64,000 bases of DNA from Hypericum androsaemum. Lineage: Eukaryota > Streptophyta > Magnoliopsida > Malpighiales > Hypericaceae. Shown piece by piece: positions 1 to 64,000 of the stretch. The first letter of the stretch is position 1. Each line of letters begins with the position of its first letter. The notes beneath the pieces are model-generated. The model had not been told where the DNA came from and made no database searches. It worked only from the letters and a program-made list of their open reading frames with translations. Position numbers and translations under genes: made by a program. The stretch lies in the NCBI GenBank assembly GCA_963995505.1, contig OZ023181.1, positions 7,787,487 through 7,851,486 of the forward strand, written 5' to 3'.

Positions 1-640
1 TACTCTCGAAGCGTGTGCATCACTTTCGGATCACAATAAACTTATCTTTTTAATAATTTTTGATAATATGTCAATTAAGTCAAACAAATCAGACTAATAT
101 GTCAAACAAGAAAATTTGTATAATCATCTTATTGTACTTCTACACTTGTTAAATTGATATTTGAAGACTTTGTTTGGATAAATTGTATAACAAAGTTGCT
201 AAATATTTGAACTTATTTGATGTTTCATCAATTTTTTATGCTAAATTAAATTTATTAAACCTTATTTAATAATACTAATATAAAAATAGAAGTTCCTCTG
301 GTGATAATAAGAGAAAATAGAAGTCTCAATCTGAACAATAACTGGACCATGCGGACCTCGTGAACTAGAAATTTTAAGAATTTTGGGGCACCTTCTGGGT
401 CAGTTTTAAAAACATTGCCCATACCTTCCACCCAAATTCCAGTTGCCGCTGCAATGTGACAATCACGACATAAAATTTTAGATTCTTTCAGATAAAGACA
501 TCAAAAAAAATAAGTAAAAATGTGCCAACATACACTAATCAAGTTTAATTTTGCCTCCCAGAATCCTGCTTCATAGTTACCCAGAATGTCACCCCTGAGT
601 TGGTCAGCCAGCTAATCGATGCTCTGGGAATTCTAATGAT
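1..640. other. AT-rich intergenic sequence, no gene seen
   Basis: No reading frame with recognisable protein similarity or RNA gene is visible on either strand. The sequence is AT-rich with short homopolymer runs. It ends where the LINE remnant becomes recognisable. Confidence 0.6.
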
Positions 641-2235
641 GGAGGATTCTGGAAGTACCTGGAGTCCCGAAGTCGGCGGTCTTATCACTATCTCGTGGAG
701 AGGCTCCAGACCAAGATGTCCATATAGAAGGCGAGGACGCTCAACATAGTTGGCAAGCTTACACTTGCAATTTCAGTACTATCTTCTTTCCAGCTCATAC
801 TATGCAGTTTGACTTACTTTATATTTTTGTGTGTGCATGCATTGATCGGTGTACCTGTGACTTCATTTGAAGCAGGGCCCAGGAGCAAGATCGTGTTCAT
901 TTGGTTAGTTGGACGACTATGTACCTACGGAGAGAGATGGGCGGTCTCGGCATTTAGTTGATACAGCGAGTCAATGCAACCTGCTTTGCCAAGTTACCAT
1001 GGCTTTTATTCTAGTCACAAGATTTTCTTTGGGCCCGCATCCTTTCTAGAAAATATGGCAGTGATCATAGCGAACTAGCTCAGTTAGAGCCACGACCAAG
1101 TTCGTCTGCTACATAGATTGCAATGGTTAATTCTCGCATGGTTTTGGCTCGAGGGCTTCTCTGGAATATGGAAAATTTGTTTGCTACGTCCTTCTGGGAT
1201 GATTAATGGCTTTCTCCTTCCCCGCTTCGAAACCACCTCCTTAGCAAAGTGTCAGGCGATGAGGCTACTAGGAGAGTGGTTGATTGCTGGACGCTGGGGA
1301 GTGGTTGGGATCTGGCATGGTTGGAGCCTTTCTTCCTCCATGCCAGATCACTTCTCTTATGGCTACTGCTTTACACGACTCTGACACTTAACCTGACTCC
1401 CTTTCGTGATGATACTCTACTGACAGAAGACTCTATATAGAGCTGGATTTATGCTCTCTAAGTGCCCGAACGATTATAATTTTTCATGTTATTATTTTGT
1501 CATGACAAGTTGATGATAAACGAGTAGCGAGATCGAAAATACCTCACAACTGTGAGTATGTGCCCTTGACGTGGAACTGATTTTGAGTCATTAATGCTTA
1601 TATCTCTGATTGTAGGTTGTCTAGGCTGTGTGAGTTATCCTCCTACCCCGACCACAGTATGGCTCTACACGGTGATAGATCCCCAAAAGTGGCTTTGGGG
1701 CAACATCTTAGACGAGTTGATAGGCATGGGTGGTATTCCTTGGACGACTATGATCGTGATGACATGCTTGTGGCTATAGCGATGGCGGAACGATGTGGTA
1801 TTCCCAGACGGATACTACTACGGGGCACCCCCTTCCATCATCCTTACATAGGCACAAGAGTTTGCCCTTGTCATTCTAGGGCTTGAGCTTACCTAGGAGA
1901 GGGTCTTCCATAGAGTGCAGGCCGAGCTAGACTCATCTTTTGCTTTACTTTGCGTTAGACACAATTTTTATTTTGCAACGTACATTTTTACATATTACAC
2001 TTGCTAGGGTTTAAACCCTGGACCTCTTTGAATTTGACAATGTCTTGTGCCGTTAGACTACATCTTTTTTGGCCATTAGACGCGATGTGACACAAGACCC
2101 TCATTCGCTTTGCGAAGGAGCTGCTAGCTCGAGATTAGGAGGTCCATATCCAACATACATGGTGGGAAGACAATCGCGTTGCAGATGCACTCTCGAAATA
2201 TTTATTGTCTATCGCTGACCATGTTGAGCTCATTG
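640..2235 (+). mobile_element. Decayed LINE ORF2 remnant (RT thumb, zf-RVT-like region, RNase H end)
   Basis: Conceptual translation in several frames gives phrases typical of the second half of plant L1-type ORF2. Around 690-800 there is a thumb-like stretch (VERLQTKMS, KARTLNIVGKLTLA). Around 900-960 is the phrase WTTMYLRREMGGLGI. Around 2160-2215 is an RNase H-like end reading WWEDNRVADALSKYLLS. Stops and frameshifts separate these blocks, so no protein can be made. No poly(A) tail or target-site duplication could be fixed, and the element is 5' truncated because no endonuclease or RT palm is present. The block identities come from family knowledge and the frame joins are inferred. Confidence 0.6.
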
Positions 2236-2953
2236 CTCCCCTTTTTTTTGTCTATATCCATTCTATGAAAAATAAAGATTAGGATCATATGCCCCTCGTT
2301 TATACAAAAAAATTCAAGTTTAAACAATATTTTTATAACAGATCCGGAAGGCAACCCGAAATTCTTCAATTTCTAGTTGGTCTGGTTGGTCCAGCGGTCG
2401 GACCAAGACTTTTTTCCCTTTTTGCAAATAATAATTCTATAATGTAAAAAAGGAAAACTAAAAGAAACCCTCGAACAAGCAGCTGTTATATAGTGATGTG
2501 GCAACTAAGTAGATATAAATGAGAGAACCACATTATAAAGGCATCGGAAATATTATACTCAGTATACATTTCTACTTCTATTTTCTATTCTCTCCCTCTT
2601 TCTCTTCTCTCTTCCCCTATTCTTCCCCTTTCTTGAGTCACCCTAATTAATTTCTTGATTTCTACACCTGGAACCGTAACAGCAGCAAGCACCATAGAAA
2701 TCACAACAAGTAGCAAGTATCAACGAGTAGAGAAAAAGAAACTCACAAAGAGATCCAACCCAATCCTTCTGAAAAAAACAGATCCAACCCAACAACAACA
2801 TAGGAAACAGACGCACATTAAGCGGAGAAGAAGTAAGGACATGAAGCAATTTTAGAAGGGGTATTGTGTATTAGGTCGGCTGCGAATTTTGTGGTTTTAG
2901 CCATTTAGATTTTCTGGGATTGGGTAGTGGATTAAGTATTTTGATTTTTTATT
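2236..2953. other. Intergenic, no gene seen
   Basis: The stretch contains a pyrimidine-rich block near 2575-2640 and a purine-rich block near 2700-2850, which create short open frames of low complexity. Nothing resembles a conserved protein or RNA. A leader or promoter remnant is possible but unsupported. Confidence 0.5.
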
Positions 2954-3497
2954 ACAATAAAACCCCTCTAAAGTGATATCGGTGGAACCGGAGAAAAATA
3001 TCACATCACATTTGAAAATTTTATATTTTTTTACTCAAAATAATTATAATTAACTTTTTGGTCAATAAATACATAAATACCAAAAAATTATTTTGTCTAT
3101 ATTCAAATCATCTAATATCTCAGTTCATAGCATTATTCAAATACAATACTTGATTGATATATTTTTTAACAATAAGACGACTAGGACCATTTGACGATAA
3201 TTTTGAATATAAATGATGATGTAAAATTTATTAAACAAGCAAATCTAACACAAATTGTATCTTAAAATAATTTTACAATCGTAGAATATGTAAAAATATA
3301 TGTATTGATTCAAAAATATTACTTTATGTGAAAGTTGAGACCGATATTTACTACTAACATCTTTTAAAAAGTATTAGTTATTACGATGGAGAGGTTATTA
3401 AATTTTAACATTGGTCCTAACTCGGGACCGAGACTTTTTTATCAATTTAGAGAGGTTATCACTTTAAAAATGATCACTTTACAGAGGTTTTACTTTA
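2954..3497. mobile_element. Putative MITE with imperfect inverted ends
   Basis: The left end (AAAACCCCTCTAAAGTGAT) and the reverse complement of the right end (AAAACCTCTGTAAAGTGAT) match closely over about 20 bp. The AT-rich interior has no coding capacity. Part of the right half (near 3380-3480) has a diverged copy at about 27940-28060, inside another element. A target-site duplication could not be fixed, so the superfamily is not assigned. Confidence 0.4.
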
Positions 3498-4053
3498 TTT
3501 TAGTCACTTGTTATTTTACAATTTGATCATATGTCATTCTATATTATACAATTTAGTTAGGTGTCCGGGTGATTCGAGTGAGTCAAAGTGGACCAACCGG
3601 GCAATTCGACCGGATTTGGGGCAGTCGGACCACTACCTTGGTTTAGAGTGATAAACGAGCCAGAATTATTCTTGGGTGCTGGTCAGACCGATCGGACCAT
3701 GAATTTCAAAACATTGAGTTTAAATCAAATGATTCCCGAGGTACATCTAGGTCTCCGGTCTCCCCACACGCAAATGTCAAAAGTGACTATTTCAGCCACT
3801 CCTCACAAAATGATAAAATTGGCCAAATCATTATTACAACACAACCACATAGTCAGGAAACAATTTGCTTCTGGAAATAAAAGTCATCAACCAAGTGCAT
3901 CAATTAATCAAAATCAAAGTCATCACAACCCCCAAAGTTATCCAAATTGTCACTCTTGGTCAACTTTGTAAGCTTTACGAAATTGACCAAATTGTATCAA
4001 TCCGAGGGATAAATATACAAGTATAAGCCATTTGGAATAAAACCCGTCAATCA
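3498..4053. other. Intergenic, no credible gene
   Basis: An open frame of 127 codons lies at 3588-3971 on the plus strand. Its composition (Gln, Asn, His and Ser-rich tail) and lack of any known motif make it an unlikely gene. No promoter or splice context supports it. Confidence 0.5.
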
Positions 4054-5029
4054 CTTACAAAATTTAAGCACTTGGCCAGAGAGACCTCAGAATTTTGATT
4101 TCAGGAAACCTTGCAAGCTACATGGAGTCGCAATTTTACAATTAAGAAAGGAAAGAACCTTGACCGAGGCTAATTGGTTAAAAATGGCCCAATTAGAGAA
4201 TTGTTGCTGGCCTCGGTGGGCCTTTGAAAGAAGCAAAAATCACCGTGGAGGAGACACAGGAATAGCTTGGTCGAGCTGGAGTTTGGTCCCTGGGCTCAAA
4301 GTTTAGAGCCGTCATTTGGGCCACGACGACCGCTAGGAGGCTTGCATTTGCTTCCAAGGTTAAATAATATCTTTTGCTTATCAAAAAAGTCCATAAACAT
4401 CTTGTGCTTAGAATTTGTCAACTTAATTCTCTATTTTTCTTAAATAGACTAATTAACATCCGAGAATAAGATAGTGAGGGATGCAAACAATTTCAGGATG
4501 TCTTATGCACCCTTTTCTCTTGGAAGTTGGAGACAAAGATAAGCAAGCTTTGGGTTGTGTTTTAAGACTAATAAGAGGATAAGATGTTGAGTAATGTTCA
4601 TGGATATATAACTTCAAGAAAGAAGTAATGACTCCTTTATCATCTTAAAGGTATGGTTTTAGGCCAATATCCTTAACTAGAACAATTTTCAATTGTCAAA
4701 GAGGTATTCGATTCTTTTCAAAGGAAGAGGATGATGGGTTGAAAGGATTTTGTAGATTTTTATAACAACATGAGATTAATGTTGCTTATTTAAGATGATG
4801 TAGCTGCTACACAAAATAATATGATATGTTGGTGACCGAAAAAGTAGTTCCAGAATGTTAATTCTTAATTTAGAGAAATACAGAGAATTAAATAGACTAG
4901 TTTTAAGTATAAGATATTTATCAAATTTTTGAATAAATAAAAATGATTATTTCGCCTTTATTCTTAACCTTTGGATATATTACTACTTTATTGTTGTGGA
5001 TACCAACCGGTATCACAACATTAGCAGCG
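4054..5029. repeat. Segmental duplication A, part 1 (copy of segment B)
   Basis: This block is colinear with 18776-19940 over nearly its whole length, with scattered substitutions and small indels. Both begin near TTAAGCAC followed by the same GAGACCTCAG block, and both end at the shared phrase GGTATCACAACATTAG. No reading frame is conserved between the two copies, so the segment is probably non-coding. Segment A continues directly into a copy of segment C, whereas B and C lie about 10 kb apart elsewhere in the window. Confidence 0.8.
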
Positions 5030-5981
5030 TGCATTTAGCAACCTAGAGGTGGTTACTATAGTACAAGTTGCCCCCTTATTTTGTATGTTTTGCTTTGAAT
5101 GTCCAGAAATATAGTGGGTTCAATGTCAGCATCCATTCCAACGCTCCAAGGTTGATTTCTACCCATCAATTATAGAGAAAAATGATGCCGTTCTCCCTAG
5201 ATTATAGGGTGAATCCCATTGGTAACAAACAAGTACTTTGTTATTCAGCTCGGAATTATTAAAGTGTATATACTTTCATGTCTTTCAATTAAGGACAAAT
5301 GTTTATCTAAATAGTAAAATACTTTAATTTACTTAAGATTTTTATCCTTACGAATGTAAAAAAATATTATCTATAAACTACTGCTAAAATAGAACTCGGC
5401 TCAACTCTGAATACTAAATTTCACAAGAGAATGTATGATTAGTTCAGTGTCCCTTACTATTGGGTTAGAATTATTTAACGATCAACTTACTATATAATAT
5501 GCCAATAATTCTCAACGGAATACTAATATCATTGGTGCAAATAGCATCCACTAGTATCTTATCTATGATATATTTTATTCAATGCCAATATGATGAATTT
5601 AATTTTTTTTCGTTAACTAGCTTAGCCATATTAATTTTTTTATATTATCTCATATCTTGACCTTGTATCTGAATACTCACTGAACAGATTTATTCAAGTT
5701 TGAGCATGTGAGGTAATTTGGTTGATCCTTCAAACACCTGACCGGCATATCATCCCATTATATATAATATAAGCTCACTATTAGCCTATTGCATTCTCTT
5801 AATTTTATGCATAATTATAACAACTTAGCCACCAGAATATAAGCTCTTAATTGATTTATAGGTACCAATTTTGATAGCGATTTTCTTTTGAAGGGACCTT
5901 TCGAGTCCGACTTTTATTTTGAACAAGAATGACAGTTTGAATAGAAATCTTAGCTAGTCAAATTTTAAATTTGTGTACACA

Positions 5982-6764
5982 ACTTTTTTTTATAAGTGAA
6001 AGTATATTACTCCTCGAAAGAATCCCAAGATATTTACAACCATATAGTTACATCATGAATAAACCTAGATAATAACTATCAGAGTAGAACCTACAAGATA
6101 GAAATTATCTTGTTCCCCTAGATGGACATAACTGAGTAACAACCCACAGAACGCCTAGCTAAGATCCAAGAACATCACAGCAAGCAAAAACTACGAGTTC
6201 AAACCTGAGAGCCTACTGCAACCAAAACAAGAACCAAATTCTACAAAATCATGGAGGATCAAACGGCTAGGAAAGTATCGAACCGCAAGCTACGAGTTTT
6301 ATCTCGTGGATGATATGGGAAGTTTCCTCCTCCTATGAGAAGCCCATAGCGAGCGAGATGTTATGCTTCAGTAGAAAGCTCCGCATGAAGCTCCTCGTCT
6401 TGAACCTCTATGCCATCGATGATCGAGTCAAGGCCAAAAACCAACAGAGATTTCACCGACGACTTAACTTTGAATTTCTGCAACGGAAGCTTCATGAGGG
6501 CAGCAACTTTTGCCGAGGAATTCCAAATGCGGTAGCTGGATTTAGTCGGGGTTAGCATAAATGGCACGCGCTTATTTACCCTCTTGTGCGAAGGTTGAGG
6601 CTGCGGTACGACATCTAAAATCTCATCATCCGATGCAGAGAGAAGCCACGCGAACCAGGCATCCATTGATTCATCTGAACGCATCGAAAGAGGATGTTGA
6701 TCTACATCCTCATCCATCACGTTCTGGGTAGGCCGAGATCTGGTTGAGTCGAGCAGCAGCATTA
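5982..6764 (-). mobile_element. 783-bp retro-insertion with 8-bp target-site duplication
   Basis: The insert is absent from the orthologous position in segment C (near 31085), which shows the empty site. Identical 8-bp repeats TGTACACA flank it at 5974-5981 and 6765-6772. On the minus strand it begins with TAATGCTGCTGCTCG and ends in a short A-rich tail (TATAAAAAAAAGT). It carries one open frame followed by about 380 bp that would be a 3' UTR. This layout fits a retrotransposed transcript or 5'-truncated retroelement. The weak tail leaves other insertion mechanisms open. Confidence 0.7.
6361..6762 (-). pseudogene. Unknown open frame inside the retro-insertion
   Basis: An open frame of about 133 codons runs from an ATG just inside the insertion to a TAA at 6361-6363. 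The predicted protein has an acidic N-terminal third (DEDVDQ, SDDEILDV) and a basic, Lys-rich middle (SHKRVNKRV, KLPLQKFKVKSSVK), and it ends AELSTEA. I recognise no domain. It may be the 3' coding end of a host mRNA copied by a LINE. If so it is a processed pseudogene fragment lacking its 5' part, and a functional product is not implied. Confidence 0.4.
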
Positions 6765-6899
6765 TGTACACATCTGCAGTTACACTATATACACTTCTTC
6801 TGAATATGTGACATTATGATCAAATTGATCATTATGCCTTAGTGCCTCAAATTAAAGGAACAAACAACTAAACTCTAATTAACTAACCAATCAATTCTA

Positions 6900-6996
6900 A
6901 TGATCAGCTAAAATTTCTATATAGTTGTGCATCAAACCTTCTAGCTCCAACGGTGCTAAGCTCAGAACAACAATCTTTTGAAGCACGGCCGGAGCT
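6900..6996 (-). pseudogene. Truncated ATL gene 3' end (paralogue of the 31.2-kb gene)
   Basis: The minus strand encodes a near copy of the last codons of the intact ATL protein (LQKIVVLSLAPLELEGL compared with [17 protein letters not shown]). The same 3' flank follows. The RING domain, transmembrane segment and promoter are absent because homology ends at about 6996. A changed stop region would extend the frame slightly. It is a dead fragment left by the segmental duplication. Confidence 0.75.
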
Positions 6997-7787
6997 AGGT
7001 TGAGGATGTCTATATAAAGAGAGCTTGGGCGAAGGAGAAGATTATCACTAATACATAACAACAACTATCTTTACTCTTTATCTTTTTCTTAGCTTAGCCC
7101 ATAGTTCATAGCTCTTTTTTCTCCCTCCGTTAGGCCAACCTTGGAATGACCACTCCTGATCAGTCTCGAATTTTTTTAGCATTCTTGTACACTTTTTTCC
7201 GCAACAATAGGAACACTTAGAAATTTAATAAATTTGAAGGGATTCCAAGCAATCTATAATCATAATTATAAATATAATTACAAGAATCCAAATAGCTATA
7301 AATTAAATACTTATCTTTTAAAGTGCAGATTTTACTCAAGAAGTATTCTTCACAGGATCGTTGTAACAGAAGTTTTGTCACTGGTAACCTTACTCACGAT
7401 TTCATCAAAGTAAGGTTAATTTTTGCGGACTAAATACCACCTGAGGTGTTTGAGAGAGTTGTGTATTTATTCGTTAGGAGAAGAAACCATGATTCTTTCT
7501 CCTTTCACGGAAAAAACCAAAAGTCTTAATCTCTCAGTTTTTTCTCTCTGCCTTGGTTTCTACCCCAAGCCCCCATAGTTGCCAATTCCCTTTCCTTTAT
7601 TTAGAAGGAACCAAAATCTCAGGGATGTCAAAAGCAGTGGGATACTACATATCCTAAAACTATGAGCTGGAATCCAGAAAACCATAGGCTCTTTTGGTTT
7701 TTTTGTTTGTCTTATTCCACGGGTAGTATCTGTTTATTCAGTAACTGTATCTCACATCTTCTTAATACTTTTGGGTTATCAAGAATT
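6997..7787. other. No gene; probably includes the 3' LTR of the old copia element
   Basis: The sequence leads into the copia polypurine junction at 7874 and carries no coding signal. The outer LTR boundary could not be set because the other LTR survives only as a short fragment near 14.4 kb. A TATA-like TCTATATAAAGAG occurs at about 7010. Confidence 0.4.
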
Positions 7788-7873
7788 TGTGAGTTTAGAA
7801 TTAGACGAACTCTACGTTAATATCGGAATAAGATTAAATCATGGGTGTATATTATATTTTACAAATAAAATTC
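7788..7873 (-). repeat. Inner end of the 3' LTR of the old copia element
   Basis: About 85 bp match 14383-14472 (shared core AATATCGGAATAAGATTAAA). The unit ends in TTCTAACA, which on the minus strand is the TGTTAG start of a copia LTR. It is followed by TCTCCCACTCACAC, whose complement is a typical polypurine tract immediately upstream of a 3' LTR. Confidence 0.65.
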
Positions 7874-10800
7874 TAACATCTCCCACTCACACATGATTGA
7901 CCATAATCAATTCACTCTCTCAATTAGTGTTTGGCATATACTGTGTGACCAGCATACATTAAGTGCACGTTAGCTAAACTCAAGAGCACATAATGGCCAC
8001 ATGGATGATAGCATCTCGATTAACACCTCCATTACATAAAGTATGCCTTACCCTAGGTTTTATCTCACACTCAATGTTTCCACACGTGATTTCCGAAATA
8101 ATCTATTCGTGTTCACTACTATCTTGCTCTCAACAAAATAGGTCGACCAGTGAACCACGAAGCTTCTAGAATGTGATTGATAATAACCTTTTCCCTTAAC
8201 TATATTCTTTTCATCATGATCCAGCCTGCTTTTTCAGTCAGCCTTGCTAGGTCGAATCTATAACCATAACCCTTTAAAGACTTTCTAAGCTAGCAGCACT
8301 GAATCATACTTCTTAGAATATATTTAGGATCTTAAGGGTAGATTTTCAGAAACTATAATTTTTGGTATTGGTCTCATACTAGGAAAATTGAAATCACTTA
8401 ACGATACATTAATTTTCCATCCATTGGTCGTAAAGCACACATGAATCCATATGCTATATTGTTCTTTCCTCTGAAAAGGAGCGCATGTCTTTCACAAATA
8501 ACACCATACTAGAGCTTTGGCCTCGATATTTACGAACAATAACTTTAGTCTTCCCAAAGACTACTCTAGGCTATCAATACAGAATAATGGTAAGTTCCAG
8601 TTACTTCTTACTATTGGATTTCTTATAATCCGATAAGTTCTCAAAACTTATTAAATGCAGCCTCTATTGCTTGCACCATCAATAATCTTGTGCTTTAACA
8701 AGATTCTTCTTGTAGTTAAGTAAGATGATATCCATATTTTAGAACAGACATTCGATCGTCAACAATATTCTAAAACTGCCTCATCCTAGTCAAGAATCAA
8801 CCTATTGGCTCCCTCTGAGATAAATACCCATGTGAGTGGGCTACTTCTCTGTCCGACATGCATTTGAGTAAATGTTACTCAATGTAACATTCACACATGT
8901 ATTGTTGACATAGCATCAAGTTCCATTGAACAACAAATTCATTAGACATTATACGAGCAAACACAACTCATTCGCAAATCCTGGGACCTGACATGTTTCT
9001 CAAACATATCCATAGGTACATCTTCAGACGTTGGATCTGCAATCATATCTCACATAGATATACATTTCATGCTCATTTCTATACACATAACCATATAGCA
9101 TAAAATATGCTCATTGGTTCTTCTGAGGTTGTTAGGGATAAATGGTTTAAGACTCTCTTCAACCACATTTCTTCTTGCACTACAACTACAAAAGCTACAT
9201 GCTCAGCCTGTACAACTCATTAGGAGACCGACTCAAGTCTATTTATAGCTACTCCACGAGATATCATCTCCAATTAGCAAGAAATACATATCCGAAGATA
9301 GATTTTCACATATCCATATCCTAATCGGCATTAGCATAAACCTTCAATATCGGTTCTTGACCTTGATATTTTAATGATAATTCCCAAGTACTTCATAACT
9401 TCATGACCACTTGTCGATGTGCTTTACTTGGATTGAGAACAATCTATTCGCGTAAAGGACATTCAACATATCCTTTAACTCTGAGGTATTTTCGGATACA
9501 AGTCTTTATTGAGAAAAAAATGAACTTTTAACTACTGAGACATTTTTGACATTGCTATCATCACATTTAAATCGTCAAACTCAAACGATTCCTCAAAATC
9601 TTAACTTCGAGTATGTAATCAGCCTCTCTCATATCTTTAATTTTAAAGTTGGTCAAAATTCACACTTTGACCTTATTAAGATATCCCAAGTCATTTCTGG
9701 CTATTCATATGACATCTACATATAATGTACATTGACAAACTTTTCCCAGAGCATTCAATATAGATATCATAGTAATCGTCAATCAATTCGAAAGTATACG
9801 AGATATTCGAATTATGAAACGGCGAGTACAATATTGTCTTGAAGACTGTATGAGGCCATGAGCATATCTCAACAATTAGCAAACTCTAAGTTTGTTGCCT
9901 CATTCTTTTGATGTAACCCTTTGGTTGAACCATACAGATTTTTCCATCCAATTTTATATCCATTTGATGCAGCTCTAGTCCAAGTAAGCCATTATAGCAA
10001 AAATAAACCTAAAAGACATAATTCTCACAACAATCGAGAATGACTCCTCATAGTCAATTCCTTCACGTTGTGTGAATCCTTTGGCAACTAACCAAGTCTT
10101 TTATGCTTAATCCTAAGAATTCATAAATTCTCAATAGCCTTACACCCTTAGGTAGGTCAACACTCAACCAGTTCTTTAACATGGTTTGATTTTTATGAAA
10201 GTCGTCACTTTCTTCATTGTTTTAAATAATTCATTCTAATTAGGAGCTGATAGAGCATCATAAACTTCTTGTGTTCATTCTTATCTTACACGATTTACTT
10301 CAAGAGAGCATTTCCTACACCTACGGCCTTAAGTTGTTAGCGGGGATAACTTATTCTTTTAGCTCTACGTCTATTCCAGTTTGATAAACATCTCTCAAAT
10401 ATTTATCGTAACTAGGAACTATATTCTTGTCGAAGTTATATTCTAAACTCCTACTGAAATTTAGAATTCAACTCCCACGAAGATAAAGATCAATCATACT
10501 CCCACTGAGATGAAGATCATTTGGATTATGAGCTTCCAGATCAGTCACAGGTGGTAAATTATCATATTACGCCTCCACAATACTCTCACTCGGAAGGAGT
10601 GATCTAAATGATTCTAGCTCATCAGTTCCATACAAGGTAGGTCGCTACTCACCTCTCCCAATTTTTTTTGGAAACTTATATTCCAAGAATGTGGCATCTC
10701 GCGGTACAAATTATGTCACTTGTCTGTTGTCTTGTTCGATCACGAACATGTATTTCTTTGATATTTATGAGTATTTGACAAAGACACTCTTTGTAAGACA

Positions 10801-13160
10801 GTCACTCAGACGGATATAAGAAAATAAAATTTCACGGTCTTAAGTAGCTTAGATCGGGCTTTCGATCTATCTATAACTCGTAAGGAGTAAGAGTGACAAA
10901 ACTAGAGGGCACATATGTTAGAACTTATGCATCTCCATTATAGTATATATAGGCAAATTTGCCTCCGCTATCATATATCTAACTTTGTCAATAAGAATTC
11001 GATTCATTCTTTCCGCTATCTCATTCTATTGAGGTGAGCGTAAAATTAACAACTTATGTTCAATTCTTTTTCAATCACATGGCTTAAAATCAGAAAGATA
11101 CTTACGGCCTCGATCAACTCGTTAGGCCTTGGTTTTCTCATCTAGTTGATTCTCAACATTATTCATGAATGTCTTGAAGTTACTTTAGGCTTCAAACTTG
11201 TGAGAAATCAAATAGATTTGACCACATCTAAATATAGTCATCTATTAAATGCGATGAAATAATAAGCCTCTAGCTTGCCCTCATTCATTGATAACATAGT
11301 CAGAATGAATTAATTACGAAGAACAACCAAATCTAGTTATTTTTGTCAAATAATTCCATTATAGTTTTTCCTTCAAGAAGTGTTCGCATGGAGGTAAATT
11401 TAACCTTCTCTAAATTACCCTTTAGTTCTGCCTTAGCTAGACAATTTATGCAAACTTGATCAATACAGTCAAATCTAGAATGCCACAACATAACATCGTC
11501 TTAAGACGTTATAGGAGTTGTGACCTCGGAAGAACCATCAATATGTAAATCTCAAAGATCAACATCTATGATGAGAAACTATTTAACAAATAACTAGAAC
11601 GAATAAAGACTTGTCCAAAAAATTAACTAAGTGCGTTGCACTCAACTATCCAATGGAAACTAAGAGCCATTGAAACTTGAATAAATATTAAATTTCATAA
11701 ATTTCTCTGAGAATATAACATGTCATATAGAATCAAGATATGTAGGCTCAATATGTACGAGCCAACCCCTCTTACTTCTACTCGTGTATATATATACCAA
11801 CATTAATGGAGCTTGCTCCAGTTGGTACTCACGAAAATTCAACGAAGATTTCACGTTTCTTTGTCACGTGGCATGTCTATACTGAATCTATCACTCACAA
11901 TTTAGTGACCTTCAGTTAGAAGGATAAAACTAGACACATTTAATTCACTTGTTAGTGAGTTAAATGTGTGTCTCGTCCCATGAGCAGTGCAACCTATTAC
12001 AAAGTCCCCCTTCATTTGACGGTTAAAATATTTCATCTCATAAATGTTCGACTTTTCGATTCTTCTTACCCTCAGAACTCTTATTTCAGGTTGAGTTTGT
12101 TCAGTTTCTCTCTTTTATTTTCCAAAAATTCTATTTGCCTTCACCATAGCGTCAACCTTGTTATTGCTCCTACTGGAACAATCACTAGTCTCATACATCT
12201 CAGGATGGACTTCGATCGCTAAGTGGTCACCGACCATCTTTAAGCTAAGGGTGACAATATGCATTTATGAAATGCCATAACATTATCAAGATGCATTTAT
12301 GCATTTATTTTCCAAAATTCTATTTGCCTTCACCACAGCGTCAACCTTGTTATTGCTCCCACTGGAACAATCACTAGTCTCATACATCTCAGGATGGACT
12401 TCGATTGCTAAGAGGTCACCGACCATCTTTAAGCTAAGGGTGACAATATGCATTTATGAAATGCCATAATATTATCAAGATGCAATAGGGTCATTCATAT
12501 GATCTCATCTTGCAGGCATGGAATTTTTTGGATTTCGTGCTCAACATTAAGCATGTGGCCAGCCATAGCTAGCTTACTGATCAAGTTGGACACCTTACGT
12601 AGACACATTTTCGTTAAGTGATCAATAATTGAGTGCATTCCTAGACTAGACTATACTCACATTTATAGTCTATAAAACCTATTGTTCTTTCAGCACATAG
12701 CTGTCCACGTAGCTTTGAAAAATGATGAAATTGTGCGTGAAGAATTATTTTAGCAATACATTAATTTACTTTGCACTCTAACTTTTAACATATATTAAAG
12801 TTCTCAATTAATCTCGAATTCGAAGAAATTCGCAGACATGTTTTCCCTTACCCTCCGAGAGTTAATCTCAAACTTTAAATGTTAAAAGTTCTTCGCTTAG
12901 TAAATTCAAGTGGATATTTCTCATGGTAACAATCTAGCAATCAAATAAACATTTTATTTAATCGAGATAACATATGTCTTTTATTAAACAACAAAACTAC
13001 CATGAAAATACTTGAAGTTCTAAACACAACTGTTCTAGAAATTTTCAACAAGACCTAACAAAAGTTTAAATGATTCAAGCATAAACTTGGAGGGTCTAAA
13101 AATACATGACACAGACTGGTACAGATTCGACTAGCCGTAGGTCACTAGGATACAGGAACC
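7874..13160 (-). mobile_element. Highly decayed Ty1/copia retrotransposon body
   Basis: No long frame survives, but minus-strand translation recovers copia pol blocks in the expected order. An integrase C-terminal phrase (NEIAERMNRILIDKVR) lies at about 10985-11045. A reverse transcriptase phrase (LVAKGFTQREGIDYEESFS) lies at about 10040-10090, followed by the region that normally precedes the YVDD motif. The polypurine tract at 7874-7888 abuts the 3' LTR. Many stops and frameshifts indicate great age. Gag was not recognised between 11.5 and 13.1 kb. Confidence 0.75.
12116..12483. repeat. Tandem direct duplication, about 190-bp unit, inside the old copia
   Basis: A unit starting TATTTTCCAAAA at 12116 recurs at 12306 with only a few differences and runs to about 12483. 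Two near-identical copies lie head to tail. The high similarity shows that the duplication is younger than the surrounding degenerate element. Confidence 0.85.
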
Positions 13161-14382
13161 TGTAAACATATTTCTTACAGCAGAAGCGACATCCTTTTCG
13201 TCCACTTCTCAACTCCATTGGTGCATTAAAGGCAATTTTCTCCAAAATTCCCCTTCTGACCAAATATCGTGCGCCAATCTAATATGTGGTCATAACCTCC
13301 AGCCTAGATACACTCTTGTATCTTCTTGTCAACATAAATTACGCGCTCTTTAAGCACCTTTCTGCTATCCTTATTCTCCCTCCAGCAGATACGACGCTTC
13401 AATATCTTACGATGCATTTTGCGTACATTCGCAATGAGTGCTTTGGTAAAAAAAAAGAGTGGAGTCCTCTTGACAATCATCGTAAACCTGCAATACGATG
13501 CAGAAACTTTGGGTCAATACTTGTACTTTTTTCCAGGATCGAAAATCACAATTTTCAATCAAAACGATGATGCCATATATCAAGGATATGTTCACAATTG
13601 AGCTTTCATATATAATCAATAGGTCATGTTCAATTTTTTATTTTATCAGTACACATACTTCAAAAAAATTAAAAAATTAATTTATATATTTTCTGCACCC
13701 TTCCAAAAAAAATATTAGGTTTGTCAAAAATTATAATAATACTTTTTCAAACCAAAATGGATAAAAGATTTGTATAATCTTAATACGGCATATAGAGCCC
13801 ATATTGACTTAAGAACAATTATAAATCAACTTAATATCCAAGCCAGGCCCAAAAAATCTAACATGGAAGGCCCATCAGTCCATGGGAGCCCGCAGTGACT
13901 TTTCCAACTCGGTCAACATGGGTTGGGCTTTTCAGAATTAGCCTCGCGAGGCCTTTTTTCTTATTCATTTTTATTTTCTAATCTGTTTTGGGCTTGGCCC
14001 CTACGAAATAAATTTAAAAAATATTTTAGAACCCAAACCCGAGTTTGGATATAAACAAATTGGTCCACCCAAAAAAAGAATCTCGAACCAATTTGAAAAT
14101 TTTAACTAGACCTGTTTTAAAAAAACTGGCCCATTTTCGGATCTGACCCAAAATATATCTCCTTTCTTCCACGGAATAGCACCGCTGGTGAGGATTCCGG
14201 CCATGTCGTCGCGAGAATGGTTAAAGCTGTCTCGTTCGATGTTGAGACCACTCGTGGCCTTGTCGGCGGCGATTGACGCCTTCTCCGTCTCCGGTTTCTG
14301 TCGGCATGGTGATGCGACCTGCGTGTAGTTCGGGTTTTTCACTCCCGAACGTCAGCATCAAATCTCCATCAAATCAAGTCGT
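13161..14382. other. No recognisable gene
   Basis: Several overlapping short frames occur on both strands but none shows a known motif. A GC-richer patch at 14150-14350 has an open frame on each strand and could be a fragment of a host gene. I could not identify it. Confidence 0.45.
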
Positions 14383-14472
14383 GAGTTTAAAATTAAACGA
14401 ACTCTACGTTTAATATCGGAATAAGATTAAATCATGGGTGTATTTTAGATTTCACAACTAAAATTGTAATAT
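14383..14472 (-). repeat. 5' LTR remnant of the old copia element
   Basis: This is a direct repeat of 7788-7873, ending in TTGTAATA where the other copy has TTCTAACA. It lies at the upstream end of the minus-strand copia, as a 5' LTR fragment should. The sequence on either side does not match the other LTR, so most of this LTR was lost or replaced. Confidence 0.5.
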
Positions 14473-14480
14473 AACTAAAC

Positions 14481-14525
14481 TTCCTCTCTCCTCAAAAGGG
14501 ATCGAGAGGATATTTACAATAAATT
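14481..14525 (+). repeat. Inverted copy of the Rep 3' UTR (viral small-intergenic-region-like)
   Basis: The plus strand here (core CTCCTCAAAAGGGATCG, then GAGGATAT and ACAATAAATTA) matches the minus strand of 15411-15461, just downstream of the Rep stop codon. In geminiviruses the coat protein and Rep genes converge on one short intergenic region holding both polyadenylation signals. The sequence lies downstream of the coat protein relic here and downstream of Rep there, so both look like copies of that viral region. Confidence 0.65.
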
Positions 14526-15085
14526 AGTCATAGACCCACTTGAAATATGTTGTCATAGGTCCGTCAACTTGAATAGGCGACTCGACGCCATTATACAAGA
14601 TACAAAGCACCTTGCTCCACATCCCAAATAGTCCCAGTCGCCGATGACTTCCAGCTTGTTGGAATGTTAAGATTCTTCCAAAAGAACTTCTTAGAAACAG
14701 CCAGCTTCGCAGGCTGACAAGGGTGAGATCTAGCACCATCACTTGAACTGATGCAGGTAGAAGTTAAACCTAACATGACCCTCATGTTTTACAATAAAAC
14801 GAGTCTTATTATTACGACTAACAGTCGCTTGGTCACAATTAGCCACAGCAACATCGAAGATATCTGTAAACGTCGGAATAGAATAGGGACTGGTATTTCG
14901 ATACAGTTTGGTATAATACTTTAATATTTTTCAAGAATAATATAATTTTTATCTTTCAAAAAAAAAAGAACCGGGGCTGGTGCTAGTTTCATAGACCAGC
15001 CACCAGTACGCATAGTATTCAGCCGAATACATCCAACCAGGAGCCGGAATAAAGAACCTTAATTTACCACCAATATTGTAACAAA
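14524..15085 (-). pseudogene. Endogenous mastrevirus-like coat protein relic
   Basis: Minus-strand translation gives blocks resembling the C-terminal half of a geminivirus coat protein, closest to the mastrevirus type. An aromatic block at about 14980-15070 includes YYAYWWLVYETS. A block at about 14840-14890 includes PTFTDIFD. A block near 14600-14700 includes KKFFWKNLNIP and TIWDVEQGALYLV. The end near 14524-14560 is TTYFKWVYD followed by a stop. The blocks lie in different frames. There are shifts near 14735 and 14600 and a retro-insertion at 14895-14972. No N-terminal part with a start codon was found. It cannot encode capsid protein. Family assignment rests on motif resemblance without a search. 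Confidence 0.6.
14895..14972 (+). mobile_element. Minute 5'-truncated LINE/SINE tail within the coat protein relic
   Basis: A 78-bp insert ends in an A-rich tail (ATCTTTCAAAAAAAAAA) on the plus strand. Similar 9-bp flanks, GGGACTGGT before and GGGGCTGGT after, look like a target-site duplication with one change. The coat protein-like frame resumes on the far side. A dead-on-arrival LINE insertion is the simplest reading. Confidence 0.6.
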
Positions 15086-15410
15086 TCGTTCGATTAAATC
15101 TTGATTATTTATTCTTACCATTACATAAGACCAATAGAGCCACTCATGAACCTAAAAAATTATATCGTTTAAAAGGTATCCGTCGGCTCTTGTTCTGTTG
15201 AAAAGTAACTGATTTTTTTTATAGATCCATAAGTTCTATGAGATCGCTCCAAAAATTGCACGCCAAATTTGCTCCCTTGATTCTACATATAGGCCATAGG
15301 TCATGGCATATTAGAGACTGAACGAATTCCTATACCTATCCAATGACATTTATAAGAGACAAAATTCAGTACAACATGAAATAGAGTTTGAGACAATCAA
15401 CAAATTCTTA
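15086..15410. other. Spacer between coat protein relic and Rep 3' UTR
   Basis: No protein similarity was recognised. The spacer is not an antisense copy of the coat protein end, which would follow the Rep 3' UTR in an unrearranged viral genome. It may be rearranged viral or filler host sequence. Confidence 0.4.
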
Positions 15411-15411
15411 A

Positions 15412-15417
15412 TTTATT
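15412..15417 (-). terminator. Polyadenylation signal AATAAA of the actin-Rep gene
   Basis: A perfect AATAAA on the minus strand lies 54 bp past the Rep stop codon, within the sequence that also occurs inverted beside the coat protein relic. It is probably the original viral polyadenylation signal. Confidence 0.6.
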
Positions 15418-15471
15418 GTACATATCCTCCCGATCCCTTTTGAGGAGAGTGGAAGTTTTGGGCCGTCATGA

Positions 15472-16391
15472 TTAAAATAAAGGGGAATCTATATTGATGA
15501 AAATTACATTATGTGATGCCCATTCGGCGAATCCGGGGTCCGCAGCTATGTCTCTATGATATGACATATCCTCGTTACAAAGAACTATTGTGGGTATTCC
15601 GCCTTTCATAGTTACTGCCTTCTTCCGGTATTTCCGGTCCGAGGTGTAGTCGCGTTTCGCCCCAAGTAGTCCTTTCTTGTTTGGGAGGGATTTGAATTTT
15701 ACATTGTCTAATACATTATATAACGCGTCGTTGTTATACAGACTGAAATCGACAAGATTTGCAAAGTAATTGTGGGGGCCGAGACTTCGGGCCCATTCGG
15801 TCTTGCCCGTTCTCGGTGGGCCTTCCAGGATTAGGGATATGGGGCGATCTGGTCTGGGGTTAGGTTTCTGTAATTAAGATTCAAACAGTCAGGTTAGGTT
15901 CTGTCATCAATCTCAATTTGTTGTTATTTCGTCAGTTGCCAATTATTGCAATTTGCGTGCTTGGAATACTTACAGTGTAGAGGTTTTTGTCGCACCATTC
16001 TTGAATGGCTGCGGGTAGATGAGGGAAATTGCGGTATCTGGGTGTATACACTTCAGTGGGAGTGGGCCACATGTAGTTGGCAGCGTACAACAATTTTCTG
16101 CGATATCTGGCCAACACATGTGGTTGTTCTCGTTCAACCCTTCCAAGGAAATCCTCCTTGGATGTGGATTCCGCCAGAATTCGCCCCCATATTGCGTCTC
16201 TGGTGGACTTCCTGGGCGCATCGTCGCCCGCAAACCTGGCCTGCGTACATTAAAAAAAAACCCGAATAAGAAACTCATAGACAGTAGTAGTAGTTCGGAA
16301 TTACCCATAAGTTAGTCAACAACTAACTAACCTTCACCATTCCGGTACCATTGTCACAGACGAGCTGTTGAATACCCTCACCGTCGGCCAT
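15472..16391 (-). CDS. Actin-Rep chimeric gene (actin N-terminus fused to geminivirus-type Rep helicase)
   Basis: Three coding exons (16391-16332, 16240-15974, 15867-15472) join in phase 0 to give 240 residues. Exon 1 is the plant actin first coding exon (MADGEG..., VCDNGTGMVK), and its intron sits at the conserved plant actin position after Lys20. Exon 2 opens with actin-like ARFAGDDAPR and then becomes Rep-like: an oligomerisation region (TSKEDFLGRVERE, then YAANYMWP). Exon 3 is the SF3 helicase/ATPase domain: Walker A GPPRTGKT (residues 125-132), Walker B-like VLDNV (about 161-165), motif C IVLCNED (Asn207). The HUH endonuclease region is absent. The 106-bp intron (GTAAGT to TTACAG) just before the ATPase domain matches the position of the mastrevirus Rep intron. 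Unspliced RNA would stop at 15932, recalling RepA. No frame break is seen. An ATPase or interfering role is inference. Confidence 0.85.
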
Positions 16392-16402
16392 TTCTTAACA
16401 AT

Positions 16403-16635
16403 CTGAGTAAGAATCAGACGACCAATCACCCCAAAAAAATCCCGACAAAATCAATAATCGCACAGATAGAATTAATTCTACACTCGGACGTTCAACGGAC
16501 CAGATCAAGCCACAGAATCAAAGCACCGCCGACTGTTAAATGAAAAATCCACAAGATCTAAACTCCAACACCAAAAACAAACGAAACGACACCGTAAGAA
16601 GTAAAGCAAAAGAGCAAGAGCGTCGTCGATCTCAC
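16403..16635 (-). other. Actin-type 5' leader intron
   Basis: The minus strand shows a donor CAG/GTGAG at 16635 and an acceptor TTACTCAG at 16403, eleven bases upstream of the ATG. A T-rich intron ending just before the start codon is a hallmark of plant actin genes and commonly enhances expression. The leader exon upstream (16636 to about 16715) is rich in CT repeats. Confidence 0.75.
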
Positions 16636-16744
16636 CTGCTGGGAGAGGAGAAGACAGAGAGAGAGAAGGGACGCGCAGATAGCGGCTAAAACGAGGGTAA
16701 GCTTTAGTAGTAGAGATAGAGAGAGAGGGTGGATGGGTGGGGGG

Positions 16745-16752
16745 TTTATATA
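16745..16752 (-). promoter_or_regulatory. TATA box of the actin-Rep gene
   Basis: TATATAAA on the minus strand lies about 110 bp upstream of the leader-intron donor. This leaves room for a short CT-rich leader exon. The arrangement matches a normal plant actin promoter. Confidence 0.65.
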
Positions 16753-16794
16753 GTGGGATAGGGGTTTCGAAATGCAAATGAAATTTGGACCAAA

Positions 16795-16848
16795 TTCGAA
16801 AACATTTTCCCACCAAAAAAATCCGAGAACATTTTCCCACCAAAAAAA
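16795..16848. repeat. Two 27-bp tandem repeats in the actin-Rep promoter
   Basis: Two near-identical 27-bp units (core ACATTTTCCCACCAAAAAAA) stand head to tail about 45-100 bp upstream of the TATA box. They could be duplicated cis elements. No factor-binding motif is claimed. Confidence 0.7.
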
Positions 16849-16989
16849 TTCGAAAATTTTTGGTGTGACGTAAAAGAGAAAGGAACATGAAATGGGACAT
16901 GAGAATCGTATCATTTAGACTACCCACATCAGCAACCCATCCAATCCAGGTCACGGAATAAACATTAGACTCTATTTATAGAGATACAA

Positions 16990-17725
16990 AATTTAATATT
17001 TTTTAAATTATTTTTTAAATTTATTGCTAAAGATAAGCTAACCACAAAAATATTATCCAAATAAATCTATTTTTACGAATAATATTATGCCAAGTAGAAA
17101 TAACTAGATAGTTAGATAAATAAATAATAAAAAAACTAACCAATCCGCTCGGCCGAGCGGATTTCATTTAACACCATTTTTTAAAAAAATATTAAAATAA
17201 TAGGCCGAGCGCTCGGCGCTCGACACTGCTGCAGGTAGTCTTACACCACTAAGGGAAAAAATAGGTTGTTTTGTATATAGGGATTTGATCCCACATTTTC
17301 AGAAAAAAAGGTAGCAGTTGGGTGTGATCTGGCTGACAGCCGCACCGAGAATTGTTTAGTTATAAGACTTAAATTTAATACCTTTTAACAATGACTATAA
17401 ATGGGACAAAATTAATTTTTTAGCCAATTGTATTTAGTACCAAAAAACTCAATTTTAATTATTTTGACCTAAAAAATGTAAATCTCTTTCGCATCATATC
17501 ATATCTGTTGTGTCGTAATATTATTTTCGGATCCTAACGTATGTATAATAAAACTAATATTACAACTAGTGTTCCATAACATAACAATATTATATTATTT
17601 TGGAAGAGTTTTATTACTTTTCAAAAATTTTATCCAACTCGAATTCAATCCAATACAGATGGCACAAACAAATAACTAATATCACTTACAACAATTAAGC
17701 GGATTCCCACCCAAAATTTTTTTAA
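16990..17725. other. AT-rich upstream region with GC palindromes
   Basis: No gene is seen. A 22-bp perfect palindrome and a second GC-rich palindrome stand out from AT-rich surroundings. The tract lies between the actin-Rep promoter and the MULE. Confidence 0.5.
17142..17163. repeat. 22-bp perfect palindrome
   Basis: The centre CCGCTCGGCCGAGCGG extends by three matching bases on each side, making a perfect 22-bp palindrome. A second palindrome, GCCGAGCGCTCGGC, lies about 40 bp further on at about 17203. Such GC islands often sit in MITE interiors, but no element ends were found. Confidence 0.75.
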
Positions 17726-18775
17726 GGGAAAAGTACACTTAAGTACTTGAAGTTTAGCACTTTCCAAGATAAGTCCATGTGGTTTGTTTTCTCGGACATT
17801 TCCGAGTCCCGGGCAGCCCGGGTAGATGCCCAGCTACATGTCTGTCGTGGACATTTTTATTTATTGCTGATTGCTGACGTGGCATGTGACAAATTACCAT
17901 ATTAGTCCCAAATTTGAAATAAAAAAATTGAAGGCCAAGCAACATTGAAAACCCGACAACCCAGAAAAACATTCAAAAAAGCTGAAAAAATGGAAAGTAA
18001 AATTAAGTAATTAATTGGACGATGAATTCGACAATAGAGAAGGAGGAATCAGAATGACGACAATGGCTAGGGAGGTATCAGATACTGGCCGGAACTGATT
18101 GGGCACAGGGAGAGAAAATTACCAGAAATTAATACCTAATAGGAACACCAGGGAGGAGAACGGAGTCGCATCTTCAGCGAACGGCAATGGCCCCCACTCC
18201 CTACCGCTTCCCTCGTCTTTCACTCTGCCTGACTTTGTAACCTCAAACTCGGCCACTCCTTCGCCGATCTTGATCCCCCTGGCTCACCCGCCACCAACCT
18301 CCCCCATCCCCCTCGGGTCGCGGTTGCGGTGGCACCGAGGCCGTGAGTTCCTGCTGCGGCCTCCTCGGCCTTCGCAACATCTTCCCTCCCTTCTCGAGCA
18401 CCTTCCCCCTTATTGGGGTTGGGTTGTGCTTCGTCATTTTGAAATGAAAGTTAGGTATTTTTTCCTACGGGTTTTTCGATTTTCACCTTCTTCTGCAAAA
18501 ATTAAAAGAAATTTTTTTATTTCGAATTTGGGACTGATATGGTAATTTGCCACATGCCACGTCAGCATTGGCAACAAATAAAATGTCCACGTCAGAAATT
18601 AAATGGCGTCGTTTTGGCAACGTGGACAGACATGTGGCCGGGCATCTACCCGGGCTGCCCGGGACTCGCAAATGTCCGAGAAAACAAACCACAGGGACTG
18701 ATTTTGGACGGAAAAAACTACATGTCCTTATCTTGGAAAGCGCTAAACTATATGATACTTAAGTGTATTTTTTCC
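17726..18775. mobile_element. Long-TIR Mutator-like element, non-autonomous
   Basis: The first and last 200 bp or so are imperfect inverted copies. The left end begins GGGAAAAGTACACTTAAG and the reverse complement of the right end begins GGAAAAAATACACTTAAG. Both arms share CGGGCAGCCCGGGTAGATG. The GC-rich interior (about 18100-18440) encodes no transposase, and its frames are low-complexity Pro/Arg-rich. Segment A shows an uninterrupted site (AAAATTTAAGC), which fits a 9-bp AT-rich duplication that has since mutated in the flanks. The interior could be captured host DNA, but I recognise no gene. Confidence 0.75.
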
Positions 18776-19940
18776 AAAAAATTAAGCACATGGCCACAGA
18801 GACCTCAGAATTTTGATTTCAGGAAACCTTGCAAGCTACGAGGAGTCGCAATTTTACAATTGAGAAAGGAAAGAACCTTGACCGATTGGTTAAAAATGGC
18901 CCAATTAGAGAATTGTTGCTGGCCTCGGTGGGCCTTTGAAAGCGTAAAAAATCAACGTAGAGGAGACACAGGAATAGCTTGGTCGAGCTGGAGTTTGGTC
19001 CCTGGGCTCAAAGTTTAGAGCCGTCATTTGGGCCAGGACGACTGCTAGGAGGATTGCATTTGCTTCCAAGGTTAAATAATATCTTTTGCTTACCAAAAAT
19101 GTCAATAAACATCTTGTACTTGGAATTTGTAGACTTAATTTGTCAAATCTGATCATATCTTACGTGACATCTACGTCCATCTTAAATACGCCCCGTGAAC
19201 TTTACTTTACTTCATTATTAATTTGCCTTGCGATTAAAAAAAAACAATTCTATGATCATCATGTTCACAGTGGAAGTCCAAAGACGGAAAAAAAAGCTCT
19301 TGGTTAAAAAACAACTATCTCCCCAACTCCATTTTCTCACTGCAAAAATCCTCCCAAGTTGCAGCAACCATCACGGTAAATCGAAAGGTAGTGAGGGATG
19401 CAAACAATTTCAGGATGTCTTCAAGCACCCTTTCTCTCGGAAGTTGGAGACAAAGATAAGCACGCTTTGGGTTGTGTTTTAAGACGAATAAGATGATAAG
19501 ATGTCGAGTAAATGTTCATGTATATATAACTTCAAGAAAGAAGTAATGACTCCTTTATCATCTTAAAGGTATGATTTTAGGCCAATATCCTTAACTAGAA
19601 AAATTTTCAATTGTCAAAGAGGTATTAGATTCTTTTCAAAGGAAGAGTATGATGGGTTGAAAGGATTTTGTAGATTATTATATTTATTTTTTTAACATGA
19701 GATTAATCTTGCTTATTTAAGATGATGTAGATGCCACACAAAACAATGTGATATGTTGGTGACCGAAAAAGTGGTTCTAGGTTGTTAATTTTTAATTTAG
19801 AAATATATAGAGAATTAAGTGGACTAGTTTGAAGTATAAGATATTTATTAAATATTTGGATCAATAAAAGTGGTTATTTCGCCTTTATTCTTAAACCTTT
19901 GTCGTGGATACCAACCGGTATCACAACATTAGGAGTGTGC
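18776..19940. repeat. Segment B (paralogue of 4054-5029)
   Basis: This colinear copy of the first part of segment A starts immediately after the MULE and ends at GTGCAT near 19940. The short frames seen in both copies are not conserved in length or frame, so the segment is treated as non-coding. Confidence 0.8.
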
Positions 19941-19944
19941 ATCA

Positions 19945-20124
19945 AACTCACAAAATATATCAAATCACAAAATCACACAAATTGAGACCGTGAAAAGAGC
20001 AAATTGATTTCAAGGTGCGCTTTCAGACCGAAACTGCTCGAGCACTTTCATGATCGGGGTCAATTTTTTACAAAATAGTCAAACTGTGAAATTTCCATGT
20101 AATATAAATGACTCGTTTAATATG

Positions 20125-20180
<56 letters not shown>

Positions 20181-20215
20181 CAGCCGAAATATCTACCCAC
20201 CACTGATTTCCCAAA
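19945..20215 (+). repeat. Dispersed repeat, inverted relative to 33985-34290
   Basis: This stretch resembles the reverse complement of 33985-34290. Both contain TATCTACCC next to CACTGATTTC or CTCTGATTTC, ATGACTCGTTT, and the AAAATCACAC block. It begins exactly where the B-type homology shared with segment A stops, so it is part of sequence present here but absent in A. It contains the AT microsatellite. Element class is unknown. Confidence 0.55.
20127..20178. repeat. (AT)26 microsatellite
   Basis: Uninterrupted AT dinucleotides run for 52 bp. The related repeat at 34 kb has only a short AT run at the matching place, so the tract expanded here. Confidence 0.95.
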
Positions 20216-20247
20216 ATAAGAAATTTGGAACATCAAATGATTACAAT

Positions 20248-20266
20248 TATCTCAGCCTTTATGCTT
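20248..20266 (+). repeat. Target-site duplication, left copy (LINE)
   Basis: The 19-bp sequence TATCTCAGCCTTTATGCTT is repeated exactly at 26505-26523 on the other side of the LINE. A long perfect duplication is typical of target-primed reverse transcription. Confidence 0.95.
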
Positions 20267-20929
20267 TTTTTTTGTGGGCGGAAAGAAGGAAATTATAAAA
20301 AAGAAAGGAAGGAAGAGTACAACAAAGAACCTACGACTTACCTCTCGCCAACCCACAACTTGGGCAGTCAAAAGAGGTGGGGTCCCCCAGTTAACAGACT
20401 AGGAGAGAGCCCGACCAACCTAGAAAATAACTCTGCTGATCTCACAAGCCAGGCAGTCAGAGTGACATCTCCAGTCGGCAGACCAGAAAGACGTCGCCTA
20501 ATAACTACCCCAGCAGACCCCACAAGTCGGCAGTGTTGTGGACCCATCACTAGACAATAGCCTAGCGAAAGGTTGCCTATAGACCTAGCCTTGAGGCATC
20601 CCGTGCAAGGGATCCAACCCGCCCACCCTCCTCGAGGACTGAACGAAGACAAAACCCATACATTTAGTATGTATGGTTGCAGCCGGGGGCTTTTGTAAAA
20701 AACTCTGTTGCCGCCAACAATAGGGAAAAAGATCACCAAAAGTCCCGTTGATACTGCCAGGCCCTATTACAATAGAAATAACCAAGAGACCAAAGAAGTC
20801 GCAATGACGCCACAGCCAGATAGCAATGTCGATCCTGAGAGAAGCGGAGGGATCGCCCGAAGACCCAAAAGTGCAGATTGAAGCTAGCCATCCCCCAAAA
20901 GTCAATGAGTGAACATGTAGAACGGTAAA

Positions 20930-23900
20930 CCCAAGAGGTCTCGCCCGACAAACCTCAATAAAAAATGTGGGGCATTAGGCCACCACCCATCAAGCTGCAG
21001 CTTTGTCAACGCATCAGCCGTAGCGTTCCCCTCCCTATAGAAGTGAGAGACCTGAAAAAGCATGTCACACAATTTTGTTTGTACCTGTAACTAGCTATTG
21101 TGGAACTTCCACGGGACCTGCACCTGTCGACCATGGAACATGAGAAAGACATAGGACAAATCTGTTTCAAACCACAGGCGATGCAGCCCAGTGAGTGCGC
21201 AATTTCCATCGCCAACATCGCTGCCAAAAGTTCGGCCTCATAGGCATAACCAATTCATAATCTTTTCACAAAGCAACCCTGCACAAAACCCCAATGATTG
21301 CGAAAAACACCTACAGCAATAGACGAACCAGGGGAGCCACTAGCGCTACCATCAGTGTTGCACTTTACCCATCTAGGCAAAGGGCAATGCCATCAGACCT
21401 ACTTAATTTGCGGGGCTTTGTTCGACCTATCAGAGATTCCAAAAGCCCGCAGCCACAGCAAGTCCTCCTGCAAATTAAACATACAACCCAGATCAAGAGA
21501 ACCTACTTCAGCCACCAGAGCACGTACCTGAGTCACCACTGAGCCACTACTCCACCTCGAGTTATCATAGATTCTCTTATTCCGCTCCGTCCATATTGCC
21601 CAGACACAAGATATAAATGCAACTCGCCAAAGCGCCTGCAATTGGGGGCTGGGGTTCACCTGTATCTCAAGAACGACCATCTCAGCTAGGCTTGCATAGT
21701 TCCACCATGGTACCTGAAAGAAAGCAAAAAATGTTTTTCAAACCACAATCGAAAAAGAGCACGAGCCAAATAGGTGATTAATGCTCTCTTCCCTTGTAAA
21801 ACATAGGGCACAAAATGAAGGGCCAATAAAGCCTTTCCATCTCAAGGTTTCCCCAGTCGAGAGACACCCATGAATTGCTCTCCAGATGGTCACAGAACAG
21901 CGAGGAGGAATAAATGAAGCCCAAATCCAGGAGCCCCATCGAACCAATGGGAAGGCAGGCTGCAACTTGTGATAGGCAGCCTTCGAAGAAATCACTCCAT
22001 CAGACGAGTGAGTCCAGATAACTTTGTCACTCCCAAGAGTCCCAATCTGGTATGCCCGCAAGTCCTCAACAATATTCGAAAAAGACACATAGAAGTCACG
22101 GTGCAGTTGCCATCTCCCATTCACCCAATAGTCAGACACTGGCTGAGCGAATCGATCACGGAGATGATCGGGAATACCAAGACGATCTGCCAAGACATAA
22201 CCAAGTCAATTGTCAAGATAAAATTGCGCAGAAGAATCTTCCCTAACCAAACTGATCGAGGATTCCACAATATCTTTGAAGCAATCTCGTAAGCCAAGAA
22301 TGATAGAAGACCACACCAAACGAATCTCCTCCCCTCCCTTACAGCAAAAATTGTCTCACAACACTCTCAGATATGGCAGAAGAGAACTAAACATGATGTC
22401 CCATAAAAATCTAAAAAGGAAGGCCAGATTCATTTTAAGCAGTGAACGAAGACCTAGCTCTCCTTCCTCTTTCGGTGTGCAAACACGTTCCCAGGCTACA
22501 GGGCACGAACCCTTTCTCTGAATATCACCTGTCCATAAAAAATTGCGGATACAAGTGTCCATGTACTTAATCAAACCAACAGACCACTTATAAACCATCA
22601 TAGAGTGCACCATAGAACCTTGAATCACCGATTCCACTAGATAAACACGTCCCGCTAAGGAAAAGGAGCTCTCCTTCCATCTAGAAAATTTAGCGACAAT
22701 TCCATCTGCCAATTGCTGCAAGTACCTGGTTCTGGGGGGACCACAAAAGAGGGGAACGCCAAGATATGTAAACGGAAAAGATCCAGAAGCAATCCCCAAA
22801 ATAGAAACAAGTTGAAGCCTCCGGGCTACCCCAAGTCTCGAACCAAAGAACACCTTAGATTTTGTAGGATTATAAAACTGACCCGAGCATGCCGCATATT
22901 CCTGAAGGATTTTCAGAATGGATCTGCAATTCTCTGGCGTGGCCTTACAAAAGATCATCACATCATTCGCATAAAGCAGATGAGTGGGAAAAGAGACTCC
23001 TCTTCCTGCCTTAAAACCAGTCAACTCACCAGACTCACCCGCCTCCAGTAACCTCCTACTAAGGACCTCCTATGTAGCACAAAATAGGAGGGGAGATAAT
23101 GGGTCCCCTTGGCGAACCCCCTGAAAGCAACCAAAGTAGCCTTCAGGCATCCCCTCAACCAGAATCGAGAGCCTAGCAGAGGTCAGGACCTCTCCAATCA
23201 TCCCAGTGAACCGAGTTGAGAAGCCCCATTTTTGCAAAACGGCCAGCGAAAAGTACCAACATATGGTATCAAAAGCCTTACGAATATCAATTTTGAGAGC
23301 CATATTCCCGCAACCTGTGTGCTGCTCCAGGCAATTAATACCCTCAGAGGCAAGGGCAATATAGCCATGAATCCGCCTACTGGGCACAAATCCAAAATGA
23401 TGATAAGATAAGAGAGATGACATAACAGGACCCAGCCTGTTTGCCAAAATCTTAGTGATAACCTTATGGAGAAAGTTGCCCAAAATAATAGGTCAGAAAT
23501 CATCGATTCACAAAGCACTAGAAAGCTTAGGAATCAAGGCAACAAAGCTAGCATTCAGACCCAATAGAAGCCGCCCATATCTGAAAAAGTCTTGAACAGC
23601 CAAAGTAATATCCTCCCCAATAACCGGCCACGAAGCATGATAGAAAGCACTGCCAAAACCATCCGGTCCCGGTGCGCTATCTGGATTCATACCAAAGACA
23701 TCGTTCTTAACTTCCTCAGTCGAAGGGATACAAGTAAGGGCCTCATTCTGATGGTCCTCAATCACGGATGGGATCAATTGATCGACCATACTAAAAGCAC
23801 CTGCATTATTCGATTGCTCCTCAAATAATGACCTCTAAAAACCAATGGTATAATCGCAGATCCTGCCCTTATCTTCGACATATTGCCCATCAATCAGAAG

Positions 23901-24984
23901 AGCAGGGATGCCCACCTTACTTTGGCAAATCTGAATACATCTATGAAAGAAGGACGTATTCTTGTCACCATCTTTCAACCAAGTAGCTCTGCTTTTCTGG
24001 CGCAGGAACATATTATGTTGCTCTAAAATAATATTGTGTTCCTTCAAGGCTGCTTCCTCTTCCCGAACCTGGGTCTCCAGAGGTCCCTGCTCACTGATCT
24101 TGTTTTGGACCTCCACCACTCTACTTGAAGAATCTTCCAACCTATAATTCACATCTTCAAAGGTCTCCAAATTCCACTTACGCAGCAAAGTCTTTAGGCT
24201 ACACAATTTATTCATAACACGAACCATCAAGCACCCTCTAGTACACTGTGACCAGGAATTGTGTACCAACTCTAGAAAGCCTGAGTTCTTGGTCCACATT
24301 TTCTGAAAATAGAAAGATCTCTGAACAACATTCCCATATCTGACAAAAAGAAAAGAGCAGTGGCTTATGGTCAGAGGCATTCCTAAGCAGCGCACGGCAA
24401 GAGATAGAAGGTCAAATGTCCAAAAAACTATTTGAAGCAAGCACCCTGTCAATTTTTGATTCAACATAGCCACCGGCATAACGACCATTGGAGTAGGTGT
24501 ATTTGCCTCCCATAATCAGAATGTCCACTAGATTACATGCACTAATGAAGGCTTGAAATTTCAAGCAGGAATTCTTGTTCGGCAGGCAACGACTAAGTCT
24601 CTCATGGGCTCCCAAAATAGCGTTAAAATCTCCGATCAAAGTAAGTGGTTGTTGTAGCAAATCCATAATAGTATCCCAAAGCTCTCTTCTCCTACAATGT
24701 CGTACGTGGGCGTACACAAAACCAATCAAGAAAGAGCATTGCAGAGAAGCGAAGTGGACAACCAACATTTGTGAGGTAGCTAACACCATATGGGCCAAGT
24801 CCTCTGAATGAGAAGTGAAGACCCAAATATTAGGCTGCGAGGAACCTCTAACATTAACCTCAATATCCACGATAGGCTCTGCAATGGCCACAAAAGAAGG
24901 GTGATATCTCAAGCAATGATCTCTAAGCTGGGTACGGGATTGCTTGTTCCCGATACCTCTGATATTCCAAAAAAGGCAATTCAT
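20930..24984 (-). pseudogene. LINE ORF2: endonuclease, reverse transcriptase, RNase H (inactivated)
   Basis: The start MNCLFWNIRG at 24984 opens an AP-endonuclease domain (IAEPIV, GDFNAIL, SKIDRVLAS) that meets a stop at 24412. RT blocks follow in successive frames: APGPDGFGSAFYH (about 23660), ILANRLGPV, ALKIDIRKAFDTICW (about 23290), GVRQGDPLSPLLF (about 23100), and the catalytic box, which reads YAND instead of [FY]ADD at 22962-22973. A zf-RVT region (KAAYHKLQP) lies at 21738-22193. The RNase H keeps all four acidic positions: NTDGSASG (about 21350), EAELLAA (about 21225), ETDL (about 21170), TADAL (about 21020). A one-base loss near 21182 shifts the RNase H frame. At least four breaks prevent a full protein. 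Confidence 0.9.
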
Positions 24985-26495
24985 TTCGCCCGTTTGGGCA
25001 AGTCTGTGGAGAGCGGGACAGCCTCCTGTTTCGCCTTACTGCGTGTAGTACGTGAGGGTTTAGCTGCCTCATTCTCAACCAAATCCCCCCACTTCTGGTT
25101 CGTCGCAATTGCCATCAGACTCATGGTCTCCTTATCAAAATGGTCTAGAACTTCCGGAGCCAATCCTGATGCGCCCGGAATCTCCGCCACACCCATCGGA
25201 AGAGTCACTAACTCATTACGGATTTGTACCAACTCTTGCCCACTGTTGATAGGAACCTGCATTATCAAAGATTGGTAAGCATCTGAGAGAAAATGTTCGA
25301 TCTCTGATTGCTGCGGCTGAGTCGCAATCGCCAATTCCCTACACATGTTTTGTTCTAACTCAGCCAAAACTCCATCCTGAACTTCCTGGTCTTCCCCAAC
25401 AGAGCCTACAGATGTGGGATTCTCAGCTCCAATAACCACCTGTAAGTCTGTGCTTTTAACTGAAACTTTAACCACCTCATCCAATGAGCTCTGAGCCTGA
25501 GAGTCACTCCCACTTGGAGCTGTGCTTACTGCCGTTGGATAAAGCCCTTCCTCACCTCTTGGACTCCCAGGTTCGCTAGCACCCACTGTAGTGTTAGCTT
25601 GCAGCCGTGCCTCCAAAACACCTCTCACAGTCGCAGTAATCATCTCTTCTCCTCAGCTATTTCACCATCTTCTTGAAGGGCAGCGAAGGCATTAGAGATA
25701 TTGACCACCATAGACGTATTACCACCCTGGCAAGGCAAAGGTTGCGATAAAGCTTGTGAACCCTCCACCTGCGGTTCAACCCTTGTTTCTACCTGACGAC
25801 TCAAATCCTTTCTGGTAGTACCTTCCCCTTGAACTTTTCGCTTACCCTGTGCCACCTCTCTTCTCTTAGCCATTTGGGATTGTAGCTTACGGCAATCAGA
25901 GTCGAGGTGCCCAATAATTTTGCAATGTCCGCAAAAGGCTGGCAAGTTCTCATATCTGATATCAACCCATGTATTCAAATCTTGGGTTTCCACAAAAACT
26001 TTATCCGGCAGCTTCTTTGCAAGATCTGCTTCCACTAATACCCTGACATGAATCCCATACTGCCTCCTCAGGGCTTCCGTATCGACCCTAATCGGTTCGC
26101 CCACAGCTTCTGCTATCCCCAAGACATAGTCCGGCTCAATGAGTTCTGCACAGAGACCAGACAATTTGATCCAAACTCTCGCCAAAGATGTAGTAGTTCT
26201 CGTAGGCTTAAACCCACGAACCCAAGGCAGAAGATAAAGATATCCAATCGGCAACCTCCAGGAAGTTGTCTGGAAAATCGTATCTCGTTCCTGCTCCCAA
26301 TCAAAATGGAACGTGTAGTGCCCCCATGCCAATAGCGAGCATCCTCCATGATGACGTGTTCCAAACTTTCACGATCATACCTCGCAAATCAGACAATGAG
26401 AAAGGCCTTTTTAGCATATCGAGCCGCACTCGCAGCATGTTTTTCAGCAGGAATTTCCAGAATATGGCGGTCTCCTTTAAGAACAGGTTTGACAT
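24981..26495 (-). pseudogene. LINE ORF1 (DUF4283-like, CCHC zinc knuckle), split into frames
   Basis: The N-terminal part (RPFSLSDLRGMIVKVWN) is in one frame and shifts near 26320 into the main frame with FDWEQERDTIF, VWIKLSGL and the knuckle CGHCKIIGHLDSDC. That frame stops at 25640. A further 220-codon frame (25643-24981) starts on an ATG overlapping the stop as ATGA and ends at ORF2 with another ATGA overlap. The third piece has no recognised domain and is acidic and Ser/Gln-rich, as ORF1 C-termini often are. It may be a normal ORF1 tail displaced by an indel, or a separate coupled frame. The product would be an RNA-binding ORF1p. Confidence 0.8.
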
Positions 26496-26504
26496 GTGTA
26501 CCTG

Positions 26505-26523
26505 TATCTCAGCCTTTATGCTT
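26505..26523 (+). repeat. Target-site duplication, right copy (LINE)
   Basis: This copy is identical to 20248-20266 and marks the 5' end of the minus-strand LINE. Sequence beyond it continues the pre-insertion locus. Confidence 0.95.
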
Positions 26524-27512
26524 GTACACGTATATCTTTGGCATTGCCTTTTTTTTTATTTTAATTAAGTATCTTTGCAATTGCCTAATATCTTCTTTAT
26601 GTTACTTTTGTTCACTTGGGCGCAGTTAAGCAACCTTTTTAATTTCTGTTTACTTTTCTCTTTGGCAATAACTAATTAGGTGACCACCAAGGTATTTGCA
26701 AGTTATCCAATGTTTAGGAGGTAATTGGTACGTTAACGAGTACTCCACTGTCGTCTCTTGCAGGATGCTAAACTATACGAGATCGACGACCAGACTAGCG
26801 AAATTAAACGAATGACAATTGGTCATAAGCTTTTCAATCAATTGTGAAGAGAGGTTCGCTCTATACTTATTTGGTGTATGTTAGAGGATCCTCATGTTTG
26901 TGACAATCCAAATTCAAATGGACCGTTTTTATACTCTTTTGGTTTGCGAATGTGAAGTAATTTCTTTCAATCAATTTTTATATGATATCATATATTTCTA
27001 ATTTTGACAGTCCTATTTCGATAATTAGCCAATAAAAGAATAAAAAAATTGAGGTATCTTGACTTTGTATATTTTAATAGCAATTTCATATTTGAGTTTT
27101 TTATTTCCTTGCATGTTGATCACTTTTTCAGAATAGTTGTACAAGGTTGGAATTTCAAAACTGTCAAATCGATGAAATCGTTCGTTTGAAACTTTAATGG
27201 TGATAACGCTAAACTGACAAGTTTAAGTGAAATCGTGAGAATGAATAAACAACGTTGGTGTTAGTTTTATTTAATTAGTCAAAACTGCAATACCGACCTA
27301 AATTTGCTCCTACTCGACCTTGATGAAACTGATTAATAGAAGTTTGAGTGAGATAGAGTGATGATAGGTAGGAGACCCTCTCTACCGAAACCTCTATGGC
27401 GTATCTAAACAAGCGAGTAATAAATATATTCACTTATAAAAAAATTCTCCGTGCCGAATTAAGAAAAAAAAGCAATATTAAAGTTCAAACTCACACATTT
27501 TCTTTAAAGCAA
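26524..27512. other. Intergenic, no gene seen
   Basis: The stretch is AT-rich with no long frame and no recognised motif. It is part of the interval absent from segment A. Confidence 0.5.
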
Positions 27513-30033
27513 ATTATTTTCAGATCTCTGTAGTTTGACAAATTCACTAGTAGGGTTCTTACATTTTCGAAACTCCTCTTTTCGTCCTCAAAGTTTCGTA
27601 AAATAGAACTCACAGGTCCCTGGCTTTGATACCAGAAATTATGCTTAAGAGCATTTGGGCGTTTTTAATATCGTCATCGTGGGGTAGTTGCCTAGTTGGT
27701 ACAATTAAACCCACTTCGTTTTTTTCTTGACTTTCTTACATTTGCAAATAAAATCCTTAATTTTTTCATAATTTTTTAAGAATTCAAAGAAGTTGGCAAA
27801 TTTTGTGTATAAAAATGAGTTTAGCTTTCGAATTTGATATATTGGTCGATATTATAAATTATGGTTGATCATGGACATCCGTCAAGTTCGTTTGTTATTA
27901 GCCCAAATATTAGTACTAAAATTTTTTTTTAAATTAATTATTATAAGAAAGTTGTTATTAAATTTTAACATTGATCCTCACTTGAGACTGAATTTTTTTG
28001 TCAAATTAGAGATATTATCAATCTATTGAGGATCATTTTAATGTTATTTTACAAGTATATTGACCATGTTTACTTTGTAGCTTGGAGCATAATGGCCCTG
28101 TTTGGCGAAACAGATTGGTAACAGATAGTAGATAGCAGAAATCAGATAGCAGATTTAGAGCAGATAGCAGATGGTAGATTGAGAAATGTGTTTGGTAAAA
28201 TCAACGAGCAGATAGCAGATTGAATTGAGAATATGTTTGATTAAATTAATTATTAATTTATAATTTAAGCTTAAATAAAAGATGTAAATTATTTATTAAA
28301 ATTAAATAGTAATAATTTAATATAAGATTTGTTTATATTTCTAATAAATATTTTTATAAATGTCAGTGGATTAACTTATTGCATATAATAATTTCTTGCA
28401 CTCCATTGAAGATATAACAAAAAAAGTGATCCTAATATTTATTTTTAAAATATACTTTCGTGAAGACTAGTCAATAAATAGAAAATATAATTATTTATTA
28501 CACTTATCGTATCAGACATATTAGGAATTTATATTATTAATTTGTATTAGGGTATATAATAATTATGTGAGTTTATTAACGAGCATAAGGCACGTTTTTA
28601 TAAATATTTGTAAAGAGAGAGAAAAATATTTGTAATTATCTAATTTTGCATTTAATCTAATTAAATTTATCTAAAATTCATTTTAATTTTTTTTATTTGT
28701 GTAGTGGTACTGATCATTTTAATAATTATCTACAATTAGACTTCTTCAACAAAGTAAATAAATAGTAAATGTGATTTAGATTAGTAATTATCGAATTTTT
28801 TTCCCTGATAAATAAACTTTTTGTAGAACAACGTAAACTATTTATACTAGTGGATTGGAAAATTACCTAATCTACACTTTTGCCAAACATATAGATTACA
28901 GTTACTTATCCAAATCTACCATCTACTCCTCCAAACTATTTCAACAAACAGGACCAACTTGTTTGTTATAAAAAAGTAATGAAATATAAGGGAGCAAAAA
29001 TTGAACATTTATAGTGAAAAGGAAACGAAAATAATATTTTATATTTTATATTTATAAATAGTGGCTGGCCAATCCAAGTACCAAAAAAAATATAAAATAA
29101 ATAAAGGAAGTGGAAGAAAACGCTTTGATGTGGGCATTTTCTGGTGCGGAAAAACCCCCTAATTACTAATTGAAGAAAAATGAGCAGGAGCCGGGGCTCG
29201 GGCCTCCTCCTCTGCGCCACCCATTCACCGGAGGGAGACATCCTCAGATCTCCCCCTCGAATCCCTCACCAGCGATACCCCAGGTCTCCCCCTCCCGGCG
29301 TCCCCCTCAATCCCTCACCTGGGACGGAGACGTCATCCGCCGTGGTGATGGTAGGCCCGCCCCTGAGACGGAGGATCTTGTAGACGAATCCTTCATCGTC
29401 GTGGCGAAGCTTCCACTCCTGGTCCTCTTCTTCCAACGGAGGATCTCGTAGACGAAATCATCGTCGTCATGGCGGAGCTCCCACTCCTGGTCCTCTTCTT
29501 CCAACGGAGTATCTCATAGACAAAACCACCGTCGTCGTGGCTGAGGATCTTATAGGAGCTCACTTAGCTTTCTGGGTTTTTTCTGGCTAGGGTTCAAAAA
29601 TTTAATGTCGATGAGGTTTCTGGGTTTAGCTTTCTACATCTAGCTGAGGTTTAGCTTTCGACAGAGCTCAGTTTAATGTACTTGGGTTTAGCTTTCGTTT
29701 TGTTTGATTAACTGGATGTTGTTTGGTGTTTAGTTTGATGTTGTCTGATGTTTAATTGGATATTTTTGGTGTTTATTTAATTAGGTGTTGTTGATTTTTA
29801 ATTGAGTGTTGTTGGTGTTTTTGATATTCTAAAGGACGAAGAAAGTGATTTTCTTTTTTGACTGAGGGGCAATTTTGTCATTTCCCCTCTCTCATTGCCG
29901 GAGTTTTTTTTCAGTACCAGAGCCAGGGATTTGAGAGTTCTATTTTACGAAATTTAGAAGACGAATGAAAATGTTTCGAAAATATAAAGACCCTACTGGT
30001 GAATTCGTCAAACTACAAGAACGTTAAGGTAAT
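27513..30033. mobile_element. Long-TIR Mutator-like element containing a MITE
   Basis: The left arm (about 27520-27645) and the reverse complement of the right arm (about 29905-30028) match over about 120 bp. The shared phrases include GTAGTTTGAC, TTTCGTAAAATAGAACTC and CCCTGGCT. No transposase is seen. The interior has a nested MITE and a GC-rich block at 29180-29570 with short direct repeats (GGTCCTCTTCTTCCAACGGA occurs twice). That block could be captured coding DNA but is not recognised. No convincing target-site duplication was found, so exact ends are approximate. Confidence 0.65.
28094..28955. mobile_element. MITE with GGCCCTGTTTG-type ends and AGATAGCAG subterminal repeats
   Basis: The left end GGCCCTGTTTGGCGAAA pairs with the reverse complement of the right end (GGTCCTGTTTGTTGAAA). 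Several AGATAGCAG repeats follow the left end at 28120-28215. The interior is AT-rich and non-coding. The ends resemble small hAT or Harbinger-type elements. The duplication was not resolved, so the class stays open. Confidence 0.65.
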
Positions 30034-30142
30034 AGATGTGTAGCTTGACGCCAATTAAAACATGTCACATATTAACTAAAATTATTTTTTGAATTTATCA
30101 CACATCACGTCTGCTAGAAATCTGATTAGCCTGTGCCAACTT

Positions 30143-31213
30143 TAGCAACCTAGAGGTGGTTACTATAGTAAAAGTTGCCCCCTTATTTTGTATGTTTTGC
30201 TTTGAATGTCCAGAAATATAGTGGGTTCAATGTCAGCATCCATTCCAACGCTCCAAGGTTGATTTCTACCCTTCAATTATAGAGAAAAATGTTGGCGTTC
30301 TCCCTAGATTATAGGGTGAATCCCATTGGTAACAAACAAGTACTTTGTTATTTGGCTCGAAATTATTAAAGTGTATATACTTTTATGTCTTTCAATTAAG
30401 AATAAATGTTTATCTAAGTGATAAAATACTTAAATTCATTTAAGATTTTAATCTTTATGAATGTAAAAAATAATATCTATAAACTACTCCTAAAATAGAG
30501 CTTGGTTCGACTCTGAATACTAAATTTTACTAGAGAATGTATGATTAATTCAATGGCCCTCACTATTGGGTTAGAATTATTTAGTGCTCAACTTACTGCA
30601 TAATATGCCAATAATTCTCAACGGAATACTAATAGCATTGATGCAAATAGCATCCACTAGTAGCTTATCTATGGTATATTTTATTCAATGCCAATATGAT
30701 GAATTTATTTATTTCTCGTTAACTAGCTTAGCCATATTAATTTTTTTATACTATCTCGTATCTAGATCTTGTATCCGAATATTCATTAAAAAAATTAATT
30801 CATTTTTGAGCGGTGAGGCAATTTGGTTGGATCTTCAAACACCTGACCGGCATATCATCCCATTATATATAATATAAGCTCGCTATTAGCCTATTGCATT
30901 CTCTTAATTTTATGCATAATTATAACAACTTAGCCACTATAATATAAGCCCTTAATTGCATTACAGGTACCAATTTTGATAGCGATTTTCTTTTGAAGGG
31001 ACCTTTTGATTCCCATTTTTGTTTTGAACAAGAATGACAGTTTGAATAGAAAGCTTAGCTAGTCAAATTTTAAATTTGTGTACACATCTGCAGCTACACT
31101 ATATACACTTCTTCTGAATATTTGACATTATGATCAAATTGATCATCATGCCCTAGTGCCTCAAATTAAAGGAACAAACTCTAATTAACTAACCAACCAA
31201 TTCTAATGATCAG
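30143..31213. repeat. Segment C (paralogue of 5030-6900) and ATL 3' flank
   Basis: This matches the second part of segment A with few differences and represents the pre-insertion state at about 31085, where A carries the 783-bp insert. A plus-strand frame at 30584-30877 is not preserved in A and is not called. The right end is the ATL 3' UTR. Confidence 0.85.
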
Positions 31214-31876
31214 CTAAAAATTGCGTATCAAACCTTCTGGCTCCAACGGGGCCAAGCTCACAACAACAATCTCTTGAAGCACGACCGGAGCTTGAGAGGC
31301 CGAGCTCGAGCCCGACGCCTGTCCACCGACGATCTTCTGGCACGTCTCGATGAGGCAGTGCCTGCAGGTAGGGCAGGACGAGTGCGAGCTAAGCCACTTG
31401 TCGATGCATCGGACATGGAAGCCGTGGTTGCACTTTGGGAGGATCCTTACACGCTCCCCTTTGGTGAACTCGGACAGGCAGATGACGCATTCCGTGTCCA
31501 GCCCCGGTAGCTTCAACTCCGGGGAGTAGATCACCGTCGGGAATGTCTTGAGCGCCTTCTTTTTGACCCCGGTGTTGGCCAGCCTGGCCGGAGCGTGGTT
31601 GGGTTCCGACGAGGAGGCCGCCAAGCTGGAGCATCTCAGCGCGCACCTGATGATCGAGTTGAGCCCCAGAGAGCAAATGAGAGCGCAAAGCAGGACCGAG
31701 AGAACCATCACCACGTTGGCGTCGAAGGCGCTGTCCGGGTCGTGGCTGCTTCGAGGGGCCGCGGATGCTGGTGGTGGTTGGTCGAGTGGTGCGTGTAATA
31801 GGAATCTCCTCGAGTGGAACTCGCCTATTGCGAGCAAGTCTTGGACCAGTTGAGTTGTTGAAGGATAAGTCGACAT
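31214..31876 (-). CDS. RING-H2 finger E3 ubiquitin ligase, ATL family (ATL73/74/78-like)
   Basis: This single-exon frame gives 220 residues. The start at 31876 (MSTYPSTTQ) is preferred because the TATA box lies about 90 bp upstream and the frame further upstream is not family-like. Residues about 54-78 form one hydrophobic membrane segment ([20 protein letters not shown]). A basic linker ([10 protein letters not shown]) and the GLD motif ([11 protein letters not shown]) follow. The RING-H2 finger (about 133-174) has all eight ligands: CVIC, then C-H-H-C in [11 protein letters not shown], then CPTC, with the conserved Trp in DKWLSS. ATL proteins are membrane-anchored E3 ligases that pass ubiquitin from E2 to target proteins and are often stress or defence responsive. 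Length and intronless structure fit. The substrate is unknown. No break is visible and the gene is probably functional. Confidence 0.93.
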
Positions 31877-31963
31877 GTTTTTTAAGGTACGTGAGACGGT
31901 AAGAGGTTGAAGTTGGATGGGGAAGGAGATGAATTTGTTAAGAGTCGTCGCCAGGAGGTCGTG

Positions 31964-31973
31964 TATATATATA
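31964..31973 (-). promoter_or_regulatory. TATA box of the ATL gene
   Basis: The minus strand reads CCCTATATATATACACG about 90 bp upstream of the chosen ATG. This would place transcription start near 31935-31940 and give a short leader. Confidence 0.65.
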
Positions 31974-32910
31974 GGGACATCGAAAATGGTACTTTTATTG
32001 TATTTTTTTGAAGGGTGGTTTATTGTATTGAATGTAACGATTAACATTCTTCGGAAAGGGGAAAAATGGAATTGCTATAGGATTTCGTTGGATTTGGCAT
32101 TAGGGTGCTACGGTGGGTTTTTTTTAGCCTATTGGCTAGTAGATGGCACTCAAAATTATTTGACATGTGGATTAGCTTGAGGCTAGATTTAGATGGTGTA
32201 AGTGTTTCACTGATCTATCGGTCAGTGGACGATCCGTCTCGACTACTCAGATTGTGGAATAACTTGAAGTCTAAGTCTAGACTGTGTCACTTTCGGATCA
32301 TTGGTGGTGGGATCTGGGTGATTTGTTACCAAAACTTCTTTTTCATTTTCTTTAGCAATAAAAATAGCTAATTATTTTAAAATATATATCGTGTATTCTT
32401 TATATAGGAAGATGATGATCGACTATTTTCTGTTTATATGAGTATAATCATTTCTGTTTCGTTTTATGCTTATGTTTATGTGCAGATTTTTAAGGATGGG
32501 TTAGAAGTAATATTGGGTTGAAAACAAACGATTTATTATAATTTGGAGTTAGATCATGGATTTAAAATTATAATTTTTTTTGGGTGAATTCAATTAATTT
32601 GTTTGTTGAACTAGTTTGACATAGTAGTCACAATTATTAGTTCAAATAGAGTGTATTTGAGAATATTTGCAGTGTTTTATCTTTCTATTATGTTCTTTGC
32701 GGTGGTTTTACCTTTTAAGCCCATGTGGCTGCTCCACTAAACCTTTATGTGTTTTAATAGCTTTCTTATAAAAAAGAAGACCCTCCCACTTTCTTGTGCT
32801 CGAATAGAATTACGTGGAGCTTGCTTTACATAAAATTTATATCTAATTTTAGGGGTCTGAGTACCTGAGGAAGGGCTTGGGAAACTTCCTAATCTAAAGG
32901 AAGGTAGTTA

Positions 32911-32973
32911 GTTATATACACGTGTATATATATATACACATGTGTATATATATATATACATGTATATACACAC
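32911..32973. repeat. TA/TG/CA microsatellite cluster
   Basis: Alternating purine-pyrimidine blocks (GTATATATATATACACATG and similar) occur in tandem and form near-palindromic units. Confidence 0.85.
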
Positions 32974-33984
32974 TTTTAAATCAGTTTTATGAATTTTTTT
33001 AATATCACTTGGTATCCGAACATCTACTGGATCGATTAATCCAGAATTAAAATAAATACGACTTTTTAAGTGGTGAGAAAATTCTTTGAAAAAATATTTA
33101 GTACTGATATATTTCCGATTGTCATTTTTGTGATTTTGCAATAATTGTGAGAGGATAAAGATGCAAGCATGTGATTTTCTTATTTTGTGTTTTTTTATTG
33201 TGCAAGAGGTGGGTGTGATTTTTCTTATCCAGTTGACTGTTTTCGTTGCAAAAGTGATTAAACGTGTTTAAGCCTCCAACAAAACGTACAACTTATTTGA
33301 GTCAGACTCCACTTGAGAGCATCAAGGTGTTACTTTTGAAAATTTCTACTGCTGATTGTCCAGTGTCTATTGAAAGTTTCAGCTTTGAAGTGCATACGTG
33401 TCTTTCTGCTCTTTTTAACACGTTCACGCTTTTATGTTATGACTCGAATAACCCCGTATCGTTTAATTTGAAAAAGGGGTGGCTGCGAAGGTCCCTTGTT
33501 TTGGACCTTTCGAATAGTTTTGTAGTTTTGGTCTATTAAATAAATTCGACACTAACATAATTTATTAATAAAAATTCGCATCGTCGGTGACACGGTTTAC
33601 TTGAAATTGACAGTTTGGCGATGTCACGGTTAAAATTGTAGGCGAGTGGTTTCATCAATTTGGCGATCTTAAAATTTCAACATTGTAGACCTATTCCCAA
33701 AAAATTACCAACATCCGAACTTACAAAGATTTCAAACATGAAAGTGTCAATATAATATTTTACAAAATCAACTGAGTAGATAACTTCAATTATTTTATTT
33801 TTTTATGTTAGCTAGCTATCTAAAATAGGACCGCCAAAAATCAGGGAAAATATGATATCATATAAAAAGCGGTCAAAAAAATTATATAAGAGATGAGAGA
33901 AACAGCGCAGATTTTTTAAGTTACTTCGTATGATATACACATACAAGTATGAATGTTGAGATAATTGTTGGTACTTAATGTTCT

Positions 33985-34290
33985 AGATTCCTTATTTTAA
34001 TCTTGTAGAGAAATCAGAGGTGGGGTAGATATTTTGGTTGAAAGTGATATATATATTACATATAAAACGAGTCATTTTAAATTATGAGTTGGCTTCCCAG
34101 TTTGACAGTTTTTATAAAAATTAATGCAACCACGAAACCTCATGTGTGGTTTTGGTCAGAAATTGCACCGCAAAATTGCTCGTGCAAATTTTGCTCTTTC
34201 TGCTGTCCGTGTGATTTTGCGTTTTGATGGTTGTGGTCGATTTGATATTCACCCTACTTTTCAGCTTTACACGACTCAACTAGTTATTTG
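33985..34290 (-). repeat. Dispersed repeat, inverted copy of 19945-20215
   Basis: Read on the minus strand it matches the repeat beside segment B, including TATCTACCC, ATGACTCGTTTTATATG, CAAAATCACAC and TTTCTGACC-type blocks. It carries no coding capacity. Substitutions and indels are frequent, so it is an old element of unknown class. Confidence 0.5.
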
Positions 34291-34767
34291 CCTTGTTAAG
34301 ATGTCTTGTTATTGACTTTGAGGTAAAATACAATTTGAAAAAAATATCATCTACGTATCGTCAAAAAGGTCTAGTTCATATCCTACTATATCTATAATTG
34401 GTATAGTATGAGATATTCATATTTGAGCAATACATAAGGACCAATTTTCAGGTGATCCATGATAAGATCCGTCCTTAATGGTTATTAATCATTGTTGTAA
34501 CTTTATCATGTAAGGTTTAGACAGATTATGTTCCTCCATTTTACACATAAAGTCGTTGATAAAATTTAAAAGTAGAAAATTTTGTTTTTATTTATAAAGT
34601 AGAAAAATATGTATGATAACCATATGAGCAAACCGTAAATTCATGTCACTTTTGAAGAGATTGAATCTTCGATAAAATCACATAAAGTCCTGTGCGACAA
34701 TCCCTCCTCTTTTGAGGGTGGTTCTGATTGCCTGAGGTTGTAATTATTACCTTGTTCATATATAAAG

Positions 34768-35614
34768 TATTGTTTATCTGGATGATGGTGTACTTGATTA
34801 GGATCTAAGTCGAGGCAAGAGTTTGACTCTTTCTCCGTAAGACGAGATTGTCCTGTATTCAGTACTTACGGACTATGGCAATCATCCCCAAGATACAACG
34901 ACTTCGCACTTCAAGATCGCAGCACAACGACTCTTGAAGCCTCGGCGAACCTTTGGATACTCGAAACTTTTCTGAGAGAGAGAGAGAGAGAGATCCTACA
35001 ACTGCTAATGACAGCTTATGCAAGTTGTAGTGGAGTGGTTGCAAATGAGGGAGAGAGGCCTATTTATAGGCTGTGGAGGGCTGGAACCCAAAGGAGCACG
35101 AGCACTTCTGAATGGGCACATTCCTGGGAGGAGGACGCACCTTTCCGGCCAGCAGTCTGACCTTTGCACTCCAGATTTCTGACCAGCCCTGCTTGTGATC
35201 TTTCGGTGGATAATTCTAGACAACGCCCTTTTAGTCGGCTAGGTGCTCGCACTCCTTCGCGAGGCATTCCTTCAGCTGCCTTTAGCTCCACAGAATCGGG
35301 CAAAAATCTCAAGGCTCCTCGTGACGATGCGCACGTGCGAAGTACCCAGTGCACCTCAAAGCACCTATTGTGACCTGCGTCCAATGCACCATGCACACGT
35401 GCACTTGCGCGTACGTGTGCTCGTGCTCGGATGGTACGTAGCATGTCCGAGTTGCCTTTCCAGGTGGTCAACTTAGTTCATAGCTAACAAGGAGCATTTC
35501 CTTATATACTTAGAAAACTTTGTTACATTTTTTGATGTGGTAATGCCCTTTTCCATTCCCATCTTGGGCCTTCCATCTTGGGCCTTTGCATTAAATTTTT
35601 ATTCAATTCTAACA
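34768..35614 (-). repeat. 3' LTR of the 34.8-41.2 kb copia
   Basis: This 847-bp LTR matches 40319-41246. It contains an (AG)n run near 34976-34992 and lacks about 80 bp present in the partner (about 40712-40795, a block with the CTCTTC and TCGTG motifs repeated). Confidence 0.9.
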
Positions 35615-35999
35615 ATTTTCTATATGAATGATGATTAATGCATGCTGACACTTTTAAGAAAAGTTTTGATGAGTTATCATTGCATCGACAAAGGTAGCTT
35701 ACGGCTTTGAACCTTCTCTAGTAAGATGTTATCGGATTTACATACTGCTCAATGAACGCAATTTTTTGAACTGGTTAGCTTTTTTATGTAAACCAAGACA
35801 ATAACATTTACACAATGATATCTCTAATATTCTTTGGTTCTCACGTTTTATCTGTTTTGGCCATGGACCTTATCTTGGATTCATAAGTATTTTTTTATTT
35901 GAAGCGGCCTCACTTCACACTTATATAAGTGATCTTCTATCGAGAGTATCCTACCATACTCTACCTTTATCTGGTATAGGAATCATTAAATACGTAGAT

Positions 36000-38890
36000 G
36001 TTTAACCTAACCATATCTCTGCAGGTTCGTACTTGGGCAGCTTCTGAGAATGGGATGGGTTCCAAGTGATCATCTTAACCATCCATAACTTAGTTGTCTT
36101 ATTAAACTAAATTTGTGGGATCTTCACTCATCATGGTTGAGTTACCGCTATGAATATTTTTTAATGTGTGAGTTTTAACCCTATTTCCCTTATTGTATTA
36201 CACATTTGATCTCTGTTGATGCCTTTCGTCAAAGGATTAGCTATGTTGTCATTGGACTTCACATAATTAATGGTAATTATACTACCAGAGATTAATTGTC
36301 TAACAGTTTTATGTCTCCTACGGATGTGTCGAGACTTACTATTGTATACAATATAGTACTACTTTATACTCTCCTGATTGCTGACATGCTATTACAATGT
36401 ATCAATACAAGAGGCACAAGCTTGTTCCAACAAGGAATATCCTCTAGGAAGTTTCTGAGCCATTCAGCTTCTTCCCTAGCTTTATCTAATGCTATAAACT
36501 CTGACTCTATTGTGGATCGAGCTATGCATATTTCTTTGGAGGATTTCTAGGACACAGCTCCTCCACCTATGGTGAACACGTAACCACTAGTAGATTTGGA
36601 GTCTTTAATATCTGATATCTAATTCGCATCACTGTATCCTTCTAATATAGCTAGATATCTAGTATAAAGTATGCCATAGTTCAAAGTATGTTTTAGATAC
36701 TTAAGAACATTTTTCAGAGCTAGCCAGTGATCTGTTCCTGGATTGCTTGTGAATCTACTAAGCTTGCTAACTGAATATACAATATCATGGCGTGTACAAA
36801 TTTGTCAAGTACATCAGGCTCCCAATGATCCTTGCATATTTCAGTTGATATACTGGGTCTTCTCTATTTTTAGCTAAGTGTAGACTCAGCTCTACCAGAG
36901 TCTTAGCTGGAGGTTTGTCAAACGCTTTGAATTTCTTGAGTACGTTCTCAACATAGTGAGATTGTGACAAGATAATTCCTTCAGTCGTCCTAGAGATTTT
37001 AATCTCTAGTATGACATCAGCTAGACTCATATCTTTCACGTCAAAGTTGTTCTTTTAAACATGTTCTTTTCATGATAAAATCATTACTACTTTCCATGAT
37101 TAGCATATCATCTACATACAGACATACAGTCACGTAAGCATCAGGTGTGCTTTTAATGTATACATATTTATCACACTCATTGATCTTAAAGATATTTGAC
37201 ATCATTGTTCTGTCAAATTTCTCATGCCATTATTTCGACGCCTGTTTTAGCCCGTATAGTGAATTGACTAGTTTGTATACTTTATGCTCTTGTCTGGAGG
37301 TAAGAAACTCTTCAGGTTATTCCATATATATCTCCTCTTCCAGTTCTTCATTTAGGAAAGCTATTTTTACATCCATCTGATGTATCTCGAGGTTATAGAG
37401 AGCTGCAATGGCTATGGGTACTCTAATAGATGTGATTCTTGTGACCAGCGAATACGTGTCAAAGTAATCATATCCTTCCTTCTGTTTGAATCCTCTAGCT
37501 ACCAATCGAGCTTTGTACTTGTCGATTGATCTATCAATTTTGTATTTTCTTTTAAGGATCTACTTGCAACCTAAAGATTTACAACCTGGTGGGAGATCTA
37601 TGATTTTCCATGTGTTGTTTTGCATAATAGATTCTATCTCACTTTTGATAGCTTTTTTTTCAGAGAGGAGCATCTGGACTAGACAATTGTCCTGGGTTCA
37701 TTTTCTAACTTGTATGTCAAAAAATTTGGACCAAATAATTTGGCTACTTTGGTCCTCTTACCACATCTAGGTTTCTGAGCATCAGTTTTGGCTACTTGTC
37801 GATTGATCCATCATTTTTGTATTTTCTTTTAAGGATCTACTTGCAACCTAAAGATTTACAACCTGGTGGGAGATCTATGATTTTCCATGTGTTATTTTGC
37901 ATAATGGATTCTATCTCACTTTTGATAGCTTCTTTCCAGAGAGGAGCATCTGGACTAGACAATTGTCCTGGGTTCATTTTCTAACTTGTATGTCAAAAAA
38001 TCTGGACCAAATAATTTGGCAACTTTGGTCCTCTTACCACATCTAAGTTTCTGAGCATCTTAATCAGAACCTCGTGCATGTTCATAAGTCCTCTTATCAA
38101 AACTTACTTCTTTCCTTTTTTTATTAGGAAAAGTATTCTCAAAGAATGTTGCATTCCCTGATTCCATGACCATCCCTCGTTGATTTCAGGATTTTTAGAC
38201 TTGTATTCTAGAAATCGGTATGTATTACTATTGTAGGCATATCCGATAAAGATACAGTCAACGATCTTGGGTCTTATTCTCACTCTTTTAGGCAGAGGTA
38301 TTTCTACCTTAGCTAGGCACCCCCACATTTTAAGGTAACCGTCGAAAGGCTTTCTCCCTTTCTACAGTTCATATGAGGTTTTGTCCCTTTTCTTGTGTGG
38401 TAATTTATTTAAAATATGGTTAGCTGAGAGCACAGCTCCCCCCCACATGTTCTGGGGTAAGTTCGAGCTAATCAACATAGCATTCATCATCTCCTTGAGA
38501 GTTTTATTCTTACATTCAGCTACGCCATTTGATTGAAGTGAGTATGGTGCAGTTGTCTAATGAATAATGTCATTTTGTTGGCAGAATTTCTCAAACGGAG
38601 CTACATATTCTCTCCCTCTATCACTTCGAATCATTTTGATTTTACTGCTAATTTGATTTTCAACCTCATTCTTATAACTCTTAAATACTTCGAAGGCTTC
38701 CTCCTTTTCTTTTAAAAGATATACATAGCAGTCTCTTGTGCAATTATCGATAAATGTGATAAAATATTTTTTTTTACCTCTAGTTTGCACGTGTTTTATA
38801 TCACAGACGTCGGTATGAATTAACTATAAAGATGTTGTACTTCTTTCCACTGAATGGAAATGTGCTTTATCTATTTTTGCCTCAACACAT
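36000..38890 (-). pseudogene. Copia pol: integrase, reverse transcriptase, RNase H (broken)
   Basis: Integrase: YFITFIDNCTRDCYVY, IRSDRGREYV and SNGVAECKNKTLKEM (38460-38790) keep the acidic positions. A connecting block with FIGYAYNSNTYRF lies near 38260. RT: ARGFKQKEGYDYFDTYS and EIHQMDVKIAFLN lie at 37320-37505, and the catalytic YVDD codons are intact at 37107-37118. RNase H begins after [12 protein letters not shown] (about 36800). Stops between blocks and a 277-bp internal duplication inactivate it. Confidence 0.88.
37517..38059. repeat. 277-bp tandem duplication inside copia pol
   Basis: The unit starting ACTTGTCGATTGAT at 37517 recurs at 37794 and runs to 38059 with a few differences. 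It covers the linker between integrase and RT. The copies differ by only a few bases, so it arose after insertion. Confidence 0.9.
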
Positions 38891-39163
38891 ACTTTATGTT
38901 TATCATTTAGGTTAAACTCTAGTTTAGGCAATAAATTTAAACTTACTAACTTTCTTAGTGAGCTTAAATTTATGTGTCCTAATCTATCATGCCATAAGTT
39001 AGAACACTCAATTAATTAAGAAGAATTAATAACTTTATTCTGGCTCTCAAACGCACGTTGTACAGTTATTACATTCATTTTGAAGAGTCCCCTATCTAGG
39101 TAACCCTTTCCTACAAATGTACCAGCTTTGGTCATTACAAATTTATCAGCCTCAAAACTAGCT

Positions 39164-40288
39164 TCAGTCCAGCTTTACTATATTCTTGCGAATGTTTGGG
39201 ACGTGCAGCACATCCTTGAGGGTTAGCTCTTTGCCCGAGGTCAGCTTTCCGACCACCTTCCCTAATCTGACTACTTTTGAAGTTATGGAGTTATCATAAA
39301 TAGCTTTTGTCCGGTGATTGGAGTATAGGTCGAAAATAACTCCTCGTCTGAGCAGATGTGGTGGGTTGCCCCTGTGTCTATGAACCACTCTTTTGGGTTA
39401 TCCAGCAAATTGGCTTAAAACACCACGGCTGATAGATGTAACTTAGACAGGTCCTCAACCAGATTAGCTTTCTCACGATTGTCCTTCTTTGGTAGATGAC
39501 AATCTTTTGCCTTGTGACCAGGCTTGTTGCAATTAAAGCAGCTGTCCTTGATCTTCTTGATCTTTTTCTGCTTTGGCTCGTACTTCTTTTGCTTGTTACC
39601 AGACTTCTTCAATGAGGTGTATCGTGGCTTCAGAGTTGGTTTTTTTCTTCTTGACTTTGGACTTTCGATTATCTTTCTCAATCCCTAGTCTCACAATCAA
39701 GTCTTCAAGGTCCATGTCCTTCCTCTTATGCTTAAGGTAGTTCTTGAAATCCTTCCATATGGGTCGTAGCTTTTTAATCATTGCCGCCACTTAGAAGGAC
39801 TCACTCAGTTGCATTCCTTTAGTATGAATCTCATGCAGAATCAGTTGCAACTCTTGCACTTGGTCGATGACCTTTTTGGAGTCCACCATCTTGAAGTCGA
39901 AGAATCTTCTGACGATAAATTTTTTCAACCCAGTATCCTCTATTTTGTACTTCTTCTGCAGGGAATTTCACAATTCTTTTGCAGTCGTGGTTATCGCATA
40001 GACATTGTAGAGGGTGTCGTCTAACTCATTCAGGATATAGTTATGACGTAGGAAGTCGCAATGGTTCTATGCATCCAGGGCATTGATCTTCTATTGATCA
40101 GCCTCATTTTTTACCACCTTTGGAGCCTCTTCCTTCAAGAATCGGACCAGGTTGAGCGTTGTCAAGTAGAATAATATTTTTATAGCTACCACTTGAATTT
40201 GGTGCCATTAAACTTTGTCGGCTTTTCGTTCATGGATAGTTCCTGGGATAGTCGATACTGGTGCTTGAGTAGAGCTTGATGATGTCAT
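39164..40288 (-). pseudogene. Copia gag and protease region (broken)
   Basis: An ATG at 40288 opens MTSSSSTQAPVS, followed by gag UBN2-type text (LTTLNLVRFLKEE) in shifted frames. The nucleocapsid knuckle CFNCNKPGHKAKDCH lies near 39530. The protease-side block ends with [17 protein letters not shown] near 39170. Frameshifts separate these parts. Confidence 0.8.
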
Positions 40289-40318
40289 CTTCAATTACAC
40301 AAAATCTCATCTTACGAT

Positions 40319-41246
40319 TATTGTTTATCCGGATGACGGTGTACTTGATTAGGATCTAAGTTGAGGCAAGAGTTTGACTTTTTTTTCATAAGACAAGATT
40401 GCCCCGTATTCAGTGCTTATGGACTATGGCAATGGTCCCCAAGATACAACGACTTCGCACTTCATGATCATAGCACAATGACTCTCGAAGCCTCGGTGAA
40501 CCTTTGGATACTCAAAACTTTTCTGAGAGAGACAGAGAGATCCTACAACTGCTAATGAATGCTTATGCAAGTTGTAGTGGAGTGGTTGCAAATGAGGGAG
40601 AGAGGCCTATTTATAGGCTGAGGATGGCTGGAATCCGAAGGAGCATGAGCACTTCAAAATGGGCACATTCCTGGGAGGAGGACGCACCTTTTGCGGCCAG
40701 CAGTCTGACCTGCCCTTCGACTCGTGGCTCTTCGGACGTTCGTCTAGGCATTCTGCCGCTCGTGACTCTTCAGATGCTTGTAGGCACCCCTTCGCACTCC
40801 AGATTTCCTGACTAGCTCTGCTTATGACCTTTCAGTGGACAATTATGAACAACGCCCTTTTAGCTGGCTAGGTGCTCGCACTCCTTCACGAGGCACTCCT
40901 TCGGTAGCCTGTAGCTCCACAGGATCGGGCAAAAATCTCAAGGTTCTTCCAGCTCCTTGCGATGATGCGCACGTGCGAAGTGCCAAGTGCGCCTCAAAGT
41001 GCTCATTGTGACCTGCGTCCAATGCACACACTCGCGTGCACGTGCGCGTCCTCGGATGACACCATCCTCGTAGCATGTCCGAGTTGCTTTTCCAGATAGT
41101 CAACTTAGTTCCTAGCTAACAAGAAGCATCTCCTTATATACTTGAAAATTTTTGTTGCATTTTCCGATATGGTAATACCTTTTCCCATTCCCATTTTGGG
41201 CCTTTCACCTTGGGCTTTTGCATTGAATTTTCATTCAATTGCAACA
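40319..41246 (-). repeat. 5' LTR of the 34.8-41.2 kb copia
   Basis: This 928-bp LTR is the direct-repeat partner of 34768-35614. It is followed on the outer side by the TAAAG duplication. Confidence 0.9.
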
Positions 41247-41251
41247 TAAAG

Positions 41252-44200
41252 CGTTTTACCGACCAAAAAAACATAAAGTCATCTGCCTTTAATTTCGAAC
41301 TAAGGGTAAGTTCGCTGTCATGTACAACATTCCATCTCTTCATAAGATGGAAGAAACAATTTAACCGACTTTTGAACCTCCATAATTACAAACTAAACTT
41401 CAAGACTTTATGAGAATGAGAATGCTATGCTAAATGAGAGAGATGAGAATTGCGTGAGATTTACGTAACTAAAGTAAATGGAGACCGCCTCCTTTTATAG
41501 GCTAACTCAGATTTGTTTTGCAAACATAAATTATTACAGGCAGTAACTCCAATTAAAAAATATTAAAATAAATTGTGCGAGGACAATCAACCAAAATTCT
41601 CCTCTCACGACTATCCTTCGAAATACACACAAAGGACTCAATCCATGCTCTCCCTTTTTTCGTGCTTTTAGCTAGAGATTCTATAGAATCTTCAAAAGAA
41701 AAGAAACAATTCTTTGAGAAGCTTGACGGCTTGGTTTATAGATAAAAATGTTAAATATCGTCTAATGAGTAGCTGTCAACCACCAAGACAAGTATCAAGC
41801 TTGATGTGCATGTGTTTCTCGTTACCTTTTAAAAATGTCTGTTTCAGTACATGATAGGGTTAAACTGATACGGAGATTATTGACCCAAAAAAACTTAGGC
41901 GGAGATTGCAACTTGAATATATTAAAAAAAATTACAACTTGTTATATACGCATGCTATAACCGTTTCTAAGTTCCAAAGAAGATCACTTATTCTGACTCT
42001 TTTGCAAAGCGGTAATCTCTTTTTCGCGCCAACTAATTTAAAATGCAATCTATCCTTTTGAAAACAGATAAAGAAAAAAGATTATCTTAATAGATTGGGT
42101 TGGATATGAAGATTCTGCCATTGTATTAGAATGTTGAATCTGTGCCTTATATACTTGCGGTGAAATTCACCTACTAATTTCAATAGCCAAAGAACATTTG
42201 GCCTACTGGCACAAGGCACAGTAGAAATTAACGAAGAACAAAGTTCAATACTTGACGGATGTAATTATTGGTGTAAAAATTTATCTTTCCAAAAAAATAA
42301 AGAAGAGAGAATTGTGATCTAATTTTAGTTCCTTGAATTAGCTTACTTCAATTTTCATGCCAAGTGGTAGTATTTGAACAATCAATTTTTCAAATAAAAT
42401 TTAGGAGAGAGAGTGAAATATGATCCCACCGGTAAAATTGCAACATCATAAAATCATAAGCAATTGGCATACCATACTCATAGAAGAACCATCTTATTAA
42501 AATTATGGCTTTCTTGCGCAGCTCTATTTTAAAGCGGATATCCTTGGCTTGATCTTGGATAAAATCCAAGGTGATCTACAAGGGTCTAGTTGGTACTTGA
42601 TATGAATATTGAAATTCTCAAAAGGTGACTTAGGTTGATCGATGTGAATCTAATTCGTGCGTGGAAGTCATTTTCAGGATAGATTGATGAGAAGTTGAAT
42701 AGAACGCTTTTCGCCGGACGATATTATAGATTTATCAGCACAAAAAAAAGAAGATCATGCCGACTAGTGGAAGTGGATACTTTGCTAGTACTTTTTAGGG
42801 TTTGGGCGTTAAAAAGTGGTTGGATAGACTAAAGAATTGCCTTTTTCTTTTTGTTTTTGTGAACTGTTGCTGCCACTAACTCGGTGCATATCTTTCTGTA
42901 GCTGGGTTCATGGATTTCCTCCACAATTAAGCCTCCATGTGGGTCCAGGCCAAAGATATAAATCTTGATTCTGTTAATTAATTACTGTTAGGAATATGAT
43001 GCAAGTGTTGATATGTTACTCCTCCGTACGAGGAACCAAAGCCGTTGCCTTAAAGAATTAACATACGATTAGCTGATTCAATCATATGATTAGTTTTTAT
43101 ATGAAAATTTCAAGTTCTCGGTATTTTAAAATATTTTTTTTAATTTAAAACTGTTGGAAAACAGATTTGTTTCAAAAATCCGCATTACATAATTTAACTT
43201 TTTGATTAGATCATCTCGTATCTAGATACTATTGTGCCAATTAATCAAAGTTTGAGTCGAATATGACTTTTGAAAAGTAACAAAGTTATCGTTGGATCAA
43301 TTTCGGTAATAAACTGTGAATATATTTCTATGTTTTAATGAGTTTTTCCATTATGTCCCCCTTCGGAACATTTTGAATGAATTTTACCAGTGCAATATTT
43401 ATTGTGATTTACGTTTTTCCTATGTGAGGTTTAGAAGTTGAGATTGAGAACCTCTTGATTGTTCATCTTGTTGCAATTTATGTTTCATCTTGTTGCTCTG
43501 CTTTTCGATTTCCTTCGTCTCGGATAGATCTGTTGAATCTTGGAAAGTAAATCTGATAGGTTTATATAGTCCTAAGAATAGTATCTAGCACACTTCAGGT
43601 TGGTCTATTTTCCTATTTTTCTACTTAAAATTTCAAACAAACTTATTTAGTTGAAATTTTTAATCAAGCCCAACAATCTTAAAGATTATATCATCGCCTA
43701 GTTTGACGTGATATTCTTCAAGGAAATAGGTAGAATAGGATAGTGTATAGGTATGACCCTACTTATACTCTAGTTTGAAGAGTCGAACCTATACCCTACC
43801 CTCGATCTCCCAAAAATTTCATTATCATATCCTTACACTTATGGTCCGCAAAGTCTACATGGTCTGCAGGGTCCGACCCTTGAATTAAATGAAAGACATT
43901 TCTGATAATTTTTAAACGTTAAATTTTAATGTTATATATAAAATCTAAATAAATCATAAATGCAAGACATTTCATACGCTACATATCAACACTGAATAAA
44001 AATTTTAAGAAACAATATAACATAAAATTTTATAATTTAAGTTAAATGGTAGAAGGTTCTTCCTTTCAAATTCTAAATACATAAACATAATGAATATGTG
44101 AATATTATATCTAGTATATCAATAAAGAAATTAGAATTATATGTATCTCAAATTTTAGAGTCAATATCATCAATTGATTGAAGTATATTTTAGAATATTT

Positions 44201-44904
44201 GAGAACTTTATTACAATTTATAAGTTCAAAAAAATGAATGGATCTAATTAGTGTCTAACTAAGGTATAGTTAGAGTATGGTACAAAGAAAGGTAAAAGGG
44301 TAAGGGTATGGTATGAATTCATAGGCTTCATACCCTATCCTAGATCTTGGAATCCAATACTTTGTTGATTACTAGGATATTTATTCACTGTAGACTTTGA
44401 CTTCGACTGGGTATGATAGGGTATGGGTAACTAGTTTATGGTAAGGTATGAGCAAGTGTTCACTTTTAGAGACAGAGTCTAGAAGAAGAGTGAGTGACAG
44501 TGCTCTTTCTCTTCATCTCACATGAGACATCTACTCTATGGCTTGCGAATTTTTTTGGTTAAACTCTTAGTATTTTGAGTTGTGTGTTGAGAGCTTAAGC
44601 AAAATGAATTAAAAAGTTGGTGCTTGATGTTTCACAGTAGGAAAAAGAAGAAGAAGAGAGGGGAGAGATTTTTTAAAAACTATAAAAAATATGGGATCAA
44701 AAATTATATTTAATTTTGTGCCACCTCACATTGCCAACCAGATTAAAAAGTTTGAAGTGCCATAACACGTCAACCGTTAAAAGCCATTATTATAGGTTTG
44801 AACTGAAATTTTTCTAAAAGGTGCAATCACAGGATTTAAAAGGTCTACATTTTAGTTTTCAACCATCGATTATGACGTGCAACCATAGTTTTCAAAACGT
44901 GCAA
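41252..44904. other. Intergenic, no gene; low-level repeat traces
   Basis: No conserved protein is seen. Around 43740-43810 and 44280-44460 the motif GGGTATG or its complement CATACCC recurs several times, as in some hAT-type non-autonomous elements. Ends and a duplication were not found. The rest is AT-rich. Confidence 0.45.
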
Positions 44905-45240
44905 CCATAGATTATATGACGTGTCTTAGAGAATTTCTTTAGTTTTCTCTGACTTATTCTCAAAGGGAAAGGGTACTTTATGGTGGCACGTCTAACCTAA
45001 GACCATAACCCTACTTATGTAAGGGAAATACTCTTATTCTCGAATTTATACCTTTGACCATAATAAAACCTAGAAATTAACCTAATCATTATACACATTA
45101 GAGGCTCACACGCTATTAGACATATTAAAGTCTAAATCTTACCCATTATTGGACCACTTTCAAGTGGGCTCAACCGAATATGACAGGCCATTACATGGTT
45201 ATTTCACATATAACCCTAATGTTGGATTAATGATCTAACA
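44905..45240 (-). repeat. Partial 3' LTR of the old copia
   Basis: The sequence matches 55096-55404 and ends at AACA, the complement of the LTR start TGTTAGATC. The part corresponding to 54997-55095 is not recognisable to the left, so this LTR is incomplete. Confidence 0.7.
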
Positions 45241-45689
45241 TATCTCACTTGGGCTATATGTGTAACCTTATAATCATGTAATGCATAACTTATAGAACTC
45301 ATTTTTTGTCATTACACAAATGTATCTATAACATTCTTTTCCATCATTCATATCAACATAGCATCAAAGTGGCATTTGTTACATTCATTTTTTTGTAACT
45401 TGATCCATCAATGGTCATAATGCGATGCATAGATTATGATGTGGATATGTAGTATGAAATTTCATGCAATGTGACATTAACATGCCTATTTCGAACTGAT
45501 CCAACCATAAAACTTTAGTGAAATCAACCAGATAAAATTAGAGTATGGATAAAATAACAAACTGTATTTCTACAAAAAATAATCTCAAAATATCCAAAAA
45601 TGAAAAAATATTCATTTCTATTAGAACATCAAAACTAGAAATTTCCAGTAAAACTAAATATCCTCAACGAATATGACGCCCATATTAGT

Positions 45690-48365
45690 AGTATGCTTCT
45701 AAAATACTTTAGGTGGCAATCCCTTTGTAAGCGGATCCAGAATAACAGAGTTTGTCTCAATACATTCTATAGACAACTGACCATCATGCATTATTTCTTT
45801 TAACAACAAGGAACTTGATACCTTTACACTTTGACTTTGTAGAGCTCCTGTTGTTATTGGAATGCATAATTACTAATTTATTGTCACAAAACAATTTAGG
45901 ATGTCATTCAATGCCTCTCATTGTACGCACTCCCATGATAAAATTTTGCAGTCATACTCCATAGTTAGATGCCTCATAATAAACTATGAATTCTGCTACC
46001 ATGGTAGAAGATGTCACAATAGGACTCTTCTAGGAGACTGCTTTTCCATCAAGTAGATAGATATAACCAGGTGTAGATTTCATGCCATTTTGGCATCCAC
46101 TAAAATCGGAGTCAGAGTACCCAACAATGTCAAGTTGATCTGACCTCCTATATGTGAGCATCTGTTCTTTTCTTATCTGCAAGTACCTCATAACTCTTTT
46201 GACTACTTTCTAATTATCTAATCTTAGATTGCTCAAATATCTTACAAACATTCCTATAATGTACACAATATCTGAATGTACAAATTAGAGCATATATGAG
46301 AATCCCTATTGCTGAAGCATATGGAAACTGATGCATTTTTTCTTCCTCTAAAGTATTCTTTGGACAATGGTCGATACTAAATTTGTCTCCATTAACCAAC
46401 CACATGGGTATCACCTGGTCTACAATCTTGCATGCTATTCTTTTAAGTACTTATCCAATATAGATATTCTGTGACAATCCAAAAATACCTTAAGAGCGAT
46501 CTCGGTGTATCTGGATACCAAAAAAAATAAACACCACTAAGATCTTTCATCTCAAATTTCTTAGCTAAAAATCTCTTCTTATCATGCAAAAGACCAATGT
46601 CGTTACTAGCAAGCAAGACGTCATCCACGTACAGAACCAGAAAAATATGTTGCTCCCACATATTTTATGGTATATGCATTCATTAACTAAATTTATCTAA
46701 AACATAAGAGATAATTATTTGTTAAAATTTGAAATATCATTGTCGAGATGCTTGCTTGAGCCCATAGATCAATTTCTTATGTTTATAGACCATAAACTTT
46801 GAATCTCCGGACAAAAAGTTTTATGATTAAAACATATAAATTGTTTTCTCTATGTTGTCATTGAGAAAAGTTATTTTAACATTCATCTGATATAACTCAA
46901 GATCAAAATGTGTCACTAATGCCATTATAACCCGGAAAGAGTCCTTCGTAGAAACTGAAAAGAAGGTCTCTTTATAGTCAATACATTCTTCCTGTGTGAA
47001 ACCCTTTGTAACAAGACGAGCCTTATATCTTTCTACATTGCTCTTTGAGTCCCTCTTGATTTTAAATATCTATTCACAACCAATGGATTTCTCTCCTTCA
47101 GACAATGAGATAAAATCTCAAATGTCATTGTCCTTCTAGATTTCATCTCTTCATTTATGGCATTTATTCATTGTAGAGATTTAGAATTTTCTATGGCCTT
47201 TTGGAAGTTGATTGGATCATCTTATCTTACTCCACTTTCAACCTCGTTTTTATGAAATGAAGAAACACAATATAATCATCTTGTAATGTGTTTTTCCTTT
47301 CTCTAGTGAATTTCCTTAATGGCATAAGTACTTGAAATGGTAGAGATTGTTCATTCGGAATGATTATATCATTTTGAATGAGAGATTATTCAACATTATC
47401 TTTGAGGTTCTGTATTTCCTTATTGAGCAATGCCATGCATGGAAACCTGCACATTATCACATGAAAAAATAGAACATGATTCCTCCTCAAAAGAAATGTC
47501 TCTTACTTGATCTTCCCCCTAAGCTCAACATCCTCAAAGAACTGGGTGTTTCCCAACCCAAATTAATCTTGATGTGGGATTATAGAACTTATAACCCCTA
47601 GATTTTTCTGAGTTACCAACAAAATAGCAGCTAACTATCATTGAGTCCATTTTTTTTATTTGGCCTATAAGGCCTTGCTTTAGCTTGACGTCCCCAAATA
47701 TGAAAATGGTTCAAACTAGGTTATTTGTATGTTCAAATTTCATGTGGCATTTTGTTTGTTGCTTTAGTTTAAACTCTGTTTGGAATGTATGTCGCTGTCT
47801 TGAGTGTCTTTCCCCAATGTGATTCAGGAAAGGTAGAATGAGAAATCATACTCCTTACCATGTCTTTAAGAGTTATGTTTTGTTTTTCAGCAACGCCATT
47901 CATAATGGGTGAGTTAAGAATGGCGTACTATAGGATGATACCACATTCTTCTAGGAATCTAGTAAACGACTCTAGATTTTATTCACCCGAATTGTCATAT
48001 CTACCATAGCATTCACAACCACGGTCATATCTGATGCTTAAAAATTCTTTTGCCTATTTTATTTTCAACTTCAGCTTTAAATTTTTTTAAAAAGTCCAAT
48101 GACTGTGACTTTTCACTGATGAGTGTAGCCATACATTGAAAATCATCTATGAACGTTATGAAGTATTGTTGACCATTCTAAGCTGGTGTTGGAAATGACA
48201 CATATATATTTGTATGGATTAAATCTAGAATGTTCACAGCTATGATGGCCTCATATCTCCTTTGATGAGTTGTCTTTCCCAAAATTTCAATTGATATTAA
48301 TCTCTCTATTTGAGGGATATGACCTAATCTTTAGTGCCATAGCAAAGCTGAAATCTCATTTATCA
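45690..48365 (-). pseudogene. Copia pol of the old element (integrase to RNase H, decayed)
   Basis: Integrase text WHKRLGHIPQIERLIS and YFITFIDDFQ lies at 48120-48340, and an IRYDRGCE-type block is near 48030. The RT catalytic motif [14 protein letters not shown] is intact at about 46610-46640. Near 46350 the text SAIGILIYALICTF matches the RNase H entry. Frames are broken many times. The integrase is cut from its gag side by the MULE at 48375. Confidence 0.8.
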
Positions 48366-48374
48366 ATTTAATTA

Positions 48375-49853
48375 GGGATAATTTCTGTAAGGTCCTTAGA
48401 GTTTGAACAAATCTCTCTTTTAGTCCTTACTATTTTCAAAAGTCTTTCTCAGTCCTCCTAGTTTGACATAATAGTACTTTTTGGTCCCTCGCGGACTCAT
48501 CGCTGACGTCAGCAGTCAACATAACTTTTTGAATGTCCATTTTACCCTTTAAATAAAAAACATTTTGGCCATCCCTTACCTTACGCCGGTCCTCTCTCCT
48601 TCCATTGAAAATTATTCCTAAAACTTAACCCAAAAAATCAAGAACAATTCAAACACTAACAACCCATCAACAATTAAGCCTAGCATCTTCTTCATTTTCT
48701 TCGTGAATCAAAAATTTTCAAACCAAACAGAATGAACCTTCCCCACCACCATCATCATCTCCTCCTTATTACCCACCAAACCACACCCACCTTGATGCAA
48801 ATAATACAAGACGATGATGATTTCTTATTGTTGATTTCTTATTCAAATCTAATTTCTTGATTTCTCGATTCAACCTAGGGCTGAGCGAAAATCCCTAATT
48901 CATCTTCGACCAAAATCCATAATCGATAATGATCGAGAACCTAGCAGAATCGATTAGGGCCAATCCCTTCGGGCGACGACAATAGAATCCACGTTAGCTA
49001 GTTCAAGATGTTCCATTTGATCCACGAATTCCCTCATCCGGATCGGCAGAGTCGAGGGCGAGGACCTCAGGTCGTACAAGGAACGAGCTTATTATTTAAA
49101 TTCCAACGCCATCGTGTTCCGCCGTCTCCACCGTCAATTTCCCGTGTAGCTATGGCGGGAGAATCATCCCCCATCACCCCGATGGAAAGCTCTGTTACCA
49201 CGGCGGTGACACCCGTGCCCTCTCCGTCGACCGCTCTATCTCGTTCTCCGGTGTTGGCTAGTGGTGGCCCGTGGTGACATAGCGCATTTCCCCTCCTTTT
49301 GGCAGTGCAAAGGCGTCTCCAAAAACCCTTGAACCAAACTTAATCAAGCTTGGCCTCTACACCGGAGCTCGGCCATCGTTCGGAGGAGAAGATGAGTGCG
49401 ATAGAGGTCGAGTTAAATGTCCATCATTTGGTAGGTTTTGATTCGTAGCTTTTATTTGGGTTTTTTTTTAGGTTTTGATTCGTAGCAAATTTTTGTTAAG
49501 GTTTTTTCTTCATCTGGGTTCTTCATCAATGATCTAGGTTTTCATTCGTAGCTTCTATTTCAATCTAGGTTTTGGTGGATGTTTGTTTTTGTTGATTTTA
49601 ATTGAAAGATTTGATTCCCAGAAAAAGATACAGGGAAGAAGATGAAGATGTCAAGAAAGAAGATGAAGTTTTTTTTGTGAAGGGCAAAATGGTCATTAGA
49701 AAGTTATGTTGACCGCTGATATCAGCGGTGGGTCTGCCAGGGACTAAAAAGTGCTATCATGTCAAACTAGGAAGACCGAAAAAGATTTTTAAAAATAGTA
49801 AGGACTAAAAAGGGGATTTGTTCAAATACCAGGGACCTTAGAGCAATTATCCT
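48375..49853. mobile_element. Long-TIR MULE with 9-bp TSD inside the old copia
   Basis: ATTTAATTA occurs at 48366-48374 and 49854-49862 as a 9-bp duplication, the Mutator hallmark. The terminal inverted repeats are about 150 bp (GGGATAATTTCTGTAAGG against AGGATAATTGCTCTAAGG, then TTTGAACAAATC and TAGTTTGACAT). The interior lacks a transposase. A GC-rich block at 49000-49280 has an 89-codon frame of Ser/Pro/Thr-rich composition that could be captured gene sequence, but it is not recognised. Copia coding resumes on both sides. Confidence 0.9.
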
Positions 49854-49862
49854 ATTTAATTA

Positions 49863-50460
49863 TGAGGTCGTGTACATAATTGTATGGATTGATTATATGA
49901 AATGATTGTATGACCTGAATATAGATTATCATAAACTGATAAAGAACCGGAACCAACCAAATTTGAATCATGAAACAAACTAAAATTTTCATTCCCAAAA
50001 GAGCAAGAATAACTAGATCAGTCTAACGAGAGAATAGAAATCAAATTTCATCGAACTGATGGTACCAACAATATTAAAAGATCCAAATAGTATCCAATTA
50101 ACAATAATCTAAATGTCCACATCACTTCAACCTCAGCTGATTTGCTATCGCCAACATAGATGAGTATTTCATCATCACTTGACTTTTAAAAATTTAGGCA
50201 ACCCTGCACAGATACATTCTCATGAATAGTAGTACGGGAATTATCCACCAAGTTTGTCTAAGCATCAAAGTTAAATCAACTGCAGTACAATCAAAGTTAA
50301 GAAGCATACCCTTCTTAGCACCAAACGTGATAATTAGTCCACTGCTTTTTCATGTGTCCTTCAGCTCCACAAAAGACATATTATCTTTATTGTTCTTCGT
50401 GTTATGCACTTGGATTTTTTGCCATAAGAATTTACTACCCTTCAGTTTTAATAGCTGAGA
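49863..50460 (-). pseudogene. Copia zinc knuckle and protease segment
   Basis: The minus strand shows the knuckle text FCGAEGHMKKQ near 50340-50390. A protease-side block follows with IYVGDSKSAEVE, VPSVR and SYSCSFGNENFSLF at 49960-50180. This is the normal order after gag. The MULE at 48375-49853 separates it from integrase. Confidence 0.75.
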
Positions 50461-50465
50461 GTATC

Positions 50466-50962
50466 TTTGATTAAAAGAGGGAGATAAAAAGGTGAAAATG
50501 GTCAAACATGATATGCAAGATGATCATTGAGAAAATCATTCCACGACATTCAAAGAATATAATATCAGTAGAAATTCTGACAGTTAAGGAATTTCTTACT
50601 GATATTAAGATAAAGTTTGTCAAAAACAAAAATGCTGAAAATTGTACGCTCTTAACATACCTTATCTCAGGAGTTGTAAGAAAAATACATCATAAAGGAA
50701 TACATCATAGAGATAGCTTACATAACTTGAAAGATGAAACCCACAAGTTTGAGATCTATGGGGACTTGTTGGTACATCTGGTTTTAATATCTTTTGTAAC
50801 ACTATTCACTCAATTCAAGGTGAGAATGACACCATATCTCATTATGTACAAGAAGAGGAAAGGATGAAGTTAGACAAGACAGATGCTGCTAATGTTACTA
50901 TTATCCTTAAGTACAAAGGCAAGAAAAGAAAGAAGGATATTGCAAATACAGCTCCACAAAAG
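50466..50962 (+). repeat. Inverted duplicate of the copia gag core
   Basis: The plus strand encodes gag text (VKEFLTDIKIKFVKNKNAE, DLLVHLVLISFVTLFTQFKV, EEERMKLDKTDAANV, GKKRKKDIANTAPQKKQ), while the rest of the element reads on the minus strand. The adjacent minus-strand gag (50970-51478) carries the same blocks. The two arms form an imperfect palindrome of about 1 kb centred near 50966. An open frame of 119 codons survives in this arm. Confidence 0.8.
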
Positions 50963-50969
50963 AAACAAC

Positions 50970-51643
50970 CTTTTACATTAGTATCATCCTTCTACCTTTT
51001 CTTGCCTTTATACATTAGCAATATTTATTTTGTCTAACTTCATCTTTCCTCTTTCTGGATACAATGAGATATGAGTTTATTCAAAGATCAGGAGATCTCT
51101 AACCGACAATTATAGCATATCTTCAATTAACTGAACTATGTCAGAAGAGATATTAAAATCAGATGCACTAACAAGTCTTGAGAAATTTCAAGCTTGAGGG
51201 TTTTCAACTTTTAAATCATGTGAGAGATCTTCTTGATATTCTCTCTGATATTGCATTTTCTCTAATGCATCATTGAGATGAGTTTGGTCAAGAGTGTATC
51301 AATTTTAGCTTTTTTCGTTCTCGACAAATTTTGTCTTAATATCAGCAAAAAATTTGCGAACTATTAGAATTTATTCTGATGTTGTGTCTTTGAATGTCTC
51401 TGTAATGTCTTTCTTACTAATCATCATTTCACATCATGTTTGAGCGCTCTCATTTTTCAGCCTCTCTCTTTTGATCAGCGGTATTCTTAGCTGTTAAAAC
51501 TGCATGATAGTTAGTCCTTATGGCAAAATCCAAATCTAGAACACCGAGACTTGTAAGAATATTCTCATTTGGGGACTTGAAATTTGTGTCATTCAGCATT
51601 GGGATTGATTTAATGTTGGCAAAATACTAACGGGATTATTCAT
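50970..51643 (-). pseudogene. Copia gag of the old element
   Basis: The start MNNPVSILPTLNQSQ at 51643 is followed by SLGVLDLDFAIRTNYHAVLTAKNTADQKREAEK and a stop. Further gag core blocks lie in broken frames and end near the palindrome centre. The text is typical of the copia UBN2 gag. Confidence 0.8.
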
Positions 51644-51699
51644 AGCTAAACTAGAGAACAGTGACAAAAAATGACATGTCAAATATAAACCTTTCTTTT

Positions 51700-52796
51700 G
51701 GCTGTTTTATTATTTATATGCAAAACCAAAATTCATCACATGTTCATGAGCACACTAGTATATGCAAGTCAAAAACAAATATTTACCTTCTTTTGGGCTG
51801 ATAAATATATACAACTTTTGTATTCACTAATACAGAAAATCACAAGACAACCAATATTATTTATTTATTTCATAAGGCCTACAATATTCGCCAAAACAAT
51901 AAATTTTAATTAAAAAAGATCATGGAAGCATGAACAATGAGGACAAAACAATAAGGGTCGCAAGACAAGACCGAAGTACGTTGTTCATGAATAATAGAAT
52001 TAAATCTTAAAATACAATATAATTAATTCATGCGAGGCCAATTTATGATTTAACCAGATCAATAACATACGATAAACCTTATCCGTTATCTGATTTAAGG
52101 TAATAATTCTTGATTTTCTCTTTAGATGTGAATCCATAAGAAGGACACAGGACGATTCCTACATACAAATCCAGATTATGGTCATGAAAACCCAAATACC
52201 GTATCTACCAAATTAAATCCTTGATCTTGTGACCGCTGCAGGTTTCATCGCCGAATACGTCAGAGGCCGTCAGACAGAAATTAAACACACCAGGCTTCTG
52301 GACGAAAACGTCCCTGGCCGAATAACAGGAAAAGATGGGGGAGAGAGTATGTCTTTTTTGAGAAAGTGAGAGAATAGGTCTTAGATATCAATTGCGAGTT
52401 GATTTTCACGTGGACGTTTTGGTAACCCACCATCATTATGCGACAGTGGAAGAGCGAGCCCGATCAAAATTGGGCTGTGAGGGAATATTAGGTGGACAAG
52501 AATTTGGGCCTGGTCGAGGAGCAAATACGCGTATAAAAACTGGGCGCCAAAGAAGAACAACTCTTACTGCGAATCACATTAGGACCAAGATTTACAAATT
52601 TAAAAGGGAGCTTCGGCCTTCTCGGAAAATTCTCCTCGCAAGAGCAAGCAAGGCACCTCGGTATTAAACACGATATTATCGTTAAGGATTATCACGGACT
52701 ATGCTCTCAAGATAAATCCTATCTAATTTTGCGATGCTCTTTAGATAAGCTATTATCCTATGCTTATATAGTAGACAAATGCTCAAAAACACAAAA
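51700..52796. other. Copia leader region, no gene
   Basis: This lies between the gag start and the inserted short LTR element. A 91-codon plus-strand frame at 52392-52667 shows no motif. The rest is probably untranslated leader of the old copia. Confidence 0.45.
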
Positions 52797-54696
52797 TGTT
52801 ATGGCAGTAGAAGCGATTTCGATACGTCCATACACAACAATAGAGAGATAGGAGAATATAAAGAATCCTGAGTACACGCGATATACGTGGTTCGGTCAAC
52901 TAACGTACAGCCACCGGGTAAAGGCAATCTTCACTATGATATGTGGAGTACAATGGATACATAGGCTATGGCGAGGCTACCTGCCTAAAGCTCTTCTCCA
53001 TGTCTACGCTACCGCACTCATTGTGTTTAGCCTAATGAACTCTAAGCCCTGCCCTCCTATTTATAAAAGCTAGCCCTCACATGCTAAACATGAAATAGAG
53101 TTCCTACCTAATTAGAACTCCTATTACATTAGAAATATCGCTTAATAGAATTTGAGACATTCCCAACAATCTCCACCTTGGATCCAATCCAAAATCATCG
53201 TCATCTCGAGCTCCATCTGCTTTTCCACATCCGATCATCTTCACTGCGTGCCTTTTCCATTAAACTTCATGTTCCACCTCGAACATGACCTCATCGTCTG
53301 CCTCAATTTGATTAGTTCTCTTGCATAGTATTCACTCGATCATCCAACGCCTTCCCTGAGCACCAATCAGGCTCCATAATTTGAAAACTCCACATAGTAT
53401 CTTTCACAAGTATCTACTCACTATGGATCTTCACTCGATCTCTCAACACATCAGGAGAAAACCATATGCGAGCAAGTTACACCATACTCTTCGGCACCAT
53501 ACTTTCTTAACTGATCTTCGCTACTCCAAAGCAGTTGAAAAAATCATAAATCAACTAATCCCTTGACTTTTAATCAAATTGTTAACTTTTGGTCAACAAG
53601 TCAAATTATTGACTTTCGGTCAACTGAAATCTAGGGTTTTCCTCTAACAACCCAAGACACCAAAGAGAAAAAAGGGCAGCGGCCGGTGGCCGATCTTCAA
53701 CATCAACGGTGGCCGAGACTCCTTCCCGATGGTCACCGACGACGTGGGCTACTGCAGCTCAGCCTCGGTCGGCTATGGGCCGCGCGCAGCAGAGCGGGGA
53801 GATCCTCTCTTCCTGACCTTCTCTCTCCTCACTATTGTCTCTCTCCTCGACAGTCCGGTGCAGCTCCTTTTCTCTTCGAGGCACGACGGGCAACACGAGC
53901 TCCCTTTCATGGACTCGCTTGATGCACCGCGATGGTGGGGTGATGAACCTCCTCGAAGCGCAACAGACAGAGCTTCTGCTTCTCTCTCTGGGACACGGGC
54001 AGACTGGTTTTCCCCTGTCGCACCTCTTCTCTCCAAGCGCGGGGACAGAGCGCTTGGTCGTCACCTCTCCTAGGCGACAACAGTAGGTGGACTTTTGAGC
54101 TGCGAGCTCCCCTAGCCAGTGGGTAGGCGACGGCTACCATCAAGGGCTGGAGGCACCTCCTCCAAGGGTTGTAAAACCTTAAAATCATTTTTTTCCAAAT
54201 CTCGCAAAATTACCAAACTGACCTTGCCCTTCTTCTAAAATTACAAATCAGCCCCTCTGTCTCAATTTTGAATTTTTTTACCAAATCCAAAAGAGACTCC
54301 ACCAATTTCACTCGAATACCAGTGGTTAGGACAGCGGAAGTAATTTCGATACGCCTATACATAACAACAAATAGATAAGAGAACATGAAGAACACTGAAG
54401 ACACGCGATATACGTGATTCTATCAATTGACCTACATCTATGGGGGTAAAGACGTTCTTCACTATGATATGTGGAGTACAATGGATACATATGATATGGC
54501 GAGGCTACCTGTCTCAAGCCCTTCTCTTTGCCTACACTATCTCACCCATTGTGTTTAACCCAATGAACTATTAACCGTGCCCTCCTATTTATAGGAGCTA
54601 GCCCTCATGTGCTAAATAGAAAATAGAGTTCTTACCTAATTAGAACTCCTATTACATTAGGAATATCACTAAATAAGATTTGAGACATTCTCAACA
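52797..54696 (-). mobile_element. Short non-autonomous LTR retrotransposon (1.9 kb)
   Basis: Direct repeats at 52797-53168 (372 bp) and 54323-54696 (374 bp) share long tracts (CACTATGATATGTGGAGTAC, CTAATTAGAACTCCTATTAC). On the minus strand they begin TGTTGGGAATGTCTC or TGTTGAGAATGTCTC. A purine tract (CCAAGGTGGAGAT) abuts the 3' LTR, and TGGTATTCGAGTG beside the 5' LTR resembles a mutated Met-tRNA primer site. Flanks CAAAA (52792-52796) and CAAAG (54697-54701) fit a 5-bp duplication with one change. The 1.15-kb interior encodes no gag or pol and has a GC-rich block at 53660-54160. Confidence 0.85.
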
Positions 54697-54996
54697 CAAA
54701 GATGTAACAAATAACAAGTTAATCTTGCTATCTTGATGATTCTTGAATAAATAAAATTCTAATCGTTATGAAGAACAAATCAAGTTCTAAAATCAATTCC
54801 AAAACACCAAAATTCATTTCCGATTCACTGAATTCGTATTACGACATTAACCAAATTAAACTAAATCAAAGAATTGCTAATTGCGACAACGACTAAAAAT
54901 TGATTTTGATGCCAACCCGACCAAAACGAAGGATTATATTATTGGCAATCCATCATGAAATCTTAATAATCGGATGTGAGAGGCTATGATACCACA

Positions 54997-55404
54997 CAAA
55001 TATAACTATCTCATGCAAATTATTAAAATAAACTAAGGAATCGTACATGAACCAATAGCGATGGACTTGGTCGTGGAAGATGAGTTGATCTTCAGATTAT
55101 GACGTGTCTCAAAGAATTTTTTCAGTTTTCTATGACCTATTCTGAATGCGAAGAGTATTGTATGGCAGTACGTCTAACTTCAGACCATAATCTTACTTAT
55201 ATAAGGGAAAAAATATTCTTAAATTTCCTGTTTTGTCCTTAACAAACTCTATAAATTCACCTAATATTTCTAACATTGAAAGCTCATACACTATTAAGCA
55301 CATTAACGCTCACATCGTACCCTTTATTTGATTTTTTTAGCTCAACCGAACATAACGGTGCATTACATGATTATTTCACATAATGTCAGATTAAGGGTCC
55401 AACA
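54997..55404 (-). repeat. 5' LTR of the old copia
   Basis: This matches the partial 3' LTR at 44905-45240 and ends at AACA on the plus strand. A primer-site-like sequence lies immediately inside. The inner boundary is estimated from that site. Confidence 0.65.
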
Positions 55405-55550
55405 CTGATTGCTTACGGAACAACCTTGGATTTTTCTCGAAAACAATGTGATTTTGATGCTCCATTCTTATCCAGGAGATAGTTGTTCGAAGAGAAAACA
55501 AAACTTACCTTTTTCGCACAGCCTGTAACAAGACTAATGCACCTCTTAAC

Positions 55551-55591
55551 AAAATCAAACATCGTTCCACAAAAAAAAAAATCAAACATCG
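55551..55591 (+). mobile_element. Minute LINE-tail insertion with 14-bp TSD
   Basis: AAAATCAAACATCG occurs at 55551-55564 and again at 55578-55591. Only TTCCAC plus a run of A separates them. This is the footprint of an extremely 5'-truncated LINE or SINE event. Confidence 0.65.
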
Positions 55592-55669
55592 ATATCCCTT
55601 AACACTAAAGAATGTTCAGATACTTCAAGTATTAATTCAAGAAGGCATCAGCGAAGGGACAATGCAAAA

Positions 55670-56067
55670 AAAAGTGATGACCAATTTATGACCGATTTGG
55701 AGCTTGAACAGCTCCATGTAATCAACTTTTAATTGAGAGTTTTTGGAGTAGATTTATATGGCATAGCCTGATAGTTTTCTTGCTGAAGGCAAAGAAGACT
55801 ATAAATGTTTGTTGAAGAAATCCAAATATAACTTTAAGCAATCTCCGAGATAGTAGAATAAAATATTTGATTTCTTTATGAATTCTTATGGTTATGAGAT
55901 GAGCAATTATGACATGTGTTTATTTGAATGATTACTTAATAGATCTCAAGTGTATTTGCTCTTTGACATGTGTTTATTTGAATGATTACTTAATAGATCT
56001 CAAGTGCATTTGCTCTTGTATGTGAAAGACATGTTAATTGTTTCCATTATCAAAGGAGAAGTGAGAA
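55670..56067 (+). pseudogene. Copia reverse transcriptase fragment with YVKD
   Basis: Plus-strand translation gives DLELEQLHVINF, YMA-PDSFLAEGKEDYKCLLKKS, NFKQSPR and FDFFMNSYGYEMSNYD, a clear copia RT order. The catalytic box reads LLLYVKDMLIVS (about 56013-56045), with the first Asp replaced. Stops and a 54-bp tandem duplication (55911-55964, 55965-56018) lie within. The fragment ends abruptly at the LTR of the next element. Confidence 0.75.
55911..56018 (+). repeat. Two 54-bp tandem repeats in the copia RT fragment
   Basis: The unit starting GACATGTGTTTATTTGAATG occurs twice head to tail with one or two differences. It duplicates the codons just before the catalytic box. Confidence 0.9.
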
Positions 56068-56437
56068 TGTTAGGAATTTATCACAAGAGAACAACAACAC
56101 ACAAAAGGACAATGAATAGAAGTGTTTACGTAGTTCGGCCTAATGCATATGTCCACGGAGAGAAAGGATAACATTTATTGATGAGATCCGAGTTAAAAAG
56201 CCATACATGAACTAGATTAACATGTCTTTATATAATCGACAAACCATTGCATACCAAGAAACCTATCTAGGTAGCCCTAGAAGTCCAAAACAAGAGTCCG
56301 AGCAAAACAAGAAATACTTTTGCAGTACACCCTAGCGCGCGCTAGACCTATAGCGGGTGCTAGGTCATTAGCTTTCCAAACATTATGTTTGCACCCTTTA
56401 GCATCCGCTAGGGGTCTAGCGGCAGCTATTCCCAACA
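56068..56437 (-). repeat. 3' LTR of a truncated copia element
   Basis: The 370-bp unit starts TGTTAGGAATT and ends ATTCCCAACA. It is followed by ATCTCTACTTTGGCG, whose complement is a purine tract as found before a 3' LTR. It contains a TATATAATCG block and short palindromic CTAGCG repeats. Its partner LTR is not in the window. Confidence 0.65.
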
Positions 56438-57134
56438 ATCTCTACTTTGGCGAGAAATTATCCCTCGGAAGAACCATGAATCTCCACCTAAACTTCAACA
56501 AACTCCACCTTGATGAGAAACTACCCCTTGAAGAAATATGAGATTTTGTGAAACTAAACAAACTCTACCTTGAACCATAGATACACTATCATCAATAAGA
56601 CCATCTACACTTTCTCTCCACCTTTGTTCAATCATTTGGAGACATCCCCCAAACTCAAGCAAATCCCGAGCTTGCTTGTTATATTCTCTCTAACCTCTAT
56701 CGAACTCCATCATTCAAGTTCATGTGCTGAAGTAACCTTGTGACCAATAGACACTCCTATATTTTCCCCATTATTCGAGTGCTCTACTACCTCAAATTGC
56801 TTCTCTGTTGCACCTTTTTGCCTCGAACCAGTGTTACAAGCCATAGCATACAATGGGCATCCTTTTGTTCCACTAAGTAGAACATATGACATGTCATGAA
56901 CTCCACCATTCACCCATGGTATTACCAATGGCTTTGCATTCCCAATGCCAAACCTATCCAACACGCTTGCGTTGATGATGCCTTTAGACAACCATAGCAT
57001 CTTACTTTCCATACTTCTCAAAGACGACTATAGCATTGTGCTAATCATGCCTCTACAAAATAACCAAAGCTTCTTGCTAACCTTGTCACCTCAAATCCCC
57101 ATTTCAAGAACCCTCTTGGCCGCACTCAACCCAT
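56438..57134 (-). pseudogene. Copia RT/RNase H end, truncated by the gypsy element
   Basis: A 103-codon minus-strand frame (57021-56710) contains VLDRFGIGNAKPLVIP and GTKGCPLYAMA, which match the end of copia RT and the entry to RNase H. The text to the left reads toward the LTR as a decayed 3' coding and untranslated region. The element is cut at 57135, where the gypsy LTR begins, so the gypsy element inserted into it or replaced its 5' part. Confidence 0.6.
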
Positions 57135-58671
57135 TGATGAGTGTGTATACGCTCATATTTTATTTTGTATTTCGTATGTGTTTAGTCGTATTTTTGTTCA
57201 TTTTTATCTTGTGCCATTGAATCTTTTGTCATTTCTATGTGTTTTAGTCTTGGAGTGGAATTCTACCCTTTGTCGTATTTTGTGATAGAAAGTGAAGCTC
57301 ATTGGAGACCGTTGAAGGGGTGATTTCAAGAGACTATACTACAAGTGTCATAAATCACTGCTCGAGCATCAGATTATAACAAATGAGATGTCATTGGAAA
57401 GCTTAAAGAGAGATCTGCATTTTAACTTTAATAGTCGAGGTCAAATTTAGAGCAGAAGAGGGCAAAAATGGAAAATACATCAAATATATAGAGACTAGCG
57501 ATGGGCAGCCAACTTGCGATCGCAAGGGAGGAGGTACAGAATTTTGGGACGCCCAAGTTACGATGGGGAGTTCATTGGCGTCCACCAGTGCTCCTAAATT
57601 CAACTTTTTGTGGACTTTCTTTTTAGTCGGGCGTCTTGCCCGTTTTGAATTGACTCGATCTCTTGGCCTCCTGTTACAGTCCTAGGACCCTAGATATACT
57701 TACTATCCTTATTTTAGGCTGCTTGTGATTGGCTATTAGGACTTCTAGTTTAGGGTGACCTCTTCTAGATTTTTCTATTCTCTAGTTAGATGCTTGGCTA
57801 TATATAGGCCATTAGCTCTTAGGTTTTTATACACCATTATTCCAGCAACTTGAGACTACTTTGATTATTAATAAAGAATCAATTTCAGTTAGCTACGTGG
57901 AGGAGATTGGCGAGGCTTGCTCGAATGACTAAGCTTTCTCTATCCTTCTCTTTATGCTAGTTGTTATCATGTTCTTCATTAATCTACCTTGCTTTGTTAC
58001 CGTGCTTAGCGAGTAGTTCTCTTGTGAGTGCGATGCCCTAGCTATGTAATTGATTATCTATGTGAGTTTATGGTTTGAATATTTTTTGTTAGTTGTTAAT
58101 TGGTATACTTAATACTTAACATAACTTGATCACTTAGGCTATTAATAGGATTGATGAGAGTGGACCGAAAGGCAATTGAATTGATGGATAAACCAATTGG
58201 CATATTCTTAGGAATTAATGAGATGTCTTAATATCGTGAGAATAACCTATTAGGAGGAATCTTCATAATTTGGATTAGCCTAGTTCTAGATCTAATTGAT
58301 GAGCAAAAGTGTAGTAATCTAGGTCTTTTCTGTCTTGGTTTTGTCACTAAAATGAGCGAAAGTGTTAGAAAAATGTATTAGAACACTCCGGGTACTAGTT
58401 AGAACTTCATAAGAACCATAATCTTTGATACAAGTAGTTAATTCATAATGATTACGTGCTCGTTTATCTTTATTAATTTACAACTTGTTTATTTACGTTC
58501 TTGATTTCGTACATTCACTTACAACCTCGCTACTTCTTTTCAACCTTTTATTCTCCCGCTTCGCATAATTGATTATTTTGATTTCATGTTCCAACTCTCA
58601 GTTCAAGAATCTTACTTTTTACTATAATATTTATTTGCACGTGTAATTGTTTATCAATTTTTTGTGCATCA
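57135..58671 (+). repeat. 5' LTR of the gypsy element
   Basis: This is about 1537 bp, from TGATGAG to GTGCATCA. The first 395 bp match 63604-64000. A TATA-like TATATATAGGCC lies near 57800. Confidence 0.85.
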
Positions 58672-58674
58672 AAT

Positions 58675-58692
58675 TGGCACCGTCGACACAGA
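58675..58692 (+). other. Primer-binding site of the gypsy element
   Basis: TGGCACCGTCGACACAG follows the LTR by three bases. It resembles the TGGCGCCGT-type site used by Athila-like elements. Confidence 0.65.
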
Positions 58693-58784
58693 ACTAAGAT
58701 TTTAGGACATAAATCGGAAGGAATTGGTTTTGTGTAGCATACTTACTAATTTCGTGCACTTTCTTTTACAGGATTCTCTAGTAC

Positions 58785-60480
58785 ATGCCAAGAACCCAAA
58801 GTGAAGGACTAGACCTTGACATAGACGATGTGCTTGAGGTTGACATCAGAGTACTTGAAAGGGTAAATTGGTGCGAAAGGAGGAACCCAAACGAGATCAA
58901 TGGCACAAAATCAGAAAGACTGAGTGAACCACGCTCTTGTGGATGCTCCACAAAGAAGGACGCTGCTGGAATCGTCCGTCCCCGTATGAAATAGAAATCC
59001 TAATGGTTTACAACAACCAGCTGTAGGCCCCAACGCCTTCCAGATCCCAGCGGCAATTGTCGAATTACTGCAAAACTCGGTCTAATTTGGTGCGTGCCAA
59101 ACGAAGATGCTCAAGACCATCTCTCTCGATTTGAAGACATATGGAACATCATGAAGTTCCAAAATATCAATGATGATGTCTTGAAGCTGCATCTTTTCTA
59201 CTTCTTTTTGAAAGATCGAGTTCGTATTTGGTACAACAAGTTAAAAAGAGAGACAATAAGAAGTTGGACTGATCTGGCCCATATTTTCCTGCAGAAGTTC
59301 CTTTCTATGGCCAAGACAGCCAAACTCTTGCAAGAAATCAACACATTTATATAAGGAGGTGGGGAGAGCATCTATGAAGCTTGGAAACAGTTCACTGATC
59401 TTCAAAGTGCCCTTCTCTCAATATGGCATAACTCAGGAGAACCTCATGAAGATCTTTTACAATGTGTTAGATGGCCCATCTCGTGCTCATATTGCCGCCT
59501 CATCTCAAGGGGTGTTCTTGAGAAAGATTGCTAATGAAGCTGCTCATTTGATGGAGGAGATGGCTGGGGTCAATGACATGTGGCCAAAAGAACACGCCAA
59601 GCAACCACATAAGAAAGTAACCCGAGGGGTACATGAAGTGGATAGCAACACCAGGCTTAAAGCTAAATTGGAGGCACTTACCAAAAGATTTGAATAATTG
59701 GCCAAAGACAAGAAAAAGGCAGCTACGGTGTAAGATACTTATGAGCTTTCCAAAGAATCACATCATACTAATGATTGTCCAATGTTTGGGGAGATTCAGA
59801 TCATCACTGATAGAACATCACCAAGTATGGGCTACTTAAAATAAACTAATGCTCAGCAAAAATTTTCTCAATTTGGCCAGCAGGCAAACAATACTAGTGC
59901 CCAACAAGAACCTAAGAAACCATATTTGAGAGATCAAGTCAAAGAAATGGGTGAGAAAATTAATCAATTAGTGGGAGACCAAGCCAATGTCTTCTTAAAG
60001 ATCGATCAATTGGTAGGGGTGGCCCAGCAGTCCATCCAACAACAAAACATAAGTGTGCAGCAGATTGATCATATTAAAGCCCGCCAACAAGAAGTGGCAA
60101 TGTTGCTCAAGGGGCAGGCCACTCTACTAAAAAAGATGGAGACCAAACTCAAAAATTTTGGCTGCAGTAAACACTTAAAGGCCAATAGGTTCTCTACCAA
60201 GTAACACAGAGCCAAACCCACGAGGAAAAGTGATGGCCATCATATTGAGGAGCGTGAATGAGAATGATGAACCATATATTCTTCCACCACCTTATGTCCC
60301 TCCACCTCCATTCCCTCAAAGACTTCTGAGAATGGCACCACTTGAGAATAGGTCCTCTCGAAAAGAGCGTGTTGAACCGATCAAGCCAGTTATAGAAGAA
60401 GAGGTAGTTGCTAAAAATAATGAGGAACAAGCTAAAAGCGGTGAAAAAGAGGATTCTTATATTCTCTCAATATCTCCTCA
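58785..60480 (+). pseudogene. Gypsy gag (frameshifted)
   Basis: A first frame opens at 58785 (MPRTQSEG). The Retrotrans_gag core lies at 59094-59354 (HLSRFEDIWNIM, KDRVRIWYNKL, SWTDLAHIFLQKF, KTAKLLQEI) and stops at 59354. The frame then shifts, and YNVLDGPSRAHIAASSQG and AHLMEEMAGVNDMWP appear at 59450-59600. A coiled-coil-like Gln/Lys-rich frame (59926-60204) and a short frame to 60480 complete the region. Stops between these parts prevent a single Gag. Confidence 0.8.
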
Positions 60481-60498
60481 ACAAGTCAAGAAAGACAC

Positions 60499-61098
60499 AT
60501 GATCGATGAGAATGCTCTTGAATTTATTGTGACAGTGGACAATATTCAAAGCCATCTCTTCTTATTAGAGATGTTAGAACAAAGACCACAATATGCCGAG
60601 TTCCTTAAGAAAATTATCGCAAAGAAGAAAGAGCGGAACGATGGCGAGATGACCCCTTTGGTAGCAAATGGCACACTGCCAAAATTGAAAGATCCAGAGA
60701 GTTTCACTATTCCTTGCACTATTGATGGTGTTCAGTTTCCATATTGCTTATGTGATTTGGGTGCCAATGTTAATCTTATGCCTTTGGCTAGTTTCAGAAA
60801 ACTCAAATTAGGGGATGTCAAACCTACACTTCAAAAGCTTCAGCTTGCAGATCAAACTATGAAGAAACCACATGGAATCGTGGAGGATGTGCTAATCAAA
60901 GTTGATAAGTCTCTAATACCTGTAAACTTTGTGGTGCTGGACTATGCTGCTAATGGAAGTTACCTACTGATTCTGGGATGTCCATTCCTCAACACTAGTC
61001 ATGCAATGGTGGATGTCCATAATGGCAAGCTACTTCTCTGTATAGACCTAAATGAAATAGAGTTCCAAGTAACCGATGGGTATCTTCGTCTACTATAG
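60499..61098 (+). pseudogene. Gypsy retropepsin (aspartic protease) domain
   Basis: A 199-codon frame contains the Athila-type protease: FTIPCTIDGVQFPYCLCDLG, with the catalytic Asp in CDLGANVNLMPLASFRKL, then LQLADQT, VLDYAANGSYLLILGCPFL and NTSHAMVDVHNG. The frame ends at YLRLL. It would normally continue to reverse transcriptase, which is missing here. Confidence 0.85.
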
Positions 61099-61858
61099 TG
61101 CCAAAAGGAGTAACACAGTCAACCAATGACTCTAAATTAGCAAGTTTAGTATTTAATTTTTCTTTATTTTTGTGTTTGCTTCAGTATTGTTATTTTGATT
61201 TAGTATTTTAATAGTCTTAGCAGGAGGTTTAAAGAAGAGAAAATAAGATTTAGACGAAGCTCGCCAGTCCCTACAAAAACTTTGCTGCGTGCTAAAGACA
61301 ATTGAAGCAAAACACCAACAACCTTCCCCATCGCCTCCTTCTAAAGATTGACAGGGCGGTATCAGTCAACTTCTCTTTCTTTTCTGTGTCATATGATGTG
61401 TTTGTGGTTTTGGTTCTGTGTTTCTGTGATGTTGTGTTATTTTATGTATGTCTTGCCCCCACATTGAGGACAATGTGTTCAATAAATGTGGGGGTGCCCA
61501 ATGTGTTTTTGTTTCTTTTGGAGTATGTGATCAAGTCTAGGTCTGAATTTAGGAGTGTGTTTATGTTTAATGTGGTGTCAAAAGCAGATGATAAAACTTC
61601 ACCCTTGAATAATTGACCCCTTAGCAATCGATAGGATTAAGCCAATGGTAAAAGTCGTTCTTGCTTTTCACCCTAGGAGTGCTCATGTCAGGACAAAAGT
61701 AGCAACGATAGGATTAAGCCCATAGTAAAAGTAGTTCTTGCTTTTTAAAATCTCATAATTGGACTAAGCAATTACTAGGATACGGGACCAAAAGAACACA
61801 TGAGTAGTTGAGGGAACACACTCTTAGTAACCGAACCCCACTTGTATATTAAAAAGAT
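61099..61858 (+). other. Gypsy region downstream of protease, no pol
   Basis: No RT or integrase text is present. The phrase TGCCCCCACATTGAGGAC and the block AATAAATGTGGGGGTG near 61450-61495 are typical of the 3' region of Athila-like elements. The pol genes were probably deleted between about 61100 and 61450. Confidence 0.6.
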
Positions 61859-62889
61859 GAGATAATTACTCTCAGGACCCCAGGGTATAGTCAAATAGAC
61901 TCTGAGGACCCTGTAGTTTTCCTACTAATTACTGAGCCCCTGTAGTTTGGTTATTATTATACTCTCGAGTTCCTGGCTGATGTCAGCAGTTATTTTTGCC
62001 TTTTTTGTCATGGAAATGACCTTTATGCCCTTACATACAAAAAACAAAAGAAAAGCAATAAACCCATCGTCTTCCTCGCCGGTCTAATCGGACCCCGACC
62101 CGCATGCTTGTCAGGACCAACAGGGCCACGTGTCATCTTCTGCCAGGACGACGGGCTCGGGGGCATCGTAGCAGGTGGACCCCAGGCTCGAAAGCTCCAC
62201 GATCTCCCTAAGCTCCTCCTCTTCCTCGGAGGAGAAGGATAACGTGGAGGAGAGCTCCAAGGTGGGGTCCATATAGGCGGCGCGGGTGGCGGTGGCCTTG
62301 ACGTCGCGGGGGGAGGAGGAGGTAGGGCAGGGGAAGGAGAGGGCGAGGTCGGGGAAATTGAGGATGGCGGAGGCGTCCTTGATGGTGATGGCGGCGACAT
62401 CGTGGCCCCGGGCGGCCATCTCTGGCGTCGGGAAGGTCCCCAGCCAAATGTGGGACTTCTTCCTCGGCTCCTTTATCTTCGACACCCACTTCCCCCAGCT
62501 CCTCATCCTCACCCCCTAGTACATTGTGTGCTTGTCGTCATTTTTCTTCGGGGTGTCGTCTTTGTCTTTCAGGAGGGCGTCGTCCCGAATTCGCTTGGGG
62601 GGCGGTGGTGATGACGTGGAGGAGTTGGACCGGCGATAGGGGATAGGGGATTGCTATCATTTTTGGACCGGCGAGGAAGACGACGAGTTTATTACTTTTT
62701 TGTTTTTTTTGTATAAGGGCATAAAGGTCATTTCTATGACAAAAAAAGGCAAAAATAACTGCTGACATCAGCCAGGGATCCGAGAGTATAATAATAACCA
62801 AACTAAAGGGGCTCAGCAATTAGTAAGAAAATTACAGGGTCCTCAGAGTCTATTTGACTATACCCTGGGGTCCTGAGAGTAATTATCTC
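61859..62889. mobile_element. Pack-MULE carrying an AP2/ERF gene fragment
   Basis: TAAAAAGAT occurs at 61850-61858 and 62890-62898 as a 9-bp duplication. The inverted repeats are about 140 bp (GAGATAATTACTCTCAGGAC against GAGATAATTACTCTCAGGAC on the other strand) and continue through GACTCTGAGGACCCTGTA and CTGATGTCAGCAGTTATTTT. The GC-rich interior encodes part of an AP2/ERF transcription factor on the minus strand and no transposase. It inserted into the gypsy element after the element had arrived. Confidence 0.92.
62111..62640 (-). pseudogene. Captured DREB-type AP2/ERF fragment with a stop in the YRGVR motif
   Basis: The minus strand encodes PPPKRIRDD (about 62600) and KKNDDKHTMY. A TAG at 62516-62518 then stands where the invariant Arg of YRGVR belongs. 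[14 protein letters not shown] and [19 protein letters not shown] follow, a DREB subgroup AP2 domain with the WLG element, and then an acidic Ser/Glu-rich C-terminus ([13 protein letters not shown]) ending near 62111. The frame is otherwise open for 133 codons after the stop. The parent gene would be a DNA-binding stress-type regulator. Only a fragment without its own promoter is here. Confidence 0.85.
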
Positions 62890-63603
62890 TAAAAAGATTT
62901 TAGCTAACTTGTGAGTCTAACCGAGTGATGTGCTTCCTGCCAAAAAACCCATTTTGAAACTCTTTTATGGCGAAGGGCAGTGGTTAGGTCAATCAAGTTG
63001 GAGCAAAGCCCCTACCCGCAAGGAGAAGGAAAAGAAAAAAATATGGAATGTGAAAAAAATGAAAAAAAGTGATGAAAAGGGATTGGTTGTGGAATGTATG
63101 CGGATGTGTAATGTATATGCAGATTGTGGATTGTGGAATGTGGATGGGAGGAATGGAAAGGTCCATAAAAATATAAAAATAGATCTTGGTCGGGGTGAAC
63201 TCCAGGCTAACAAGGACAAACTCAAAGATTCGTGGAGGTAGCTATAAAAAATTGAGTTAGGTGAGTCAGCCTGCCAATATCTGCGAATGAGTCCTAGGAC
63301 GCCGAATGAGTGAAGCTAACTGCTAACAAAAACTATTTTGGGGCTAGGTGAAAGGATGGAGCAATGTGTTCTTAATTATCTCTTCATGTCGTGTGCTTGT
63401 TACGGTAGTGTTCCTAGTAATCTTCACTGCTTTTTGAATGATAAAAATTATGGGGAACTACTTTTACTTATGGGCTGGACTTGAATTGTTGAATTGAGCT
63501 AATATAAGATTTTCTTCGGATAGTTTGTTGCTAGGGGGCCAACAATTTAGTGTGTTTAATGCTTACTTAGTTGAGGACAAGCAAGGAAATAAGTGTGGGG
63601 GTG
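62890..63603 (+). other. Gypsy 3' internal region and polypurine tract
   Basis: No gene is seen. A 103-codon Lys-rich frame at 62930-63241 has no motif. The region ends AGTGTGGGGGTG, the polypurine tract directly before the 3' LTR. Confidence 0.6.
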
Positions 63604-64000
63604 TGATGAGTGTGTATACGCTCATATTTTGTTATATATTTTATACTTATTTAGTCATATTTTTGTTTATTTTCATCTTGTCCCATTAAGTCTTTTATCA
63701 TTTCTATGTGTTTTAGTCTTGGAGTAGACTTCTACATTTGTCGTATTTTGTGATAGGAAGTGAAGCTCATTGGAGGCTGTTGAAGGGATGATTTCAAGAA
63801 ACCAGGTTGCAAGAGCCATAAATCACTGCTCAAGCATTAGATTACAATAAATGAGATATCATTGGAAAGCTTGAAGAGAGATCTAAATTTTGTCTTTTAT
63901 AGTCGATGACAAATTCGAAGCGAAAGAGGGCCAAAAATAGAAAATACAATAAAGATGTATAGACTACCGACGGGCAGCCAATATGCAATTGCAATGGGTG
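63604..64000 (+). repeat. 3' LTR of the gypsy element (truncated by window end)
   Basis: This 397-bp start matches 57135 onward with scattered substitutions and small indels, which indicates an old insertion. Confidence 0.88.

What the first reader, a model, noticed from the sequence alone, without database searches (positions are those of the whole stretch)
15472..16752. In-frame actin-Rep fusion gene under an actin promoter
An actin TATA box, leader intron, first coding exon (MADGEG... to VCDNGTGMVK) and first coding intron feed in phase 0 into ARFAGDDAPR and then a geminivirus-type Rep helicase. All 240 codons are open and splice sites are canonical. Thirty actin residues replace the Rep endonuclease domain. 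A host constitutive promoter driving a truncated viral Rep is a plausible exapted gene, perhaps interfering with geminivirus replication through Rep oligomerisation. The structure is seen directly; the role is inference.
Basis: partly seen in the sequence, partly recalled or inferred. Interest (0 to 1): 0.96.

Follow-up and report, generated by a model that had tools for sequence, protein, structure and literature searches.

The report
Plant actin gene fused to virus Rep
In this plant genome a partial copy of an actin gene, with its promoter, runs in frame into the replication-protein gene of an ancient geminivirus that has lost its DNA-cutting domain, giving an intact candidate gene that might block virus replication; whether it is expressed or does so is untested.

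Summary
On the minus strand an actin TATA box, leader intron, 20-codon first coding exon and phase-0 intron lead into ten more actin codons, then a geminivirus Rep oligomerisation and ATPase region. All 240 codons are open; a poly(A) signal follows. The source was found: an intact actin gene 23 kb away, same strand, whose similarity ends exactly at the actin/Rep junction. This is the only Rep-domain (PF08283) match found in the 385-Mb assembly. The only coat-protein (PF00844) matches lie just downstream, frame-broken, whereas the Rep frame is intact (neutral probability about 0.03, model-dependent). Walker B's second Asp (Asp in 34 of 37 aligned relatives) is Asn, and a near-invariant Gln is Lys. 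A Rhododendron molle database protein has the same architecture, a histone H4 N-terminus joined to the same Rep region, changed at the same two residues. I read it as a host gene made from a truncated, possibly ATPase-impaired Rep, most plausibly interfering with Rep oligomers. Expression and function are not shown; a neutral relic remains a serious rival.

The parts
16211..17347 (-). Duplicated 5' part of an actin gene: promoter, leader, leader intron, coding exon 1, intron 1 and the first 10 codons of exon 2
   Evidence: blastn and alignment to the intact actin gene at G000:C2:7779582-7780970 (L013); similarity ends at 16211. About 380 bases (16925-17302) and extra copies of a 27-base tandem repeat are present in this promoter and not in the parent's
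16745..16752 (-). TATA box TATATAAA
   Evidence: pattern; aligned to the TATA box of the parent actin gene
16403..16635 (-). leader (5' UTR) intron, GT-AG
16332..16391 (-). coding exon 1, actin codons 1-20 with D6G and P9Q relative to the parent
16241..16331 (-). intron 1, phase 0, GT-AG, same position as in the parent actin gene
15974..16240 (-). exon 2: 10 actin codons (G22R), then the Rep oligomerisation/central domain (Gemini_AL1_M profile positions 2-80)
   Evidence: Pfam E 6.9e-12
15868..15973 (-). intron 2, phase 0, GT-AG, inside the viral part (inferred to be the virus's own Rep intron)
   Evidence: profile continuity across the splice
15472..15867 (-). exon 3: Rep ATPase domain with Walker A GPPRTGKT, Walker B LDN, sensor-1 Asn in IVLCN; stop TAA
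   Evidence: motif names are from general knowledge and the papers cited
15412..15417 (-). AATAAA poly(A) signal 55 bases past the stop codon
14527..14897 (-). decayed geminivirus coat-protein remnant in at least two successive frames, probably three
   Evidence: Gemini_coat in two frames, E 3.1e-5 and 5.4e-5 (both below the curated cut-off), adjacent profile positions; a third open piece has no Pfam hit and was read as the coat-protein end by eye; the only two Gemini_coat matches found in the genome
14477..14526 (+). inverted-repeat arm, copy of the sequence just after the Rep end
   Evidence: 47 of 50 identical to 15409-15458 reversed
15409..15458 (-). inverted-repeat arm carrying the poly(A) signal

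Best explanation
A fragment of an ancient geminivirus integrated into this plant genome, in or beside a local partial duplicate of an actin gene. This created a complete transcription unit: actin promoter and leader intron, 30 actin codons, then Rep from its oligomerisation domain to its end, with an intron inside Rep and a poly(A) signal. Shown: the anatomy, the source of the actin part, one Rep locus and one coat-protein locus by Pfam domain, absence of the endonuclease domain from the frame, and change of a Walker B acidic residue. Inferred: it is transcribed and translated in many tissues, as actin is. Inferred and less certain: the 240-residue protein joins the Rep oligomers of an infecting geminivirus through the retained oligomerisation domain and poisons them, because it brings no endonuclease and probably impaired ATP hydrolysis. 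That would be a natural counterpart of dominant-negative Rep transgenes.
For: Parent actin found 23 kb away. One PF08283 match and two adjacent Gemini_coat matches in 385 Mb, all here. The Rep frame is open while the coat-protein remnant beside it is broken; P(no lesion | neutral) 0.028-0.038 with age set by the inverted arms and/or the coat-protein breaks. CpG o/e 1.01 in the promoter and 0.89 in Rep, against 0.55 in a LINE and 0.35 in a gypsy remnant of the same window; 21 of 27 alignable parent CpGs kept. TATA, splice sites and leader kept, no upstream ATG in the assumed leader, AATAAA present. Walker B second Asp is Asn here; 34 of 37 relatives in the alignment have Asp. R. molle P0024 joins histone H4 to the same Rep region and, at the 90% threshold, is altered at two near-invariant sites, both also altered here. 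In a porcine circovirus Rep an Ala in place of the Walker B Asp, as of Walker A Lys and motif C Asn, gave undetectable ATPase activity (PMC8406172, passages). Transgenic plants expressing Rep oligomerisation domains are cited as resistant, and endogenous rep as natural resistance was proposed, in PMC5014472 (passages).
Against: No transcript or protein evidence. The first Walker B Asp (D54), Walker A Lys and sensor-1 Asn are kept, and I did not establish which Asp of the pair is the one tested in the circovirus, so ATPase loss is not certain. The neutral-age calculation rests on 3 differences in 50 bases and 2 frame breaks in 371 bases (one of them judged by eye), assumes that the arms were identical at integration, and uses an assumed 75% of indels as frameshifts. 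By length alone the chance that both breaks fall in the coat-protein part is 0.14. Actin codons on the fused branch evolve near neutrally: 3 nonsynonymous against 6.4 expected, P 0.12; exons against introns p 0.09. Three of 16 near-invariant ATPase positions are changed (S18P, D55N, Q71K), rank 4 of 38 sequences, which may simply be decay. High CpG is not special to the fusion: a nearby inverted-repeat element has 0.86 and the unidentified DNA at 14898-15408 has 0.93. The transgenic interference protein in PMC4148390 (Rep 1-219, passages) keeps the N-terminal part that is lost here.
Confidence: 0.4

Rival explanations
1. Neutral relic: the integration is young enough, or lucky enough, that the Rep frame is still open. 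It may be transcribed from the actin promoter but does nothing.
For: Changes at three of 16 near-invariant ATPase residues; near-neutral actin codons; coat protein already broken; if integration is young (10% of the duplication's age) an open frame has probability 0.37. In a survey 75% of endogenous Rep homologues were shorter than the shortest free-living geminivirus Rep, suggesting truncation or decay (PMC7758297, section 3.3 read).
Against: Open frame against an intron and indel clock gives P about 0.03; splice sites, TATA and poly(A) signal intact; no CpG decay; the parallel R. molle fusion.
Confidence: 0.38
2. RNA-level immunity: the transcript, with an inverted-repeat flank from the same virus, feeds small RNAs that silence related geminiviruses; the protein is irrelevant.
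For: Inverted arms of 50 nt with 47 of 50 paired lie beside the viral pieces; transcription of geminivirus-related sequences in transgenic plants can give silencing-based resistance (PMC5014472, passage).
Against: The arms are short and 882 bases apart; an open protein frame is not needed for this; no CpG loss as expected at a long-silenced locus.
Confidence: 0.13
3. A new cellular role unrelated to viruses, for example binding host replication proteins that Rep normally recruits.
For: Rep binds many host proteins, one of them (RAD54) through its oligomerisation domain (PMC10548238, passages); retained Walker A and sensor-1 residues.
Against: No specific evidence; two near-invariant ATPase-domain sites altered besides S18.
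Confidence: 0.07
4. Assembly artefact or transgene.
For: A constitutive actin promoter and intron joined to a viral gene is how plant transgenes can be built (general knowledge).
Against: 14% noncoding divergence from the parent with 16 indels, a broken coat protein alongside, placement 23 kb from the parent gene on a 25-Mb contig, and no marker gene among the Pfam matches of the open frames scanned (10, 71 and 87 frames, not every frame of the window).
Confidence: 0.02

Closest known systems
Endogenous geminiviral elements (EGVs) in Dioscorea, Nicotiana, Camellia and others (PMC7758297, PMC5014472)
   Same: Integrated, partial geminivirus with Rep; in some species transcribed and with signs of purifying selection
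   Different: No in-frame host-Rep protein is described in the passages and sections I read; here Rep lacks the endonuclease domain and is joined in frame to a host protein under a host promoter. One Rep match here, against 1 to 967 copies per genome in that survey
Rep-HSP70 co-transcripts in Camellia (PMC7758297, section 3.8 read)
   Same: Rep transcribed together with a host housekeeping-type gene; some sites under purifying selection
   Different: Two genes in the same orientation on one transcript, not described as an in-frame host-Rep protein
P0024, Rhododendron molle RHMOL_Rhmol01G0306900 (database gene model)
   Same: Host N-terminus (histone H4) plus Rep oligomerisation and ATPase regions, no endonuclease domain match, same two near-invariant residues changed (D55, Q71)
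   Different: Different host partner and 49% identity in the ATPase domain, so apparently an independent origin; gene model not checked on DNA
Dominant-negative Rep transgenes in maize streak virus resistance (PMC4148390, passages)
   Same: Altered Rep from a constitutive promoter blocks replication
   Different: The truncated protein there keeps Rep residues 1-219; here the N-terminal domain is the part lost

Membership tests
Geminivirus Rep (Pfam Gemini_AL1_M + SF3-type ATPase) | Gemini_AL1_M central/oligomerisation domain | tested here: met
   E 6.9e-12, 45.9 bits against a cut-off of 24
Geminivirus Rep (Pfam Gemini_AL1_M + SF3-type ATPase) | Gemini_AL1 endonuclease domain | tested here: not met
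   Actin codons stand in its place; no Gemini_AL1 at E 0.05 among 71 of the 88 open frames of 35 aa or more at 12.8-18 kb; the 17 left out lie in or across the Rep exons. The genome-wide search for PF00799 did not complete
Geminivirus Rep (Pfam Gemini_AL1_M + SF3-type ATPase) | Walker A Lys, Walker B Asp pair, sensor-1 Asn | tested here: not met
   Walker A GKT, first Walker B Asp and sensor Asn present; the pair is Asp-Asn instead of Asp-Asp. Four of 40 scorable relatives also depart from Asp-Asp
Endogenous geminiviral element (EGV) | Geminivirus sequence in a nuclear chromosome with host flanks | tested here: met
   Rep and coat-protein pieces within a 25-Mb contig beside an actin gene and retroelements
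Endogenous geminiviral element (EGV) | From Geminiviridae rather than Genomoviridae | tested here: met
   Adjacent coat-protein remnant matches Gemini_coat, weakly but in two adjacent pieces; the geminivirus-like mycovirus's coat protein lacks similarity to geminivirus coat proteins (PMC3198968, passage). Best near-full-length identities are to Rhododendron and Begomovirus sp. Reps
Actin | Full actin protein (about 377 residues) | tested here: not met
   Only residues 1-30 found; other hits in the window are weak chance-level matches
Co-opted (domesticated) viral gene | Post-integration purifying selection | tested here: inconclusive
   Open frame P about 0.03 under a neutral model; exon against intron on the fused branch p 0.09; no relatives for dN/dS
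Co-opted (domesticated) viral gene | Expression | not testable with these tools
   No RNA data; CpG retention is indirect

The most novel reading that the evidence does not exclude
Plants have repeatedly made antiviral proteins by swapping the endonuclease domain of a captured geminivirus Rep for the promoter and first 30 or so residues of a constitutive host gene (actin here, histone H4 in Rhododendron), with convergent loss of ATPase-domain residues, yielding Rep decoys that poison the hexamers of incoming viruses.
Probability: 0.27. Interest if true: 0.92.

Novelty: new variant of a known kind. Interest (0 to 1): 0.74.

Why it matters
Whether endogenous geminivirus Reps protect plants has been an open suggestion since at least 2015 (PMC5014472, passages). 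This locus gives a well-bounded candidate with a known promoter source and a ready parent control, plus a second, apparently independent case with the same design. If both are expressed, the idea becomes testable in ordinary plants, and it would show that a resistance design used by engineers arose by itself.

Tried and rejected
Viral contig scans with exon 3, A1 and exon 2 gave no confirmed loci, and a degenerate pattern from exon 3 gave none, so that collection could not place the virus. Phages: no match. An exon 2 protein search found nothing at E 0.001. Searches of the solved structures with exon 3 gave only weak hits to other ATPases, and with profile A2 none. The AlphaFold2 model of exon 3 is unusable (mean pLDDT 39.6); no fold search was made. 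Transposon capture of the actin 5' end was considered; the source lies 23 kb away on the same strand, so local duplication is simpler. The genome-wide searches for PF00799, for the actin 5' DNA and for the Rep/coat-protein DNA did not complete, so single-locus status rests on PF08283 and PF00844 only. Among the rows listed in the searches I saw no title or abstract start on an actin-Rep or H4-Rep fusion; most of those searches had far more papers than rows. In one search none of the 5 papers held the endogenous-geminivirus term. In the main text of PMC7758297 'fusion', 'chimeric', 'histone' and 'Rhododendron' do not occur, and no passage shown names an actin gene. Supplements could not be read.

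Full report
WHAT IS THERE. On the minus strand, from 16752 down to 15412, lies a complete gene-like unit: TATATAAA (16752), a leader split by a 233-base intron, a 20-codon first coding exon, a phase-0 intron, an 89-codon second exon, a second phase-0 intron and a 131-codon third exon ending in TAA, then AATAAA. All 240 codons are open, and there is no ATG in the leader if transcription starts near 16718, which is assumed. The first 30 codons are actin: tblastn with a recalled plant actin finds residues 1-20 and 19-30, and otherwise only weak chance-level hits in the window. The rest is geminivirus Rep: exon 2 matches Pfam Gemini_AL1_M at 6.9e-12; exon 3 picks up the last 22 positions of the same profile, below the cut-off, and matches Rep proteins by sequence. 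Exon 2 stops at profile position 80 and exon 3 starts at 86, with five residues between, so the splice restores the family's own spacing.

WHERE THE ACTIN PART CAME FROM. The window is C2:7787487-7851486 of a 385-Mb genome in 29 contigs. Among 52 exon-level actin-family matches, those of one intact gene lie at C2:7779582-7780970, same strand, 22.9 kb from the fusion start codon to start codon. I fetched the 5' regions of nine actin loci, besides the eight loci that one search returned. Only this gene aligns through promoter, leader, both introns and the first 30 codons, from window 17347 to 16211, and the similarity ends at the last actin codon; the gene on C9 comes next, with three short stretches. 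Noncoding divergence is 67 of 477 with 16 indels; actin codons differ at 4 of 90 bases, three of them changing residues (D6G, P9Q, G22R) in the fused copy while the parent keeps the canonical sequence. So this is a local, partial actin duplication and not a recent construct.

WHERE THE VIRAL PART CAME FROM. Gemini_AL1_M has one match in the genome, this one. Gemini_coat has two, both within 1 kb downstream of the Rep stop. They cover adjacent profile positions (125-165 and 168-218) in different frames, so the coat protein is broken at least once; a third open piece that I read by eye as its end makes a second break likely. Two 50-base arms, 47 of 50 alike, one just after the Rep end and one at the coat-protein end, lie inverted around 882 bases, so two pieces of one virus were probably joined in inverted order (inference). 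The coat-protein match and the Begomovirus sp. and Rhododendron Reps among the relatives place the source in Geminiviridae. The intron inside Rep suggests a lineage with a spliced Rep (inference; which genera splice Rep is recalled).

IS THE FRAME KEPT BY SELECTION? With the parent-to-fusion divergence as clock, and 75% of indels assumed to shift the frame, 630 bases of Rep should have gathered about 2 stops and 8 frameshifts if integrated at the time of the duplication (P of none printed as 0.0000), and about 1 and 4 at half that age (P 0.007); at a tenth of that age P is 0.37. Dating by the arms, by two coat-protein breaks, or by both gives a median age of 0.47, 0.51 and 0.46 of the duplication, with limits from 0.12 to 0.96, and P 0.036, 0.038 and 0.028. 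This is suggestive only. Against it: the fused exons are not clearly slower than introns on that branch (p 0.09), nonsynonymous change in the actin codons is not clearly reduced (P 0.12), and by length alone two breaks both falling in the coat-protein part has probability 0.14. Over both branches the 5' UTR exon and actin codons are slower than introns (p 0.002 and 0.0003), but the parent's own constraint can explain that. CpG is not depleted in the fusion (1.01 promoter, 0.89 Rep; LINE 0.55, gypsy 0.35), and 21 of 27 alignable parent CpGs are kept; yet a nearby inverted-repeat element (0.86), the coat-protein remnant (0.78) and the DNA at 14898-15408 (0.93) are also high, so this shows at most that the place has not been long methylated.

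WHAT THE PROTEIN COULD DO. It lacks the endonuclease domain and keeps the oligomerisation and ATPase regions. Among 43 relatives 36 have Asp-Asp at Walker B, one Asp-Asn, two Asp-Gly, one Asp-Glu, and three are not aligned there; the window has Asp-Asn. In the 38-row alignment A6, from which I left out 6 of the 43 (P0008, P0038, P0039, P0040, P0042, P0043; P0038 is one of the two with Asp-Gly), the second Asp is kept in 34 of 37 others and the nearby Gln71 in 35 of 37, where the window has Lys. At the 90% threshold the window differs at 3 of 16 near-invariant positions, rank 4 of 38; at 95% it differs at 1 of 11 (rank 7) and at 80% at 3 of 32 (rank 11). P0024 of Rhododendron molle differs at two of 16, both among the window's three (D55G, Q71E); the chance of that overlap is 0.025, computed after the fact. 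P0030, an unnamed ENA entry, also differs at both (and at others), so the pair may co-vary naturally. P0024's first 38 residues match histone H4 at 37 of 38 positions (E 4e-18), and its Rep part starts at residue 33, Gemini_AL1_M position 4, with no Gemini_AL1 match. Thus two plants appear to have placed some 30-35 residues of a constitutive host protein at the same border of Rep. P0024 is a gene model whose DNA I could not see.

MECHANISM. Most likely, in my view: transcribed from the actin promoter, translated, entering Rep oligomers of an infecting virus and stopping them. PMC8406172 (passages) reports hexamers held by the oligomerisation domain and no detectable ATPase after an Ala change of the Walker B Asp in a circovirus Rep; which Asp of the pair that is was not checked here, and the first Asp is kept in the window. 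PMC8780604 (section 3.2.3 read) calls Walker B absolutely conserved as Asp in Geminiviridae. PMC5014472 (passages) already proposed that endogenous rep genes might act like transgenes expressing Rep oligomerisation domains. The steps from promoter to protein to interference are inference.

NOVELTY. Endogenous geminiviral elements, their transcription, and Rep-HSP70 co-transcripts in Camellia are known (PMC7758297: abstract, sections 3.1-3.3 and 3.8 read). I found no report of an in-frame host-Rep fusion among the rows listed. I therefore call it a new variant of a known kind.

Noticed in passing
P0024 (Rhododendron molle RHMOL_Rhmol01G0306900): Database protein with a histone H4 N-terminus joined to geminivirus Rep oligomerisation and ATPase regions, Walker B Asp-Gly.
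   Followed up: partly
window 17717-18783: About 1.07-kb element with long terminal inverted repeats (segments of 84, 58 and 38 nt at 87-95%), upstream of the actin promoter; 31 bases of one end recur upstream of the parent actin gene.
   Followed up: no
window 20600-26370: LINE-type retroelement on the minus strand with broken frames (DUF4283, zinc knuckle, reverse transcriptase), CpG o/e 0.55.
   Followed up: no
window 59004-61613: Remnant with a retrotransposon gag match, CpG o/e 0.35; RVT_2 and rve pieces also occur among the other frames scanned.
   Followed up: no
window 31217-32074: RING finger protein frame of 286 codons, minus strand; an AP2-domain frame also occurs in the window.
   Followed up: no
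window 16925-17302 and 16792-16860: Insertion of about 380 bases and extra copies of a 27-base tandem repeat in the promoter of the fused copy, absent from the parent actin promoter.
   Followed up: partly
window 14898-15408: Half a kilobase between the two viral pieces with no convincing Pfam match among its frames of 35 aa or more; origin unknown.
   Followed up: no
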